Translations under genes and position numbers: made by a program
NCBI GenBank assembly: GCA_013178005.1
Contig: JABLXL010000021.1
Span: 1 to 55,301, forward strand
DNA length: 55,301 nt
Origin: Actinomycetota bacterium
GTDB lineage: Bacteria; Actinomycetota; Geothermincolia; Geothermincolales; RBG-13-55-18
Direction: 5' to 3'
Notes under the pieces: generated by a model
Database searches by the model: none
Seen by the model: the letters and a program-made list of their open reading frames with translations, nothing else
What the model was told of the DNA's origin: nothing
Shown: positions 1 through 55,301 of the stretch, piece by piece
How the letters are laid out: each line of letters begins with the position of its first letter
Numbering within the stretch: the first letter of the stretch is position 1

Positions 1-27
1 CTTGAAGCGTGCTCATCACGTTTCGAC

Positions 28-71
28 ATAGCCTTCCTCCTCTCTTCGAGTTTTCCTAGGAGGAAGGCTAT
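28..71 (+). terminator. Perfect 14-bp inverted repeat, probable terminator
   Basis: Positions 28-41 and 58-71 are exact reverse complements (14 bp) around a 16-nt loop, followed on the plus strand by a short T-rich stretch (TTTAATT). It lies just past the 3' end of the leftward gene at 123-929. The short T-run favours termination of a rightward transcript entering from outside the window, so it may separate convergent genes. It could instead be one end of a palindromic repeat. Confidence 0.5.
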
Positions 72-122
72 TTAATTGCTTTGGTTCTTGTCCAGAGCTA
101 CCCAGACACAATTACTTTTACG

Positions 123-929
123 CTACCCGCCGTCATTGTCTCTGTATGATTTCTCGCAATTTTCTTCGACGATCACATTTACATCTTCATAACTAGATTC
201 TCCACTCATACTGGGAGCAGAATGTGAATACCAATCTTCAGTGCTGGGAATACTTCTCCTCGCTATTTCCAAAGCCTCTTCCCTTGATATATCTTCGTCC
301 ATCTTCGCTATACTGTCATCGGCTAGATCATTGGATGTGGGGAAATAGCAGTATAATATTTGGCCGTCAACCGCATCTATATCTATATAGCAAATATCCC
401 CTGTTACACTAACATCACCGATCTGTTTCTCCCAGAGAAACCTGTAAGTATATTGATGCTTATCCCCAATGTCCGAATACAGAGGCTCAAGACCTTCTTG
501 TTTAAGCACATATTCTGTAGTCAATGAATATCCCCATTTCTCCAGATAATCTGTGGCTATCCTTATTGCTTCCTCCTCGGATATCTGGGGTTCTCCATAA
601 TTCTGGGCTGGTTCATGGGCAATTTCCTTTACCTTACCTGAAGAGGCTTCCATTTTTACGAAGCCAATAGCTTCATCTTTATCATCATAAATAAAATAGT
701 GCTCGAGTTTTCCGCTCTGACCTTCTTCCTCACCCATGAATTGAACTCTCTTGATATTCTCGAATTCGCCTTTCATTTGATCTTTTACTCTCTGCTCTGC
801 TTTTTCTTGCGCACTAGCTGGTAAAGTTATCAGCAGTATCGTGACCACTATACTGCAAAACACTGTTAGTGCTACGATTGCCGTAATTTTCCCTAAGACA
901 GCTTTTTCTCTTATGAATGTCACTTGCAA
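123..929 (-). CDS. Membrane-anchored PepSY/YcdB-like protein
   Basis: The 268-residue protein has an N-terminal hydrophobic segment (about residues 14-38) ending in a possible cleavage site near ASA, then an extracytoplasmic region. That region resembles repeated PepSY/YPEB-type modules: ISEEEAIRIATDYLEKWG near 116-133 and ISREEALEIARRSIP near 213-227, each followed by strands with D-G turns. PepSY domains are known in protease propeptides and inhibitors and in cell-surface proteins. The start is TTG, with AAAGGAG close upstream. Base composition is clearly AT-richer than the genes beyond 1.9 kb and matches the next gene (1016-1789), with which it is codirectional at a gap of about 87 bp. The exact subfamily is uncertain; a role as partner or inhibitor of the neighbouring peptidase-like protein is only an inference. 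Confidence 0.7.
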   Translation of the reverse strand: MQVTFIREKAVLGKITAIVALTVFCSIVVTILLITLPASAQEKAEQRVKDQMKGEFENIKRVQFMGEEEGQSGKLEHYFIYDDKDEAIGFVKMEASSGKVKEIAHEPAQNYGEPQISEEEAIRIATDYLEKWGYSLTTEYVLKQEGLEPLYSDIGDKHQYTYRFLWEKQIGDVSVTGDICYIDIDAVDGQILYCYFPTSNDLADDSIAKMDEDISREEALEIARRSIPSTEDWYSHSAPSMSGESSYEDVNVIVEENCEKSYRDNDGG

Positions 930-1015
930 TCATCTCCTTTACTCACTGCATATTATATGGTCACTGCATACCTTCATATATTCCCCAGCCCGGTTGCCAT
1001 AAAGTGCTATTTTGA

Positions 1016-1789
1016 TTATTCCCCCCATATTTCCACAGAATCTACGTTCCCGAGCGCCCCCTCGCATTCATTAAGAACTGAGGAAATGCCTTGTGCGTGA
1101 CACATCCAAATTGGTTGTCCCAGCCTTATCCCAAAGAAAATGAACTTCTCCATATATTCGTTACCTTGCCAGTTATATAGTACGTCGCGCCAACCTATCA
1201 CGTTATCTGTACCTTTACCGCAACGCCACCACCAAGCAAGACTTCCTGTGCCGTCCTTTGAAGTTTCACAACCTTTGAGGTAGGCCAGCTTCATATAATC
1301 CAAGCCGAACATTGAATCTGCTATGAAAATAGAGGATCCCCAAAGTGTTGGGGGGCAGTTATTCCTATGATCATATAAGTAAGTGTAGGCACCACCATTG
1401 TAATAATACAGGCGATGCTTGCCCCCATGCCCCGAATATATAAAGAGCCCGTTACCGTTCAGGTAACTCTTGGGTTTCCATACATCGGAGTTCTTATAAC
1501 TGCTACCTGGCCAAACTGGGGAAGATGAGAGTATTGTGTAATGGACGGAAGGATTGCTGAACGACCATAAATAGCGAATGCCGGAATGATGATATCCGTT
1601 GTATCCACCTACAGGGTCTTCGTTCCAAGTATTAAGCATATCAGGGCTATAATCAAATCCATATCTATCTGCGAACGCAGTACCCGGATAAGAGGTGGCG
1701 GAATTTGAATTGATAACAATTAATGTTATGGAAACCGCTATGATAGCTATTGTTGCGATGATCGAAATGGCTATCGATGATCTCTTCAC
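1016..1789 (-). CDS. Predicted secreted clan CD cysteine peptidase-like protein
   Basis: The 257-residue protein begins with a signal anchor (about residues 5-27). It carries the two signatures expected of clan CD peptidases (gingipain, legumain, caspase and CHAT families). One is a hydrophobic strand ending in Ser-Gly-His-Gly (GLFIYSGHGG, His121). The other is a second strand ending in Gly-Cys-Glu-Thr (LAYLKGCETS, Cys174), close to the CHAT-type ACET motif. A following VIGWRDVLYN segment resembles the region after the catalytic Cys in such proteins. The region between residues 40 and 110 is Tyr/Ser/Trp-rich and unassigned. The start is GTG with a purine-rich AAGGGGGGTG upstream. It is codirectional with, and upstream of, the PepSY-like gene, and shares its lower GC content. 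Family membership rests on the dyad motifs only; activity is untested. Confidence 0.55.
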   Translation of the reverse strand: MKRSSIAISIIATIAIIAVSITLIVINSNSATSYPGTAFADRYGFDYSPDMLNTWNEDPVGGYNGYHHSGIRYLWSFSNPSVHYTILSSSPVWPGSSYKNSDVWKPKSYLNGNGLFIYSGHGGKHRLYYYNGGAYTYLYDHRNNCPPTLWGSSIFIADSMFGLDYMKLAYLKGCETSKDGTGSLAWWWRCGKGTDNVIGWRDVLYNWQGNEYMEKFIFFGIRLGQPIWMCHAQGISSVLNECEGALGNVDSVEIWGE

Positions 1790-1937
1790 ATTGCACCCCC
1801 CTTAAGCCAACCCCGCTAACTCCGCTTATTAAGCTACCCCGCCCCAAGGAGATTGTAGCTCGCGAAGCCCCCCCCCGAGTCAATGAAGGTTTTCGCATGC
1901 ATCATCAACGGCATGGCCGGGACAATACGGTAAGCTT

Positions 1938-2630
1938 ATGCCCATGGACATCGGAGCATGGCGCGATGCGGTCTTCCTGGAGCGGCCCAACCGCTTTCTG
2001 GCCGTGGCGGAGCTGGGGGGGAAGCGCGTGGAGGCGCACGTGCCCGACCCGGGACGCCTGGCGGAGCTGCTGCGGCCCGGAGCGCGGGTGCGCCTGCGGC
2101 CCGCCCTTGCCCCGGGCAGGCGGACCGCCTGGGACATGATCGGCGTGAGATGTCAGGAGGGGTGGGTGAACATCGATTCCCGGCTTCCCAACCCCCTCTT
2201 CGCCGAGGCGGTGCGGGAGGGACGGCTGGCGGAGTTCGAGCGCACCTGTGAAATCACCCCGGAATACCGTTACGGCCGTAGCAGGTTCGACTTCCGCCTG
2301 GACTGCGGGGGCGCGCTCTGCCTGGTGGAGGTCAAGGGTTGCACGCTGGTGACGGGCGGGGTGGCGCTCTTCCCCGACGCCCCCACCTCGCGGGGCGCCC
2401 GCCACGTGGAGGAGCTGGCGGAGGCGGTCTCGGAGGGATGGCGCGCCTGCGCGGTCTTCGTGGTCAAACACCCCGGGGCGAGGGAGTTCAGCCCCCACGA
2501 GGCCACCGATCCCCTCTTCGCCTCCGCCCTGCGCCGCGCCGCCGCCGCCGGGGTGGAGGTCCTCGCCTACCTCGCCCCTTGGCGCGGACGGAGGATACGC
2601 CTGGAGAAAAATCTGCCCGTCGCGCTATGA
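1938..2630 (+). CDS. sfsA: SfsA family DNA/RNA nuclease-like protein
   Basis: The 230-residue protein matches the sugar fermentation stimulation protein family along its length. It has an N-terminal OB-like part (VEAHVPDPGRLAELL), the central FDFRL and LVEVKGCTL segment with the PD-(D/E)XK-like nuclease core, and the family hallmark FPDAPTSRGARHVEEL near residues 145-160. SfsA was first described in E. coli as affecting maltose metabolism and was later linked to nucleic-acid binding or cleavage; its cellular role is still unclear. ATG at 1938 or at 1944 could be the start, and neither has a strong ribosome binding site. It stands alone on the plus strand, followed about 90 bp later by galT. 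GC content jumps sharply at this gene compared with the island to its left. Confidence 0.93.
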   Translation: MPMDIGAWRDAVFLERPNRFLAVAELGGKRVEAHVPDPGRLAELLRPGARVRLRPALAPGRRTAWDMIGVRCQEGWVNIDSRLPNPLFAEAVREGRLAEFERTCEITPEYRYGRSRFDFRLDCGGALCLVEVKGCTLVTGGVALFPDAPTSRGARHVEELAEAVSEGWRACAVFVVKHPGAREFSPHEATDPLFASALRRAAAAGVEVLAYLAPWRGRRIRLEKNLPVAL

Positions 2631-2721
2631 TGGCGCCTTGCCGTTACGCACTTCTATAATCATCTAGGTAATCGAGGGCGGCACGGTAAGCGCTGCTTTG
2701 TGCCGGAAAAAGGAGGCGGTC

Positions 2722-3701
2722 ATGGAGCTGAGGTGGGATCCGCTTCTCCGCACCTGGGTCATGGTGGCATCGCGCCGCCAGGAAAGGCCGCTCCTGCCCG
2801 AAGGGCAGTGCCCCTTCTGCCCCGGCTCCGGCAGGGTGCCCGACCACTACGACATCCTCTCCTACGACAACGATTTCCCCTCCCTTACGCTCGACCCGCC
2901 TCGGCCCGACGTCGCGGGAGACGAGCTCCTGCCCGCGCGGCCCAGTTTCGGCAAGTGCGAGGTCACCCTGTACTCGCCGCGCCATGACGTCACCCTGCCC
3001 GAGCTTTCCCTGGACCACGTGGCCAGGCTGGTCGACCACTGGGAAGAGCGCTACCGCGAGCTGGGGAGCATCCCCGGCGTGGAGTACGTCTTCATCTTCG
3101 AGAACCGGGGGGAGGCGGTGGGGGTGACCATCCACCACCCCCACGGCCAGATCTATGCCTACCCCTTCGTCCCCCTGAGGATCCGCCTGGAGATGGAAGC
3201 CTCCCTGGCCCACTGGAAGGAAAAGGGAAGCTGCCTGCTGTGCGACATTCTGGCGCGCGAGCGCGAGTCGGGCGAGAGGCTGGTGCATGAGGGCGGTGGG
3301 TTCGCAGCTTTCGTCCCCTTCTGGGCCCAGTACGGGTACGACTGCATGGTGGTCCCGGAACGGCACCTGGGGTCGCTGGCGGAGATGAGCGCGTCCGAGA
3401 AGCGGGGCCTTGCCCTGGCGCTGAAACGCGTGGCCGGCGGGTACGACGCCCTCTTCGGTTTCCCCTTCCCCTACATGATGTGCATGCACCAGGTGCCCAG
3501 CGACGGAGGGGATCACGGCCATTACCACTTCCACGTCGAGTTCTACCCTCCCATGCGCGACCGCGACAAGCTGAAGTACAGCGCTTCCTCCGAGACCGGC
3601 GCCTTCGCCCACATCAACACCACCGTGCCGGAGGAGAAGGCGGCGGAGCTGCGCGCGGCGATGGAGAGGGCCGCTGCGCGGGAAGGGGCGGGGCCGGTCC
3701 C

Positions 3702-3705
<4 letters not shown>
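2722..3705 (+). CDS. galT: Galactose-1-phosphate uridylyltransferase
   Basis: This enzyme of the Leloir pathway transfers UMP from UDP-glucose to galactose-1-phosphate. From the ATG at 2722 (AAGGAGG ends 7 nt upstream) it has 327 residues. Visible landmarks are the Cys30-x2-Cys33 pair (CPFC), expected to bind zinc, and the HIT-type catalytic HPHGQ at 139-143, with His141 as the nucleophile that forms the uridylyl-enzyme. The C-terminal half contains YHFHVEFYPP, typical of the second HIT-like subdomain. An in-frame TTG at 2698 would add eight residues but would place the ribosome binding site inside the gene. The stop overlaps the start of galK (GTGA), so the two are translationally coupled. 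No galE or galactose transporter is visible nearby. Confidence 0.95.
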
Positions 3706-4865
<1,160 letters not shown>

Positions 4866-5193
4866 GGTTAGAAAAGGGGCCGGGTCTTGTTTTTTGCATG
4901 CTTTACCCTGAAAGCAGAGCGTCCTCCACTACATATCACATCCCGGATGCCTCGCGGCTTTTATCATCCCCGCGCGGCGTCGTATCCGCCCGGCATGGGG
5001 GCCTGCATCGAAGATGGCGCACCTGCCATGACTACCGTTTCCTGGATGCCTCGCGGCCGCTTTTATCCTCAGTGGCATCGCATCCGCTGGACACAGGGAC
5101 CTGGCGACTGAATTAAGGATCCGGGGCTGACCTTAAAGTCGGGACCTGGCGCCCAAATGCGAAAATCGGGGGTTTACCCCATGTTGGTGAAGG
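4866..5193. other. Intergenic stretch between convergent galK and radical SAM gene
   Basis: No credible gene is seen in this 328-nt stretch. It holds one diverged direct repeat pair, described separately. A T-run follows galK near 4889-4894 without a convincing hairpin. Confidence 0.6.
4945..5099. repeat. Diverged tandem repeat pair after galK
   Basis: The 14-mer GGATGCCTCGCGGC occurs at 4945 and again at 5044. In both copies it is followed by TTTTATC and then a similar GC-rich stretch ending in TATCCGCC or CATCCGCT. The period is about 99 bp and the similar part about 55 bp. It is the same kind of diverged tandem pair seen at other gene ends in this window. Confidence 0.6.
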
Positions 5194-6537
5194 CTAGGAT
5201 AACGCGCGCGCCATCGCCGGAGACTTTTCCGCGCCTTCCCCCAGCCGGTGCGAGCGGCCGTTGCGCAGCGACTGGCGGTAGAGGAGGTTGAAGGCGAACC
5301 AGTAGCTCCAGTGGCGGTGCGGGTACATGCGCCTGGCGATGGAGCGGTAGGAGTAGAAATCCCGCTGCACGCGGTGGGTCCTCTCCGTAAGCCACTCGGC
5401 ACTGAAGTTTTTCGGTTCGTACACCACCCCGCTGTCCCATTCGGGCTCGAACCAGAAACCGGGCTCCACGCGCCCCTGCTCCAGCAGCTCGCGGTAGAGG
5501 CGTGTCCCGGGGTAGGGAACGAGGTGGGCGAACTGCGCCACCTGTATCTTGTTGCGCATGGCGAAATCGAGGGTCTCCTCGAAGACGGCCTCGTCGTCCG
5601 AGTCGAAGCCGAAGACGAAAGCACCCATGACGTGTATCCCGTACTTGCGCAGCAGCCGCATGGCCTCGGCGTAGCGCTCCACCTTGTTCTGCCTCTTGCC
5701 CATCTCCTGCAGGGCTTGCCTGGAAACTGTTTCCAGCCCGATGAAGAGGAAGTGGCATCCGCTCTCCGCCGCAAGCGCCACCAGTTCCTCGTCGTAGGCG
5801 AAGGTGATGGAGGCCTGGGACCCCCAGCGGATCTTCCTCGGGATCAGCTCCTTGAAAAGCTCCTTGGCGCGGCCGGGGTCGGCAGCGATGTTGTCGTCCA
5901 CGAACGCCACCACCTTGCGGCGCTGCAGGTTGTTGCGGGAGAGGGAATCGACTTCCTCCAGCACGCTGTCCACGTCGCGCATGCGCACCCGCCTGCCGTT
6001 GAAGGCGGTGACGGAGCAGAAACTGCAGCCGTGGGGACAGCCACGCGCCGTCTGCACCACGTTGGCGCTCCAGTATCGCCTGGGGTCGACCAGGTCCCTG
6101 CGCGGGAACAGGGGGCGCCGGAAGTCCGCGTATCCTTCCTGGCGGTAGAGGGGCTCCAGGCGTCCCGCCGCGGCGTCGGAGAGCACCCTCGGCCAGATCT
6201 CCTCCGCCTCCCCCGCCACCACGGCGTCCGCGTGTCCAAGGGCTTCCTCGGGGAGCATGCTGGCATGAATGCCGCCCAAGACCACCTTGGCGCTCAGGGC
6301 ACGGTAGCGGTCGGCGATCTCGTAGGCGCGGGGGGCGGTGGCGGTCATGGTGGTGATGCCCACCAGGTCCGGGACACGGGAGAAATCTATGCGCTCAACG
6401 TTCTCGTCGATCAGCCGCACCTCGACCTCGGGCGGGGTATGCGCCGCCAGGTACATGAGGCCGAGGGGCGCCAGCAGCCCCCGGTTGAAGAGGTAGGTCT
6501 CGCCCTTCTTGGTGGGGGCGATAAGATGTATCCTCAA
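5194..6537 (-). CDS. B12-binding-domain radical SAM protein
   Basis: The 447-residue protein has an N-terminal cobalamin-binding-like Rossmann domain: residues 1-130, with PDLVGITTMTATAPRA and VVLGGIHASMLPEEAL. A radical SAM core follows with the cluster motif C167-x3-C171-x2-C174 (CPHGCSFC). Further core motifs are FVDDNIAAD, GSQASITFAYD and FLFIGLET. The C-terminal tail contains the aromatic run typical of the BchE/HpnJ-like superfamily. Members catalyse methyl transfers or other radical reactions on lipids and cofactors; the substrate cannot be told from the sequence. I chose the TTG at 6537 because an excellent promoter (6580-6608) lies just upstream and AGGAAAG precedes it. Upstream in-frame ATGs would lie beyond the promoter. 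It converges with galK. Confidence 0.85.
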   Translation of the reverse strand: MRIHLIAPTKKGETYLFNRGLLAPLGLMYLAAHTPPEVEVRLIDENVERIDFSRVPDLVGITTMTATAPRAYEIADRYRALSAKVVLGGIHASMLPEEALGHADAVVAGEAEEIWPRVLSDAAAGRLEPLYRQEGYADFRRPLFPRRDLVDPRRYWSANVVQTARGCPHGCSFCSVTAFNGRRVRMRDVDSVLEEVDSLSRNNLQRRKVVAFVDDNIAADPGRAKELFKELIPRKIRWGSQASITFAYDEELVALAAESGCHFLFIGLETVSRQALQEMGKRQNKVERYAEAMRLLRKYGIHVMGAFVFGFDSDDEAVFEETLDFAMRNKIQVAQFAHLVPYPGTRLYRELLEQGRVEPGFWFEPEWDSGVVYEPKNFSAEWLTERTHRVQRDFYSYRSIARRMYPHRHWSYWFAFNLLYRQSLRNGRSHRLGEGAEKSPAMARALS

Positions 6538-6579
6538 GCGATCAGTCTTCTTTCCTAGTCCTTCGTGCCATGTTGTTGC

Positions 6580-6608
6580 ATTATACGCGCCTGGTCCCGA
6601 CCTGCCAA
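6580..6608 (-). promoter_or_regulatory. Sigma-70-type promoter of the radical SAM gene
   Basis: Read on the minus strand, TTGGCA (6603-6608) is followed by a 17-nt spacer and a perfect TATAAT (6580-6585). Transcription would begin near 6573, giving a leader of about 36 nt to the TTG start at 6537. This is one of the best housekeeping-type promoter matches in the window and decides the start of the gene. Confidence 0.8.
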
Positions 6609-6987
6609 TGACGGAGGCCATCCTGCCGTATGCGTATCGGCCTCGAGACGGGACGGCTTGAGGGCCGCGCCCCCGGGCTCGCCCCATGGCGGGGAGATGC
6701 GCGCGACGACCGTCGTGCGCGATCATCTTCTCACCGTGCCCCGACGATGCGGTGCCCGCGCCACCGGGCATGCTCCCGCCGCCAATCCGGCGGACCGAGT
6801 CCGCCCCGGGCGGGGACGGGATATGCCCCCCCGCGATCCCGCCTAGCGAAGGCGTCGATCGCGACCCCTCTTCGAGGCATGACATGGGATTGAAAACAAG
6901 TGAGACCACGGGTACGTCAACGGTGATTGTCCCACGGGGGAAAGGGGAATATTATGAAGAGACGCGCGGGGAGGAAAGGGGGATGCC
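6609..6987. other. Intergenic stretch without a recognised gene
   Basis: This 379-nt stretch lies between divergently transcribed genes. Open frames run through it but match nothing I recognise, and none has a good start. It presumably carries the promoter of the gene at 6988, but I cannot pick a convincing -35/-10 pair. Confidence 0.5.
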
Positions 6988-7815
6988 ATGTGGGAGTTCT
7001 TCAGAGACCTCAAGTCCTGGGCCCAGGTCGGTCTGGCGATCGGCCTGCTCGGAGCCCTGGGGGGAGCTGCGGCGGCGATCATAGCCAGCCCCATCCTGGG
7101 GACTATCTTCACCGTCGTCTTTTTCGGCATATTCTACTTCGCCTTCAAACTCACGCTGGGGCCCTACGCCAAGCAGAAACGGCTCCTGCGGAGCGGGAGG
7201 CAGGCGGAGGGGACCATCCTGGCGGTGGAGGACACCGGCGTCACCGTCAACGAGATCTACCCCCTGATCAAGGTGCGCCTGGAAGTGCGTCCCCCAGGCG
7301 GCAAGCCCTACCAGGCGGAGACGAAGATGCTCATCAGCAGGCTGCAGGTGCCGCAGATCCAGCCGGGGCTGGTGGTGCCGGTGATGTACGACCCCAAGGA
7401 CCCCTCGAACGTTACCGTGGGCGCGGGAGAGGGGGAAACGGAGGCCGGGGCCGGCAGAGCCTCGCCGACCGCAGGGTTCGGCCTCGTGACCCCGGACCCC
7501 GCCGAGGCGGAGAAGATACGCATGGCCGGGGAGTTCCTCACCAAAGAGGACCAGCGGCACCAGGAGATCCTGGCCATCGGCAAACCGGCCAAGGCGAAGA
7601 TACTGAACGCTATGAACCTGGGCATCAACGTAAACGGCAACAACCCCGCCATGACCTTTCTGCTTGAGGTGCAGCCGGAGGGCGAGCCTTCCTTCCAGGG
7701 GCAGACCACCGGGGTGATCGCCGAGGCCGCGGTCCCCAAATACCAGGTGGGGAGGGAGATCTTCGTCAAGTACGACCCCAACGACAAGACCCGTGTGGCC
7801 ATCGACCACTCGTGA
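6988..7815 (+). CDS. Membrane protein with duplicated DUF3592-like domain
   Basis: The 275-residue protein begins with two hydrophobic segments (about residues 14-33 and 36-56), then has a soluble part containing two similar modules. Module 1 (about 69-140) begins GRQAEGTILAVEDTG and ends PGLVVPVMYDPKDPSNVTV. Module 2 (about 195-272) begins GKPAKAKILNAMNLG and ends VGREIFVKYDPNDKTRVAI. Each module has the pattern seen in DUF3592-type proteins: a beta strand, variable middle, then an aromatic-Asp-Pro turn. The linker is Gly/Glu-rich. ATG at 6988 is preceded by GGAAAGGGGG. The gene appears monocistronic. Function unknown; an internal gene duplication is evident. Confidence 0.75.
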   Translation: MWEFFRDLKSWAQVGLAIGLLGALGGAAAAIIASPILGTIFTVVFFGIFYFAFKLTLGPYAKQKRLLRSGRQAEGTILAVEDTGVTVNEIYPLIKVRLEVRPPGGKPYQAETKMLISRLQVPQIQPGLVVPVMYDPKDPSNVTVGAGEGETEAGAGRASPTAGFGLVTPDPAEAEKIRMAGEFLTKEDQRHQEILAIGKPAKAKILNAMNLGINVNGNNPAMTFLLEVQPEGEPSFQGQTTGVIAEAAVPKYQVGREIFVKYDPNDKTRVAIDHS

Positions 7816-8069
7816 GGGTGGCGACGGGGCCTTGGCCTTGCCTGCATATCGTAACGCCTGCTCTGCTCATTCCCTGGAGCGGAAAGCCCTCCAGCGCACT
7901 CCAGCGCAAGGTGAGATCCAGGACATGAGCGGCCTCCCCGCCCTCTCCTCCGGCCGCTCGTGGCGGCGCGCAACCGGGGAGCGCTCCGCGCACAAGCGAT
8001 CCCGAAGCGCGCCGCCTCCACCTGGGGTAGAATAGCAACATGGCAAGCAAAATACTTTCAGGAGCGTAC

Positions 8070-8882
8070 ATGCGAAGGGCGTCCAGCCATGGAGCATTGG
8101 GCCACGCGGCGATCCCGGTCCTGTGCGGCCTGCTGCTCATGGCCCTCGCGGCGGGTGCTTTCTTGCTTGGCGGCTGCGGGGAAAAGAAGGTCTCCCTGGA
8201 GTACGAGCCCCGCTCCGACCAGGCCCTGGTCACCGTGTCCCGCGGCGGGGGGCTACCCTTTCCGGGAGACGACCTGGCGCCCCTCTTCCGGCTCTTCGGG
8301 GACGGGACCTTCCTGGCCCTCGAGGAGCAAGGGTGCGGCAACATGCTGGTCCGAGGTCACCTCGAGCAAGCGGACGTCGAGGATCTCCTGCGCCGCGTGG
8401 CTGGCGCCGGATTCTTCGACCTCGAGGACGAGTACGCGGACCCCGACGTCTACGACGCCACCTACAGGATGATCGCGGTGGACCTGGCGGAGACGGACAA
8501 GTCGGTGAAGGTGTGGATGACCCGGGACGTGCCCGCATTCGACGCCGCCTATGACCTCATCCTCGCCTACCCTTTGGGAGAGACGAGCGAATATGTGCCC
8601 GAGCGCGGCTACCTGGTGGTGGTCCGCTACCCCCTGGACGAGGGCGGCGACCGCCAGCAACTCGACCCCGGCAGCGAGGTCTACGGCCTGCTGCCCGACG
8701 CAGCCACCCTGAACCGGGCCGCCGACGCCCACACCGCGGTCGCGTTGGAGGGGGCCGCCTTCGCGCGGCTGAAGGAATACGAGAACTCCCAGGAAAGCCG
8801 CGGCCTGTACCTCCGGCAGGCGGACTCCGTCCTCGTCGTCTACCCCGTGTACGAGCCCCGCATGGCCGATACTCCATCATAG
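8070..8882 (+). CDS. Predicted lipoprotein, function unknown
   Basis: The 270-residue product has a basic N-terminus, a hydrophobic core (about residues 14-33) and the lipobox LGGC with the lipid-anchor Cys at residue 36, so it should be anchored outside the cytoplasmic membrane. The mature part is acidic and contains a FFDLEDEY segment and RYPLDEG; I recognise no domain. I prefer ATG 8070 (AGGAG seven nt upstream) over the in-frame ATG at 8040, which has no ribosome binding site. TAGAAT at about 8028 could be the -10 of its promoter. It is followed by pfkA after a 249-nt gap and is probably a separate unit. Confidence 0.7.
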   Translation: MRRASSHGALGHAAIPVLCGLLLMALAAGAFLLGGCGEKKVSLEYEPRSDQALVTVSRGGGLPFPGDDLAPLFRLFGDGTFLALEEQGCGNMLVRGHLEQADVEDLLRRVAGAGFFDLEDEYADPDVYDATYRMIAVDLAETDKSVKVWMTRDVPAFDAAYDLILAYPLGETSEYVPERGYLVVVRYPLDEGGDRQQLDPGSEVYGLLPDAATLNRAADAHTAVALEGAAFARLKEYENSQESRGLYLRQADSVLVVYPVYEPRMADTPS

Positions 8883-9131
8883 AATCCGATCATGACCGCC
8901 AGGCCGGACGCCAAGTCCGGGAACGGGATGGGCTCCGAAGGCGCTCTCAGGGCGTGAAGGGCGCGGGATCCGCGGGCGGCGGGAAAGATGGCACGGTCCA
9001 TCTTCGTGCCGGGGATGCCGTATGTTGCATATCATGAGCGCACAACAAGCGGGGGACGCGATGTGCGGAATGGCTTCATCTCATCCGGGTTTCCGCTATC
9101 ATAAGGTCTATAGCGTGGATGGAGGTAAAGC

Positions 9132-10217
9132 ATGGCTCGTGTACGCCGTATAGGCATCCTGACGGGAGGCGGGGACTGCCCAGGCCTCAACGCCGTGATC
9201 CGGGCGGTCGCTAAGTCGGCCATCTTCGAACACGGGCTGGAGGTGGCGGGAATAAACGAGGGCTTCGGCGGCCTCATCGAAAACAAGTGGAGGCTACTCA
9301 AAGACGAGGACGTATCCGGTATTCTTCCCCGGGGCGGCACCATACTCGGCGCCAACAACCGCGACAATCCCTTCATGTTCCGCACCGTCACCGCCGGTGG
9401 GGAGGTCACCTACGAGGACAACTCGCGGACGGCCATCGCCAACCTGGAGGGAATGGGGGTGGACGCGCTCATCGTGGCGGGAGGAGACGGCACCCTTTCC
9501 ATTGCCAGGAAACTGCACGAGATGGGAGTGCCCGTGATCGGCCTCCCCAAGACCATAGACAATGACCTCCGCGGCACCGACGTCTCCTTCGGCTTCGACT
9601 CAGCCCTGCACACCGCCACCGACGCGGTGGACAAGCTGCACACCACCGCCGCATCGCACCACCGCGGCATGATCCTGGAGGTGATGGGCCGCAACGCCGG
9701 TTGGATCGCCCTTTGCGCGGGCATCGCCGGCGGAGGGGACATCATCCTCATTCCGGAGATAGAGTACACTTTCGAGAACGTGGTGCGGAGCATCGATGAA
9801 AGGCGCGCACGCGGAAAGCGCTTCAGCATCATCGTGGTGGCGGAAGGCGCTCCCCTCCCCGGGGGAGAAAAGGTCTACCGATCGCAGTCCGGCGGCGATA
9901 AGGAGTTCGGTGGCGTGGGCGAGAAGGTGGCGGAGCGCATCGGGGAGATGGCGGGCATGGAGACCCGGGTCACCGTCCTGGGCCACCTGCAGAGGGGCGG
10001 CAGCCCCTCACCCCTGGACCGCATCCTTGCCACCGGCTTCGGGACCGCGGCGGTTGAGCTGGCGGTGGCTGGCCGCAGCGGACTGATGGTGGGCTTGCGC
10101 GGCAACCGCGTGCAGGAGGTCCCCCTGGAGGAGGTGGTCCCGGGGCAGAGGAAGGTGCCCGTGGACGGCGACCTGGTGAGCTTCGCGCGAAGCGTGGGCA
10201 CGTCCTTCGGGGACTGA
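9132..10217 (+). CDS. pfkA: Phosphofructokinase, donor specificity uncertain
   Basis: This 361-residue enzyme phosphorylates fructose-6-phosphate at C1 and belongs to the PfkA superfamily (ILTGGGDCPGLNAV at the N-terminus). The donor-determining residues are mixed. GGDGT at 117-121 keeps the Gly seen in ATP enzymes, whereas PKTIDND at 139-145 has the Lys typical of pyrophosphate enzymes. This G/K combination is known in group III actinobacterial-type enzymes that can use either donor (Amycolatopsis methanolica PPi-PFK and Streptomyces ATP-PFK). So the sequence alone does not settle ATP versus PPi. The start at 9132 has GGAGGTAAAGC immediately upstream. No other glycolytic gene is adjacent. 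Confidence 0.93.
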   Translation: MARVRRIGILTGGGDCPGLNAVIRAVAKSAIFEHGLEVAGINEGFGGLIENKWRLLKDEDVSGILPRGGTILGANNRDNPFMFRTVTAGGEVTYEDNSRTAIANLEGMGVDALIVAGGDGTLSIARKLHEMGVPVIGLPKTIDNDLRGTDVSFGFDSALHTATDAVDKLHTTAASHHRGMILEVMGRNAGWIALCAGIAGGGDIILIPEIEYTFENVVRSIDERRARGKRFSIIVVAEGAPLPGGEKVYRSQSGGDKEFGGVGEKVAERIGEMAGMETRVTVLGHLQRGGSPSPLDRILATGFGTAAVELAVAGRSGLMVGLRGNRVQEVPLEEVVPGQRKVPVDGDLVSFARSVGTSFGD

Positions 10218-10602
10218 TGGGGATCTCCCTAAACGCCAAGCCTGTCACCCCAGCCCGTTTCAAGGCGCTCCTGCTCCCTCAAGAACTCCTGCGTTCGACA
10301 GAGCTAGATCGCAGGGTGCGCATCATCAGCCGGGAGACAATGGCTTTTTCGGACCGTATGACCTTTCCCCTGCACCCCAACCCCTTCACCCCGGCTTTCT
10401 TCAAGGAGCTCCTGCTCACATGCCTGGAGCGAGTTACAACATATGAGCACCTGCTTAAGTGGAAAAAAGCGCTTTATTGCTCATAAAGTCTGGAGCGGCT
10501 TAAGGATATGCGAGCATCGTCACCCGGGAGAGCGACACCCGCTCCGGATCAGGACATACTACAGGACTGGAATAAATCCCATCCCGCCGGACGCAAACCC
10601 GC
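10218..10602. other. Intergenic stretch after pfkA
   Basis: This 385-nt stretch separates pfkA from the convergent padR gene. An open frame of 89 codons starts at the pfkA stop, but it spans a repeat pair and resembles nothing known, so I do not call it. No hairpin terminator is convincing. Confidence 0.5.
10237..10417. repeat. Diverged direct repeat pair after pfkA
   Basis: About 40 nt at 10237-10277 recurs at 10378-10417. The shared features are CACCCC, then TTCAAGG, then GCTCCTGCTC at matching spacing, with scattered substitutions. The offset is about 140 bp. It is an intergenic instance of the tandem-duplication pattern described in the findings. Confidence 0.5.
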
Positions 10603-11004
10603 TTATTTCCCTTCCTCGGCACAGAGGTCGAGGAAGCGTTGCAGCATTTCCATCCTCTGGCGTATGGCCTCCACCCAGGAGGCAAGGCGTCTGCGCCCCG
10701 CCGCCGTGATGCGATAGACCCTCCTGCGCGGCCCTCCGCCTTTCTCGTCCCAACGCGACGTCACCAGTCCCCGTCCCTCCATCTCGCGCAGCTTGCGGTA
10801 AACCGCGCCGGTGTCCGGGACCGGCCCGGGCAGGGGGACCTCCCCCATGCGGGATATCAGGTCGTAACCGTGAGCGGGCCCGCGGGAGAGCAGGAAGAGG
10901 ATGCGCGGCTCGATAAAGCGCTTGCCGGGACCCTCGCGCACGTAAGTTTCGACGTCGGAGGAGAGGGTATCCTCAACCTCGTCACCGTTCGTTCCCGCTC
11001 CCAT
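10603..11004 (-). CDS. PadR family transcriptional regulator
   Basis: The 133-residue protein contains the PadR winged helix: IEPRILFLLSRGPAHGYDLISRM (helices 1-2), then TGAVYRKLREMEGRGLVTSRWDE (recognition helix and wing), RRRVYRITAAGRRRL, and a short C-terminal helix for dimerisation. PadR proteins usually repress a neighbouring gene and themselves and respond to small toxic molecules. I chose the ATG at 11004 because GGGAGGTG precedes it; longer in-frame extensions run through the palindromic promoter. The gene is divergent from the cupin gene at 11130, and a perfect palindrome lies between them, so it probably controls both. The effector is unknown. Confidence 0.88.
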   Translation of the reverse strand: MGAGTNGDEVEDTLSSDVETYVREGPGKRFIEPRILFLLSRGPAHGYDLISRMGEVPLPGPVPDTGAVYRKLREMEGRGLVTSRWDEKGGGPRRRVYRITAAGRRRLASWVEAIRQRMEMLQRFLDLCAEEGK

Positions 11005-11023
11005 CCTCACACCTCCCCGATGA

Positions 11024-11066
11024 TATATGTCTTTGACATATACATTACGATTACATATATTATAAC
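11024..11066 (+). promoter_or_regulatory. Cupin-gene promoter overlapping a PadR-type palindromic operator
   Basis: TATATGTC (11024-11031), a 3-nt centre, and GACATATA (11035-11042) form a perfect palindrome with the ATGT...ACAT character of PadR sites. On the plus strand TTGACA (11033-11038), a 17-nt spacer and TATATT (11056-11061) make a strong promoter whose -35 lies inside the palindrome, so binding there should block the polymerase. Leftward, TATAAT at 11059-11064 on the minus strand could serve padR. The region is AT-rich against a GC-rich background. Confidence 0.7.
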
Positions 11067-11129
11067 GCATCGGACGCGGCGGTTTTTCTCCACCGCCGGA
11101 CAAGGCAGTTGGAAGGGACGGTGAGGGCC

Positions 11130-11468
11130 ATGAAGATCATCGAGGCGAAAAAGGCGGAGGCGACCCCCAACCCCCACGGCGTGCACGCCAGCCGCATCTA
11201 CGACAGCGAGCACGCCCAGGCGGTGCACATCCTGCTCAAGCCGGGGGAGAGCCTGAAAAAGCACATCACCCCCGTGGACGTCTTCTTCTACGTGCTGGAG
11301 GGAGAGGGCGTGGTGGAGATCGGGGACGAGCGGGCCACTGTGGGGCCGGACACCCTGGTGGAGAGCCCGGCAAGGATACCCCACCGCTGGAGCAACGAGG
11401 GAACTTCTGATTTTCGCGTGCTGGTGGTCAAGGTCCCGCGGCCGACCGAGGAGACCAGGCTGTTGTAA
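11130..11468 (+). CDS. Small cupin-domain protein
   Basis: The 112-residue protein is a single conserved beta-barrel of the cupin_2 type. Motif 1 is reduced (HILLKPGESLKKHITPVDVFFYVLEGEGVVEIGDE) and motif 2 is PARIPHRWSNEG. Putative metal ligands are His residues near 46 and 86, with an acidic residue between. Cupins of this size bind metals and small ligands or act as isomerases or sensors; no substrate can be assigned. ATG 11130 is preceded by GGTGAGG; an upstream TTG at 11109 would add seven residues. It is divergent from padR and is the likely target of that regulator. A small GTGCC/GGCAC hairpin follows the stop at about 11474-11487. Confidence 0.8.
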   Translation: MKIIEAKKAEATPNPHGVHASRIYDSEHAQAVHILLKPGESLKKHITPVDVFFYVLEGEGVVEIGDERATVGPDTLVESPARIPHRWSNEGTSDFRVLVVKVPRPTEETRLL

Positions 11469-11753
11469 GACCCCGTGCCGTATGGCACATTTCCCGTCCG
11501 CACCACGACCGGATAAACGCGGTAGAGTGATCCGTTATCAGGGGACGCACGACACCGTTCGCGGAAGTCAGCGCTTCCGGGATGCCGTTTTATGAGGAAA
11601 TGGCGTTATATTCTCCCCTCCAGCGGGAAGCATCTCTCTGTGGACGATCGCCGGCTTGCGGCTTTTCCAGACCGCGGCGGCTTGAATAAGGGGAGGCTCC
11701 AGGGAGGGGCTTACCGCACCTTCCACGGAGTATGGAATGAAGGAGGTAGAAAG

Positions 11754-13658
11754 ATGGAAGGAGACAGGATCTCGTACCACGAGTCGGTGCGCAGAGCCTA
11801 CGAGCGCATCAAGCAAGACGGCATGACCAACATCTGGGACCGTTACGAGGCCCAGGGGTTGGGGGAAAGCCCGGACAAGCGCTGCCCCTTCTGCCAGGCG
11901 GGAGCCAGGTGCGACCTCTGCTCCAACGGACCCTGCCGCGCAGACGCCGCCAAGGACAAGCGGGGGGTGTGCGGCATCACCGCCGACGGCATGGCCATGC
12001 GCATGATGGCCCTGCGCAACGTCATGGGCACCTCCACCTACCACTACCACACCGAGCAGACCGTCAGGACCCTGCGCGCCACGGCGGAGGGAAGGACGCC
12101 CTTCGAGATCAGGGAGCCCGGAAAGCTGCGGGACTTCGCCGCCCGCCTGGGGGTGGACGCGTCCGGCTCCGACGCCGAGGTCGCCCTGCGCCTCTGCGAC
12201 TTCGCCGAGGCCGATTTCAACCGCAAGGCGGACCAACCCAGCCTAATCGTGGAGGCCCTGGCCACCCCGGAGCGCAAGGAGACATGGAAGAAACTGGGTA
12301 TCTTTCCCGGGGGCGTTTACGGGGAGATGCTGCGCGTGACCTCGTCCTGCCTCACCAACGTGGACGGCTACTACCAGAGCCTGGCCTTGAAAGCCATGCG
12401 CATGGGCATCGCCATGGCCTACCAGAGCCAGATCGTCAACGAGTACTGCCAGGACATCATCTTCGGCGTCCCGCGCCCCCACCCCATGCGCGTGGACCTG
12501 GGCGTCCTCGACCCCGACTACGTCAACGCGCTCCCCAACGGCCACGAGCCCTTCCTGGGCTTCGCCATGGTGCAACTGGCGCGCAGGTCGGAGTGGCAGG
12601 AGAAGGCCAGGGCCGCCGGCGCCAAGGGCCTGCGGGTGATCGCCAACATCGAGACCGGCCAGGAGATGATCCAGCGCTGGGAGATGGACGACGTCTTCTA
12701 CGGCTTCACGGGCAACTGGATCATGCAGGAAGCGGTGCTCGCCTCGGGCTGCGTGGACCTCTTCGCCTGCGACATGAACTGCTCCATGCCCATCGACCCC
12801 GCCTACGCCGAGCGCTACAGGTTCAAGCTCATCCCCGTGAGCGACCTGGTGGCCTTCGAGGGGGTAACGGACCGCCTCGACTACGTGCCCGAGGAGGCGG
12901 AGGCGCAGGCGGCGCGCCTGCTGGAGATGGCCATCGCCAACTTCAAGGAGCGCCGCGCCGCCGTGGAGCCCCTGGCCGGCCTGCCCCAGGGAGATGCCGT
13001 GGTGGGGTTCTCCACCGAGAGCATCCTGGAGGCCCTGGGCGGGAGCCTGGATCCCCTCCTCGACGCGGTGAAGGCGGGCGCCATCAGGGGCATCGCGGGC
13101 CTGGTGTCCTGCACCACCCTGCGTGACAGCGGCCAGGACGTGCACAGCGTGGCCGTGGCAAAGGAGCTCATCGCGCGGGACATACTCATCCTCTCCATGG
13201 GGTGCGGCAACGGGGCCATGCAGGTAGCCGGCCTGTGCAGGCCGGAGGCGGCGGAGCTGGCCGGCGCCGGGCTGCGGGGCGTGTGCGAGAAGCTGGGCGT
13301 GCCTCCGGTGCTCTCCTACGGCACCTGCACCGACACCGGGCGCATCGCCGACCTGCTGGCCGCGGTCTCGGGGGCCCTGGGAGGCGTTCCCATCCCCGAC
13401 CTGCCGGTGGTGGCCGCCGCCCCCGAGTACATGGAGCAGAAGGCGACCATGGACGCCGTCTTCGCCCTGGCCCTCGGCCTCTACACCTACGTCAACCCCG
13501 TGCCCACGGTCACCGGGGGGCCCAACCTGGTCAAGCTGCTCACCGAGGACTGCGCCGAGGTTACCGGCGGGGTGATGCGCCTGGAGACGGACGCGGCGCA
13601 GGCGGCCGAGGGCATGCTCGCCCACATCGAATCCAAGCGCGAAAAACTCGGGCTCTGA
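11754..13658 (+). CDS. CooS-like CO dehydrogenase scaffold protein lacking a canonical C-cluster cysteine
   Basis: The 634-residue protein has the Ni,Fe-CO dehydrogenase (CooS/AcsA) fold. Cys53, Cys56, Cys61 and Cys73 (CDLCSNGPC, then GVCG) match the B-cluster. Cys44-x2-Cys47 (CPFC) matches a short D-cluster motif of the Desulfovibrio vulgaris type. For the C-cluster I can align His264 (NGHEPF), Cys343 (MNCSMP), Cys453 (LVSCTT), Cys484 (SMGCGN), Cys525 (YGTCTD) and Lys563 (EQKA). The CCTG segment that supplies another C-cluster Cys in true CODHs reads NIETG here (298-302), and there is no Cys between 264 and 333. This resembles deviant proteins such as CooS-V of Carboxydothermus, which carries a hybrid Fe-S-O cluster and does not turn over CO. 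ATG 11754 has AGGAGG upstream. No cooF or cooC is adjacent. Confidence 0.85.
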   Translation: MEGDRISYHESVRRAYERIKQDGMTNIWDRYEAQGLGESPDKRCPFCQAGARCDLCSNGPCRADAAKDKRGVCGITADGMAMRMMALRNVMGTSTYHYHTEQTVRTLRATAEGRTPFEIREPGKLRDFAARLGVDASGSDAEVALRLCDFAEADFNRKADQPSLIVEALATPERKETWKKLGIFPGGVYGEMLRVTSSCLTNVDGYYQSLALKAMRMGIAMAYQSQIVNEYCQDIIFGVPRPHPMRVDLGVLDPDYVNALPNGHEPFLGFAMVQLARRSEWQEKARAAGAKGLRVIANIETGQEMIQRWEMDDVFYGFTGNWIMQEAVLASGCVDLFACDMNCSMPIDPAYAERYRFKLIPVSDLVAFEGVTDRLDYVPEEAEAQAARLLEMAIANFKERRAAVEPLAGLPQGDAVVGFSTESILEALGGSLDPLLDAVKAGAIRGIAGLVSCTTLRDSGQDVHSVAVAKELIARDILILSMGCGNGAMQVAGLCRPEAAELAGAGLRGVCEKLGVPPVLSYGTCTDTGRIADLLAAVSGALGGVPIPDLPVVAAAPEYMEQKATMDAVFALALGLYTYVNPVPTVTGGPNLVKLLTEDCAEVTGGVMRLETDAAQAAEGMLAHIESKREKLGL

Positions 13659-13668
13659 GGTTCGGGTC

Positions 13669-13699
13669 GGCGCCGGGCTTCCATCCGAAGCCCGGCGCC
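13669..13699. terminator. Hairpin between convergent CooS-like and ATPase genes
   Basis: A perfect 12-bp stem (13669-13680 with 13688-13699) and 7-nt loop lie between two converging stops at 13658 and 13706. There is no long T-run on either side, so termination efficiency is uncertain, but the placement fits a bidirectional terminator. Confidence 0.65.
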
Positions 13700-13705
13700 T
13701 GGCTT

Positions 13706-14920
13706 TCAGGAGAGCAGCATGCCGAGGGGGATCGCCCACATCCTGTCCCCGAGCTTCGCCGCCTCCTCGCCGTTGTGAGCGATAACGGCCGCTCTGCAAC
13801 CGGGAGTTAGCGAGAGGAACTCGGACAGCCCAGCCAGATCCCTCCTGGACCAGCCTTCGCCCGCTTTCACCTCGATGGCCAGAATATCCTTGCCCAACTC
13901 AACTACGAAGTCGACTTCACGCCCCTGCTGCGTCTGCCAGTAATAGACGCGGCCGGGAGGGATCTCGCGCTCGATGATGGCGATTATATTCTGGAGCACA
14001 TAGGTCTCATAAAGCGCGCCCTTCATGGGATTGTCGGAGAGGTCGCGGCAATCCGCGAGGTGGCAAGCCATCCCGGAATCGGAGATAAAGAGCTTGGGGG
14101 ATTTCTTGACCCGGCTGGCCTTGTTCCTGAGAAAGGGCTGGATCCTGCGGATGACGTACGTCGCTTCCATCCATCCCAGATACCTCGCCGCGGTTTTCGC
14201 CTCCAGGTGCGCGTCCCGCCCCAGGCCGCTGATGTTTAGGAGCTGCGCGGTACGCAACGCCGCCAGTTTCATCAGGTCCCTGAAGCCCAGTATGTTTTCG
14301 ACGCTGGCAATATCGCGCAGGTCCCTTTCAAGGTAGGTCTGCTCGTAACCGGTGAACCATAAGGCGGGGTCGCCGGCCTCGCCGAGTGCCACCGGCGGGA
14401 GGCCGCCCGCCAACACCTCCGCGTCCGTTACAACTTTTACCTCTTTCCTCCTGGGTGTTCCGGGTTCCCTCAGGAAGGAGACGATGAAGGGCGTGCTCCC
14501 GGTTGCGCCCGCTATCTCTCTCCTGCTCATGGGAGGAAGCTGGAGATATATCGCCCTCCCGGCCAGGCTTTCCGTGACCCCCCGCAGCAGGGCTGTGTTC
14601 GCCGAGCCGGAAAGAAGGAACATCCCCGGCCTGCGCCCTCTGTCCACAACCCTTTTCACCGCCAGGAAGATCTCGCGGACTCGCTGCGCCTCGTCTATGA
14701 TCATGCCCTCCGCCGTGTCCAGAAAAGCGGCCGGGTTTTCCCGGGCCGCCTTCATGTTCGCGTAGTCGTCGAGGGTGAAGTATGGGCGGGAACGGAACGC
14801 TTCTTCGTTCACGAGCATGGTACTCTTCCCCACCTGGCGCATCCCGGTGAGGACCACCACCGGCATGACCTCCAGCGCCCTCTCCAGCGTCCCGGCCAGC
14901 TCCCTGTGGACATATTCCAT
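13706..14920 (-). CDS. AAA+ ATPase with DUF4143 domain
   Basis: The 404-residue protein has an AAA_14 type N-terminal ATPase: Walker A GMRQVGKST at 26-34, Walker B GMIIDEAQRV near 74-83, sensor segment FLLSGSANTALL. This is followed by the DUF4143 nuclease-like region (LFISDSGMACHL, then GALYETYVLQNI, YYWQTQQGREVDFVVE and ILAIEVKAGEGWS). The D-F-V and E-V-K residues resemble a restriction-endonuclease-type active site. Such proteins are widespread and patchily distributed in bacteria and archaea; function is not established. ATG 14920 follows GGAGGTCATAT. The gene is isolated, converges with the CooS-like gene, and has striking palindromes immediately upstream (14934-14959). Confidence 0.87.
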   Translation of the reverse strand: MEYVHRELAGTLERALEVMPVVVLTGMRQVGKSTMLVNEEAFRSRPYFTLDDYANMKAARENPAAFLDTAEGMIIDEAQRVREIFLAVKRVVDRGRRPGMFLLSGSANTALLRGVTESLAGRAIYLQLPPMSRREIAGATGSTPFIVSFLREPGTPRRKEVKVVTDAEVLAGGLPPVALGEAGDPALWFTGYEQTYLERDLRDIASVENILGFRDLMKLAALRTAQLLNISGLGRDAHLEAKTAARYLGWMEATYVIRRIQPFLRNKASRVKKSPKLFISDSGMACHLADCRDLSDNPMKGALYETYVLQNIIAIIEREIPPGRVYYWQTQQGREVDFVVELGKDILAIEVKAGEGWSRRDLAGLSEFLSLTPGCRAAVIAHNGEEAAKLGDRMWAIPLGMLLS

Positions 14921-14933
14921 ATATGACCTCCAA

Positions 14934-14959
14934 TGTCGTAATTTACGACATAATATGTC
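14934..14959. promoter_or_regulatory. Overlapping palindromes upstream of the AAA/DUF4143 gene
   Basis: TGTCGTAA, a central T, and TTACGACA form a perfect 17-bp palindrome at 14934-14950. GACATA-A-TATGTC at 14947-14959 is a second palindrome that shares four bases with it. Thus three TGTC/GACA half-sites lie in 26 bp starting 14 bp upstream of the ATG, in an AT-rich patch. The arrangement suggests a dimeric regulator, possibly the ATPase itself, or a recognition site for its nuclease-like domain. Confidence 0.6.
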
Positions 14960-15149
14960 TTATTATATCGTGGGGCGCATTCCGGTCAACCCTCGAGGAT
15001 ACGCTATTCCCAGCCATGTATTTCCACACTTGGCACCGCAATGGCATCCGGCGCCCTTTACGGGGTTGGTCTCTAGCCTTAAGTCCCTCCCCAAAGTATA
15101 GTTGTTGAGCTGAGCTTACCCATGGCCATTACGGACAAAGGAGGGGGAT

Positions 15150-16208
15150 TTGAGCGAAGAAACCTACGCCAGGCTAAGGGAGCTGTTGCACCGCATGCCG
15201 GGAGGGTTTCCCGCCACCGAGAGCGGCGTGGAGATGAGGATCCTCTCGAAGCTCTTCTCCCTCGAGGACGCGGAGACGGCGGTATGTTTGTCGCGGGATC
15301 CTCTTTCCCCCTCCGAGGTGGCGCGCCGCCTCGGCACGGACGAGCAGGAGGCAGCGGAGCGGCTGGCCTCCATGGCTTCGCGAGGCCTCATCTACCGTGA
15401 TGGGGAAGGCGATGACGCCCGCTACCGCCTGGAGCAGTTCATCGTGGGCATCTACGAATACAACCTGGGCTCCATGGACCGCGAGCTGGCGGAGATGGTC
15501 GAGGAGTACATCCCTCACATCGGCCTGGCCATGGCGGGGGCGAAGACCCTGCAGACACGCTTCGTGCCCGTGGGCTCGGCGGTGGAGGGAAACCACGCCG
15601 TCGCCACCCATGACCGCATCAGGGAACTTGTGCGCGAGCATGAATTCCTGGGCGTCAAGGAATGCATCTGCCGCAAGCAGCAGAGGCTGCTGGGCAAGGG
15701 CTGTGAAAACCCGCTGGAGATCTGCCTCATGTTCGGGGACTTCGCGCGCTACCACCTGGAGAACGGCTGGCCGGGCCGCAGGATCGACGTGGAGGAGGCG
15801 CTCCGTCTGCTCGACCGCTCGGAGGAGCTGGGGCTGGTGCTCCTGGCCGAGAACGCCCGCCAGATCAGGTTCGTGTGCTCCTGCTGCGCCTGCTGCTGCT
15901 CGGGGCTGAGGATCATGAGGGCCCTCCCCAACCCGGGGGAGATCCTGCACTCCAACTACCGCTCCGTGCTGGACGCCGGGCGATGCGACGGTTGTGGGAT
16001 ATGTCTCGAGCGCTGCCCCATGTATGCCATCTCACAAGCCAATGGGGTCGCGGCTATCGACCCCAGGAGGTGCATCGGTTGCGGAGTATGCATCCCCACC
16101 TGCCCCCAGGAGGCCATATCGCTGGAGGAGAGGGAGGACGCCGTGGTCCCGCCCCGGGATAAGAGGGAGACCATGCGGCGCATCCTGGAGGAAAGAGGGC
16201 TGGAATAA
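15150..16208 (+). CDS. Winged-helix / multi-[4Fe-4S] ferredoxin-like fusion protein
   Basis: The 352-residue protein begins with a winged-helix-like part (about residues 1-100: LSPSEVARRLGTDEQEAAERLASMASRGLI). A middle domain has Cys172, Cys174, Cys185 and Cys192, then the dense cluster CSCCACCC at 243-250. At the C-terminus is a bacterial-type 2[4Fe-4S] ferredoxin: C279/C282/C285/C289 and C308/C311/C314/C318. Such fusions occur in strict anaerobes and are thought to couple redox state to electron transfer, but the biochemistry is not established. TTG at 15150 follows AAAGGAGGGGGAT, the strongest ribosome binding site available. The final codons are duplicated downstream (16246-16286). It stands between the AAA gene and tRNA-Arg. 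Confidence 0.75.
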   Translation: MSEETYARLRELLHRMPGGFPATESGVEMRILSKLFSLEDAETAVCLSRDPLSPSEVARRLGTDEQEAAERLASMASRGLIYRDGEGDDARYRLEQFIVGIYEYNLGSMDRELAEMVEEYIPHIGLAMAGAKTLQTRFVPVGSAVEGNHAVATHDRIRELVREHEFLGVKECICRKQQRLLGKGCENPLEICLMFGDFARYHLENGWPGRRIDVEEALRLLDRSEELGLVLLAENARQIRFVCSCCACCCSGLRIMRALPNPGEILHSNYRSVLDAGRCDGCGICLERCPMYAISQANGVAAIDPRRCIGCGVCIPTCPQEAISLEEREDAVVPPRDKRETMRRILEERGLE

Positions 16209-16286
16209 CCCTTTACTGCTTTGCCTTCCTTAAGATCACCCGGCAGGAGACCATGCCGCGTATCCAGGAGGAAAGAGGACAGGAAA
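16166..16286. repeat. Duplicated 3' end of the Fe-S protein gene
   Basis: The last 40 nt of the gene at 15150-16208 (16166-16206) recur at 16246-16286, offset 80 bp, with five substitutions. The shared core is GGAGACCATGC, then GAGGAAAGAGG. The copy lies between the stop codon and the tRNA gene and does not extend any frame. Confidence 0.75.
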
Positions 16287-16310
16287 GACAACCCGTTGAA
16301 AGGAAAATGG

Positions 16311-16383
16311 AGCCCCTGGCCGGAATCGAACCGGCGACACATGGATTAGGAATCCATTGCTCTGTCCGCTGAGCTACAGGGGC
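16311..16383 (-). tRNA. tRNA-Arg (anticodon CCT)
   Basis: Read on the minus strand this 73-nt gene folds into a full cloverleaf. The acceptor GCCCCTG pairs with CAGGGGC, the D arm is GCTC/GAGC, and the anticodon arm ATGGA/TCCAT encloses the loop TTCCTAA (anticodon CCT). The variable loop is short, the T arm is GCCGG/CCGGC with loop TTCGATT, and the discriminator base is T. CCA is not encoded. CCT decodes AGG. Confidence 0.95.
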
Positions 16384-16690
16384 CCGCATGCTTGGGCGAC
16401 CCTTGCGGCCGCCCTCACGCCAAGAATTATAGCCCCCCGCGTCAGCTCCTTCAAACCGAAATTTCATGGCACCATCAGGCGTTTCATGGACCATAGCTTT
16501 CGAAGATGTCCCCGCGAGTTCCATTCATTCCCCAAGAATTTGTCTCGCCACGATCACACCACAAGGGCATTTGCCCCGGATGATGTTCCTTCCTTTCCGG
16601 ACCTTGGTGTAAATGAAGCGAGCGCGCCGGTGCGACCCCCCGGGCATACGTCATTGACGCGCCATTAAAAAGGGCAATATATTCTTATCT
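16384..16690. other. Intergenic stretch between tRNA-Arg and the cbiM leader
   Basis: These 307 nt are less GC-rich than their surroundings and hold no gene I can support. They presumably include the tRNA promoter (leftward) and the start of the rightward cbiM transcript. Confidence 0.5.
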
Positions 16691-16905
16691 GGGACCACGC
16701 CCAGGCCACGAAGGCCGCGGCGGTTCATATAGTCAATCGAAGCCATGGAGCCCGAAGCGGAACGAAACCGCCGCGAGTCCATGGACATAACATCATCGAC
16801 GTATCAGGGCGACCAGCACGTGGCCACGAAGGCCAAGGCGTGACAGGCGCAGGGAGCCACGGAGGCTCGGGCGGCACGAAGCCGCCGGGTAACGTGGTTT
16901 TTATT
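16691..16905 (+). promoter_or_regulatory. Tandem structured leader upstream of cbiM, candidate riboswitch
   Basis: Two related copies (about 16691-16786 and 16809-16897) are offset by roughly 118 nt. Each begins with ACCA and the identical hairpin GGCCACGAAGGCC (16704-16716, 16822-16834). Each continues, about 25 nt later, with GCCAYGGAG and a GCGG-x-ACGAA-x-CCGCC hairpin (second copy 16870-16886). Copy 2 is closed by CCACG pairing with CGTGG, with a further GAGCC/GGCTC hairpin (16854-16868) inside. Copy 1 also has a 9-bp pairing of 16717-16725 with 16766-16774. Loops repeatedly read ACGAA or ACGGA. A run of T follows copy 2 (16898-16906). It does not show the conserved cobalamin-riboswitch boxes I know. 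Metal or cofactor sensing is inferred from its position. Confidence 0.5.
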
Positions 16906-16939
16906 TTCCCTGCGCGCGAGATAAGGGAGGTCAGGAAAC

Positions 16940-17620
16940 ATGCATATTCCGGACGGCTTCCTCAACACCGGGGTGAGCGTGGTCACGGGCGTGGCAGCCG
17001 CGGGCGCGATAGGCTATGGCCTTTACAAGGCCCGCGAGGAGCTCGACGAGAGGTCCGTGCCCATGCTGGCCCTCTGCGCCGCCTTCATCTTCGCGGCCCA
17101 GATGCTTAACTTTCCAATAGCAGGAGGCACCAGCGGGCATTTCCTGGGAGGCGCCCTGGCGGCGGTGCTGTTGGGGCCGTGGTTAGGGGGGTTGGTGATA
17201 GCCCTGGTGCTGCTGGTGCAGTGCCTGGGCTTCGCGGACGGCGGCCTTACCGCCTTGGGGGCGAATGTGTTTAACATGGCCTTGATAGGCACCATCCTTA
17301 TTTATTATGTCTTCCACGGCATCAAGTTGCTGCTGCCGAAGAGCAGGAGCGCTTTCCTGGCCGCCACCGGGGTCACGGCATGGCTGTCGGTGTTCCTGGC
17401 CTCGGGCGCTTGCGCCGTGGAGCTGGCCATCTCGGGCACCTCGCCCTTGAGCGTAGCCCTGCCGGCCATGCTCGGCATCCACGCCCTCATCGGCATCGTG
17501 GAGGGCGCGATAACCGTGCTCGTGGTCGGGGTGGTGCTGGCGGTACGGCCGGACCTGGTCAGGACCTACGACTACCGGCCCGTCGCGGCCGGCCTCGGTG
17601 AAGCGGAGGTGAGCGGGTGA
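16940..17620 (+). CDS. cbiM: Cobalt/nickel ECF transporter substrate-binding component CbiM
   Basis: The 226-residue membrane protein starts with MHIPDGF, the N-terminal metal-binding motif of CbiM/NikM in which the free amino group and His2 ligate Co or Ni. Hydrophobic segments follow throughout (for example FIFAAQMLNFPIAGGTSGHFLGG, the family signature near residues 52-74, in which His71 is a further ligand). It is the S component of an energy-coupling-factor importer, working with the PDGLE protein, CbiQ and CbiO downstream. GGGAGG lies 12 nt before ATG 16940; the fixed N-terminal motif decides the start. Co versus Ni cannot be told from sequence. The nearby B12-type radical SAM and MtaA-like genes favour cobalt. 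Its leader is unusual (16691-16905). Confidence 0.95.
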   Translation: MHIPDGFLNTGVSVVTGVAAAGAIGYGLYKAREELDERSVPMLALCAAFIFAAQMLNFPIAGGTSGHFLGGALAAVLLGPWLGGLVIALVLLVQCLGFADGGLTALGANVFNMALIGTILIYYVFHGIKLLLPKSRSAFLAATGVTAWLSVFLASGACAVELAISGTSPLSVALPAMLGIHALIGIVEGAITVLVVGVVLAVRPDLVRTYDYRPVAAGLGEAEVSG

Positions 17621-18012
17621 TGGAAACTCGCAGGAAGAGCATCATGGTTTTCACCCTGGCGGGGCTAGCCCTCGCGGTGGCTCTGGCGCTCATCATCTCG
17701 CCCTGGGCCTCCTCCTCGCCCGATGGCCTGGAGAAAGTAGCGGAGGACAAGGGCTTCCTGGAAAAGGCGGAGGAAACGGAGCCGGCGTGGGAGAGCGCTC
17801 CCATCCCCGATTACGCCATGCCGGGCCTTACCAAGGAGGCGGTCGACGAGGAGACCGGGGAGGTGGTGGAGGAGCCCACCCGCCTCGCCACGGCGCTCGC
17901 CGGGCTGGTGGGCACGGTGGGCATCTTCCTCATCGCCTGGGGGCTCGCCCTGGTGCTGAAGAGGCGGAGGCCCGCGGAGGCGCCGGTGGAGAGCGGTCCC
18001 GCTATGGAATAA
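17620..18012 (+). CDS. PDGLE-domain (CbiN-like) ECF transporter accessory protein
   Basis: The 130-residue protein has two transmembrane segments (about residues 8-28 and 90-112) flanking an extracytoplasmic loop that contains SSSPDGLEKVAEDKGF, the PDGLE motif. In cobalt/nickel ECF importers this protein replaces or complements CbiN and helps CbiM load metal. The ATG at 17620 overlaps the cbiM stop (TGATG), and GGAGGTGAG precedes it, so the two are coupled. A GTG one codon earlier is also possible. The middle part is acidic. It is followed by cbiQ after 118 nt. Confidence 0.88.
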   Translation: METRRKSIMVFTLAGLALAVALALIISPWASSSPDGLEKVAEDKGFLEKAEETEPAWESAPIPDYAMPGLTKEAVDEETGEVVEEPTRLATALAGLVGTVGIFLIAWGLALVLKRRRPAEAPVESGPAME

Positions 18013-18130
18013 TATTCCAGTGATATATCGAGCGGTCGCCGGGCCCCGCCTGGTGGGCGATAAATAGCGATAGCGGCATCAAGAAGGGCGGCGCCCGCAA
18101 GAGAGCGGCCGCCGCCCCGGGGAACGATGG

Positions 18131-18886
18131 ATGAAGCACGTCTTTCTTGACGAGTACAGCGACCTGCGCAGCCCCGTCCACCAGCTTGACCCTCGCGCCA
18201 AGCTGGTGGGCTTCGCCGCGCTCATCGTCATCTGCGTGTCCACCCCGCCCGACCGCTACGCCGCCTTCGCCGCCTACCTCGGCCTGGAGCTGGCCCTGGT
18301 CCTGGTCTCGCGCCTGCCGTGGAGACACGTGCTCAAGCGCATGCTCGTGGTGCTCCCCTTCATCCTGGTGGTGGCGGCCTTCCTGCCCTTTTTCGGCGAG
18401 GGAGGGGGCAGCTACAACCTGGGGCCGTTGACGCTGTCCGCCCACGGGCTGCTGGTGCTGTGGAACGTGGCCGCCAAGTCCACGATCAGCGTGCTGGCGG
18501 TGATCCTGCTCTCCTCCACCACGCCTTTCCCGGAGCTTCTGAAGGGGATGGAGAAGCTCAAGGTCCCCGTTCTCCTCACCACCATCCTCAGCTTCATGTA
18601 CCGCTACGTCTTCGTGCTCATGGACGAGCTGCAGCGCATGCGGCGCGCCCGCGATTCGCGGGGGTGGAGCGGCAAGTGGTTCTGGCAGTCCAAGGTGATC
18701 GGGCACATGATCGCGGCCCTCTTCCTGCGCTCCTACGAGCGGGGCGAGAGGGTCTACGCGGCCATGCTGGCGAGGGGATACGGCGGGGGCACGCACACCA
18801 TATACCTTTATGAATTCGGCGCCATGGAGGTGGGATTCATGGTGATGCTGGTCCTGTTCCCCCTGGCGGCGAGGTTGATATCATAG
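18131..18886 (+). CDS. cbiQ: ECF transporter transmembrane component CbiQ
   Basis: The 251-residue protein is the T component that couples ATP hydrolysis by CbiO to metal import by CbiM. It opens with the characteristic HQLDPRAKLVGF segment (about residues 17-28), has about five to six hydrophobic segments, and carries two coupling-helix motifs of the ARG type: RRARDSRG near residues 173-180 and AMLARGYGG near 211-219. ATG 18131 is preceded by GGGGAACG, a modest ribosome binding site. The order cbiM, PDGLE, cbiQ, cbiO is standard for this importer class. Confidence 0.94.
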   Translation: MKHVFLDEYSDLRSPVHQLDPRAKLVGFAALIVICVSTPPDRYAAFAAYLGLELALVLVSRLPWRHVLKRMLVVLPFILVVAAFLPFFGEGGGSYNLGPLTLSAHGLLVLWNVAAKSTISVLAVILLSSTTPFPELLKGMEKLKVPVLLTTILSFMYRYVFVLMDELQRMRRARDSRGWSGKWFWQSKVIGHMIAALFLRSYERGERVYAAMLARGYGGGTHTIYLYEFGAMEVGFMVMLVLFPLAARLIS

Positions 18887-19037
18887 GGGACATCGCGAAG
18901 GCGGGCGCCGGCGCGCGATCTTTTCCAGCCCGCGCGGAGCGGGATGGAGGAGATTTCGCCATGGAGGAGCCGGCGCGCGCGGCGCGATCCAGGAAAGCGG
19001 GCAAAGCCCGGATATAGAGAGAGGAGGATAGGGCGGG

Positions 19038-19817
19038 ATGCACCACAGGCCGGCGGTGGAGATAAAGAACCTCCGCTATGCCTATCCAGACGGGACGGTT
19101 GCCCTGCGGGGGGTGGACCTGCTCATCGAGGAGGGCGAGTCTGTGGGCATCGTCGGCCCCAATGGGGCGGGGAAATCGACCCTGCTCCTGCACCTCAACG
19201 GCATCCTCGCCGGGGAAGGGGAGGTGCGTATATTCGGCCTCCCGGTGGAGAAGAAGAACCTGCGGGAGATAAGGCGCAGGGTGGGGCTGGTCTTCCAGGA
19301 TCCCGACGACCAGCTCTTCTCCCCCACCGTTTTCGACGATGTGGCCTTCGGGCCTATCAACATGGGGCTTTCCAGGGAAGAGGTGGTGGTGGCGGTGTCC
19401 CGGGCCCTCGAGGAGGTTGGGATCGGGGGCATGGAGAAACGTTCCGCCTACCACCTGAGCTACGGGCAGAAAAAGCGCGCCGCCATCGCCACCGTGCTCT
19501 CCATGAACCCCGACCTGCTGGTGCTGGACGAGCCCTCCAGCAACCTGGACCCCCGGGCGCGCAACGAGTTTTCCGAGTTGTTGCAGTCCATGCGCATCAC
19601 CAAGATACTGGTGACCCACGACCTTCCCTTCGTCTTCGAGAACTGCGAGCGCGTGCTGGTCATGAGCGGCGGCAGGATCGTGGCCGACGGGGACTCCTTC
19701 GAGGTCCTTTCCAACGAGACGCTGCTCGCGGAGCACGGCCTGGAGCTGCCCTACGGCTTCTACCCCTCTCCGCGCGGAAAGGCCAGCGAGGCGCGGAACC
19801 GCGAGATGGAAAGTTGA
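19038..19817 (+). CDS. cbiO: Cobalt/nickel ECF transporter ATPase CbiO
   Basis: This 259-residue ABC ATPase powers the CbiMQ importer. Walker A is GPNGAGKST (about 41-49) and the Q-loop FQDPDDQLFSPTV is typical of ECF ATPases. The signature motif reads LSYGQKKR instead of LSGGQ. Walker B is LLVLDEPSSNLDP (about 159-171) and the switch His is in VTHDLPF. GAGAGGAGG lies upstream of ATG 19038. The gap of about 150 nt after cbiQ is long for this operon but no terminator is obvious. The last codons and stop are part of a 75-nt tandem repeat that continues to 20052. Confidence 0.94.
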   Translation: MHHRPAVEIKNLRYAYPDGTVALRGVDLLIEEGESVGIVGPNGAGKSTLLLHLNGILAGEGEVRIFGLPVEKKNLREIRRRVGLVFQDPDDQLFSPTVFDDVAFGPINMGLSREEVVVAVSRALEEVGIGGMEKRSAYHLSYGQKKRAAIATVLSMNPDLLVLDEPSSNLDPRARNEFSELLQSMRITKILVTHDLPFVFENCERVLVMSGGRIVADGDSFEVLSNETLLAEHGLELPYGFYPSPRGKASEARNREMES

Positions 19818-20052
19818 ACCGCTCCCGGAAAGAGAAGCTCTTCCGGTAGGGAAGGGGCAATTTCCCCGCGTAACTGCTGCATGGAAGGATGAACCGCCCC
19901 CGTAAGGGTAGGCTCTCTTGTTAGGAAGGGGATAAGCCCCCAGCGCAATCGCGAGATGGTAATTTGAACCATTCCCGGAAAGAGAAACTCTTCCGGTATG
20001 AAGGGTGCAATTCCCCAGCTTAACTGCTGGATGGAAGGATGAACCGCCCCCA
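19801..20052. repeat. 75-nt tandem repeat array starting inside the 3' end of cbiO
   Basis: Three full 75-nt units (19801, 19876, 19951) and a partial fourth (20026-20052) lie head to tail. Units 1 and 3 resemble each other most (both begin GCGAGATGG and contain CCCGGAAAGAGAA and CTCTTCCGGTA). Units 2 and 4 do likewise (GGATGGAAGGATGAACCGCCCC), so a 150-nt doublet was itself duplicated. Units of type 1/3 can form a CCGGAA/TTCCGG hairpin. The first unit contains the cbiO stop codon (19815-19817). The array ends four nt before the stop of the next, leftward gene. Confidence 0.85.
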
Positions 20053-20055
20053 GGG

Positions 20056-20286
20056 TTATGTTTTCTCGTATTCCGAGAGCTTGGCCAGCAACCTCTTTAT
20101 CTCCGCCTTGCAGCGCTTGATCTCCTCGACTTTCTCCTCCACGTCGTCGCTGTTGGGGTTGAACCTGCAGAAGCCGAACTCGAACTCCGCGCCGGTGAGG
20201 TCTTTGAGCCTGGCCGCCAGGTCGTTCAGCTTCTCCTCGTAATAGCGCATCTCCTCGTCGAGGACTTCCAGCATCGGGTCTTCCAC
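20056..20286 (-). CDS. Small coiled-coil protein, function unknown
   Basis: The 76-residue protein is highly charged and almost entirely helical in pattern. Two heptad-like stretches (LDEEMRYYEEKLNDLAARLKDL and the C-terminal VEEIKRCKAEIKRLLAKLSE) flank a short hydrophobic centre, FEFGFCRFNPNS. This suggests an antiparallel helical hairpin or a dimer. The GTG start at 20286 has AAGGAGG five nt upstream; the ATG four codons later lacks one. Longer upstream extensions are Arg/Pro/Gly-rich and look non-coding. It converges with cbiO across the 75-nt repeats. No family recognised. Confidence 0.6.
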   Translation of the reverse strand: MEDPMLEVLDEEMRYYEEKLNDLAARLKDLTGAEFEFGFCRFNPNSDDVEEKVEEIKRCKAEIKRLLAKLSEYEKT

Positions 20287-20735
20287 CGCCGCCTCCTTCA
20301 AACTCGGGGCAACACGCCGGACGCGAGGTTCGGGCCCTTCCTCCGGGCATGGGGCGGACCGCGCGTCCCCGGCCCTTGACGATGGCCGCCCGCTGCAGAA
20401 CGCACGGGCGAGCTTTCTTGGTCCTGCCCCCTTCCTCGAGCCCTTTCCCGGTCCATTCCCGGGACGTCCAAGGCTCCCGGCGCTCACCATAAACATAAGA
20501 CACTTGTCATGGGGGCGTCCAGGAGATCTCTATCCATCGTTCCGTTGTCATGGAGATGCCCAGAAAGACTCCGCCGTTCGTTCCGCCTCATAGCAAGACC
20601 TGGACATCATGGTCTCAGCGAGCTCCGGAAACCGGCGCCTTCCCGGCCATCTTTAAGCTTCTCAGGAGGCGCCAGGGCAAAGCCGCCTTGGTGGGGAATC
20701 CATTCGGGGATTCAACGTCTCCAGCGGGAAACCCT
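20287..20735. other. Intergenic stretch, no gene supported
   Basis: These 449 nt lie between two leftward genes. Open frames are present on both strands but lack ribosome binding sites and recognisable domains. Confidence 0.5.
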
Positions 20736-21821
20736 TCAACGCAGAAGGTGTATGTTGCCCACATGCACGCGCGTGAGGCCGGCGCCGAGGGCGGCCTCGC
20801 GGCACTCCTCGGCCTGGCGCATGGAGGTCGCCGGCAGATCGCGCATGGCATGCTGGGGGTGGAAGGCCAGGAGGGAATAGGGGATGTCCCGGTTCAGCCC
20901 GGCTATGAAGGAGGCGATGCGCCCAACCTCCTCCGCCTCCACGTAGCCGGGGACCATGAGCGTGCTCGCCACCAGGGGCGGGGGCTCAGGGCGCTCGCCA
21001 ACGCGCGAGGCGGCATAGGTAAAATTCTCGAGGGTCATCCGGTTGGATACCCCGCAGAGGGCAAGGTGCAGATTGGGGTCAAAGGCCTTAAGGTCGAATT
21101 TCACGCAGCCCCCGCTGGACAGGCTCATATCCATGGCCCGGCGCAGGAAACCAGGGTGCATGGACCCGTTGGTTTCCCAGCAGATGCGCGGTTTACTCCT
21201 GCCGGAGGTGAGGGCGATCTCCGAGGCGCGCAGGGCGAAGGGCATCTGGGCCGAGGGGTCGCCGCCGAACCAGCATATGCATCCCGTGGCCTCGTCCGCG
21301 GCGGCCGCTATTTCCTCCGGCCTACGGATGGGAGCGAGGCATGCCGTCAGCATTCGGAACTGTGCGTTCTGGCAGAACAGGCAGTCAAAGGTGCACGCCC
21401 CCAGGAAGACCGCGAGGTTGTTCCTGCCCCTGTCCCTACTGCCCGCGCACACCCAGTCCGCGACGCAATTGGTGGGGAGGGGGTCGTGATAGAACTCGAC
21501 CACGGCGCCACGCGACGTTCCCGCCAGGTGCCGGATCCCTCCATCCCTTGCCACGCGCAGCCCACAGTATCCTCTCTCCCCCTCCGCCGGCAGACACGCG
21601 TTGCCGCACATGCGACACGCTCTACCCGTGCCGCCGCGAGGTGGAAAAGGGCTCAGCCCGAAAGCGGCCCTGGCCTTTGCATGGGCGCGCTTCACCAGGT
21701 CCTCCGCCGCGCCGCCGCCGGCCCTTGCGCAGGCGGCGCACAATCCCAGGGCCTTGGCGACCGCCGGGAAGGCAGCGCCACAGATGGAGCAAGCCGTTCC
21801 TTCGCTTCCCACCCTCGCCAT
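20736..21821 (-). CDS. PflA-like radical SAM protein with Cys-rich N-terminus
   Basis: The 361-residue protein has an N-terminal zinc-ribbon-like part (Cys11/Cys14/Cys28/Cys31), then a second Cys group (Cys69, Cys72, Cys76, Cys86: CRMCGNAC and GYCGLR). A radical SAM core follows with C143-x3-C147-x2-C150 (CTFDCLFC). The pattern CGNAC, YCGLR, FLGACTFDCLFCQN and later WETNGS and VKFDLKAFD matches the pyruvate-formate-lyase-activating-enzyme-like family. Members of that family often lack a linked glycyl-radical enzyme. None is visible here. The start ATG at 21821 has only a weak ribosome binding site; GTG at 21812 is an alternative. An orphan terminator lies about 250 nt upstream (22074-22098). 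Substrate unknown. Confidence 0.85.
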   Translation of the reverse strand: MARVGSEGTACSICGAAFPAVAKALGLCAACARAGGGAAEDLVKRAHAKARAAFGLSPFPPRGGTGRACRMCGNACLPAEGERGYCGLRVARDGGIRHLAGTSRGAVVEFYHDPLPTNCVADWVCAGSRDRGRNNLAVFLGACTFDCLFCQNAQFRMLTACLAPIRRPEEIAAAADEATGCICWFGGDPSAQMPFALRASEIALTSGRSKPRICWETNGSMHPGFLRRAMDMSLSSGGCVKFDLKAFDPNLHLALCGVSNRMTLENFTYAASRVGERPEPPPLVASTLMVPGYVEAEEVGRIASFIAGLNRDIPYSLLAFHPQHAMRDLPATSMRQAEECREAALGAGLTRVHVGNIHLLR

Positions 21822-22549
21822 ACGCTCAGAATCCCCCGATCCATCTCATGCCGGGTTACAGGTCCGCCACAAGCCGGGGCGTCTCCGGTTACGTGCACCG
21901 CCGCGTCCTCGGAACCCAGCCGTTTTTCGCGGGGACAGGATTTCCGGTGGACGGAGGCGCCATCCATCGGGAAACATCCCATTCCACGGCGCCCTCCAAG
22001 CCGCGTCACCGCAAGCGCCCCGTCCCGGACCTCACCGTCCTCCATACCATGGGATCCCCACTTCAAGTGTCGCAAAAAACCGCCTCGCTGGCGAGGCGCG
22101 CCTTCGCCCTTGAGGCCAGCTGGCGTCGTGGTTGCCTGGTCGAAACCGTGTAGGGCCACGCCCCTTCTCGCAACCGATGTCGCACGAAGGCTCGCCTTCA
22201 CCATCTCGTATGCGCCGGGAAAGGTGGGAGATCATGCCTTTTCCCATAACCGATATCGCATACCGCATGGGGTTTGTGGGTATCCCGACATTCCTGGACC
22301 CGGGAGGCGCCTGACTAAACGCTACGGCATCCCTTGAAGCCGTGATGATCGAACGCACGGGCACTTTTCGCGGGCCGAGTTCGTGGTGCCAGGTTGTCGG
22401 CCTCAATGCGGAGGTCGAGCGATCAAGGCACCCTGGCCAGCGGGCCTCCGGGTGGAGAGCGATTTCTCGCCACGCGGGAAAGAAGCCTAATATACTGGTT
22501 GGAGGATCGAACGAACAGATGGTTGGGTGGCAGGAATCGGGAGGCTCCC
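21822..22549. other. Long intergenic region with one terminator-like element
   Basis: This 728-nt stretch lies between divergent genes. I find no gene with a credible start. It contains a minus-strand intrinsic terminator (22074-22098), so part of it may be transcribed as a leader of the radical SAM gene or an unannotated RNA. Confidence 0.5.
22074..22098 (-). terminator. Orphan intrinsic terminator
   Basis: On the minus strand CGCCTCGC pairs with GCGAGGCG (8 bp, very tight loop), followed by G and six T residues. No leftward gene is visible upstream of it, and the next leftward gene starts 250 nt downstream at 21821. Confidence 0.65.
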
Positions 22550-23092
22550 ATGGCGGCTTTAGAAGGAGCGGATCGCTTCCCCGATTATGCCGGCAAGGCC
22601 GGGAAGGCGGCCAAGTGGTTCTTCGTCATCGCCCTGGCCGCGGCGGCCGGCACCTTCGGCTTCCTGCAGATCTTCCGAACCCACCCCGCGCAAGGCACGG
22701 TAGGTGAATTCTTCCAGCGCCTTCAGGAAGGGGACCTCGATGCATGTCTGGAGCTCGTCGATCCCCAGGGGCAACTGGGATCCGCCTGGCGAGAGGACGC
22801 CGCGTCCGTCCAGGGCTCCGTGGCCTCTTTCCTCGAGCGGTACCGCCTGGAGTTCCAGGATCTCTCCTTCGCCACGCGTGCGGAGAAAAGCGCCGCGGAG
22901 GTGTCGTTGAAAGGTGGCCGCGTTTACCTCTATGCGCGAGGCGCGGAGGGGCCCCCGGCGTTCGCCTTCGATTTGGAGGGATCGGACCTCGTCTTCTACG
23001 TGGAAAGGAAAGAGGGCAAGTGGATGATCGAGGGGATAAACTACGATGTCCTGGAATTGCTGGACGAAGGCAGGGAGCTGCTTCCCCTCTAG
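22550..23092 (+). CDS. Membrane-anchored protein, NTF2/DUF4878-like
   Basis: The 180-residue protein has one transmembrane segment (about residues 20-40), then an extracytoplasmic alpha+beta domain. VGEFFQRLQEGDLDACLELVDPQG is a typical opening helix of NTF2-like/DUF4878 proteins, and later strands contain VYLYARGAEG, FAFDLEGSDLVFYVE and GKWMIEGINYDV. ATG 22550 has GGGAGG five nt upstream. The 3' part of the gene (22974-23079) is duplicated almost exactly downstream at 23115-23220. It is followed by a lipoprotein gene of similar plan, probably in the same transcript. Confidence 0.65.
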   Translation: MAALEGADRFPDYAGKAGKAAKWFFVIALAAAAGTFGFLQIFRTHPAQGTVGEFFQRLQEGDLDACLELVDPQGQLGSAWREDAASVQGSVASFLERYRLEFQDLSFATRAEKSAAEVSLKGGRVYLYARGAEGPPAFAFDLEGSDLVFYVERKEGKWMIEGINYDVLELLDEGRELLPL

Positions 23093-23220
23093 CGCCAACG
23101 GACGGGTCCGGGCATGGAGGGATCGGACCTCGTCTTCTACGTGGAAAGGAAAGAGGGCAAGTGGATGATCGAGGGGATAAACTACGATGTCCTGGAACTG
23201 CTGAACGAAGGCAGGGAGCT
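22974..23220. repeat. Recent 106-bp duplication of a gene 3' end
   Basis: Positions 22974-23079 and 23115-23220 match with only two differences over 106 bp, at an offset of 141 bp (47 codons). The first copy encodes the C-terminus of the protein at 22550-23092 but not its stop; the second lies after that stop. Confidence 0.95.
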
Positions 23221-23254
23221 ACCGGTTTTCTTTCAGGAAACGTTCTCCCGATGA
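23114..23254 (+). pseudogene. Open remnant derived from the duplicated 3' end
   Basis: The second copy of the 106-bp duplication begins at an ATG (23114) and stays open for 46 codons (SDLVFYVERKEGKWMIEGIN..., ending ETFSR). The phase is the same as in the parent gene. It has no ribosome binding site of its own and lacks the membrane anchor, so I read it as a by-product of the duplication and not as a functional gene. Confidence 0.55.
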
Positions 23255-23270
23255 CTGGACGAGGAAGGGG

Positions 23271-23732
23271 ATGATGCAGGAGATGTTTCGGATATCTTGC
23301 CGGGGAAAAACCGCGTCACTCGGCGCCCGGATCTTCCCGTCGCTGATCCTGGCGGCGACGCTTGCGACGCTGGTGGCGCAGGTCGCGGGTTGCTCGTCGT
23401 CCACCCCGGATAAAGTGGTGCTGGAATTCATCGGCGCGCGGGCGGCGGGAAATGAAAGGCGCGCGGCGGAACTCACCGTGGAGGGGGACCTGGGAGACTA
23501 CCCCGGGGGCGAGCCATACCTGGGCGGTTCAGGCATTTCCTACCAGGTGAGCGGGATAGAGGTGGAAGGGGACCTGGCGAGGGTGACGGTGCTCTTCCAG
23601 TGGGACGACCAGGAGGTGGAGGTGCCCTACGTGGCGCTTCGCAAGGGCTCCAGGTGGAAGGTATCCCTGGAGGAAACGGGAAGGCTCTGGCTCCCCGACA
23701 ACGAGATCGAGGGGCCGTCGCGCGAAGGCTGA
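23271..23732 (+). CDS. Small predicted lipoprotein
   Basis: The 153-residue product has a hydrophobic segment (about residues 21-39) and lipobox VAGC with Cys41. The mature part, PDKVVLEFIGARAAGNERRAAELTVEGD, then ISYQVSGIEVEGDLARVTVLFQWDDQEVEVPYVALRKGSRWKV, follows the DUF4878/NTF2-like plan: a helix, then antiparallel strands ending in a W-K-V strand. ATG 23271 is preceded by GGAAGGGG. It resembles its upstream neighbour (22550-23092) in architecture, so the two may be distant paralogues working at the membrane surface. No function assigned. Confidence 0.7.
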   Translation: MMQEMFRISCRGKTASLGARIFPSLILAATLATLVAQVAGCSSSTPDKVVLEFIGARAAGNERRAAELTVEGDLGDYPGGEPYLGGSGISYQVSGIEVEGDLARVTVLFQWDDQEVEVPYVALRKGSRWKVSLEETGRLWLPDNEIEGPSREG

Positions 23733-24155
23733 GGCGTCCGAACCTGGCGGTTGACCCTTCCGCGTGCCGCGGCAACCCCGAGCGGCGCGCGCTTTACGGG
23801 CGCGCCCACCCGCCTCGCTCGCCTTTAGATCCATGCACCGGCATTCAAGCCAAAGCTCACCCGCCCGCGCCAAACCCCTTGCCGCCATGCGTCCGGTCAA
23901 CCAGGCAACAGGGGGTAGGGTGCATTCCCTCCCCGCCAACGCGTCAAGTCCCTTGCCGCCATGCGTCCGTTCAACGGCCGTCTCTTCCCCACATCCACCA
24001 TCGAAGTTCGCGTCAGTGTCATATAGTGACCTGCATGTTAGAAATATGGCCCCATTGCTTGCAACAACCACCCTTAAAACGTCAACGATATCTTTGAGAT
24101 GCAATAACTCGCGCGCCGGCCGCGGGGCGGGCGTCTTTCTCACCGCATATGGTGC
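23733..24155. other. Intergenic stretch between convergent lipoprotein and lon genes
   Basis: No gene is supported in these 423 nt. The phrase CTTGCCGCCATGCGTCCG occurs twice (near 23878 and 23952) about 74 bp apart, another small diverged repeat. The part next to lon is AT-richer. Confidence 0.5.
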
Positions 24156-26684
24156 TCAGGAGGCCTTCCTCGCCCGGGGCTTGACGGCCTTTTTGGCCGC
24201 GGGCTTGACGGCCTTTTTCGCGGCCTTCGAGGCTCCCTTCGAAGCCGAGCCTTTCAGCGCAGGCTTCTTCGTCTTCCTCGCCGCCGGCTTCGCCGCCTTC
24301 CCCTTGCGCGCCGGCGCCACGCGCGCGCTCGTGCCCTTCCCGTCGGGATAGAGGGCGACCTTGAAGACCTCCTCGATATGGGACACGGGGACGAACTTCA
24401 GTCCCTTGCGGACGAAGGGGGGTATCTCCTCCAGGTACTTCTCGTTCTCCTCCGGGATGACGATCTTCTTCACCCCGGCGCGGTGGGCGGCCAGCACCTT
24501 CTCCTTCAGCCCCCCTATGGGGAGAACCTTGCCGCGCAGGGTTATCTCCCCCGTCATCCCCACCTCCTTGCGCACCTTGCGCCCCGTCACCGAGGACATC
24601 AGCGCGGTGGCCATGGTGACCCCCGCGCTGGGGCCGTCCTTGGGGATGGCGCCGGCCGGCACGTGCACGTGGAGGTCGTGCCTGCGGAAGAACTCCGGAT
24701 CCACCCCGTAGTCCTCCGCCACGCTGCGGCAATAGGTGAGGGCCGCCCTGGCGGATTCCTGCATCACGTCGCCCAGCTTGCCGGTGAGTATGAGGTTGCC
24801 CTCGCCCGGCATCACCTGGCACTCCACGAAGAGCACGTCGCCGCCCGATTCCGTCCACGCCAGACCCGTGGCCACCCCGACCTCGTCCTCCTCCTCCAGG
24901 ACCTCGAAGCGGTACTTGGTGGGGCCCAGGAGCTCGTGCAGGTCTTTTTCCGCTATCTTCCTGCTCTTGCGCTTGCCCGCCGCGATGTCCTTGGCGACCT
25001 TACGGCAGATGGTCGCCAGCTCCCGCTCCAGGTTGCGCACCCCAGCCTCCCGCGTGTAGTTGCGGATCACGACGCGCAACGCCTCCTCCGTGACCGTGAT
25101 CTGGCTCTTCTTGAGCCCGTGGGCCTCGAGCTGCCGCGGCAGGAGGTGGTCCTTGGCGATGTGGAGCTTCTCCACCTCGGTGTATCCCGGGAGCTCCAGC
25201 ACCTCCATGCGGTCCAGGAGGGCCGGGTGGATGGGGATGGAGGTGTTGGCGGTGGTGATGAACATCACCTTGGAGAGGTCGAAGTCAACGTCCAGGTAAT
25301 GGTCGGAGAAGGAGTGGTTCTGCTCCGGGTCCAGCACCTCCAGGAGCGCAGACGCGGGGTCGCCCCGGAAGTCCGCCCCGATCTTGTCCACCTCGTCGAG
25401 CATGAAAACGGGGTTGTTTGAGCCCGCCCTCTGGATGCCCCTGATGATGCGCCCGGGCAAGGCCCCGATGTAGGTGCGCCGGTGCCCCCTTATCTCCGCC
25501 TCGTCGTGCATGCCCCCCAGGGAGACGCGCACGAATTTGCGCCCCAGGGCGCGGGCTATGGACTGCCCCAGGGAGGTCTTGCCCACCCCGGGCGGGCCCA
25601 CGAAGCAGAGGATGGGGCCCTTCATGTCCTCCTTGAGCTTGCGCACCGCGAGGTACTCTATGATGCGGTCCTTGACCTTGTCCAGGTCGTAGTGGTCCTC
25701 GTCGAGGACCTGGCGGGCGCGCGCGATGTCCAGGTTGTCCTCGGTGCTCACGTTCCACGGCAGGCTGGTAAGCCATTCCAGGTAGGTGCGGGCCACGGTG
25801 TATTCCGCCGCGGCTACGGGCATCTTGGAGAGGCGGTCCAGCTCGCGCTCCGCCTCCTTGCGGGCCGCCTCCGGCATGCCGCTCTGCTCTATCTTCTCCC
25901 GGAACTCGTTGATCTCCATGGTGCGCTCGTCGACCTCGCCCAGCTCTTTCTGGATGGCCTTGAGCTGCTCGCGCAGGAAGTACTCGCGCTGGCTCTTCGA
26001 CATCTCCGTCTGCACCTCGGACTGGATCTTGGACCCGATCTCCAGGATCTCGATCTCCTTGTTGAGGAACACGGTGAGCTTCTCCAGGCGCGCCTTCACG
26101 TCCAGCGCCTCCAGGAGCTCCTGTTTCTCCTCCAGGCTGATGTTGATGTTGGAGGCGATGAAGTCGGAGAGGTTGTTGGGCTCGCCGATGTTCATGGCGG
26201 CGATGAAGATCTCGTTGGGCAGGTAGGGAGCCAGGGAGACCATCTTCTTGAACTGGGTGAGCACGTTGCGCGCCAGCCCCTCCAGCTCCACCGATTCCTC
26301 CATGACCTCCCTTACCTTCTCCACCCTCGCTTTGAGGTAGGGCTGCCATTGCACGTATTCCACGAGGCGGATGCGTTGCACCCCCTGGACGAAGAGCTGC
26401 ATGGAGCCGTCCGGCAACTTGAGCATGCGGATGATGGCGGCGGCGGTGCCGATGTCGTAGATCTGCTCCGGCTGGGGCGTCTCCACCTCCTCCTTGCTGG
26501 CCACGGCCGCCACCAGGCGGTCGGCGGTGAGGGCGTCGTCGATAAGCTTTACGTACTCCTCCCTGGTTATGAGCAGGGGAACGATGATATGGGGGTAGAT
26601 GACCGTGTCCTTGAGGGGCAACACGGGAAGGACCTCGGGGATATAGGGTTCCGCCATTCCCATGGGAAAACTGTTGTCAGGCAA
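24156..26684 (-). CDS. lon: ATP-dependent Lon protease with Lys/Ala-rich C-terminal tail
   Basis: The 842-residue LonA protease degrades misfolded and regulatory proteins in the cytoplasm. The N-terminal substrate domain begins LPVLPLKDTVIYPHIIVPL and is followed by a helical region. The AAA module has Walker A GPPGVGKT (363-370) and Walker B VFMLDEVDKI. The protease domain has the Ser686-Lys729 dyad (KDGPSAG and GGLKEK). Residues 783-842 form a tail of about 60 residues rich in Lys, Ala and Pro, with histone-H1-like repeats such as KKAVKPAAKKAVKP, which ordinary Lon lacks. TTG 26684 has AGGAGG seven nt upstream. It follows hsp20 by 33 nt, so heat-shock coexpression is likely. Confidence 0.97.
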   Translation of the reverse strand: MPDNSFPMGMAEPYIPEVLPVLPLKDTVIYPHIIVPLLITREEYVKLIDDALTADRLVAAVASKEEVETPQPEQIYDIGTAAAIIRMLKLPDGSMQLFVQGVQRIRLVEYVQWQPYLKARVEKVREVMEESVELEGLARNVLTQFKKMVSLAPYLPNEIFIAAMNIGEPNNLSDFIASNINISLEEKQELLEALDVKARLEKLTVFLNKEIEILEIGSKIQSEVQTEMSKSQREYFLREQLKAIQKELGEVDERTMEINEFREKIEQSGMPEAARKEAERELDRLSKMPVAAAEYTVARTYLEWLTSLPWNVSTEDNLDIARARQVLDEDHYDLDKVKDRIIEYLAVRKLKEDMKGPILCFVGPPGVGKTSLGQSIARALGRKFVRVSLGGMHDEAEIRGHRRTYIGALPGRIIRGIQRAGSNNPVFMLDEVDKIGADFRGDPASALLEVLDPEQNHSFSDHYLDVDFDLSKVMFITTANTSIPIHPALLDRMEVLELPGYTEVEKLHIAKDHLLPRQLEAHGLKKSQITVTEEALRVVIRNYTREAGVRNLERELATICRKVAKDIAAGKRKSRKIAEKDLHELLGPTKYRFEVLEEEDEVGVATGLAWTESGGDVLFVECQVMPGEGNLILTGKLGDVMQESARAALTYCRSVAEDYGVDPEFFRRHDLHVHVPAGAIPKDGPSAGVTMATALMSSVTGRKVRKEVGMTGEITLRGKVLPIGGLKEKVLAAHRAGVKKIVIPEENEKYLEEIPPFVRKGLKFVPVSHIEEVFKVALYPDGKGTSARVAPARKGKAAKPAARKTKKPALKGSASKGASKAAKKAVKPAAKKAVKPRARKAS

Positions 26685-26717
26685 GGTTTACCTCCTGTAT
26701 CGCGATCGAGGCCGACT

Positions 26718-27167
26718 TCACTCGCTGCGGATGTCCACGCCCCGCAGGCGATTCCGTTTTAGCTTGGGCAGGGTTATCTCCAGGAAACCGCGCCGGTACA
26801 CGGCGCGCGTGGCATCCGCGTCGATGTCCACCGGTAGCTCGAGCTTCCTCTCGAACTCCCCGTAGTTTATCTCCAGCATGTGGGCGGTGCTCATGTCCTG
26901 GGGCCTGTACTGCCTGCGCTGTCCCCTTATGGTGAGGACCCTTCCGTGCAGCACCACCTCCACCTCCGCCTCGTCCACCCATGCCAGCTCGAGGATGACC
27001 GTGAAGTGGTCCCGGCATTCGTAGACGTCGCAGAGCGGCTTCCACGCCTTCTCGAAAACCGCCGAGGGCTTCTTCCAGCGCGGCATGTGGCTGAAGAAGC
27101 GCTCCATGTCGTTTCGCATGTTGAGCAGCTCGTCGAACTCGTCGAATTCCCAGAAAGCCTCGGTCAA
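26718..27167 (-). CDS. Hsp20/alpha-crystallin small heat-shock protein
   Basis: The 149-residue chaperone holds unfolded proteins in the cytoplasm. The alpha-crystallin domain spans about residues 45-140: PLCDVYECRDHFTVILELAWVDEAEVEV, RVLTIRGQRR, then the GEFERKLELPVDIDADATRAVYRRGFLEITLPK segment with the A-x-x-x-x-G-x-L motif. A short C-terminal extension lacks a clear I-x-I anchor. The TTG start at 27167 has AAGGAGG upstream. It is the first gene of an operon with lon. TATAAT lies upstream on the minus strand near 27210, but I see neither a good -35 nor a CIRCE or HAIR repressor site. Confidence 0.93.
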   Translation of the reverse strand: MTEAFWEFDEFDELLNMRNDMERFFSHMPRWKKPSAVFEKAWKPLCDVYECRDHFTVILELAWVDEAEVEVVLHGRVLTIRGQRRQYRPQDMSTAHMLEINYGEFERKLELPVDIDADATRAVYRRGFLEITLPKLKRNRLRGVDIRSE

Positions 27168-27243
27168 GACACAACCTCCTTACGCGGCACGCATGCCCGA
27201 AACGCTTAAATTATACCCAAATCAAGGGGCATCGAACCGGGCG

Positions 27244-27463
27244 TGAACCCGGGTCGTATCTTGACTTTTTTGTTCCGGGATGAGGTTGGGTGTTTGTCTT
27301 TCGCTACGGCGGAATGAAAAAGTAAAGATACGACCCCACGCCCGGATGTGAACCCGGGTCGTATTGTGAACCCGGGTCGTATCTTGACTTTTTTATCCCG
27401 GGATGAGGTTGGGTGTTTGTCTTTCGCTACGGCGGAATGAAAAAGTAAAGATACGACCCCACG
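27244..27463. repeat. Tandem pair of 97-bp hairpin elements
   Basis: Copy 1 (27244-27340) and copy 2 (27367-27463) are nearly identical with a 123-bp period; a truncated left end (27348-27364) sits between them. Each copy is itself an imperfect inverted repeat: GGGTCGTATCTTGACTTTTT at the left end and AAAAAGTAAAGATACGACCC at the right, with a further TTCCG/CGGAA pairing in copy 1. Terminal inverted repeats of this size without a coding capacity suggest a REP- or MITE-like non-autonomous element. It ends at the stop of the lipoprotein gene and may also terminate transcription. Confidence 0.8.
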
Positions 27464-28492
27464 CTACGAGGAAAAATCCATGTCGCGGGCTTTGCGCGCC
27501 TGGTCCTCCAGGCCCTCTCGCAGCTCTTTTCCCACGTAGCCGTCGTGAACGCGGAAAGGGGCCAGGCTCCAGGTGCCCTGCTCGCCTCCCCAGACCAGCT
27601 TTCCGGGCGAGAGGTCGCCGTCCTTGGCCGCCCTTACCGCCTCGAAGATGGCGTTGTCGTCCCGGAACACCAGGGAGGTAAGCACATGGTCCGGCGACTC
27701 GTCCGCGCGGTCTGCCCCCGAGAGTATCACCAGCGCCTTCTTCTCGTAGGCCACCTCGAGCACTTCCGCGTTGAAGACGCCGGGGGCGCAGAAGATGATG
27801 TCCGCCCCCTTCTTCAACGCCTCCTCCGCCAAGCTCCTCGCCTTCGACGCGTCGTCCTCGCGGTCGAGGTAGTAGTCCAGGCTTCCGGCGTTGGGCGCTC
27901 CGGCCTTCACGCCCCGGTCGAATCCGCTGGTATAATATGGCAACATGGTATCGTCCCGCGATCCGATGAAGGCGACCAGGGGCATGGAGTTTGTGAGCGG
28001 GTGGTCGTTGCGGGCGCTCAACCAGGCCGCCAGGTAGCCGCAGACGTACGCGCCTTCCTCCAGGCGGTAGCGCACCAGGGTGACCTCGCCCTCCCCTTGA
28101 ACAGGCTGGGAGCTCTCGAAGTCCAGCGCGACCAAGGACCCTTCCCATCCTGGCGGCCTCGCCGCCAGCGCCGCCAGGCCGGACGAGGATCCCAGGGTGA
28201 CGACCAGGTCATACGCGTCCTCCGTCCCGGAGAAGAGGTATTCCAGGTCCTCTCCCGCCTCGGGGATGAAGAAATCAACGCTGGCGCCCAGCTCGCCCTC
28301 CACCCTGTGCGCCCCGTACTCGGCGACACGGTTGCGCCCCTCGCCAAGCCCGCCCGCCTCGAAGCCCACCACGGCCACGCGGAAAGTCGGCTGCTGCTGC
28401 GAGCATGAGGTAAACGTGAACATGGTTATTGAGAAGACGAGGCACGCGAGCGCCACCCGGCATATACGCGCAAGCGCCGTCCCCTTTTTCAT
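27464..28492 (-). CDS. BMP/PnrA-like substrate-binding lipoprotein
   Basis: The 342-residue product has lipobox FTSC with Cys30. Its periplasmic-binding-like fold matches the Bmp (basic membrane protein) family: FRVAVVGFEAGGLGEG, YDLVVTLGSSSGLAALAARPP, EGAYVCGYLAAWLS, VAFIGSRDDTMLPYYTSGFDRGVKAG, GADIIFCAPGVFNAEVL and DGYVGKELREGLEDQ. Family members such as PnrA bind purine nucleosides for ABC import; no permease or ATPase gene is next to it, so the partner is elsewhere or the protein is a sensor. ATG 28492 follows AGGGAATCTC. The stop abuts the hairpin repeats. Substrate identity is uncertain. Confidence 0.8.
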   Translation of the reverse strand: MKKGTALARICRVALACLVFSITMFTFTSCSQQQPTFRVAVVGFEAGGLGEGRNRVAEYGAHRVEGELGASVDFFIPEAGEDLEYLFSGTEDAYDLVVTLGSSSGLAALAARPPGWEGSLVALDFESSQPVQGEGEVTLVRYRLEEGAYVCGYLAAWLSARNDHPLTNSMPLVAFIGSRDDTMLPYYTSGFDRGVKAGAPNAGSLDYYLDREDDASKARSLAEEALKKGADIIFCAPGVFNAEVLEVAYEKKALVILSGADRADESPDHVLTSLVFRDDNAIFEAVRAAKDGDLSPGKLVWGGEQGTWSLAPFRVHDGYVGKELREGLEDQARKARDMDFSS

Positions 28493-28973
28493 GAGATTCC
28501 CTTACTTATATAAATATCGAGATCGTTCCATAATATGCATACGGCGCTTATTATACCAGCATCCCGCCGCAGGCCGGCAGGTTCGGCGGCGCACTTCCCA
28601 TAACGCCATGCCCACGATCCGGGAAACGCCCGCTGCGGGGTCCAGACCGGCGCACTCCTCGAAACCCCCGGGTTGCGCCTGGCGCTTCCGTTCCCCGCAC
28701 CGGACCCTTCCTTCCTTGGCGGCCAAGAGAATCCAGAGGTTGGAAGATTTTATCGGGCAGCGGTAAGTGACGTCGGCAAAATGCGAGAAGGCCTGGTAAA
28801 GCGCGCGATCACGGTCCCGTGCCCGGGCAGAGAGACGGCAAGCCGCCCATATCGCGGCCTGAATATATTGCATTCGCTAATAGCAATGGTGCTTCATCAG
28901 CGATTCTTAAAGGTTATGGAGACATCTATTCGAACCCAGGGGAAATGGGCTATAGGGTGCGCCGATGCCGACT
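28493..28973. other. Intergenic stretch of 481 nt
   Basis: No gene supported. The AT-rich part next to 28493 includes TATAAT on the minus strand (28550-28555), which may be the -10 of the lipoprotein gene, but no good -35 is seen. A 123-codon leftward open frame has an implausible composition and no ribosome binding site. Confidence 0.5.
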
Positions 28974-29930
28974 TCAGGCGGAAGAGGCTCGTTTCGTGCG
29001 GGGCGGGGCGGACCCGGTATCGCCGCGTGCTCGCGGCAGGGTCACGAGGAGGATGCCGCACGCGACCAGCAAGGACGCCGCGAGCAGCCTGTAGGTGATC
29101 CGCTCGCCCAGGAGGACATGGGCGAAGAGGATCGCCAACACCGGCTTCAGGTAGAAGAGGCTCGCTCCCCGCGAGGCCGGTACCCTGCGCATTCCCTCGA
29201 AGTAGAGGAAATAGCCCAGGCCCACGGTAACCGCGCCCAGGTAAAGGAGCCACCACCACGCGCGGGGACCGTATGACGCCATCTCTCCCCAGCCGCCTTT
29301 CAGGGTGACCAGCGCGGCCAGCAACAGGGATCCGGTGGTCATGGTGAGAAAGGAGACGGCGAGGCTCCCGTAGCGCTGGGAATACCTCTTCCCGTACACG
29401 GTATAAACGGACCAGGACAGGGCAGACCCCAGGACCATCATCCCGCCCAGGAAATCCCCCCTCGAGAAGATGCCGCGGAAATCGAAGTCCGTGACCGCGG
29501 CGAACACCCCTAAAAGCCCCATGAGCACCCCCAGCCATCCCGCCATCCCCAACTTTTCTCTGAGCGCCGCCGCCGCCACCAGCGCCGTGAACACCGGGTT
29601 CATGGAAAAGATCACCGCCGCCGCCGAGGCGCTGGTCCTGTCCACGCCCTCGTGAAAGAGGAAGAAGGTAACGAAAACCCCCACCGCCCCCAGGATCGCG
29701 AGGGACAAACCGCTCTCGCGCGCCGCGGCGAAGACGGGTCTCTGCTGTCCCCGCAGGGGCAGGAGAAGGAGGATGGAGGCCGCGCCGATGAGGAAACGCA
29801 GCGTGGCCACCTGGGCGGAGCCCACCGCGGCGCCCCCCGTAGATCCCGACTGGAGGTATTTGGAAACGACTTCGATGGTGCTGAAGAGAACTATGGCGCC
29901 GGCGACATAGATATACCCGGCCCGGCTCAT
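28974..29930 (-). CDS. EamA/DMT-family transporter
   Basis: The 318-residue protein has about ten hydrophobic segments arranged as two EamA repeats. The first begins GYIYVAGAIVLFSTIEVVSKYL and includes FFLFHEGVDRTSASAAAVIFSMNPVFTALVAA. The second begins FLGGMMVLGSALSWSVYTVYGKRYS and includes YFLYFEGMRRVPASRGASLFYLKPVLAILFAHVLLGE. Members export metabolites such as amino acids; the substrate is not predictable. I chose ATG 29930, preceded by GGGAGCGCGGG; the longer frame to 30014 adds a Pro/Arg-rich stretch without a ribosome binding site. It may be transcribed alone. Confidence 0.92.
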   Translation of the reverse strand: MSRAGYIYVAGAIVLFSTIEVVSKYLQSGSTGGAAVGSAQVATLRFLIGAASILLLLPLRGQQRPVFAAARESGLSLAILGAVGVFVTFFLFHEGVDRTSASAAAVIFSMNPVFTALVAAAALREKLGMAGWLGVLMGLLGVFAAVTDFDFRGIFSRGDFLGGMMVLGSALSWSVYTVYGKRYSQRYGSLAVSFLTMTTGSLLLAALVTLKGGWGEMASYGPRAWWWLLYLGAVTVGLGYFLYFEGMRRVPASRGASLFYLKPVLAILFAHVLLGERITYRLLAASLLVACGILLVTLPRARGDTGSAPPRTKRASSA

Positions 29931-30077
29931 CCCGCGCTCCCGTTCCAGTCGAGGCGGCGAAGGCGCGGGCCATAAGGAACAAGCGCGGATGGCGGGAATT
30001 GCCGGCGATGGCATAGTGGATGGACCAAAGGAATTCCCGGGGGCACGGCTCTCACTCGTGGACGGCGCATGGGAGAG

Positions 30078-31418
30078 CTAAGAGCTGACGTAATCCTTGC
30101 CGATGACCAGGATGACGTCGGCATCGTAGGTGATGGACACGTCTTCGTCTTCCTCGATCACATATACCGCTTTGGGATTCAGGTCATGGGCGACCGCGTT
30201 CGCCTCCGCCTCGTGCCCCGGGGAGTAGTAAATCGTGGTGTCCTCATAGGGATTGACGGTGTTGCCCACGGAGATGCCTTTGTAGCCCTTTTCCTCAAGG
30301 ATTCCGGCGACCTTGGAGGCCATTCCCTCCCAGCGCACGCCGTTGAGCACGGCGAGGTCGACGCGCGAGCGGTCCACCTCGGACTCCGGGATGTTCGCCG
30401 GAGCCTCCTCCTGCTGCGCCAGTTGCTCTTCCGGCGTCATGCTGCTGCAGTACAGCTCGATGTTGCGGAAGAGGGTAGCGGTCTTTTCCCCGTCCAGTAT
30501 GTAATACCACGGCTGACCGGCGGCCGGCACCGGATCGTCCCCGGGCAGGGTCACGAATTCCACGTCCTCCACCTGCATTCCCTGCAGGGCCTCGGCCAGG
30601 GTGAAAATTAGGTCCGGCTCAAGGGTGGTGTCGAGGTATTTCACCGCTGCGTCCAGTATCCTGAGCAGGGATTGGAGGTCCTTTACCTCCACCACTTTCT
30701 TCATCATCGCGGTGAGGAACTTTTTCTGGTTCTCTATGCGGTCGAGGTCACCGCGGGGAAGGTTCCGGCTGCGAACCAGGATAAGGGCGCTCTCGCCGTT
30801 GAGGAAGACGTCGCCCTTGGGCAGGCTGCCCACCTTGGGATCGAGGATGGGGTAATCGAGGTGGAGGACCACGCCCCCGACGGCGTCCACGATGTTCTTG
30901 AAGGCCTCGAAATCCACCTCCGCGTAGCCGTTGATCTCCAATCCCGAGATCTCCTCGACGATGTCGATCGCCCCCGCGGGGCCTTTTAGGGAATGCGCGG
31001 CATTGATCTTTTCCGTGCCGTAACCGGGTATGTTCACCCGAGTGTCGCGCGGTATGGAGGCCAGCACCGCCTTCTTTTTCTCCACGTTCACCGAGGCGAG
31101 GATCATCACGTCCGAGCGCGTGTATCCCTCCTCACCCGGGACGCTGCCGCGGTCGATGCCTATGAAGAGCACGTTCAGGTTCTTGGAGGGATCGATCCAT
31201 TTGCTGATGCGCTCTTTCACGCCCGGCGCCTGCTCCTCGGTGATGGTGGTCTCCTTCCACCGCATCCTGAAATAATGCTTGCCGGCCCATATCTTCACCA
31301 CGTCGAGGTTCAGGATGCCCACCACCAGGCCGCCCACGAGCACCAGGGCGGCAAGCGCCTTAATGATGGTCTGCCTCCTGCGGCGTTTCCTCGCCTTGAG
31401 CCTGTCCTGCCTCTTCAT
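30078..31418 (-). CDS. LytR-CpsA-Psr (LCP) family protein with LytR_C domain
   Basis: The 446-residue protein has a basic cytoplasmic N-terminus and one transmembrane segment (about 18-40). The LCP catalytic domain follows (LNVLFIGIDRGS, YTRSDVMILASVN, VLASIPRDTRVNIPGYG, KINAAHSLKG, YAEVDFEAFKNIVDAVGGV). It contains Asp and Arg residues typical of the pyrophosphate-lipid binding site, including RSRNLPRGDLDRIENQKKF. A C-terminal LytR_C domain starts near residue 345 (VDLAVLNGVRWEGMASKVAGILEEKGY). LCP enzymes attach wall polymers to peptidoglycan on the outer face of the membrane, which suggests a Gram-positive-type wall. ATG 31418 has only a distant GGAGG. The gene is not clearly in an operon. 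Confidence 0.92.
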   Translation of the reverse strand: MKRQDRLKARKRRRRQTIIKALAALVLVGGLVVGILNLDVVKIWAGKHYFRMRWKETTITEEQAPGVKERISKWIDPSKNLNVLFIGIDRGSVPGEEGYTRSDVMILASVNVEKKKAVLASIPRDTRVNIPGYGTEKINAAHSLKGPAGAIDIVEEISGLEINGYAEVDFEAFKNIVDAVGGVVLHLDYPILDPKVGSLPKGDVFLNGESALILVRSRNLPRGDLDRIENQKKFLTAMMKKVVEVKDLQSLLRILDAAVKYLDTTLEPDLIFTLAEALQGMQVEDVEFVTLPGDDPVPAAGQPWYYILDGEKTATLFRNIELYCSSMTPEEQLAQQEEAPANIPESEVDRSRVDLAVLNGVRWEGMASKVAGILEEKGYKGISVGNTVNPYEDTTIYYSPGHEAEANAVAHDLNPKAVYVIEEDEDVSITYDADVILVIGKDYVSS

Positions 31419-31840
31419 GGTACGGTTTGACGGCCTCCGCCTTACGGCTGTTCCAGAAACGACACCAGTATTATATAGGCATCGGCACGCGAGTCGAAAA
31501 CAGGCCTATTATCGGGGTAGAGCTGAACGATTGCCGCAAACAGGACCAGGTGCAAGACTTGGGGAGATCGGGCAGCGGGAGCCGTTCGCTCCTTTAAGGG
31601 GAGCCACGGACTTCTCCCTTTCTCTGATGCAACAATACCCTTTAAGGAGCGCTTCACCTTTTATCCGCAGGGTGATACTGACACGTCAGGACTCAAGGGC
31701 CGGAAAGAAGGGGTTGACCGCCGTGGTTTTCACCCATTGAGTAGGTTCATGATCTAGCACACGGTCCCGTCGAAGGGATGGGGAACGACAAAGTCGGAGG
31801 GCGTTAACCTAGCCTCCTCCCACTGGGGTCGGGAAGCGTG
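31419..31840. other. Intergenic stretch with an inverted repeat
   Basis: No gene supported in 422 nt. CGCTCCTTTAAGGG (31587-31600) and CCCTTTAAGGAGCG (31638-31651) form an almost perfect 14-bp inverted repeat around 37 nt. The rest is unremarkable. Confidence 0.55.
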
Positions 31841-32074
31841 CTAACCCTGGTCCTCCAGCTCGAATCCCTCCGTATCCAGCCCTTCCTCCAGGGACCCGAT
31901 GAGCTTTTCCACCCTGGAGCTCGCCTCGGACAGCCTTTGCCTCGCTTCCCTTATGAGGCTCACCCCTTCCTCGAAGAGTCGCAAACCCTCCTCCAGCTCG
32001 AGGTCCTCCTTCTCCAGGGTGGCGGTTATCCGCTCCAGCCTTTCCATCATCTCCTTGAAGGTCATCTCGCCCAT
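31841..32074 (-). CDS. xseB: Exodeoxyribonuclease VII small subunit
   Basis: The 77-residue protein matches XseB over its length: MTFKEMMERLERITATLEKEDLELEEGLRLFEEGVSLIREARQRLSEASSRVEKL, a helical hairpin that wraps several copies onto XseA. The holoenzyme degrades single-stranded DNA in both directions. ATG 32074 has GTGAGGAG upstream. The larger XseA subunit is immediately upstream (stop at 32215), separated by 140 nt that contain a copy of the xseA 3' end. In most genomes xseA and xseB overlap or nearly touch, so this gap is longer than usual and probably arose by that duplication. Confidence 0.93.
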   Translation of the reverse strand: MGEMTFKEMMERLERITATLEKEDLELEEGLRLFEEGVSLIREARQRLSEASSRVEKLIGSLEEGLDTEGFELEDQG

Positions 32075-32126
32075 GCGCTCCTCACCCCGTTCCCGATTAA
32101 CATACTGCTTGGATTGCCACTTTTTT

Positions 32127-32290
32127 CCACTTCCTTCACCTCGCCGCGTATCCTCCCGCGGTGCGGACATGTGCGAAATATAACGCTCACGGAAGCTAGC
32201 CGGACATGCCCCTTTCAACCCGTCGTGTTTCCGCCGTTCTCCTCCCAGGTCTCCACTTCTTTCACCTCGCCGCGTATCCTCCCGCGGTGC
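32127..32290. repeat. Duplicated 3' segment of xseA
   Basis: The 38 nt at 32253-32290 inside xseA recur at 32127-32164 just beyond its stop, offset 126 bp (42 codons), with a single mismatch. The shared core on the plus strand is TTCACCTCGCCGCGTATCCT. In xseA it encodes HRGRIRGEVKEVE. The copy could encode the same residues but lies after the stop codon. Confidence 0.9.
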
Positions 32291-33642
32291 AGGCGGATGT
32301 CCAATCCGTCGCCCACCCCGACCGCCGCGCTGTCCGTGAGGGGCCTCGTCTCCCCCTCCCTGGTGACGATGGCGTACCCGCGCGAAAGAACCGCCAGGGG
32401 GCTGAGCGCCTCCAGGCGGGAGGCGGCGAGCCGCAATCTCCCATCCCCGCGGGATAGTGCCTCGGCAACGGCCGCCTTTAACTCGCGCGCCCGGAATTCG
32501 GGCTCCGACTCTTTCCACCGCAGCCAGGCCTTAAAGGAAGCGGACAACTTGCGCGCCGCTCCGTCCAGCATCGATGGAAGTCCCCGGTATTCGCGCTGAA
32601 AGCGCGCCAGGGAAAGCGCCGCCGCCTCCACCACGCGTTCCCTCCTCTCCAGGCATGCGTGCTCCACGGATACCAGGCTCTCCTCCGCATCCGCCAGCCT
32701 CTGCGCGGCCTGGTTCACCAGCATGGCCGGATCCGAGAAAAGCCGCTTTGCCAGGATGGATCCCATGCGGCTTTCCATGCGGTGCAGGCCGCGCCTCAGC
32801 CCGGAAGCCAAGGCCAGCTCCCTCTGACCGAGAAGGTTAAGCACCTCCTCACGGGAGGGAACCACCGCCTCCGCCGCACCCGTGGGGGTGCTGGCCCGGA
32901 AATCCGCCGCCAGGTCGCTCAGGGTGATGTCCGGCTCGTGGCCCACCCCCGTCACCACGGGGATGGAGGAAGCCCTTATGGCCCGCGCCACTTCCTCGCT
33001 GTTGAAGGGCTTGAGGTCCTCCAGGGAACCACCGCCCCGGGCCAGGATCAGCACCTCTGCGGCCTGTGCGCGGTTGAAGAGGTCGATGGCCGCCACTATA
33101 TCTCCCACCGCCTCATCGCCCTGGACTCTTACCCCCCGGATGAGCAGCCTTGTCCCCGGGAAACGCCGCGTGAGATTGATCACCACGTCGCGCACCGCGG
33201 CCCCTTCCAGAGAGGTGATCAGCCCCACGGTATGGGGATAGGCGGGAAGCGGCCTTTTCAGGGCCTCGTCGAAGAGCCCCTCCGCGGCCAGCTTGCGCAT
33301 GAGGAGAAGGAATTCCCTGCGCAGCCTTCCCTCGCCGGACTCCCTGGCCTCGAGGACGTTGAGGCGGAACTGGCCGCGGCGTACGTAAACGCCCAGGCGC
33401 CCCCTGGCGAGCAGCGACATCCCTTCCCGCAGCTCACCGGCCATGCCCGCCAGGGCCTCGCGGAAGATGATGCAGGAGAGAGAGGCGTCCTCGTCGGAGA
33501 GGCTGAAGAAAGTGTAGTTGGGATAGGGGCGCAGGTTCGACACCTCGCCCTCCACCCAAAGGACGATGCCTTGAAGAAGGCCGTCCGCCAGGCGGTTGAC
33601 CTCCCCAACCGTGTAGACGCGTTCCTCCTCGTTCATGCCCAT
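32215..33642 (-). CDS. xseA: Exodeoxyribonuclease VII large subunit
   Basis: The 475-residue protein is the catalytic subunit of exonuclease VII. An OB-fold opens the protein (YTVGEVNRLADGLLQGIVLWVEGEVSNLRPYPNYTFFSLSDEDASLSCIIF). The nuclease domain follows (VGLITSLEGAAVRDVVINLTRRFP, RGGGSLEDLKPFNSEEVARAI, PVVTGVGHEPDITLSDLAADFRASTPTGAAE). Then come a long coiled-coil and the C-terminal strand (PLAVLSRGYAIV). ATG 33642 has no Shine-Dalgarno; TATAAT on the minus strand (33652-33657) ends only 9 nt before it, so the transcript may be nearly leaderless. ATG 33636 is an alternative. It forms an operon with xseB. Confidence 0.95.
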   Translation of the reverse strand: MGMNEEERVYTVGEVNRLADGLLQGIVLWVEGEVSNLRPYPNYTFFSLSDEDASLSCIIFREALAGMAGELREGMSLLARGRLGVYVRRGQFRLNVLEARESGEGRLRREFLLLMRKLAAEGLFDEALKRPLPAYPHTVGLITSLEGAAVRDVVINLTRRFPGTRLLIRGVRVQGDEAVGDIVAAIDLFNRAQAAEVLILARGGGSLEDLKPFNSEEVARAIRASSIPVVTGVGHEPDITLSDLAADFRASTPTGAAEAVVPSREEVLNLLGQRELALASGLRRGLHRMESRMGSILAKRLFSDPAMLVNQAAQRLADAEESLVSVEHACLERRERVVEAAALSLARFQREYRGLPSMLDGAARKLSASFKAWLRWKESEPEFRARELKAAVAEALSRGDGRLRLAASRLEALSPLAVLSRGYAIVTREGETRPLTDSAAVGVGDGLDIRLHRGRIRGEVKEVETWEENGGNTTG

Positions 33643-33831
33643 GACAGGGACATTATATTCCCCGGCGATGCCATTTCCCCCCTCCTGGAGGCCCCGAAAA
33701 TACCGGGAAGGAAAAAAAATAGGTGAGGTTGAAATACATGATATAGAGTGTGAGAAGGCCAGAGAAGGCTACATGTTGTGATTACGACCCGCGGCGTGGG
33801 TGCCGTGGGCTTGCGATAAAGGGGGTTCGGC

Positions 33832-34353
33832 TTGGAGATACTGGCCTTGCTCCTTCTGGGCTTGATAGCCATGCTTGCCATCGTCCCCCCCATCATTCGC
33901 GGCAAGATCGAGGAATCGCCCCTGGCGACCACGCAGAACTTCCAGCGCAGCATGGAGGAAATCGCCCATTCCATAGAATCGGGCAGCCTCCGCTCGGCCC
34001 GCTCCTACGCCGCCAGGGAAAACGCACGGTATCGTGATTGGCGTGTCGGCGGGGATCGCCCGGCCCCCGCGCGGCCGCCCGTCGCGAACCGGCGAGGGAC
34101 GAGCGCGGCTGCGAGGAGAAACCGCGTCTTCGCCTTGCTTACCCTACTGGCCTTTGCGTGGGGCGCGGCCACCCTCTTCAGCGGTAAAACTTGGTGCCTG
34201 GCCTTCTTCGCCTTTTTCTCGGTGTTGCTGGTGGTTTTCTGGCTGCTCACCATCATCGTACCTTACCTGGCGTCCCCCTCCCGGTCCGCCCGCGGCCGGG
34301 AAAGCGGGGCCAGGTCGTACCCCGCTCGCTACCGGGACCGCCAGGCCATGTAG
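33832..34353 (+). CDS. Membrane protein, function unknown
   Basis: The 173-residue protein has an N-terminal hydrophobic segment (about 2-22), a basic/Ser-rich middle (about 25-98, with many Arg and Ala), then two closely spaced hydrophobic segments (about 99-117 and 121-146) and a basic tail rich in Arg, Ser and Tyr. TTG 33832 is preceded by AAAGGGGG. I recognise no domain. The layout (one plus two membrane segments with a long cytoplasmic basic loop) recurs in uncharacterised actinobacterial proteins, but I cannot name a family. It is divergent from xseA. Confidence 0.6.
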   Translation: MEILALLLLGLIAMLAIVPPIIRGKIEESPLATTQNFQRSMEEIAHSIESGSLRSARSYAARENARYRDWRVGGDRPAPARPPVANRRGTSAAARRNRVFALLTLLAFAWGAATLFSGKTWCLAFFAFFSVLLVVFWLLTIIVPYLASPSRSARGRESGARSYPARYRDRQAM

Positions 34354-34422
34354 GGATGCGCCAAACAAAAACCCAGTCGCCTCTGCCCCTCCTGCGCACC
34401 CCTTCGGACGCGATACCCAATG

Positions 34423-34521
34423 TGGGAATGCTCCCAAGCCATGAAGCGGCCGCCTCAACCCCTTCTGTGTGTGCCTTGGCAAACATGAGTCCGTATGGAG
34501 ATGCGTCCAACCCGTGAAGCG
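34423..34521. repeat. Weak diverged tandem repeat
   Basis: About 27 nt at 34423-34449 resemble 34495-34521 at a 72-bp offset (shared: TGGGA/TGGAG, ATGC, TCCCAA/TCCAAC, TGAAGCG). It lies between two convergent genes. Divergence is considerable. Confidence 0.35.
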
Positions 34522-34547
34522 CTCACCCGGTTCGGTCGCGCGCGGCA

Positions 34548-34835
34548 TCAGCCCAGGACGCCTATCTTCCACAGCAGGGCCACCAGGAGTACGTGGCCCA
34601 TGAAGAAAGCAAGTATTGCCCTGACCGACTTCGTACCGTATTGTGGGCGGAAGTAGAAGAAGAACATGGCCACGGCGAACCCGACCAGCGCCAGGGCGAA
34701 GAGCACCGGCAGGACCACGGGCACGCGCTCGCCCTGGGCGCGCATGTTGGTGAACATGTAGCCGGTCACGATCCCTACCGCCGCGATCCCCAGGATGAGC
34801 AGCATCTGCGGCCAAGTGGGCATGTTGTTTTTCAA
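34548..34835 (-). CDS. Small three-helix membrane protein
   Basis: The 95-residue protein has three hydrophobic segments (about residues 8-25, 36-58 and 70-91) with a short polar loop FRPQYGTKSVRA. I recognise no family. The TTG at 34835 has GGAGGTGA six nt upstream and lies six nt past the stop of the M23 gene; an ATG four codons later lacks proper spacing. It is the last gene of the pseudokinase-M23 operon and likely works with those proteins in the membrane. Confidence 0.7.
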   Translation of the reverse strand: MKNNMPTWPQMLLILGIAAVGIVTGYMFTNMRAQGERVPVVLPVLFALALVGFAVAMFFFYFRPQYGTKSVRAILAFFMGHVLLVALLWKIGVLG

Positions 34836-34840
34836 TCCCT

Positions 34841-36781
34841 TCACCTCCCGTAAATGTTCTCCCCCACCCGCGGGGGACGGAACTCCAGGTTCCAAAGGCT
34901 CTCTCTCGCCTCGCCGTATCCTCCAAACCGGTCTCCCAGGAGTTGCAAGAGTCCCTCCTTGCCTCCCTTGGTAAAAGCCTTTCCCATGAGCGCCTTGAGG
35001 AAATCGCTGTTGAGTTTGAATCTGCCCCCGCTCGTATTTGAGAGGATCCCCGCCAACCCCTCTCCTTTTCCGGCCAGGTTGATGACGCCGCCCAGAGCTC
35101 CTCCACCGAAACAGAGGAGCGATTCCAGGGCGGACGGGATGCTTCCGGTGACGACGCGGACAACCATATCCCCCAGGCTGGCGGTGAAGCCGCACATGCA
35201 CACGTAGGCCAGCTTGTGGCTCAACCTCACCGCCGTCTCCCCCATGTAGGCCATGGCCGTGGCCACCGCCTCGCCCGAGACATAGGTACCCCCCGAGGAG
35301 ATGACTCCCCCCGCAAGCGCCTGCGCCGTGCCCGAGGCGAAAAAGCCGGTGGTCACCAGCTTTCCCACCCCTCCCGCGACCCCCCCGGTGACGAAGGACG
35401 CCAGCACGCCCAAGGGCGAGATCTTCTTTCCCGTGGCCATACACAGGAAGACATAGACCAGTGCGTCCGCGCTGCCATGGGCAAGGAAGGCTTTGCTGAA
35501 ACCGAGCACACCCAGTCCGGCCCAACCCTTGCTTATGAAGGGCGCGAGATAAGACGCAAACAGGCAAGTCCCCGCCACCGCAGCGCCCACGCTGAGCGCG
35601 CCGAGAAAACAACCCGCGAAGCTGAAAGAATCCCCGGCCTTGAAAGCGTAGTAGAATGCATAGCCGATCGCCGCCACGCTTCCCGCCACCGCGGCAGTCA
35701 CCGCGGCGGCCAGGGAGAGGCCGAGCACCACGGCTATCCCGGCCACCATCAGGCAGATGATGGCCGCGGCCGCCAGGCCGGCGAGGAGCGCCTGCACGAA
35801 GCGGTTGGACAACACCTTCACCACCGCTTCCGCCACTCCCCTGCAGAGGGGGACCAGCCAGGGTTCCAGGCAAGCGTGGTAGAAGGCCTTGACGGCCCGG
35901 CCCAGGGGGCCGGCGACCCTGCACGCCAGGTTCCAGGCCGCTCTTCCCGCCGCCTCGATCGCCCGCCACACGGCCCTGAAGGCACCGCCTACGACCCTCC
36001 CCACCGCGGAGAGTCCCCTTCCCAGCCACTCGAAGTAACCTCCGGCCCCGTGGCGTCGCATGAAGGTCCGCAGGGCTTCCGCGTCCTCCCAGGGACCGAG
36101 AAAGAGGGACTCGGAGGGGTCGAGCATGCGGCCTTCGAGAAAGGGGAGGGGATCTACGGCCGTTCCGTTCACGAACAGGCCGAAGTGGAGGTGGGGCGCC
36201 TGGCTGGAGCGGTCCCGCGATCCGTCGCTTGTCCCCAGGACCTGTCCGGCAGAAAGCGTCTGTCCCCTTCGCACCAGGATGGAGCCGAGGGAAACGTAGG
36301 TCGTCTTTATTCCCGCGCCATGGCCGACGCTCACGCAGAGGCCCATGGGGGTGCTACCGGCGAAGGTGACCGTGCCTGCGGCGGCCGACCTCACCTGGCT
36401 GCCGCGGGCGAGGGCGATATCTATTCCAGCATGTCCGCCCGAACCGTATGGGCCTTGGGGCGGCTCAAAGGGGCGTGTGACCTCTCCCCTCGCCGGCCAG
36501 TCGAAGGAGGGTGCCTCCTCCCCGGCCGCGGCGGCCGGGGAGTACGGCGGTTGGAAGGAGATCAAGAGGATGGCAAGAAGGGTTAAGATGAGGAGGGTGA
36601 GGGCAGATGCCCGGCTTATGAAGGGTGCCTTGCCGCCCCGCGGGCCGCGGACATGGCCGGAAGCGGGGCCGGCCGCCGCGTCGCGCCGCTCCCGAGATAC
36701 GGTTTTCACCGACGGGAACGCACGCGGAGGATCGAGGCGACCGGGCCCCTCGGGGCGGTTCTCCTTCCGTGCGGAAACCAA
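34841..36781 (-). CDS. M23 peptidase fused to a polytopic glycine-rich membrane domain
   Basis: The 646-residue protein has a basic N-terminus, a transmembrane segment (about 58-76) and an extracytoplasmic M23/LytM domain (about 95-215). That domain has the zinc motif H117-x3-D121 (GGHAGID) and H197-x-H199 (PHLHFG), so it should cut peptidoglycan cross-bridges. Unusually, it continues for over 400 residues. First comes an Ala/Arg-rich amphipathic stretch (240-330), then several Gly/Ala-rich hydrophobic segments (about 330-560), and a polar C-terminus. The hydrophobic part resembles glycine-zipper regions of secreted or pore-forming proteins. TTG 36781 directly follows the stop of the pseudokinase gene and has GGAGGT seven nt upstream, so the two are coupled. 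Confidence 0.82.
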   Translation of the reverse strand: MVSARKENRPEGPGRLDPPRAFPSVKTVSRERRDAAAGPASGHVRGPRGGKAPFISRASALTLLILTLLAILLISFQPPYSPAAAAGEEAPSFDWPARGEVTRPFEPPQGPYGSGGHAGIDIALARGSQVRSAAAGTVTFAGSTPMGLCVSVGHGAGIKTTYVSLGSILVRRGQTLSAGQVLGTSDGSRDRSSQAPHLHFGLFVNGTAVDPLPFLEGRMLDPSESLFLGPWEDAEALRTFMRRHGAGGYFEWLGRGLSAVGRVVGGAFRAVWRAIEAAGRAAWNLACRVAGPLGRAVKAFYHACLEPWLVPLCRGVAEAVVKVLSNRFVQALLAGLAAAAIICLMVAGIAVVLGLSLAAAVTAAVAGSVAAIGYAFYYAFKAGDSFSFAGCFLGALSVGAAVAGTCLFASYLAPFISKGWAGLGVLGFSKAFLAHGSADALVYVFLCMATGKKISPLGVLASFVTGGVAGGVGKLVTTGFFASGTAQALAGGVISSGGTYVSGEAVATAMAYMGETAVRLSHKLAYVCMCGFTASLGDMVVRVVTGSIPSALESLLCFGGGALGGVINLAGKGEGLAGILSNTSGGRFKLNSDFLKALMGKAFTKGGKEGLLQLLGDRFGGYGEARESLWNLEFRPPRVGENIYGR

Positions 36782-38428
36782 TCAATATACCTCCAGCGTA
36801 ACAGAGGCTGACGAGCTCATTCCCCTCGCGTCGAAGACCTCCAGGACAACCTGGAAGCGCGCCGGTATGACGAGGGGATCGAAAACGTGCTGTACGGCAA
36901 CCCCTTCCAGGACGGCACCGTCTCCGCAGTGCCAGACGTAACGGACGATATCTCCGTCGGGATCGTGGGAACGACCGGCGTCCATGGTCACATAGAGAGG
37001 AGCCGCTCCCCTGAGCGCGGAAAGCACCGGCACGGCGCGAGGGGCCGAGGGCGCGGGCTCGGAGGCAACGGGCGCGCGAGCCTCCTGTGGTGAGGGGGCG
37101 ACGGAGGGGGCAGGGTCGCCGGATGAATCATCCCGCGCGGGAGGGGCGGAGTGTCCGGAAGGCGCTTCGGCCTGGGATCCGGCCTGCCCCGCGTGGGATG
37201 CATCGCCACCGGTGCCGTCCGCGTCGCTGCCCCCGGCATCGATCCCCTCCCTCCCGGAGCTTATCACCAGCAGCACTTTATCACCGCGCTCGAGCACCGA
37301 ACCCTCATCGGGCTCCTGTGCCGCCACCCTTCCCGCGGACCACAGCCGCGAGGGTGCGCGTCGGCACTCATACCCCAGGCCCAACGACTCCAGCGTCCCC
37401 TGCGCCTCCTCCTCAGTGAGGCCCTGCAGGTCCGGGAGGGCTACCTTTTTCTCTTCCTCTTCCGTGGTAACCGCCGCCTCTCGCCCTTCCCCTCCTGAGA
37501 GCGTTCCGGAAAGCGCCGCGAGGCACGCCAGCAAGGCCACGCCTCCCAGCATGACGAGGAAGAGATTGCGAAGGATCTTCCCCCGTTTCCTCCCTTCCGG
37601 AGGGACCGCCTTGAGCGGGACCACACCGTCCTTGAGGAAGGAAAGGCCGCCTGCGCCCGGCTTCATTTCGGCCTCGAGCGCGTTTCGGGAAGGGTCGACG
37701 TCGAAGACGCTCGCCTCCAGTTCCTCGAGCACGAGACGAGGAGAGGATGGACGGTTCCTCGGAAGCGGGTCCATGGCGGTGTCCAACAGGTTCATGAGGC
37801 GCTGCGAGGCCGCCTCGCGCGGCAACATCCTCCGGATCATGGCGGCCAGGGCGTAGACGTCGGAGGTGCGTCTCCCCTCCAGCCCGCCGTCGGTCTCGGG
37901 AGCCCGGTAAGGTGATACCCTATGCGCGAGCAGAGGCTCGCTTTCCTCGAGGACCCACCCGTAACCGACCCGGACTAGTTTCACCTCGCCCCGCTCGCGC
38001 ACCACCACCTGCCCCGGGTTGAGGCCGATATAGAAAAGACCCCTGCCGTAGGCTTCCGCCAACGCTTCCACCGAAGCGCGCGTCACCTCCACCGCCTGGG
38101 GAGGAGGCAGCTCACCGCATTCCTCAAGCACCTCCATGAGCGAGGCGCCTTCGACCCTCTCTCCCACCAGGAAAAGAGGCCCGTCCTCATCCATTCGCCC
38201 CCATTCGTAGAGGCTTGCGACGTGCGCCCCCCGCACCTGGGTGGCGGCGTCCAGTATTTCCTCCAGGCGCTTCATCTCCAGCCCTGTGGGGATCGCTCCC
38301 GCCTCCAGGATATCCACCACGACCAACGTTCCCAGCGCGGTATCCTCCGCCTCGTAGGTGGAAAGGAAACGTCCCCCCGCCAGTCTTCGCTTCAACAGGT
38401 ACCTGCCCGCCAGCTTCTCTCCAGTCAT
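36782..38428 (-). CDS. Pseudokinase-TM-PASTA-PKD envelope protein
   Basis: The 548-residue protein has the layout of a PknB-type receptor kinase. A cytoplasmic kinase-like domain (1-245) is followed by a transmembrane helix (about 286-306), one PASTA domain (about 328-390), a Ser/Ala/Pro-rich linker (392-465) and a PKD-like domain (about 466-548, with SHDPDGDIVRYVWHCGDG). The kinase-like domain has lost its key residues. The VAIK Lys position reads VVVD (36-39), the HRD loop reads YIG (133-135) and N137 replaces the loop Lys. DFG reads RVG (153-155). APE (176-178) is kept. It should be catalytically inactive, like the MviN-type pseudokinase domain of mycobacteria. PASTA domains bind muropeptides. 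ATG 38428 heads the operon with the M23 and small membrane genes. Confidence 0.85.
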   Translation of the reverse strand: MTGEKLAGRYLLKRRLAGGRFLSTYEAEDTALGTLVVVDILEAGAIPTGLEMKRLEEILDAATQVRGAHVASLYEWGRMDEDGPLFLVGERVEGASLMEVLEECGELPPPQAVEVTRASVEALAEAYGRGLFYIGLNPGQVVVRERGEVKLVRVGYGWVLEESEPLLAHRVSPYRAPETDGGLEGRRTSDVYALAAMIRRMLPREAASQRLMNLLDTAMDPLPRNRPSSPRLVLEELEASVFDVDPSRNALEAEMKPGAGGLSFLKDGVVPLKAVPPEGRKRGKILRNLFLVMLGGVALLACLAALSGTLSGGEGREAAVTTEEEEKKVALPDLQGLTEEEAQGTLESLGLGYECRRAPSRLWSAGRVAAQEPDEGSVLERGDKVLLVISSGREGIDAGGSDADGTGGDASHAGQAGSQAEAPSGHSAPPARDDSSGDPAPSVAPSPQEARAPVASEPAPSAPRAVPVLSALRGAAPLYVTMDAGRSHDPDGDIVRYVWHCGDGAVLEGVAVQHVFDPLVIPARFQVVLEVFDARGMSSSASVTLEVY

Positions 38429-38702
38429 TCCACACCTCGCACTAACTTAATTATGTATATCAACTTTAACAAGTTAATAGTAATTGTCAAGATGTATTTT
38501 CGCCTCTTTCTGGCGGCGGTCGTCGGCTGACGGCTATCGATGCATGGCGTAGAAAGGGCTTCTCCGGCCGCCTTGCCCGGCGGGATCGCCGTTTGAAAAT
38601 CCACCGGAGGAAACGACCTCGAGGTTTACGGGGGACTAATCGGGGCCAGCGCCGGGCGGCGCTCCTGTTGTCGCGCCGCGCCTTTGGTGCGATGCTTAGG
38701 GC

Positions 38703-38906
38703 ATGAGGTGGGACGACATCATCATGGGTACCATTGCGATCATCTGGGGACCGGTGCTTCTTCTCATGCGCGGGGAGCTCCTCGGTTTCGCGCGCGAGGG
38801 AGGCAGGGGCTTGCGTGACCGCAGGGTGATCAACACCCTGGTGCTGTCCGCCTCGCTGCTTCTTCCCGCCGGGGGGATGGCCTTGATCCTGCTGCGGGGA
38901 ATATAG
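38703..38906 (+). CDS. Small two-helix membrane protein (tentative)
   Basis: The 67-residue product has two hydrophobic segments (about residues 5-22 and 44-64) joined by an Arg/Gly-rich loop, a plausible small membrane protein. The ATG at 38703 has only TTAGGG upstream. It is codirectional with pabC, 67 nt upstream of it. Support comes from the hydrophobic pattern and location only. Confidence 0.45.
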   Translation: MRWDDIIMGTIAIIWGPVLLLMRGELLGFAREGGRGLRDRRVINTLVLSASLLLPAGGMALILLRGI

Positions 38907-38973
38907 TGCTTCCGTACAGGGCGCCCTTACGGGAGGCAGGCGCGGAAGGGGATATCGTTCCGGGGAGGACGCG

Positions 38974-39837
38974 ATGAAGGTTTGCTTCAACGGCGCGGTA
39001 ATGGACGAGAGGGAAGCAAAGATACCCGTCAGCGACCGGGGGGTGCTCTTCGGCGACGGCCTCTTCGAGACCCTGCGAGCTTACCAGGGGCGACCATTCA
39101 GGCTGGAGCGGCACCTGGAAAGGATGCGGGAGGGATGCCGGGCCCTCAGGCTCGACTACGACGCGCCCTCGCACGAGATAAGCGGGGCCGTCTCCGATCT
39201 CTATAGGTGCAACGTGGTCAGCGGCGATGCCTATGTCCGCATCACCGTCACCGGAGGACATTTCGAAGGATCCCGCACCTTGGAGAGATCTTCACGTCCC
39301 AACGTCTTCATAGTGGTCAAGCCATTCGAGGGCTATCCCGAGGAGTACTACCGGCGCGGAATGCGGGTGATCATCAGCCGCGTGAGGGCCAACGAGTCAT
39401 CGCCCCTGAGCGGCATCAAGAGCAACAACTACCTGGTCAACCTCCTGCGCAAGCAAGAGGCTAAGGACCGTGGCGCGGATGACGCCGTGACCCTGAACGG
39501 CGCGGGATTCCTGGCGGAAGGGACCTCGGCGAACCTCTTCATGGCGCGGAGGGGAAAGCTCTTGACTCCCGCGCTCTCCTGCGGCATCCTGCCCGGAATA
39601 ACCCGCGAAGCGGTGCTGGAGATATGCGAGGAATACGGCATACCCTGCGAAACGGGAGACTACCTGCCCGACGAACTCCGGACCGCGGACGAGGCTTTCT
39701 TCAGCGTCAGCACCGGGGAGATAGTGCCCATCGGGGAGGTGGAGGGAAACCGTATCGGTTTCCGTTGCCCCGGACCTCTGACCACCCGCATCGCCGACGC
39801 TTATCGCGCCCTGGTGCGCAGGGAGCTGTCCTTATAG
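38974..39837 (+). CDS. pabC: Class IV aminotransferase, probable aminodeoxychorismate lyase
   Basis: The 287-residue PLP enzyme of fold type IV opens with FNGAVMDEREAKIPVSDRGVLFGDGLFETLRAYQG. It has the PLP Lys in GIKSNNYLVN (Lys near 150), and EGTSANLFM near 188-196. The family includes branched-chain and D-amino-acid aminotransferases and PabC, which eliminates pyruvate from aminodeoxychorismate to give p-aminobenzoate. The convergent pabA-pabB operon only 250 bp away makes PabC the likeliest role, but an aminotransferase cannot be excluded. ATG 38974 is preceded by GGGGAGGACGCG. The last 30 nt of the gene are part of a tandem duplication that continues to 40020. Confidence 0.75.
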   Translation: MKVCFNGAVMDEREAKIPVSDRGVLFGDGLFETLRAYQGRPFRLERHLERMREGCRALRLDYDAPSHEISGAVSDLYRCNVVSGDAYVRITVTGGHFEGSRTLERSSRPNVFIVVKPFEGYPEEYYRRGMRVIISRVRANESSPLSGIKSNNYLVNLLRKQEAKDRGADDAVTLNGAGFLAEGTSANLFMARRGKLLTPALSCGILPGITREAVLEICEEYGIPCETGDYLPDELRTADEAFFSVSTGEIVPIGEVEGNRIGFRCPGPLTTRIADAYRALVRRELSL

Positions 39838-40020
39838 CCGCGCCGACCCTTTCTTTATTACAATCCAGAGCGCGGGGATTCTCGAGATTCGACGCAGCTA
39901 TCGGTTCCTAACCACTGCCGCCCTGGTGCGCAGGGAGCTGTCCCTGTAGCCACACTGCCCCGCGCTTCTTCACGCCCGGCGCGCGGGGATCGTCGAGATT
40001 CGACGCGGCCATCGGCTCAT
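39808..40020. repeat. About 112-bp tandem duplication beginning in the 3' end of pabC
   Basis: Unit 1 (39808-39919) and unit 2 (39920-40020) share CTGGTGCGCAGGGAGCTGTC at the start, including the pabC stop codon region (39808-39839 against 39920-39951, two mismatches in 32). They also share GTCGAGATTCGACGC-like sequence near the end (39870-39907 against 39981-40018). The middle is diverged. Unit 2 also contains a CCCCGCGC...GCGCGGGG inverted repeat. Confidence 0.85.
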
Positions 40021-40084
40021 ACTCAAGATCATGCCCCAGGGTATGGTAATTTCTACCTTTATGCCTGCCCGTATGCGTTCCCGC

Positions 40085-41494
40085 TCAGGAAAGGGATGCA
40101 AAGATGGCCTTGCCCTTGTCCAGGGTCTCCTGGTACTCGTCCTCGGGCACGGAATCGGCCACGATCCCCCCGCCCACCTGGAAGTAGGCGGAATCTCCCT
40201 TCACGATCACGGTGCGGATGGCGATGTTGAGGTCGAAGTCGCCGTTGTACCCCAGGTAGCCTATGCTCCCCGTGTACACGCTGCGCGCCGTGGGCTCAAG
40301 CTCGTCGATGATCTCCATGGAGCGGATCTTGGGCGCCCCGGTGATGGAGCCGCCGGGGAAGCTGGCCTTGAGCAGGTCCACCACGTCCCGCCCCTCGTGC
40401 AGCTCCCCCACCACCGTGGATACCAGGTGGTGCACGGTGGCGTAGTGCTCGATCACTGCGTGCTTCTCCACCCGAACGCTGCCGTACTCGCACACCCGGC
40501 CCAGGTCGTTGCGTTCCAGGTCCACGATCATGGAGAGCTCGGCGCGGTCCTTGGGGCTGGCCATGAGCTCCTCCGCCAGGCGCCGGTCCTCCTCCGGGTC
40601 CTCGGAGCGACGGCGGGTGCCCTTGATAGGGCGGGTCTCCACCCTCCTGCCGCTCCCCTTGAGGAAGCGCTCCGGCGAAGAGGAGAGGACCTGCCCCTCC
40701 ACGACGTTGAAGTAGGCGGCAAAGGGCGCGGCGTTGAGGCGGCGCAGGCGGCGGTACAGCGTCCAGGGGTGCTCGCGCAGGGGAGCCCGGAAGCGCTGGG
40801 AGAGGTTGGCCTGGTAGATGTCTCCGGCGAGGATGTACTCCTTGACCCTGCGCACCGCCTCCAGGTATTCCTCGCGGGTGAAATTGGAGACGAAGCTCGC
40901 CTCCCGCGAGCCGTTCGGGGGAGGATACTCGGGCGGATCGGCCTCCAGTTCCCGCCGCGCTTCGGCCAACACCGCCCCCGGGTCCTCGGGGTGCGCGGCT
41001 GCCAGCCAGGTCCTCTCCTCGCGGTAGTCGTGTGCCAGCACGCGGTCATAGAAGGCGAAACAGAGCTCCGGCAGGCCCAAATCGTCAACTGCGGTCCCCG
41101 GCAGTTTCTCGATGTGGCGCCCCAGCTCGTAGGCGAGGTAGCCCATGCCCCCGCCGAGGAAGGGCGGAAGCTCTGGCGGCAATTCCTCCAGGCGGTAACG
41201 GAACAAGGCCGAGCGCAGGGCGTCGAAAGGGTTCTCCTCGCTGTGGACGACCTTGCCGCCCCTCCTCCACCAGGCACAGCGGGTGCCCCGCGTGGCGAGC
41301 ACCAGGCATGGATTGAAGCCGATGAAGGAGTATCGCCCCAGGCGTTCCATGGCCAGGCTGGAATCCAGGAAACAGGAGTACGGCCTGGCGGCCAGGCGGT
41401 GGAATATCGCCTCCATGGCCGGGGCGTCATCCAGTTCGGCCACCTCCAGGCGCAGGAGGGTGGCTTTTTCCCTTTCCTTTTCCGGTGCCGTCAT
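40085..41494 (-). CDS. pabB: Aminodeoxychorismate synthase component I
   Basis: The 469-residue enzyme converts chorismate and PabA-supplied ammonia to 4-amino-4-deoxychorismate for folate. The chorismate-binding core is clear: FTREEYLEAVRRVKEYILAGDIYQANLSQRF, SSPERFLK, RPIKGTRRR, MIVDLERNDLGRV and GGSITGAPKIRSMEIIDELE. The Lys in PIKGT is the PabB-type residue (TrpE has PIAGT), which separates it from anthranilate synthase. The start at 41494 overlaps the pabA stop (ATGA) and has GGAGGG at proper spacing; ATG 41500 would sit too close to that site. It forms an operon with pabA and faces pabC. Confidence 0.93.
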   Translation of the reverse strand: MTAPEKEREKATLLRLEVAELDDAPAMEAIFHRLAARPYSCFLDSSLAMERLGRYSFIGFNPCLVLATRGTRCAWWRRGGKVVHSEENPFDALRSALFRYRLEELPPELPPFLGGGMGYLAYELGRHIEKLPGTAVDDLGLPELCFAFYDRVLAHDYREERTWLAAAHPEDPGAVLAEARRELEADPPEYPPPNGSREASFVSNFTREEYLEAVRRVKEYILAGDIYQANLSQRFRAPLREHPWTLYRRLRRLNAAPFAAYFNVVEGQVLSSSPERFLKGSGRRVETRPIKGTRRRSEDPEEDRRLAEELMASPKDRAELSMIVDLERNDLGRVCEYGSVRVEKHAVIEHYATVHHLVSTVVGELHEGRDVVDLLKASFPGGSITGAPKIRSMEIIDELEPTARSVYTGSIGYLGYNGDFDLNIAIRTVIVKGDSAYFQVGGGIVADSVPEDEYQETLDKGKAIFASLS

Positions 41495-42051
41495 CTGCAT
41501 CCCTCCAGGAAGTTGCGGAGCAGGAACAGTCCCTCCGGGGTCATGAAGGACTCGGGGTGGAACTGGATCCCCTCCACCGGGTACTCGCGGTGGCGCACCC
41601 CCATGATCATGCCGTCCTCGGTGCGCGCGCTCACCTCCAGGCAGGAGGGGAAGCCGTCCTCGAGTATGGCCAGGGAATGGTAGCGCGCCGCTTCCATAGG
41701 ACTAGGGATCCCGGCGAAGACGCCACGCCGGTCGTGGTGGATGAGCGAGGTCTTGCCGTGCATGACATAGGGCGCGCGGTCCACCCGACCGCCGTATACC
41801 TCGCCTATGCACTGGTGGCCCAGGCACACCCCCAGCACGGGGACGCGGGGGCCGAACTCCCGGATGATGTCCTTGGACAGCCCGGCGTCCCGCGGCGCCT
41901 TGGGGCCGGGCGAGATGACGATGCCCGCCGGGTCCAACCTCTCCACGTCCTCCAGGGTGGTGTGGTCATTGCGGAACACCACCAGGTCCGCCCCCAGGAT
42001 GCCCAGGAACTGAACCAGGTTGTAGGTGAAGGAGTCGTAGTTGTCGATCAT
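41491..42051 (-). CDS. pabA: Aminodeoxychorismate synthase glutamine amidotransferase component
   Basis: The 186-residue class I glutamine amidotransferase opens with MIDNYDSFTYNLVQFLG. It has the nucleophile Cys in VLGVCLGHQCIGEVYGG (about residue 79), and the catalytic His/Glu in GIQFHPESFMTPEG. It provides ammonia to PabB and may also serve anthranilate synthase, as in other amphibolic TrpG/PabA proteins. I chose ATG 42051, where the family N-terminus begins. The frame stays open to an ATG at 42156 through an attenuator-like hairpin, so an N-terminally extended form or an overlapping leader peptide is conceivable. Its stop overlaps the pabB start. Confidence 0.93.
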   Translation of the reverse strand: MIDNYDSFTYNLVQFLGILGADLVVFRNDHTTLEDVERLDPAGIVISPGPKAPRDAGLSKDIIREFGPRVPVLGVCLGHQCIGEVYGGRVDRAPYVMHGKTSLIHHDRRGVFAGIPSPMEAARYHSLAILEDGFPSCLEVSARTEDGMIMGVRHREYPVEGIQFHPESFMTPEGLFLLRNFLEGCR

Positions 42052-42095
42052 CAGAATCCTGCCGCCGCCCAATTCCTCGTCCTTTCCCGCATACC

Positions 42096-42175
42096 AAAAA
42101 ACCCAGCCTCGCCGCGGCTGGGTGCCGACCCAGGTATCCCTCGGGTCGCCTGACATACCGGTCGAGGGGATTATA
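42096..42175 (-). promoter_or_regulatory. Attenuator-like leader of pabA-pabB
   Basis: On the minus strand TATAAT (42170-42175) is followed by a leader with three mutually exclusive segments. Segment 1 is CTGGGT (42128-42133), segment 2 ACCCAGCC (42116-42123), segment 3 GGCTGGGT (42101-42108), then six T residues (42096-42101). Segments 2 and 3 make an 8-bp intrinsic terminator; segments 1 and 2 can make a competing 6-bp hairpin. It lies 45 nt before the pabA ATG and no other leftward gene ends here, so it most likely regulates pabA. The -35 is weak. Confidence 0.65.
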
Positions 42176-42359
42176 GCACAACGCGGTCCGCGCCGGGACC
42201 TCGGACTCCCTTGCTCATCTTATGTAAGCCATTTTGTCGGGATGTTAGGGTGGCATCGCGGCGCGCCCGCCTCGTCATGTACATTGGAAAACGGCTATGA
42301 TGATAGCAAGGGAGGCTGGAAAGAACGGCTCGCGGCCATGAGGAGGGGAGGTTCCTGCC
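42176..42359. other. Divergent intergenic region between pabA and the esterase gene
   Basis: It separates divergent transcripts. GAGGGGAGG upstream of 42360 is the ribosome binding site of the esterase gene. I do not see a clear rightward promoter. Confidence 0.45.
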
Positions 42360-43958
42360 ATGGGTAAGAGGATAACCGCGCTTGCCTTATCGCTGTTGCT
42401 GCTCGCGGCGGCGTGCACCTTCGCGGTGGGGTGCGGCGAGAAGACACAGACCGAAGCCTCCACCATGGAGGTCCCACAGCTCGCCTCAGGTCCCATAAGC
42501 GGCGCTTTCGAGGACGGCGTGTGGTCTTACCTTGGTATCCCCTACGCCGCGCCTCCCGTGGGCGAATTGCGCTGGAAGGAACCCCAGCCGGTGGAGCCGT
42601 GGAAGGAAGTGCGCGCCTGTACGGAATACGGCCCGGCCTGTCCGCAGCCCAGCGACGACTGGACGGGGATGATGGACGTCGGGTCGACCAGCGAGGACTG
42701 CCTCTACCTCAACGTGTGGACGCCGGCCGAGAGCCCCGGCCAGGGGCTCCCGGTGATGGTATGGATACACGGCGGGGCCTTCAAGAGCGGAGCGGGGTCA
42801 CTCCCCATCTACGAGGGCTCGAACCTGGCCAGGAAGGGCGTGGTGGTGGTTACCATAAATTACCGCCTTGGGGCGCTGGGCCTGATGGCGCACCCCCTGC
42901 TGTCGGCGGAATCGCCCCACGGGGTTTCCGGCAACTACGGCCTGCTCGACCAGGTAGCGGCGCTGCGCTGGGTCCGGGAGAACATCGACGCCTTCGGGGG
43001 GGACCCCGGCAACGTCACGGTGTTCGGGGAATCGGCGGGCGGCATGAGCATCCTGGACCTCATGGTCAGCCCCCTCGCCGAGGGCCTCTTTCACCGCGCC
43101 ATCGTGGAGAGCGGGCCCCTGCTGGAGCTGGGGCTGTCCGTCAACAAGACCCCCACCCTGCGCGAACAGGAGGAGATCGGGGAGGACATCTCGGAGAAAC
43201 TGGGGTGCGACGAGGCCGAGGACGAGCTCGCCGCGCTCAGAGAGGTGTCTCCGGATAAACTCATCGAGGCCTCCTCGTCCCAGAACGAGTTCTTCAGCCC
43301 CATTAACCTCAGCCCCAACGTAGACGGCTATTTCCTCACCGAGCCCCCGGTGGAGGCCTTCGCGGCGGGAAGGCAGCACGCCGTCCCCCTGCTCACCGGC
43401 ATCAACGCGAACGAGGGCACCGTGTTCATCCCCGACGTCACCCTGCAGCAGTACCGCCTCATGGCCGGCTACCTCTACGGCGACCACGCCGACGAGGTGA
43501 TGTCGCTTTTCCCCGCGGCAACAGAGGATGAGGTCAAGCCGGCCCTAGACAAGGTCATCACCCAGATGGGCTTCGCCTCCTCGGCGCGTTTCACCGCGGA
43601 ATGCATGGAGAAGGTCGGCATGCCCGCTTATCTATACCTTTTCACCAGGGCCACGAGGGATGAAAGGGCCCAGGCGCTGGGGTCCTTCCACGGCCTGGAG
43701 ATAATGTACGTCTTCGGCAACCTGGATAAGGTGGAGTTGCGGGGCGTGGACGACGAGGACCGGGCCCTCTCGGAGGCCATGATGTCCTACTGGACCGCTT
43801 TCGCCCGCGGCGGGGACCCGAACGGCCCGGGCGCGCCGAGCTGGCCGGCCTATGAGAGCGCTTCCGCTTCCTACCAGGAGTTGGGAACCGAGATCAAGAC
43901 CGCCACAGGGTTCTTCCAGCAGGCTTACGACCTGGTCATGAAGATAAAAGGCACTTGA
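42360..43958 (+). CDS. Type B carboxylesterase lipoprotein
   Basis: The 532-residue protein has a signal peptide with lipobox AVGC (Cys25), then a full carboxylesterase/cholinesterase-type alpha/beta hydrolase. Landmarks are YLGIPYAAPPVGELRW, EDCLYLNVWTP, the oxyanion-hole HGGAF, NYRLGALG, and the nucleophile elbow GESAGG (Ser225). The likely catalytic acid is in INANEGTVF and the His in SFHGLEIMYVFGN. It should act outside the cytoplasm on ester substrates; the natural substrate is unknown. ATG 42360 is preceded by GAGGGGAGG. It converges with the LUD gene with a gap of only six nt. Confidence 0.93.
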   Translation: MGKRITALALSLLLLAAACTFAVGCGEKTQTEASTMEVPQLASGPISGAFEDGVWSYLGIPYAAPPVGELRWKEPQPVEPWKEVRACTEYGPACPQPSDDWTGMMDVGSTSEDCLYLNVWTPAESPGQGLPVMVWIHGGAFKSGAGSLPIYEGSNLARKGVVVVTINYRLGALGLMAHPLLSAESPHGVSGNYGLLDQVAALRWVRENIDAFGGDPGNVTVFGESAGGMSILDLMVSPLAEGLFHRAIVESGPLLELGLSVNKTPTLREQEEIGEDISEKLGCDEAEDELAALREVSPDKLIEASSSQNEFFSPINLSPNVDGYFLTEPPVEAFAAGRQHAVPLLTGINANEGTVFIPDVTLQQYRLMAGYLYGDHADEVMSLFPAATEDEVKPALDKVITQMGFASSARFTAECMEKVGMPAYLYLFTRATRDERAQALGSFHGLEIMYVFGNLDKVELRGVDDEDRALSEAMMSYWTAFARGGDPNGPGAPSWPAYESASASYQELGTEIKTATGFFQQAYDLVMKIKGT

Positions 43959-43964
43959 GGCCGG

Positions 43965-44636
43965 TCAGAAGCCGAGATTTTCCCCCACCAGGAAGACCTT
44001 GAAGTCGGTCATCATTGGGCGCTGCCTGACGATGGTGATTATGCGGCAGATGCTCGAGGGTTGAGCGCAATCGTAACATCTGCCCTTCTCGACGCAGGGA
44101 CTCGCGTCCATGCCCGGCACCGCCATGCCGTAGCGTATGGCGTTGGCGGGTGCCGCCACCTCCTTGATGCGCTCGAAGGCCGAGTCCAGGTCGGGCACCA
44201 GCTTGTTGTAGCCCGCGATGACGATGACCGTCCCGGGGCCGAAGGAGATTCCCGCCACCCGGTTCCCGATACCGTCGATGTTAACCACCTCGCCACGCAT
44301 GGTGACGGCGTTGGCGCTGCAGATGTAATAAGGGCACAGCAAGGCCTCCTTGCGCACGCGCGTGGCCTCTTCGAAATCCATTCCCGGCTCGTGCGCGAAC
44401 ACCGGGTTGCCGCGCTCCCGCAGGGCATCCAGCAACCCGATCTGGCGCGTGGTCCACGAGCCCCCGCACCCCACCCCGGCGTCGTCGGGCACGATCTCCA
44501 TGACCGCCTTGACGACCTCGTCCCTATTCTGGAAGAACCTGGCATCGAATTCGCGCTTGCCGAGAGCCTTGACGGCGGTTTCGCAGCGGGCGCGCACGTA
44601 GCGCCCCCAGACCTCTCCCATCTCCGAATAGCTCAT
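43965..44636 (-). CDS. LUD-domain protein
   Basis: The 223-residue protein is a stand-alone LUD domain (lactate utilisation protein family, LutB/LutC-like, formerly DUF162). Landmarks are GVGCGGSWTTRQIGLLDALRERGN, ALLCPYYICSANAVTMRGEVVNIDGIGNRVAGISFGPGTVIVIAGYNKLV and a Cys pattern near the C-terminus (PCVEKGRCYDCAQPSSIC). No LutA or LutC is adjacent, so a role in lactate oxidation is not supported here; single LUD proteins occur widely in anaerobes with unknown roles. ATG 44636 follows AAAGGAGGAGGT. It is divergent from the MtaA-like gene. Confidence 0.85.
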   Translation of the reverse strand: MSYSEMGEVWGRYVRARCETAVKALGKREFDARFFQNRDEVVKAVMEIVPDDAGVGCGGSWTTRQIGLLDALRERGNPVFAHEPGMDFEEATRVRKEALLCPYYICSANAVTMRGEVVNIDGIGNRVAGISFGPGTVIVIAGYNKLVPDLDSAFERIKEVAAPANAIRYGMAVPGMDASPCVEKGRCYDCAQPSSICRIITIVRQRPMMTDFKVFLVGENLGF

Positions 44637-45231
44637 ACCTCCTCCTTTCCCGGCCGCCGTCCCAACGGCCTCCTCCGTCACCAAGCCTCCGTCGGCCCAC
44701 CCGTTCCAGGCCGCCATCGCCCACCCCCGGCGCCTCCTCCCCGGTTTCATCCACTCCCGCCACGCGGGATAACATTCGTAGTATATTATGTTTCCCCGGC
44801 CGGACATCCGGCAGACCGCGCCTTTTTCCCGTCGGATTCGCTCGTCTTTACAGGATGACGGGATGTGCTCCCGACCATATTCGATCATGAAAAAACGCCA
44901 AAGAGACGGTGCGGATCTCTCCCCTCATCGCCGCTCCCGGCAAGCCGCATTGGCCAAGCGCCCTGAGACGGCGTACCCCCATGGCGGGACCGCCCCGGCG
45001 ACGGGCGAGACGGAAAGGAAAAAGAGGTAAGGGAGGGTGGCGAGCCGCCGATAAGAGTTATATATATGATCCGGGCGCTCAGGGTCCGGGCTACGGAGAG
45101 CCATTTCCCCGGGTCCGGGGTCGCGTGCGATACAGGCACGAGGGGCGCGACCGCGGGGACCGAAAACCGTTGGGCCTCAAAAACCGGCGCCGGGCGATCA
45201 TGCCCGGCGGCAAGACGAGGGGAGGGAACGT
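44637..45231. other. Intergenic region between divergent LUD and MtaA-like genes
   Basis: These 595 nt hold no gene I can support; open frames on both strands are Arg/Pro-rich. Two AT-rich patches stand out: near 44775-44795 (ATAATATAC on the minus strand, possibly the LUD promoter) and 45055-45070 (TTATATATATGAT, possibly rightward). Confidence 0.5.
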
Positions 45232-46248
45232 TTGGACCGGCGCGAGTTGTTGATGGCCGCCCTTGCCGGGGAGCCCACGCCACGCTTCCCCGTCCTGGGT
45301 CCGGGGGGGTTGATCAACGTCATCACCCGCGAGGTGCTGGATCGCTTCGGCATCCCCCTGCCGGCGGCCCATTACAGCGGGATGATGATGGCCGAGCTGG
45401 CCGCCGCGGCCTATGACATGGCGGGCTTCGACAACGTGGGGGTGCCACTCTGCCTCACGGTCGAGGCCGAGGCGCTGGGGGCCAAGGTGGACATGGGCGA
45501 CGGCATGGCCATGCCGCGCATGGTGGCCTTTCCGGATTACACCCCCGAGGAGATAGTCGCCAACGCGGTGCCCGCCCTTCTCAACCACGGACGGGTTCCC
45601 CAGGTGCTGCGCGCCATGGAACTCCTGCGAGGAATGCGGCCCGGCGCTCCCATCATCGGCAACCTGGCGGGACCCGCGACCCTCGCGTCCTCGCTCATCC
45701 GCCCCTCGATGATGATGGAGCTGGTGAGGAAGGATCCCGGTTTCCTGAACCACCTGCTGGAGGGGATCGTCTCCTTTCTCTGCGCCTATGCCGAAGCCAT
45801 GGTGGAGCGGGGCGCGGATATCATCATGATCCACGAGCCGGCGGGAAGGTCGGGGTCGTACCTCGGCTTCGACCTCTTCCTGAACGTGATTCCATATCTC
45901 AACGAGGTCAGCAGGTACGCCCACCTGGGAGGGGCAAAGCTGATCCTGCACCTCTGCGGGGGCCGCATGGAGCAGGTGCGCATGTGCAGGGAAACGGACA
46001 TGGACGCTTACTCCTTCGAGGCAGAGGTCGACCCCGGGGATGCCCATGAGATCCTCGGAAAACCCATAGTGGGAACCGTCCCCGCTTCCCTGGTGCATTA
46101 CTTCCCGCCCGAGATGGTGCTGGAGGAGACCCTCATGACCGTGAGCAGGGGGGCCGCCATGATGACGCCTCCCTGCGGTCTGGGCCTGGACACCCCCTTT
46201 CAGAACCTGCGCATCATGAAGGAGGCTTCGCACCGTTTCCGCGTATGA
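45232..46248 (+). CDS. MtaA/MtbA-like corrinoid methyltransferase (uroporphyrinogen decarboxylase superfamily)
   Basis: The 338-residue protein belongs to the URO-D superfamily branch that moves methyl groups between corrinoid proteins and thiols. It carries the zinc motif H240-x-C242 (LHLCGG) and C315 (PPCGLG), matching the HxCx(n)C site of methanogen MtaA/MtbA, rather than the decarboxylase active site of HemE. The N-terminus RRELLMAALAGEPTPRFPVLG is typical. TTG 45232 has GGGGAGGGAACG upstream. No corrinoid protein or MtaB-type partner is adjacent, so the methyl donor is unknown; partners are expected elsewhere. Cobalt import and B12-type proteins in this window fit a corrinoid role. Confidence 0.85.
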   Translation: MDRRELLMAALAGEPTPRFPVLGPGGLINVITREVLDRFGIPLPAAHYSGMMMAELAAAAYDMAGFDNVGVPLCLTVEAEALGAKVDMGDGMAMPRMVAFPDYTPEEIVANAVPALLNHGRVPQVLRAMELLRGMRPGAPIIGNLAGPATLASSLIRPSMMMELVRKDPGFLNHLLEGIVSFLCAYAEAMVERGADIIMIHEPAGRSGSYLGFDLFLNVIPYLNEVSRYAHLGGAKLILHLCGGRMEQVRMCRETDMDAYSFEAEVDPGDAHEILGKPIVGTVPASLVHYFPPEMVLEETLMTVSRGAAMMTPPCGLGLDTPFQNLRIMKEASHRFRV

Positions 46249-46387
46249 GGGCAAAGTGGGGAGTCGAATGCGGCCGACCGCGCCCTTTCACCCGCCGTAT
46301 GTCACCAGGCTAAGCGATTCGATAACGCGCACCATGTTCCCGCCGTTCTACAGAATGCCTGCGGGCGGGCACTCCCGAGGCGCCCCC

Positions 46388-47383
46388 TCACCAGGCCCGG
46401 CGCTCGACCTCCCAATCGCCCAGGCGGCGAAGACGGATGCGGTCGTCGATGACCAGGTAGGTCATACCCGTGCCCTCCTCCGAATCGTCCAGCCAGCAGC
46501 CGGTGTTGGCCATGAGTACGCCCCCAGCTCCCACCTTCACCTCACCGAAACCCGCGTTGTGGGTATGGCCGAAGACGAAGAGGTCCGGTATATGGCCCGG
46601 CAGGAGGTGGAGCAGCAGCTCCCTCGACTCGGACGTGTTTTCCTCCACGCTGGTGAAACGGCGCGGGCTCACCTCTCCCTTGGTCTGGAACCGCAACAGG
46701 CGGGCGAAGAACCGCAGCGCGCCGTAAAAGCGGTACTCCCAAGAGCTTATCTCCGGCACGCGCGAAGTGCAGGTCAGCAGCTCGAAGAAGGGCTTGTTCA
46801 GGCGGTCGATGTCCGAGAGGGCGATGCCGTATGAGCCCTTTAGGACCAGCCTGGCGAGCCATGCCGTCTTCGCCCACCAGAAGGAACGGCTGAAGAAATC
46901 CAGGTGGTGTCCGTGCATGAGCAACACCCGGTTTCCACCCATGTCCAGGGTGAGGAACGGGTAGGCCAACCACAGGGGGACCCCCTCCACCGCGCATACC
47001 GGTCCCTCCCCTTCCCGGTCCGTGCCGACCACCAGGGAGAGTTCACGGGCTTCCTCCCAACCCGCTTCCCGGCGTTCCTGCGTTTCCTCGTGGAAGGACC
47101 ATACGTGATAGTCATGGTTGCCGCACACCATTACCAGTTCCCTGGCCCCTCCCCAGGAGGCCAGCTCCCGGAAAAATGCCGTTCCGGCCGCGGCCGCAAC
47201 GGCAAGCCGGGTCCTCCACAGGTCCCACACGTCCCCCAGCAGGACCAGGAGGTCTATCTCCCCCATCTCGTCCAGCTCGGATATGAACCCCTCGATGATA
47301 TCCGCCCGCGTCATCAAGGCCCCGGGGTCGCCGAAATGGGTGTCGCTGATGACCACCGCCCTGCCCGTGACCGCCCTCTCCAT
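46388..47383 (-). CDS. Calcineurin-like metallophosphoesterase
   Basis: The 331-residue protein has all metal-binding motifs of the family: VVISDTHFGD, LLVLLGDVWD, VCGNHDYH, LLMHGHHLDF and VFGHTHNAGF. The order and the HGHHLD segment recall UDP-2,3-diacylglucosamine hydrolase (LpxH/LpxI-like) proteins, but no lipid A genes are visible, so the substrate is open. Between residues 175 and 250 lies an insertion with helical, partly hydrophobic character (FWWAKTAWLARLVLKG). ATG 47383 follows GAGGAGGAGAA. It converges with the MtaA-like gene and is divergent from cysK. Confidence 0.88.
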   Translation of the reverse strand: MERAVTGRAVVISDTHFGDPGALMTRADIIEGFISELDEMGEIDLLVLLGDVWDLWRTRLAVAAAAGTAFFRELASWGGARELVMVCGNHDYHVWSFHEETQERREAGWEEARELSLVVGTDREGEGPVCAVEGVPLWLAYPFLTLDMGGNRVLLMHGHHLDFFSRSFWWAKTAWLARLVLKGSYGIALSDIDRLNKPFFELLTCTSRVPEISSWEYRFYGALRFFARLLRFQTKGEVSPRRFTSVEENTSESRELLLHLLPGHIPDLFVFGHTHNAGFGEVKVGAGGVLMANTGCWLDDSEEGTGMTYLVIDDRIRLRRLGDWEVERRAW

Positions 47384-47507
47384 TTCTCCTCCTCGAAACG
47401 CCTCGCAAAACCCTTCCGGGGACGGCATTAGGATACCAGTTCCCGGCGCCGGCGCGCCGCCCTGGAAGAACTCCGCGGCAAATTGCGATGCGCCCGCTTC
47501 CACTCCC

Positions 47508-47537
47508 CTGACCTCCAGGTCCTCATGGGATATAATG
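47508..47537 (+). promoter_or_regulatory. Probable cysK promoter
   Basis: TATAAT at 47532-47537 is preceded, 18 nt upstream, by CTGACC (47508-47513), a partial -35. Transcription would start near 47545, giving a leader of about 75 nt before cysK. Confidence 0.5.
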
Positions 47538-47618
47538 CGGATATCCGGCCGGGTTCGCGGAAAAATCCCCCAGGGAGCCGGCCCGGCGAGGCGATGAGGG
47601 AAAGGAAACGCATGTGCC

Positions 47619-48596
47619 ATGATCTGCGCCGATAACCCCCTGGAGATGATCGGGCGCACGCCCGTGGTGCGACTCACCAAGGTGATCCCACGCAACCCAA
47701 GGGTGGAGATCTTCGCCAAGATGGAGGGATACAACCCCTGCTCATCGGTTAAGGACCGCATCGCCAAGTACATGATAGAAGGAGCCGAAGCGCGAGGCGA
47801 GCTCACCCCCGATAAGGTCATCGTCGAGGCCAGCTCTGGGAACACGGGCATAGGCCTGGCCATGGTGGCGGCGCACAAGGGCTACCGGCTGAAGATCATC
47901 ATGCCCGAATCCATGAGCGTGGAAAGGCGGCGCGTCATGCAGGCCTTCGGGGCCGAGGTGGTGCTCACTCCCGCCGCCGATGGCATGAACGGAGCCATCT
48001 CCAAGGCCCTGGAGCTTGAGAAGGATCCCGCCTATTACCATCCCAACCAGTACGCCAATCCCGACAACGTCCGTGCCCATTACGAGGGAACGGGGGCGGA
48101 GATCCTGGAGCAGGTGGAGGGTATAGACGTGCTGGTGGCGGGCCTGGGCACCGGGGGAACCATCATGGGCGTGGGCAAGCGCCTGCGGGAAGCCTACCCG
48201 GACCTGCGCATCGTGGGAGTGGAGCCATACCCCAACTCCCTGATCCAGGGCTTGCGCAACCTTCAGGAATTCATGCCGCCCATCCTCGACACCTCCATCA
48301 TGGACGAAAAGATCAACGTCGAGGACGGATGCGCGTTCAACACCGTGCGGGTTTTAGCCAATATCGAGGGCCTCTTCGTGGGCATCTCCTCGGGCGCCGC
48401 GGTGCATGCCGCCCTCCAGGTGGCGGAGGAGATGGAATCCGGGCGCATCGTGGTCATCCTCCCCGACCGGGGCGATCGCTACCTCAGCACGGAGTGCTTC
48501 ACCTGCGGGAACCTGGAGTGCGTCTACCGCGATTTCGTGCAATCCCTTCAGCCGGGACACCGCCGAGGCGACGGCGGCGAATCCTCAAGCCGATAA
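47619..48596 (+). CDS. cysK: Cysteine synthase family PLP enzyme
   Basis: The 325-residue fold-type II PLP enzyme makes cysteine from O-acetylserine (or O-phosphoserine) and sulfide. Lys45 in SSVKDR is the Schiff-base residue, SSGNTG (72-77) binds the substrate carboxylate, GTGGT (178-182) binds the phosphate, and GISSGAA is near the C-terminus. The sequence after about residue 285 has closely spaced cysteines (CFTCGNLEC), seen in some CysK/CysM relatives but not in the classic E. coli enzyme. The start ATG 47619 has GGAAA about 14 nt upstream; the family N-terminus supports it. No serine acetyltransferase (cysE) is nearby. Confidence 0.92.
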   Translation: MICADNPLEMIGRTPVVRLTKVIPRNPRVEIFAKMEGYNPCSSVKDRIAKYMIEGAEARGELTPDKVIVEASSGNTGIGLAMVAAHKGYRLKIIMPESMSVERRRVMQAFGAEVVLTPAADGMNGAISKALELEKDPAYYHPNQYANPDNVRAHYEGTGAEILEQVEGIDVLVAGLGTGGTIMGVGKRLREAYPDLRIVGVEPYPNSLIQGLRNLQEFMPPILDTSIMDEKINVEDGCAFNTVRVLANIEGLFVGISSGAAVHAALQVAEEMESGRIVVILPDRGDRYLSTECFTCGNLECVYRDFVQSLQPGHRRGDGGESSSR

Positions 48597-48739
48597 AGGG
48601 ATATATAGAAACTACAACGTGACGCCGATTAATCTTATGATATCTATGGAGCGACACCGGCGACCGTCATGCTTCGGCCTTGCGTAGCGAGGGTACCGGA
48701 GCCTGAGGCCGGCGGGCTTTCGCGAGAGGAGGGTCAGGG

Positions 48740-50419
48740 ATGCCTTCCACGACCGACAGGCTGTCCCAACTGTTGCTGAAGAACAAGGTCATCACCGAGG
48801 AGCAGCTCACCACCGCCCTCGAGCGCCAGAAGGAATCGGGCGGCTCCCTAGGCCGGGTGCTGCTCGAGCTGGGCATGGTCAAGGAAAACCAGCTCGCGGA
48901 AGTCATCGCCCGGGAGCTGGGTCTCGAGTACGTGGACCTCCTGGAATACAAGATCAACATCCAGGCCACCACCTCCATCGAGGAATCGATGGCGCAACGC
49001 TACACCTGCATCCCCATCGACTTCGAGGACGGCAAGCTGGTGGTGGCCATGGCGGACCCCACCAACATCTACGCCCTGGATGACATCCGCCTGAGCACGG
49101 GATACGAGGTGAAGCCCGTGGTCAGCGCCAGGGACGATATCGTTAACGCCATCCAGCGCTATTACCACCTGGACACCGACGTGGTGGAGGAAGCGCTCGA
49201 GGGGAAACTGGGCGAAGAGGAGCTGGAAGGCATATCGGGGGTGGTGGACGACACCCCCCTGGTGCGCTTCACCACCACCATGATCGCCGAGGCCATCAAC
49301 CGCGGCGCAAGCGACATCCACGTGGACCCCAGGGAGAACGAGGTGCTCATCCGCTACCGCATCGACGGCGTTTGCCAGGAGATCAAGCGTGTTCCGAAGA
49401 ACATCCACCAGGGCATCGTCTCGCGCATCAAGATAATCTCCGATCTCAACATCGCTGAGCGCCGCGTGCCCCAGGACGGCCATTTCGGCATGGTGCAGAA
49501 CGGCAAGGCCATCGACTTCCGCGTCGCCGTGCTGCCCACGGTATACGGCGAGAAGGTGGTAATGCGAATCCTCGACAAATCCAGCATCCTGCTGCGCCTT
49601 GAAGACCTGGGCTTCCTTCCCGAGCCCCTGGAGAAGTTCCGCAAGGCCTTCACGCAGCCCCACGGAGCCCTGCTGGTGACCGGCCCCACCGGCTCGGGGA
49701 AATCCACCTCGCTTTACGCCACCCTCAACGTTCTCAACACGGAGGAGAAGAACATAACCACCGTCGAGGACCCGGTGGAGTACCGCTTGCCGGGCATCAA
49801 CCAGGTGCAGGTGAACCCCAAGGCGGGTCTCACCTTCGCCAACGCCTTGCGCAACATCCTGCGCACCTCGCCGGACATCCTCATGGTGGGCGAGATCCGC
49901 GACCGCGAGACGGCCAAGACCGCCATCGAGGCCGCCCTGACCGGACACCTCGTCCTCTCCACCCTGCACACCAACGACGCCCCCAGCGCCCTGCCCCGCC
50001 TCATCGAGATGGGTGTGGAGTCGTTCCTGGTGTCCTCGGCCGTCAACTGCGTTATGGCCCAGAGGCTGGTGCGCAAACTGTGCCCCAACTGCAAGGTCCC
50101 CTATGAGCCCGATCCCGAGGTGCTCAGGACCCTCCAATTCCCCGTGGAGGAAGAGAACGGCGACCTCATCCTCTACAAGGCCAACGAGAACGGCTGCGCC
50201 AAGTGCGGCGGCACGGGGTACAAGGGCCGTGTCGGGCTATACGAAGTCATGCCCATGAGCGAGGAGATACAGCGCCTCACGGTTAAGGAAGCCTCCGCCA
50301 CCATTATCATGAACCAAGCCAAGGAGGAGGGGCTCCTGACCATGCGCGACGACGGCTTCCTCAAGGTCAAGATGGGAATCACCTCCATAGAAGAGGTGAT
50401 GCGCGTCGTCGCCATCTGA
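48740..50419 (+). CDS. pilB: PilB/GspE-type secretion ATPase
   Basis: The 559-residue hexameric ATPase powers assembly of type IV pili or a type II-like system at the inner face of the membrane. An N-terminal GspE N1 domain (LSQLLLKNKVITEEQLTTALERQKESGGSLG) and second domain (to about 150) precede the ATPase core. Walker A is GPTGSGKST near 315, the Asp box VEDPVEYR follows, Walker B is ILMVGEIRDRETA near 378, and the His box is LSTLHTNDA. The zinc-binding CPNC...CAKC tetracysteine is near 450-485. ATG 48740 lies 5 nt after GAGGGTCAGG. No other pilus gene is seen in the window to the left; pilC or pilM genes may lie elsewhere. Confidence 0.93.
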   Translation: MPSTTDRLSQLLLKNKVITEEQLTTALERQKESGGSLGRVLLELGMVKENQLAEVIARELGLEYVDLLEYKINIQATTSIEESMAQRYTCIPIDFEDGKLVVAMADPTNIYALDDIRLSTGYEVKPVVSARDDIVNAIQRYYHLDTDVVEEALEGKLGEEELEGISGVVDDTPLVRFTTTMIAEAINRGASDIHVDPRENEVLIRYRIDGVCQEIKRVPKNIHQGIVSRIKIISDLNIAERRVPQDGHFGMVQNGKAIDFRVAVLPTVYGEKVVMRILDKSSILLRLEDLGFLPEPLEKFRKAFTQPHGALLVTGPTGSGKSTSLYATLNVLNTEEKNITTVEDPVEYRLPGINQVQVNPKAGLTFANALRNILRTSPDILMVGEIRDRETAKTAIEAALTGHLVLSTLHTNDAPSALPRLIEMGVESFLVSSAVNCVMAQRLVRKLCPNCKVPYEPDPEVLRTLQFPVEEENGDLILYKANENGCAKCGGTGYKGRVGLYEVMPMSEEIQRLTVKEASATIIMNQAKEEGLLTMRDDGFLKVKMGITSIEEVMRVVAI

Positions 50420-50449
50420 CCCAGCGTGCCGGGATTGGATGACGCGCGC

Positions 50450-50794
50450 TTACCGCACCGCGTCCAATGCGGCTTCGAGGTCGTCGTAGAACTCGATGAT
50501 CCTTTCGAACTGGGCCACCTCGAAAAGATCCCTCACCATCTCGGAGGCCCGCGCTATGACCAGCTTTCCTCCCAGCCCCTCGGCTTTCCTGAAAGCGTCG
50601 GCGATCACCGAGAGCCCGCCGCTCGAGAGATAGCTGGTGAAGGCCATATCCAGGACCACTCTCTTGAAACCTTGCTTGAACACGGAGTTTATGAACCCGA
50701 AGAATTCCTCTACGTTGGTGGAATCCACAACTCCCTCGACCTCCACCACCGCAAGGTCCTTTGACGTATCGCTTTCCTTGACCCTCCAGGCCAT
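50450..50794 (-). CDS. STAS-domain protein, anti-sigma factor antagonist-like
   Basis: The 114-residue protein is a single STAS domain of the SpoIIAA type: LAVVEVEGVVDSTNVEEFFGFINSVFKQGFKRVVLDMAFTSYLSSGGLSVIADAF. The phosphorylatable Ser lies in YLSSGGL (Ser57 or Ser58). The Asp that usually precedes the Ser is replaced by Leu. Such proteins are regulated by kinase/phosphatase pairs and control sigma factors or other partners. No anti-sigma kinase is adjacent. It is 13 nt downstream of the B-box membrane protein gene, on the same strand, and may be cotranscribed; it converges with pilB. Confidence 0.88.
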   Translation of the reverse strand: MAWRVKESDTSKDLAVVEVEGVVDSTNVEEFFGFINSVFKQGFKRVVLDMAFTSYLSSGGLSVIADAFRKAEGLGGKLVIARASEMVRDLFEVAQFERIIEFYDDLEAALDAVR

Positions 50795-50807
50795 GCCTCA
50801 CTTCCCC

Positions 50808-52406
50808 CTACTCGGCGCCCTGTCCGCGCAACGCGCGCCAGAACTGCGTGAAGACCTCCGGTATGGGAGGCATACCGAAAGCGATGACGAAGGCGGCCAG
50901 GGTGGGCAGAATGAGAAGGAGCAGGAACCCAGTGGGGAACATGGCCTCGATCACGTTCTTCATTATCTCCGCCCCGTTCTCCCAGATGAACCTGAAGGAC
51001 ACCAGGTCGAAAAAGATGGTTCGGAAGGCCTCGTTCTTCACCACGATAAGGAACCAGTGCAGGAACTCCCCCAGGAACAAGGAAAAAAAGGTGACGATGG
51101 AAGCCTGCACCGCAAGTTTCGTGCCGTGCTTCCTCCCCGCCTTCCACCAGAAAACGAGCCCTATGGACACACCGATGACGATGGCCAGGGCGCCGTACTC
51201 GGTATCCCTGGGGATGAGGTAAGCGTTGGCCACCGCCCACAGCGCCGCGCCTCCCAGAAGCACCGCGGCGATGAAAAGGGCGGCCCGCCACCAGGTGAGC
51301 GCGATCATGGTGTACTCGGACGAGCGCGGTTGGGCCAGGAACGCCCAGCGCTCGGCCCTTTCCCCTTCCGCCTCTTCGCGGGCTCTCCGCTCCCGGCCTC
51401 GCCTCCCGGTTCCCGGCGCCGGCGCTCGCAAGGGCCGCTCTAAGACCGCGGTGTCGGGTTGTCGCGCACCAGCCGCGCTCCCCTCCGGGAGAAGAAGGGT
51501 GGAGACGACCTCCCGCAGTAGGGCGTCCTCGGATGCATCCGCCTCCGCGCCCGCTCCCTTTGAAACTCTCCGCTTCCCGCCTCTTGCTTGCCGTGCCGGC
51601 GAGGCCGTCTCTTTCTCCCCGCCACCCAGGCTCGCCCGGCGTCCCGAAGGCGCTGCGCCCGCTTTCTCCGCCTTGTGAGCGGGCGCGGGCGCAGCCCCTT
51701 TATCATCAATTGTAGACAGCGCGTGTCCATCCGCCGCCGTTCCCCCTCGTTCAGCCCTTCTTCCCGGCCTCCATCTGGAGATGGACCTGGGCTTCTTCAC
51801 TTCGAGCAGGCTGAAATCCTCATCCGGGCCCCTGGCGAGAAAATCGGCGCCGGCCGCCTCGTCCGCGCCCTCGTGCTCTCCTGCGACCCCGGTAGCTCCC
51901 TCACCGGCCTTCCGTCCCTTGAGTCCCTTCCCCTCTCGGGGTCTCAACCTAAACCTGGATTCTGGTCCGGGCTTGGGGGGGACGGAGGTCTCCCCTGTCC
52001 CCGTCTCATCTTCCACCGTTGGCGCATCTTTCGCCGCCGTGATACCGCCCTCTTGTCTCTCCCGGAGCCATGCCGAACGCGGCGCCGAGGTGCCCGCTGC
52101 GGGCGCCGCTTCCTCGCCCCTCACCGCTTCTCTCCCGGCGGAGGGCCTTGGCCCGGCCGCCTCGCTCGAGGTCCCCGCGCTTCCGGGCATGGGACCTCCT
52201 CGGGCGCGCTCTTCCTCCAACCGGGTAACTCTCTCCCCGCCCGCTCGAACCCCGTACTCACGCTCTATGTCGCCCCTCTTGCGGCGCAGGCAATCGGCGC
52301 AGAGAGTGGTCTGGTCTGTTTCGCGCACACATTCTATGCATATGCCGGAGCCGCATTCCCTGCACTCGGTCACCACCCTTTTGCCGGGATGCCTGGGACA
52401 GTTCAA
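50808..52406 (-). CDS. B-box zinc-finger membrane protein with long disordered linker
   Basis: The 532-residue protein starts with a zinc-finger-like B-box: CPRHPGKRVVTECRECGSGICIECV...CADC (about residues 3-40). A linker of roughly 320 residues follows, rich in Ala, Gly, Glu, Arg and Pro, with no obvious fold. At the C-terminus are four or five hydrophobic segments (about residues 375-520) resembling Yip1-like membrane domains. ATG 52406 is the first in-frame ATG and places CPRH at the very N-terminus, as in related B-box/Yip1-like proteins; I see only a weak ribosome binding site. It is followed by the STAS gene. Function unknown; such proteins are common in anaerobic actinobacterial-type genomes. 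Confidence 0.75.
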   Translation of the reverse strand: MNCPRHPGKRVVTECRECGSGICIECVRETDQTTLCADCLRRKRGDIEREYGVRAGGERVTRLEEERARGGPMPGSAGTSSEAAGPRPSAGREAVRGEEAAPAAGTSAPRSAWLRERQEGGITAAKDAPTVEDETGTGETSVPPKPGPESRFRLRPREGKGLKGRKAGEGATGVAGEHEGADEAAGADFLARGPDEDFSLLEVKKPRSISRWRPGRRAERGGTAADGHALSTIDDKGAAPAPAHKAEKAGAAPSGRRASLGGGEKETASPARQARGGKRRVSKGAGAEADASEDALLREVVSTLLLPEGSAAGARQPDTAVLERPLRAPAPGTGRRGRERRAREEAEGERAERWAFLAQPRSSEYTMIALTWWRAALFIAAVLLGGAALWAVANAYLIPRDTEYGALAIVIGVSIGLVFWWKAGRKHGTKLAVQASIVTFFSLFLGEFLHWFLIVVKNEAFRTIFFDLVSFRFIWENGAEIMKNVIEAMFPTGFLLLLILPTLAAFVIAFGMPPIPEVFTQFWRALRGQGAE

Positions 52407-52599
52407 GGCTGACCTCCAATCAGAAAGACGAAGCCGTACAGAATCTTCCCATCACGTCTATATTAAACCAAAGCGTTTTCTCCAGGAAGAACGCAAAGCC
52501 GCTCCATGGCGCAAGGGCTTATAGCGGCCGGTCTTCACCGCCCGGCAGCCTGGCTTTCTGGTTACGGGCGGGCGGGAGCATGCAGCGGAACCGGCACGG

Positions 52600-53421
52600 C
52601 TATTCGAGAAAGAGGCGGTTTATCTCCAGCTCGACCCGCTCCTCCAGCGGATCGATATCCGCGATCTTCAACCTGCCGCGAAGCTCTTCCACCAGCAAAG
52701 GATAGGCGGCCAGCATCTCCTGCACGCGCGCGAAATCCGGGTTTCCTTCCATCTCCTTGCCGGGATCGGCTCCCTGGGTCACGGCGTATAGATCGTTCAC
52801 CAACTTACGCATAACGGTGAAGAGCTCGGAGAAAAAAGACTGGGAGGGGGACACGAGATCGGAGACGCGCAACGCGCTCAAAGCACTAAGCGACTCCACG
52901 AGGGCTACGTCGAGTCTTCGCAAGCGTTCCTGCAGTTCCTGGTCTTCCGCGGGTATATCGAGCTGTGTGATCACCGCCTCCTCTCTCAAGGTGGGCTCAA
53001 TGGCCTGTATCAACCCCCGCACCTCTCCTGCTACTGTGTCCAGGTCGCTCAACAAGGCGAGCGCCGCGATGGTATATTCTTCCATACGCGAACCCAGTTC
53101 CGCGAGCTCTCCCCTGTAATCGAATGACGCGAGCTCCTCCAGGCTCTCCCTTGCCCTGGAGCAGGCTTCCTGTCCGGTATAGGTTCCCGATACCACGCCC
53201 GAGGCAAAAGAGGCGTTCTCGAAGTCGAATTCCTCCAGCCGGTCGAGAAATGCGGCGGCTTCCGACAAGTTGGATACGGCGGCGCGGAAAAGCCCGTCGA
53301 TCGCCTCGACGTCCTTGCGCGACACTCCATCGCAGCCGCATACCCCGGCGGCCACCGTAAGGAGCGTGATGCTCGTGACCATCAGCGCAATGAGAGATGT
53401 GCTCCTGGGAGATAACCTCAT
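52600..53421 (-). CDS. Helical predicted lipoprotein
   Basis: The 273-residue product has a signal peptide with a lipobox-like VCGC (Cys30; Cys28 is an alternative). The mature part looks almost wholly helical, with many Leu, Glu and Ala (for example LFRAAVSNLSEAAAFLDRLEEF and LAELGSRMEEYTIAALALLSDLDTVAGEVRGLIQAI). I recognise no domain. It is 51 nt downstream of the large repeat protein and on the same strand, so it may be part of the same unit and anchor or chaperone that protein at the surface. ATG 53421 lacks a strong ribosome binding site; the signal peptide supports the start. Confidence 0.65.
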   Translation of the reverse strand: MRLSPRSTSLIALMVTSITLLTVAAGVCGCDGVSRKDVEAIDGLFRAAVSNLSEAAAFLDRLEEFDFENASFASGVVSGTYTGQEACSRARESLEELASFDYRGELAELGSRMEEYTIAALALLSDLDTVAGEVRGLIQAIEPTLREEAVITQLDIPAEDQELQERLRRLDVALVESLSALSALRVSDLVSPSQSFFSELFTVMRKLVNDLYAVTQGADPGKEMEGNPDFARVQEMLAAYPLLVEELRGRLKIADIDPLEERVELEINRLFLE

Positions 53422-53472
53422 CTATCTCCTCGTGTCTCCCGTCAACGCCTGCGGCCCATTGCCGTCACGCCC

Positions 53473-55301
53473 TTACCAGTCGCCTCCGTTGGCATCCCAG
53501 ATGAAGCCCTCCAGTTTCCCCTCGATATGGTGTCCCAGTCCGAGGATGTTCAGGTTGGAATGGAGCATTAGCACGAACTGGTCGAAGAAGGTGATCGGCG
53601 CGGTGTCGTTGTCCATGTCCACCCCGGTGGCGTTCAACGCATTGACTATGGCCTGGCCACGGGCGCTGTAGGTGGGCCCGCCGAGGTTCATGATCAGGTT
53701 GGTGAGGAAAGCCGGGTTCCCCGCGATAGCCCCCGCAAGGACATTGGTGTCGAGGGCGCCGATGAGGCTGGTCAGGAAGGTCCCGTTGGCGTTTATTGCT
53801 CCCGCCAGGACGCTCGGATTGAGATTGGATATGAGGTTGGTCAGGAAAGTTTGGTTGGTGTTGACAGCCCCGGCGATAACCGTCGGCGAGAGGTTGGCCA
53901 GCAGGTTGTTGAGGAAAGCCCCATTGGAGTTGATCACGCCTGCCAGCGTAGCCGGGTTGAGGTTGGACACCAGGTTGGTGACAAAGGTCTGGTTGTTGTT
54001 GACCACGTAAGCGACCTGCACCGGGTTCAACCTCGAGACCACGTCGGTGAGCCAGTTCCTGACCGAGTTGGAATTGAGCACGTTTGCCAGCACCTGGGAA
54101 TTCAGGTTGGTGAGCAGGCTGGTCAGGAAGGCCTCGTTGGCGTTAACGGCCGTCGCCAGCACGCTCGGCGAGAGGTTGGTGACCATGTTGGTCACGAAGG
54201 TCTGGTTGCTGTTGACCGCTCCCGCTATCACGGAGGCATCCAGGTACCCCACCAGGCTGTTGATGAAAGCGCCATTGGCGTTGATGGCGTTTGCCAGCAC
54301 CTGGGGATTGAGGGCGCCTATCAGGCTGGTGACGAATCCCTGGTTGGCGTTGACGGCCGCCGCGACCACGGACGGGTTCAAGGCCCCTATGAGCTGGTTG
54401 AGGAAGGTCCCGTTGGCGTTGATGGCCGCCGCCAGCACGTTGGGATCGAGGGCGCCCACCAATGCGGTCACGAAGGCTCCGTTGGCGTTGATGGCGTTTG
54501 CCAGCACCACCGGGTTGAGGTTCTGGATCAAGCCGTTGATGAAGGCGCCGTTGGCGTTGATGGCCGCCGCCAGCACGGACGGGTCGAGGTTGGCGAGCAG
54601 CTCGTTTATAAAAGAGCCGCTGTTGTTGAGACCCCTCGCGGCCGCCCTCGCCGTATCGGCATTGAGGTTTGGAAGCAGGTTCTCTATAAGGGTGTTGCCA
54701 ACGCCACGAGCTGAATTGTTGTTTACGGCCGTGGCGACAACCCCGGCATTGAGGTTATCCAGCACCGCCTGGAGTAGGGGAGCGTTGGCGTTGATGCCCG
54801 CGGCGGCGGCCTGGCCCGTACCGGCGCTCAGCCCGGAGACGAGGCCGGTGGTGAGCGCCGGGTTGTTGTTCACCACTCCCGCCAGCGTCGCCGCGTTAAG
54901 GCGACCCGCCAGGTCGGACAACCAAGAACCGTTGTTATTGACGAGGTTGGCGATGTTCTGGGTATTAAGCTGCGGCAATAGTGCGTTTAAGAAAGCCGCC
55001 GTCTCGGGAAGGTTCGCCAGGTTGGCGATGGAGCCCACGGCGTTCAGGCGCAGGTCGTCCATGAGGTCCCCCACCCAGGTGGGATCCAGGTTGTTGACGA
55101 TGTCCACCACCATTCCCGTGTTGAGATTCGATATGACGTCTCCCACGAAGTCGCCGTTGTTATTGAGAACTCCAGCGATGCGCGCCGGGTCGAGGTAGCC
55201 GATCAGGGCGTCCACGAAGGCGCTGAACTGGTCGGTGTTCAGGGCGCCGGACAGGTTGGCCAGGGTGGTGGCGTTGTTGAGGTCTGCGAAGAGCTGGGTG
55301 A
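53473..55301 (-). CDS. Large 23-residue-repeat protein, partial (N-terminus off the right edge)
   Basis: The frame is open to the right edge, so the protein is at least 609 residues and its start is outside the window; the apparent start at 55215 is only an internal GTG. Nearly all of it consists of repeats of 23 residues with consensus LNPxVLAxAINANGxFLTxLIGA (about 21 units, the best conserved between 53700 and 54600). Each repeat has the pattern of two short helices. N-terminal units are less regular. The last part is different: ARGQAIVNALNATGVDMDND, then LMLHSNLNILGLGHHIEGKL and a Trp-ending tail, perhaps a sorting or capping domain. No homologue recognised. It is followed by a lipoprotein gene. 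Confidence 0.75.
   Translation of the reverse strand, partial: TQLFADLNNATTLANLSGALNTDQFSAFVDALIGYLDPARIAGVLNNNGDFVGDVISNLNTGMVVDIVNNLDPTWVGDLMDDLRLNAVGSIANLANLPETAAFLNALLPQLNTQNIANLVNNNGSWLSDLAGRLNAATLAGVVNNNPALTTGLVSGLSAGTGQAAAAGINANAPLLQAVLDNLNAGVVATAVNNNSARGVGNTLIENLLPNLNADTARAAARGLNNSGSFINELLANLDPSVLAAAINANGAFINGLIQNLNPVVLANAINANGAFVTALVGALDPNVLAAAINANGTFLNQLIGALNPSVVAAAVNANQGFVTSLIGALNPQVLANAINANGAFINSLVGYLDASVIAGAVNSNQTFVTNMVTNLSPSVLATAVNANEAFLTSLLTNLNSQVLANVLNSNSVRNWLTDVVSRLNPVQVAYVVNNNQTFVTNLVSNLNPATLAGVINSNGAFLNNLLANLSPTVIAGAVNTNQTFLTNLISNLNPSVLAGAINANGTFLTSLIGALDTNVLAGAIAGNPAFLTNLIMNLGGPTYSARGQAIVNALNATGVDMDNDTAPITFFDQFVLMLHSNLNILGLGHHIEGKLEGFIWDANGGDW
53710..55215. repeat. 69-nt coding repeats
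   Basis: The 23-residue protein repeats correspond to 69-nt DNA units. Phrases such as GGCGTTGATGG and AGGTTGG recur at 69-nt spacing on the plus strand. Units 10-16 and 18-22 from the N-terminal side are the most alike, which suggests recent internal expansion; the outermost units are diverged and vary in length. Confidence 0.85.

Follow-up and report, generated by a model that had tools for sequence, protein, structure and literature searches.

A CooS-V-type gene of structural group D-1 in a Geothermincolia genome and its gene neighbourhood in common with HCP

The cooS locus and its metal-site residues

The window analysed here is a stretch of 55,301 nucleotides from a member of the Actinomycetota, class Geothermincolia (GenBank assembly GCA_013178005.1, contig JABLXL010000021.1, forward strand). 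It carries a cooS gene, with a small cupin gene and a divergent regulator gene at its 5' side:

10603-11004, minus strand: divergent PadR-family regulator gene (PF03551; the open reading frame extends to 11103, with the likely ATG at 11004)
11025-11041, no strand assigned: palindromic operator-like site ATATGTCTTTGACATAT (conserved alignment; pattern scan)
11033-11061, plus strand: sigma-70-like promoter TTGACA-17-TATATT, overlapping the operator-like site
11130-11468, plus strand: small Cupin_2 gene directly 5' of cooS (PF07883; the open reading frame call begins at TTG 11109)
11754-13658, plus strand: cooS gene of structural group D-1 (CooS-V type), Prismane/CODH family, 634 aa (alignment, profiles, model)

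The cooS reading frame is uninterrupted over its 634 codons, and an AGGAGG lies 7 nt 5' of the ATG. Its product is a full-length match to PF03063 (Prismane/CO dehydrogenase family) and scores 719 bits with the NCBIfam CODH model TIGR01702 (cut-off 478), but only 29 bits with the HCP model TIGR01703 (cut-off 360.8). In all 13 genomes of the same family where both genes were found, the cupin gene immediately precedes the D-1 gene in the same orientation. The operator-like site lies between the PadR and cupin genes, over the -35 box of the promoter; the pattern ATATGTNNTTGACATAT is present as one copy per genome in 9 of 15 family genomes, each time at the PadR-cupin promoter, and gave no matches in the reversed control. 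Its position and form suggest that it is bound by PadR. The window PadR is 50-59% identical to those beside D-1 or HCP genes in three genomes considered below (G016, G003 and G017), in which a search for a counterpart of the palindrome gave no clear equivalent.

The initial annotation described cooS as a lone gene without cooC or cooF. The second part stands, in that no cooC, cooF or acs genes for maturation or CO metabolism were found beside it; the first does not, and is ruled out by the cupin partner, the divergent PadR gene and the operator-like site of its own. Besides cupin and PadR, the neighbours comprise a DUF4143 ATPase and a ferredoxin-domain protein. The AAA_14/DUF4143 ATPase gene (13706-14920, minus strand) lies 3' of cooS on the opposite strand and is common to one close relative only. 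The product of the gene at 15150-16208 (plus strand) has an N-terminal region resembling a winged helix and, at its C-terminus, two 4Fe-4S motifs; it is possibly a redox regulator, and three Asgard loci have relatives of it near D-1. Elsewhere in the window are its sole RNA gene found, a tRNA-Arg (CCT) at 16308-16383 (minus strand), and a cluster at 16940-19817 (plus strand) that on sequence inspection resembles cobalt or nickel uptake systems of the CbiM/CbiN/CbiQ/CbiO type.

Residues of the putative metal sites were assigned by alignment, with CooS-V (7b7q) and CODH-IV (6elq) as references; all codons are on the plus strand:

11883-11894: Cys44-x2-Cys47, type III D-cluster pair (alignment; PMC9311411, PMC6344411)
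12543-12545: His264 (CooS-V His259)
12651-12653: Glu300, at the position of the C-cluster ligand Cys295 (Glu295 in CooS-V, Cys295 in CODH-IV)
12777-12782: Asn342-Cys343 (CooS-V Asn337-Cys338)
13110-13112: Cys453 (CooS-V Cys449)
13203-13205: Cys484 (CooS-V Cys480)
13326-13328: Cys525 (CooS-V Cys521, the persulfide site)
13434-13442: Glu561-Gln562-Lys563 (CooS-V Glu556, a ligand, and Lys558)

The pair C44/C47 aligns with C38/C41 of CooS-V, in which the D-cluster is of the [2Fe-2S] type (PMC9311411, PMC6344411), and with C53 it gives the type III pattern Cys-x2-Cys-x5-Cys. The CC dipeptide of CODH-IV (C294-C295) is replaced by I299-E300, Tyr96 occupies the acid-base His position, and Glu561, two residues before Lys563, is at the position of the second glutamate ligand of HCP and CooS-V. 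The protein therefore departs from the residue set of the Ni,Fe-CODHs (clades A, E and F) at both Cys295 and the acid-base His. It had been noted previously that the canonical C-cluster Cys is missing, that His264, Cys343, Cys453, Cys484, Cys525 and Lys563 are retained, and that the stretch from 264 to 333 is free of Cys. All of this is confirmed: the retained residues align with CooS-V H259, C338, C449, C480, C521 and K558, the alignment offers no other Cys for the Cys295 position, and the translation contains none between 264 and 333. Glu occupies this position in 102 aligned rows (CooS-V, P0001 and 100 homologous loci), and in every one of them the His, the four Cys, the Glu and the Lys are all conserved; in the 11 canonical CODHs of the same alignment the position is invariably Cys. 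Because the Glu and the full ligand set are common to 102 sequences, chance or sequencing error is excluded, as is an artefact or frameshift masking a Cys, and Glu300 is, from the alignment, best regarded as a ligand of the CooS-V/HCP type and not as a mere loss of Cys.

Placement in structural group D-1

The best PDB match of the window protein is CooS-V of Carboxydothermus hydrogenoformans (670 bits, 50% identity, full length), the second-best reaching 366 bits and 34% identity. An AlphaFold2 model (pLDDT 88.8, pTM 0.92) has the CooS-V structures 7b9a/7b7q as its closest relatives (TM 0.96, rmsd 1.7), with ordinary CODHs at TM about 0.92 and rmsd 2.0-2.5. In a tree with 54 D-1 rows and only 8 canonical CODHs, representing part of the clades, the window protein and CooS-V fall together in the D-1 group with support of 100/100, apart from the canonical enzymes. 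The protein has the full set of hybrid-cluster ligands, together with the Tyr/Lys pair and a D-cluster of type III, and so shows, as judged by sequence, every residue by which Inoue et al. (2019) define structural group D-1, whose active site they equate with that of HCP (PMC6344411). Alignment, fold and tree thus agree with the earlier suggestion of a non-CODH enzyme similar to CooS-V. The type has already been described (Inoue et al., 2019; Jeoung et al., 2022), and the window protein adds a member to it.

CooS-V contains a Ni-free [4Fe-3S-nO] hybrid cluster, turns over neither CO nor CO2, and reduces hydroxylamine very slowly, with a kcat/KM of 20 M-1 s-1 (Jeoung et al., 2022, PMC9311411). 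By analogy, the window protein would also carry an Fe-S-O hybrid cluster, lack Ni and fail to turn over CO. The warning of the initial annotation that the name 'CO dehydrogenase' would mislead is well taken, because CooS-V neither oxidises CO nor reduces CO2, and automatic annotation under this name overstates CO metabolism in many anaerobes.

One scan found 80 relatives with 76-93% identity to the window protein, in bacteria (Actinomycetota, Chloroflexota, Desulfobacterota and WOR-3) and in archaea (Asgard archaea, ANME-1, Methanosarcinaceae, Bathyarchaeota and Thermoplasmata). The median pairwise identity in the D-1 alignment is 77% across both domains, and the D-1 tree fits taxonomy poorly; strong constraint together with repeated inter-domain transfer would be the simplest reading of this subgroup. 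Outside it lie CooS-V and the protein of genome G016, a 53% relative from the same order as the window genome.

Neighbours in common with HCP and exchange of the two enzymes

Of the 80 wider loci, 22 encode a FrdX-like dicluster ferredoxin (about 260 aa) no more than 3 kb from the D-1 gene and without exception in its orientation; a cupin gene is nearby in 15 and an Rrf2-type regulator in 7, and at more than half of the 80, many of them on short contigs, neither FrdX nor cupin is nearby. None of the three was found within 1.5 kb of a canonical CODH in a small control of 10 loci. An NADPH-dependent FMN reductase-like flavoprotein, recognized by sequence inspection, recurs near D-1 in 14 of the 80 loci (for example L102 11862-12459, L061 and L066). 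Transporter, acyl-CoA dehydrogenase and P-type ATPase neighbours were set aside as shared mainly by close relatives.

The same partners accompany HCP. The frdX gene forms operons with hcp inside NO regulons (PMC1274295), and among the best 30 FrdX loci in Desulfobacterota HCP is adjacent in 14 and D-1 in none; the ferredoxin of the D-1 loci appears, from sequence and linkage, to behave as the FrdX known from hcp operons. Of 30 Methanosarcinales loci, 11 have hcp directly beside a relative of the window cupin (60-66% identical), and a Desulfobacterota genome (G144) has the order Rrf2-FrdX-HCP-cupin, its cupin being 67% identical to that of the window. With D-1 as the enzyme, the order is Rrf2-FrdX-D1-cupin at locus L076, FrdX-D1-cupin at L057, and cupin-D1, as in the window, in the Methanosarcinales genome G419. 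FrdX, cupin and Rrf2 also occur as units without HCP or D-1. A window-type cupin as the usual HCP partner in Desulfobacterota was considered and is mostly not borne out, with 3 of 198 genomes having the cupin, one of them beside hcp. Relatives of the window protein are thus found in the FrdX/cupin/Rrf2 or PadR setting of hcp, a linkage that bears on the mode of action of the protein and not on membership of the HCP family. A role in nitrogen stress had been raised in the initial annotation, and the gene neighbourhoods common to HCP lend it independent support.

None of the 21 same-class genomes with D-1 has HCP above cut-off, while 2 of the 4 tested without D-1 have it (Fisher p = 0.02, relatedness ignored). 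In the wider set HCP is present in 0 of 18 genomes with FrdX- or cupin-linked D-1 and in 8 of 17 with D-1 unlinked to either (8 of 35 overall), with G419, which has a cupin-linked D-1 together with HCP, as an exception; these counts are not independent because the genomes are related, and most of them are draft MAGs. One locus shows the exchange most plainly. In genome G017 PadR faces HCP-FrdX and is backed by two permease genes of ArsP type; in G016, of the same family, PadR faces D-1-FrdX with the same two permease genes, the identities between them being 77% for FrdX, 64% for PadR, and 64% and 55% for the permeases. A third genome, G003, from the window's own family, has PadR facing HCP-FrdX together with the permeases and a cupin. 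By sequence comparison, HCP and D-1 have evidently been swapped at an orthologous locus with retention of regulator, partner and flanks. The two permease genes, short and of ArsP_1 type, adjoin the divergent PadR gene at these loci (L220 7053-8177, L246 5073-6122 and L245 4365-5450). In the window genome D-1 is accompanied by PadR and cupin, HCP is absent, and FrdX is encoded elsewhere:

Contig C89 of the window genome, locus L218, 5877-7041: Rrf2-type regulator followed directly by FrdX, unlinked to D-1

Proposed function and comparison with known systems

We propose that the window gene probably encodes a CooS-V-type hybrid-cluster enzyme that does the job of HCP in the cell, is repressed by PadR, and has FrdX as its likely donor or partner. 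The enzyme would be a homodimer of CODH fold in which an Fe-S-O hybrid cluster, held by His264, Glu300, Cys343, Cys453, Cys484, Cys525 (as the persulfide) and Glu561, replaces the Ni,Fe C-cluster. Electrons would enter through the [2Fe-2S] D-cluster and pass to the [4Fe-4S] B-cluster, with FrdX, from the unlinked Rrf2-FrdX unit, as their likely source. From the behaviour of CooS-V, a channel for a small oxidised substrate would open upon reduction of the cluster, and for this reason the enzyme would be a reductase. Its cellular task is most likely to remove nitrogen oxides, or a stressor of similar kind, by reduction at low potential, with the divergent PadR protein repressing cupin-cooS at the operator over the promoter.

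Evidence from other organisms bears on this proposal in both directions. Clostridioides difficile becomes sensitive to NO when either frdX or hcp is knocked down (PMC12915319), and neighbouring cupin and hcp genes are NO-induced in Desulfovibrio desulfuricans (PMC5701242). Against an HCP-like role, NO reduction by CooS-V was not above background and its potentials lie about 300 mV below those of HCP, and the authors propose a physiological role different from that of HCP; FrdX is not mentioned for the CooS-V assays in the text available from that paper (PMC9311411). The D-1 loci with neither FrdX nor cupin nearby, and the D-1 genomes that have HCP as well, G419 among them, likewise speak against it. 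The points on potential and on NO also favour the view that a hybrid-cluster enzyme of this kind catalyses some other low-potential reduction and that the partners shared with HCP serve the cofactor, through assembly, repair or electron supply, as does the occurrence of FrdX, cupin and Rrf2 units in the absence of either enzyme. We consider this unlikely, however: the hybrid cluster of CooS-V formed in Escherichia coli without native partners, albeit with 50-70% occupancy (PMC9311411), the C. difficile knockdowns tie both frdX and hcp to NO sensitivity, and HCP and D-1 swap beside the same PadR gene.

It is a good deal less probable that the protein, in organisms already equipped with an active CODH, catalyses slowly or not at all and acts as a redox sensor or in an auxiliary capacity. 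Auxiliary or redox-sensing roles have been proposed for clade D (eLife 2026, PMC13056359), and the window genome has another CODH followed by a gene resembling acsB (contig C12, locus L219, 8949-13072), so that CODH/ACS is probably present; but the catalytic ligands are all invariant in the 102 sequences in spite of their spread across bacteria and archaea at a median identity of 77%, and D-1 is linked to the partners of HCP and not to CODH genes. That the protein is a functional Ni,Fe-CODH whose C-cluster is modified is very improbable indeed, in spite of the TIGR01702 score and of Methanosarcina acetivorans genetics suggesting involvement of D-1 in CO oxidation (Rother, 2007, cited by Inoue et al., 2019), given that Glu replaces Cys295, that the C295E variant of CODH-II loses both Ni and CO oxidation and CooS-V lacks Ni and has no activity with CO (PMC9311411), and that Clostridium autoethanogenum shows no CO oxidation without acsA when its D-1 gene is retained (PMC4895105; D-1 assignment from PMC6344411). 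The genetic record as a whole is mixed: in C. autoethanogenum loss of the D-1 gene has little effect on growth on CO (PMC4895105), and the M. acetivorans genetics, which also speaks against an HCP-like role, hints at CO.

The hybrid-cluster reductase with the cellular job of HCP is therefore our preferred reading, and the shared neighbourhood and locus exchange supply candidates for the stress, the donor (FrdX) and the regulators (PadR and Rrf2), and suggest one function reached twice on one fold. We lean slightly towards the broader view that in vivo HCP and the CooS-V-type enzymes can stand in for one another, having arisen separately on the CODH/HCP fold and replaced each other, in both bacteria and archaea, at the same PadR- or Rrf2-linked loci with FrdX and cupin as common partners. 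If so, the CooS-V proteins would constitute a second HCP, and FrdX would be the electron donor missing from in vitro tests. A 2026 survey of CODH gene contexts finds clade D without a clear pattern (PMC13056359), and a link of D-1 to the HCP neighbourhood is not reported in the available text of that survey or of the earlier one (PMC6344411).

Among known systems, CooS-V (PDB 7B7Q, 7B9A) is the closest to the window protein, with all cluster ligands and the fold (TM 0.96) in common and Cys47 corresponding to its Cys41. The window protein falls in another D-1 subgroup than CooS-V, one of high conservation; 30 alignment positions fixed in it differ in CooS-V, and a PadR/cupin operon like that of the window gene has not been described for CooS-V. 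With group D-1 (clade D) of Inoue et al. (2019) it shares the type III D-cluster, Glu for Cys1, the Tyr, the Lys and the Glu two residues before the Lys; the ties of D-1 in that survey, as far as its available text describes them, are to COG1063, HypA and HypB (PMC6344411), whereas here they are to cupin, FrdX, PadR and Rrf2. HCP is a separate sequence family, and the window protein differs from it in its CODH-type dimer scaffold and D-cluster, but the two are alike in ligand set, in gene neighbours and, in sister lineages, in chromosomal slot.
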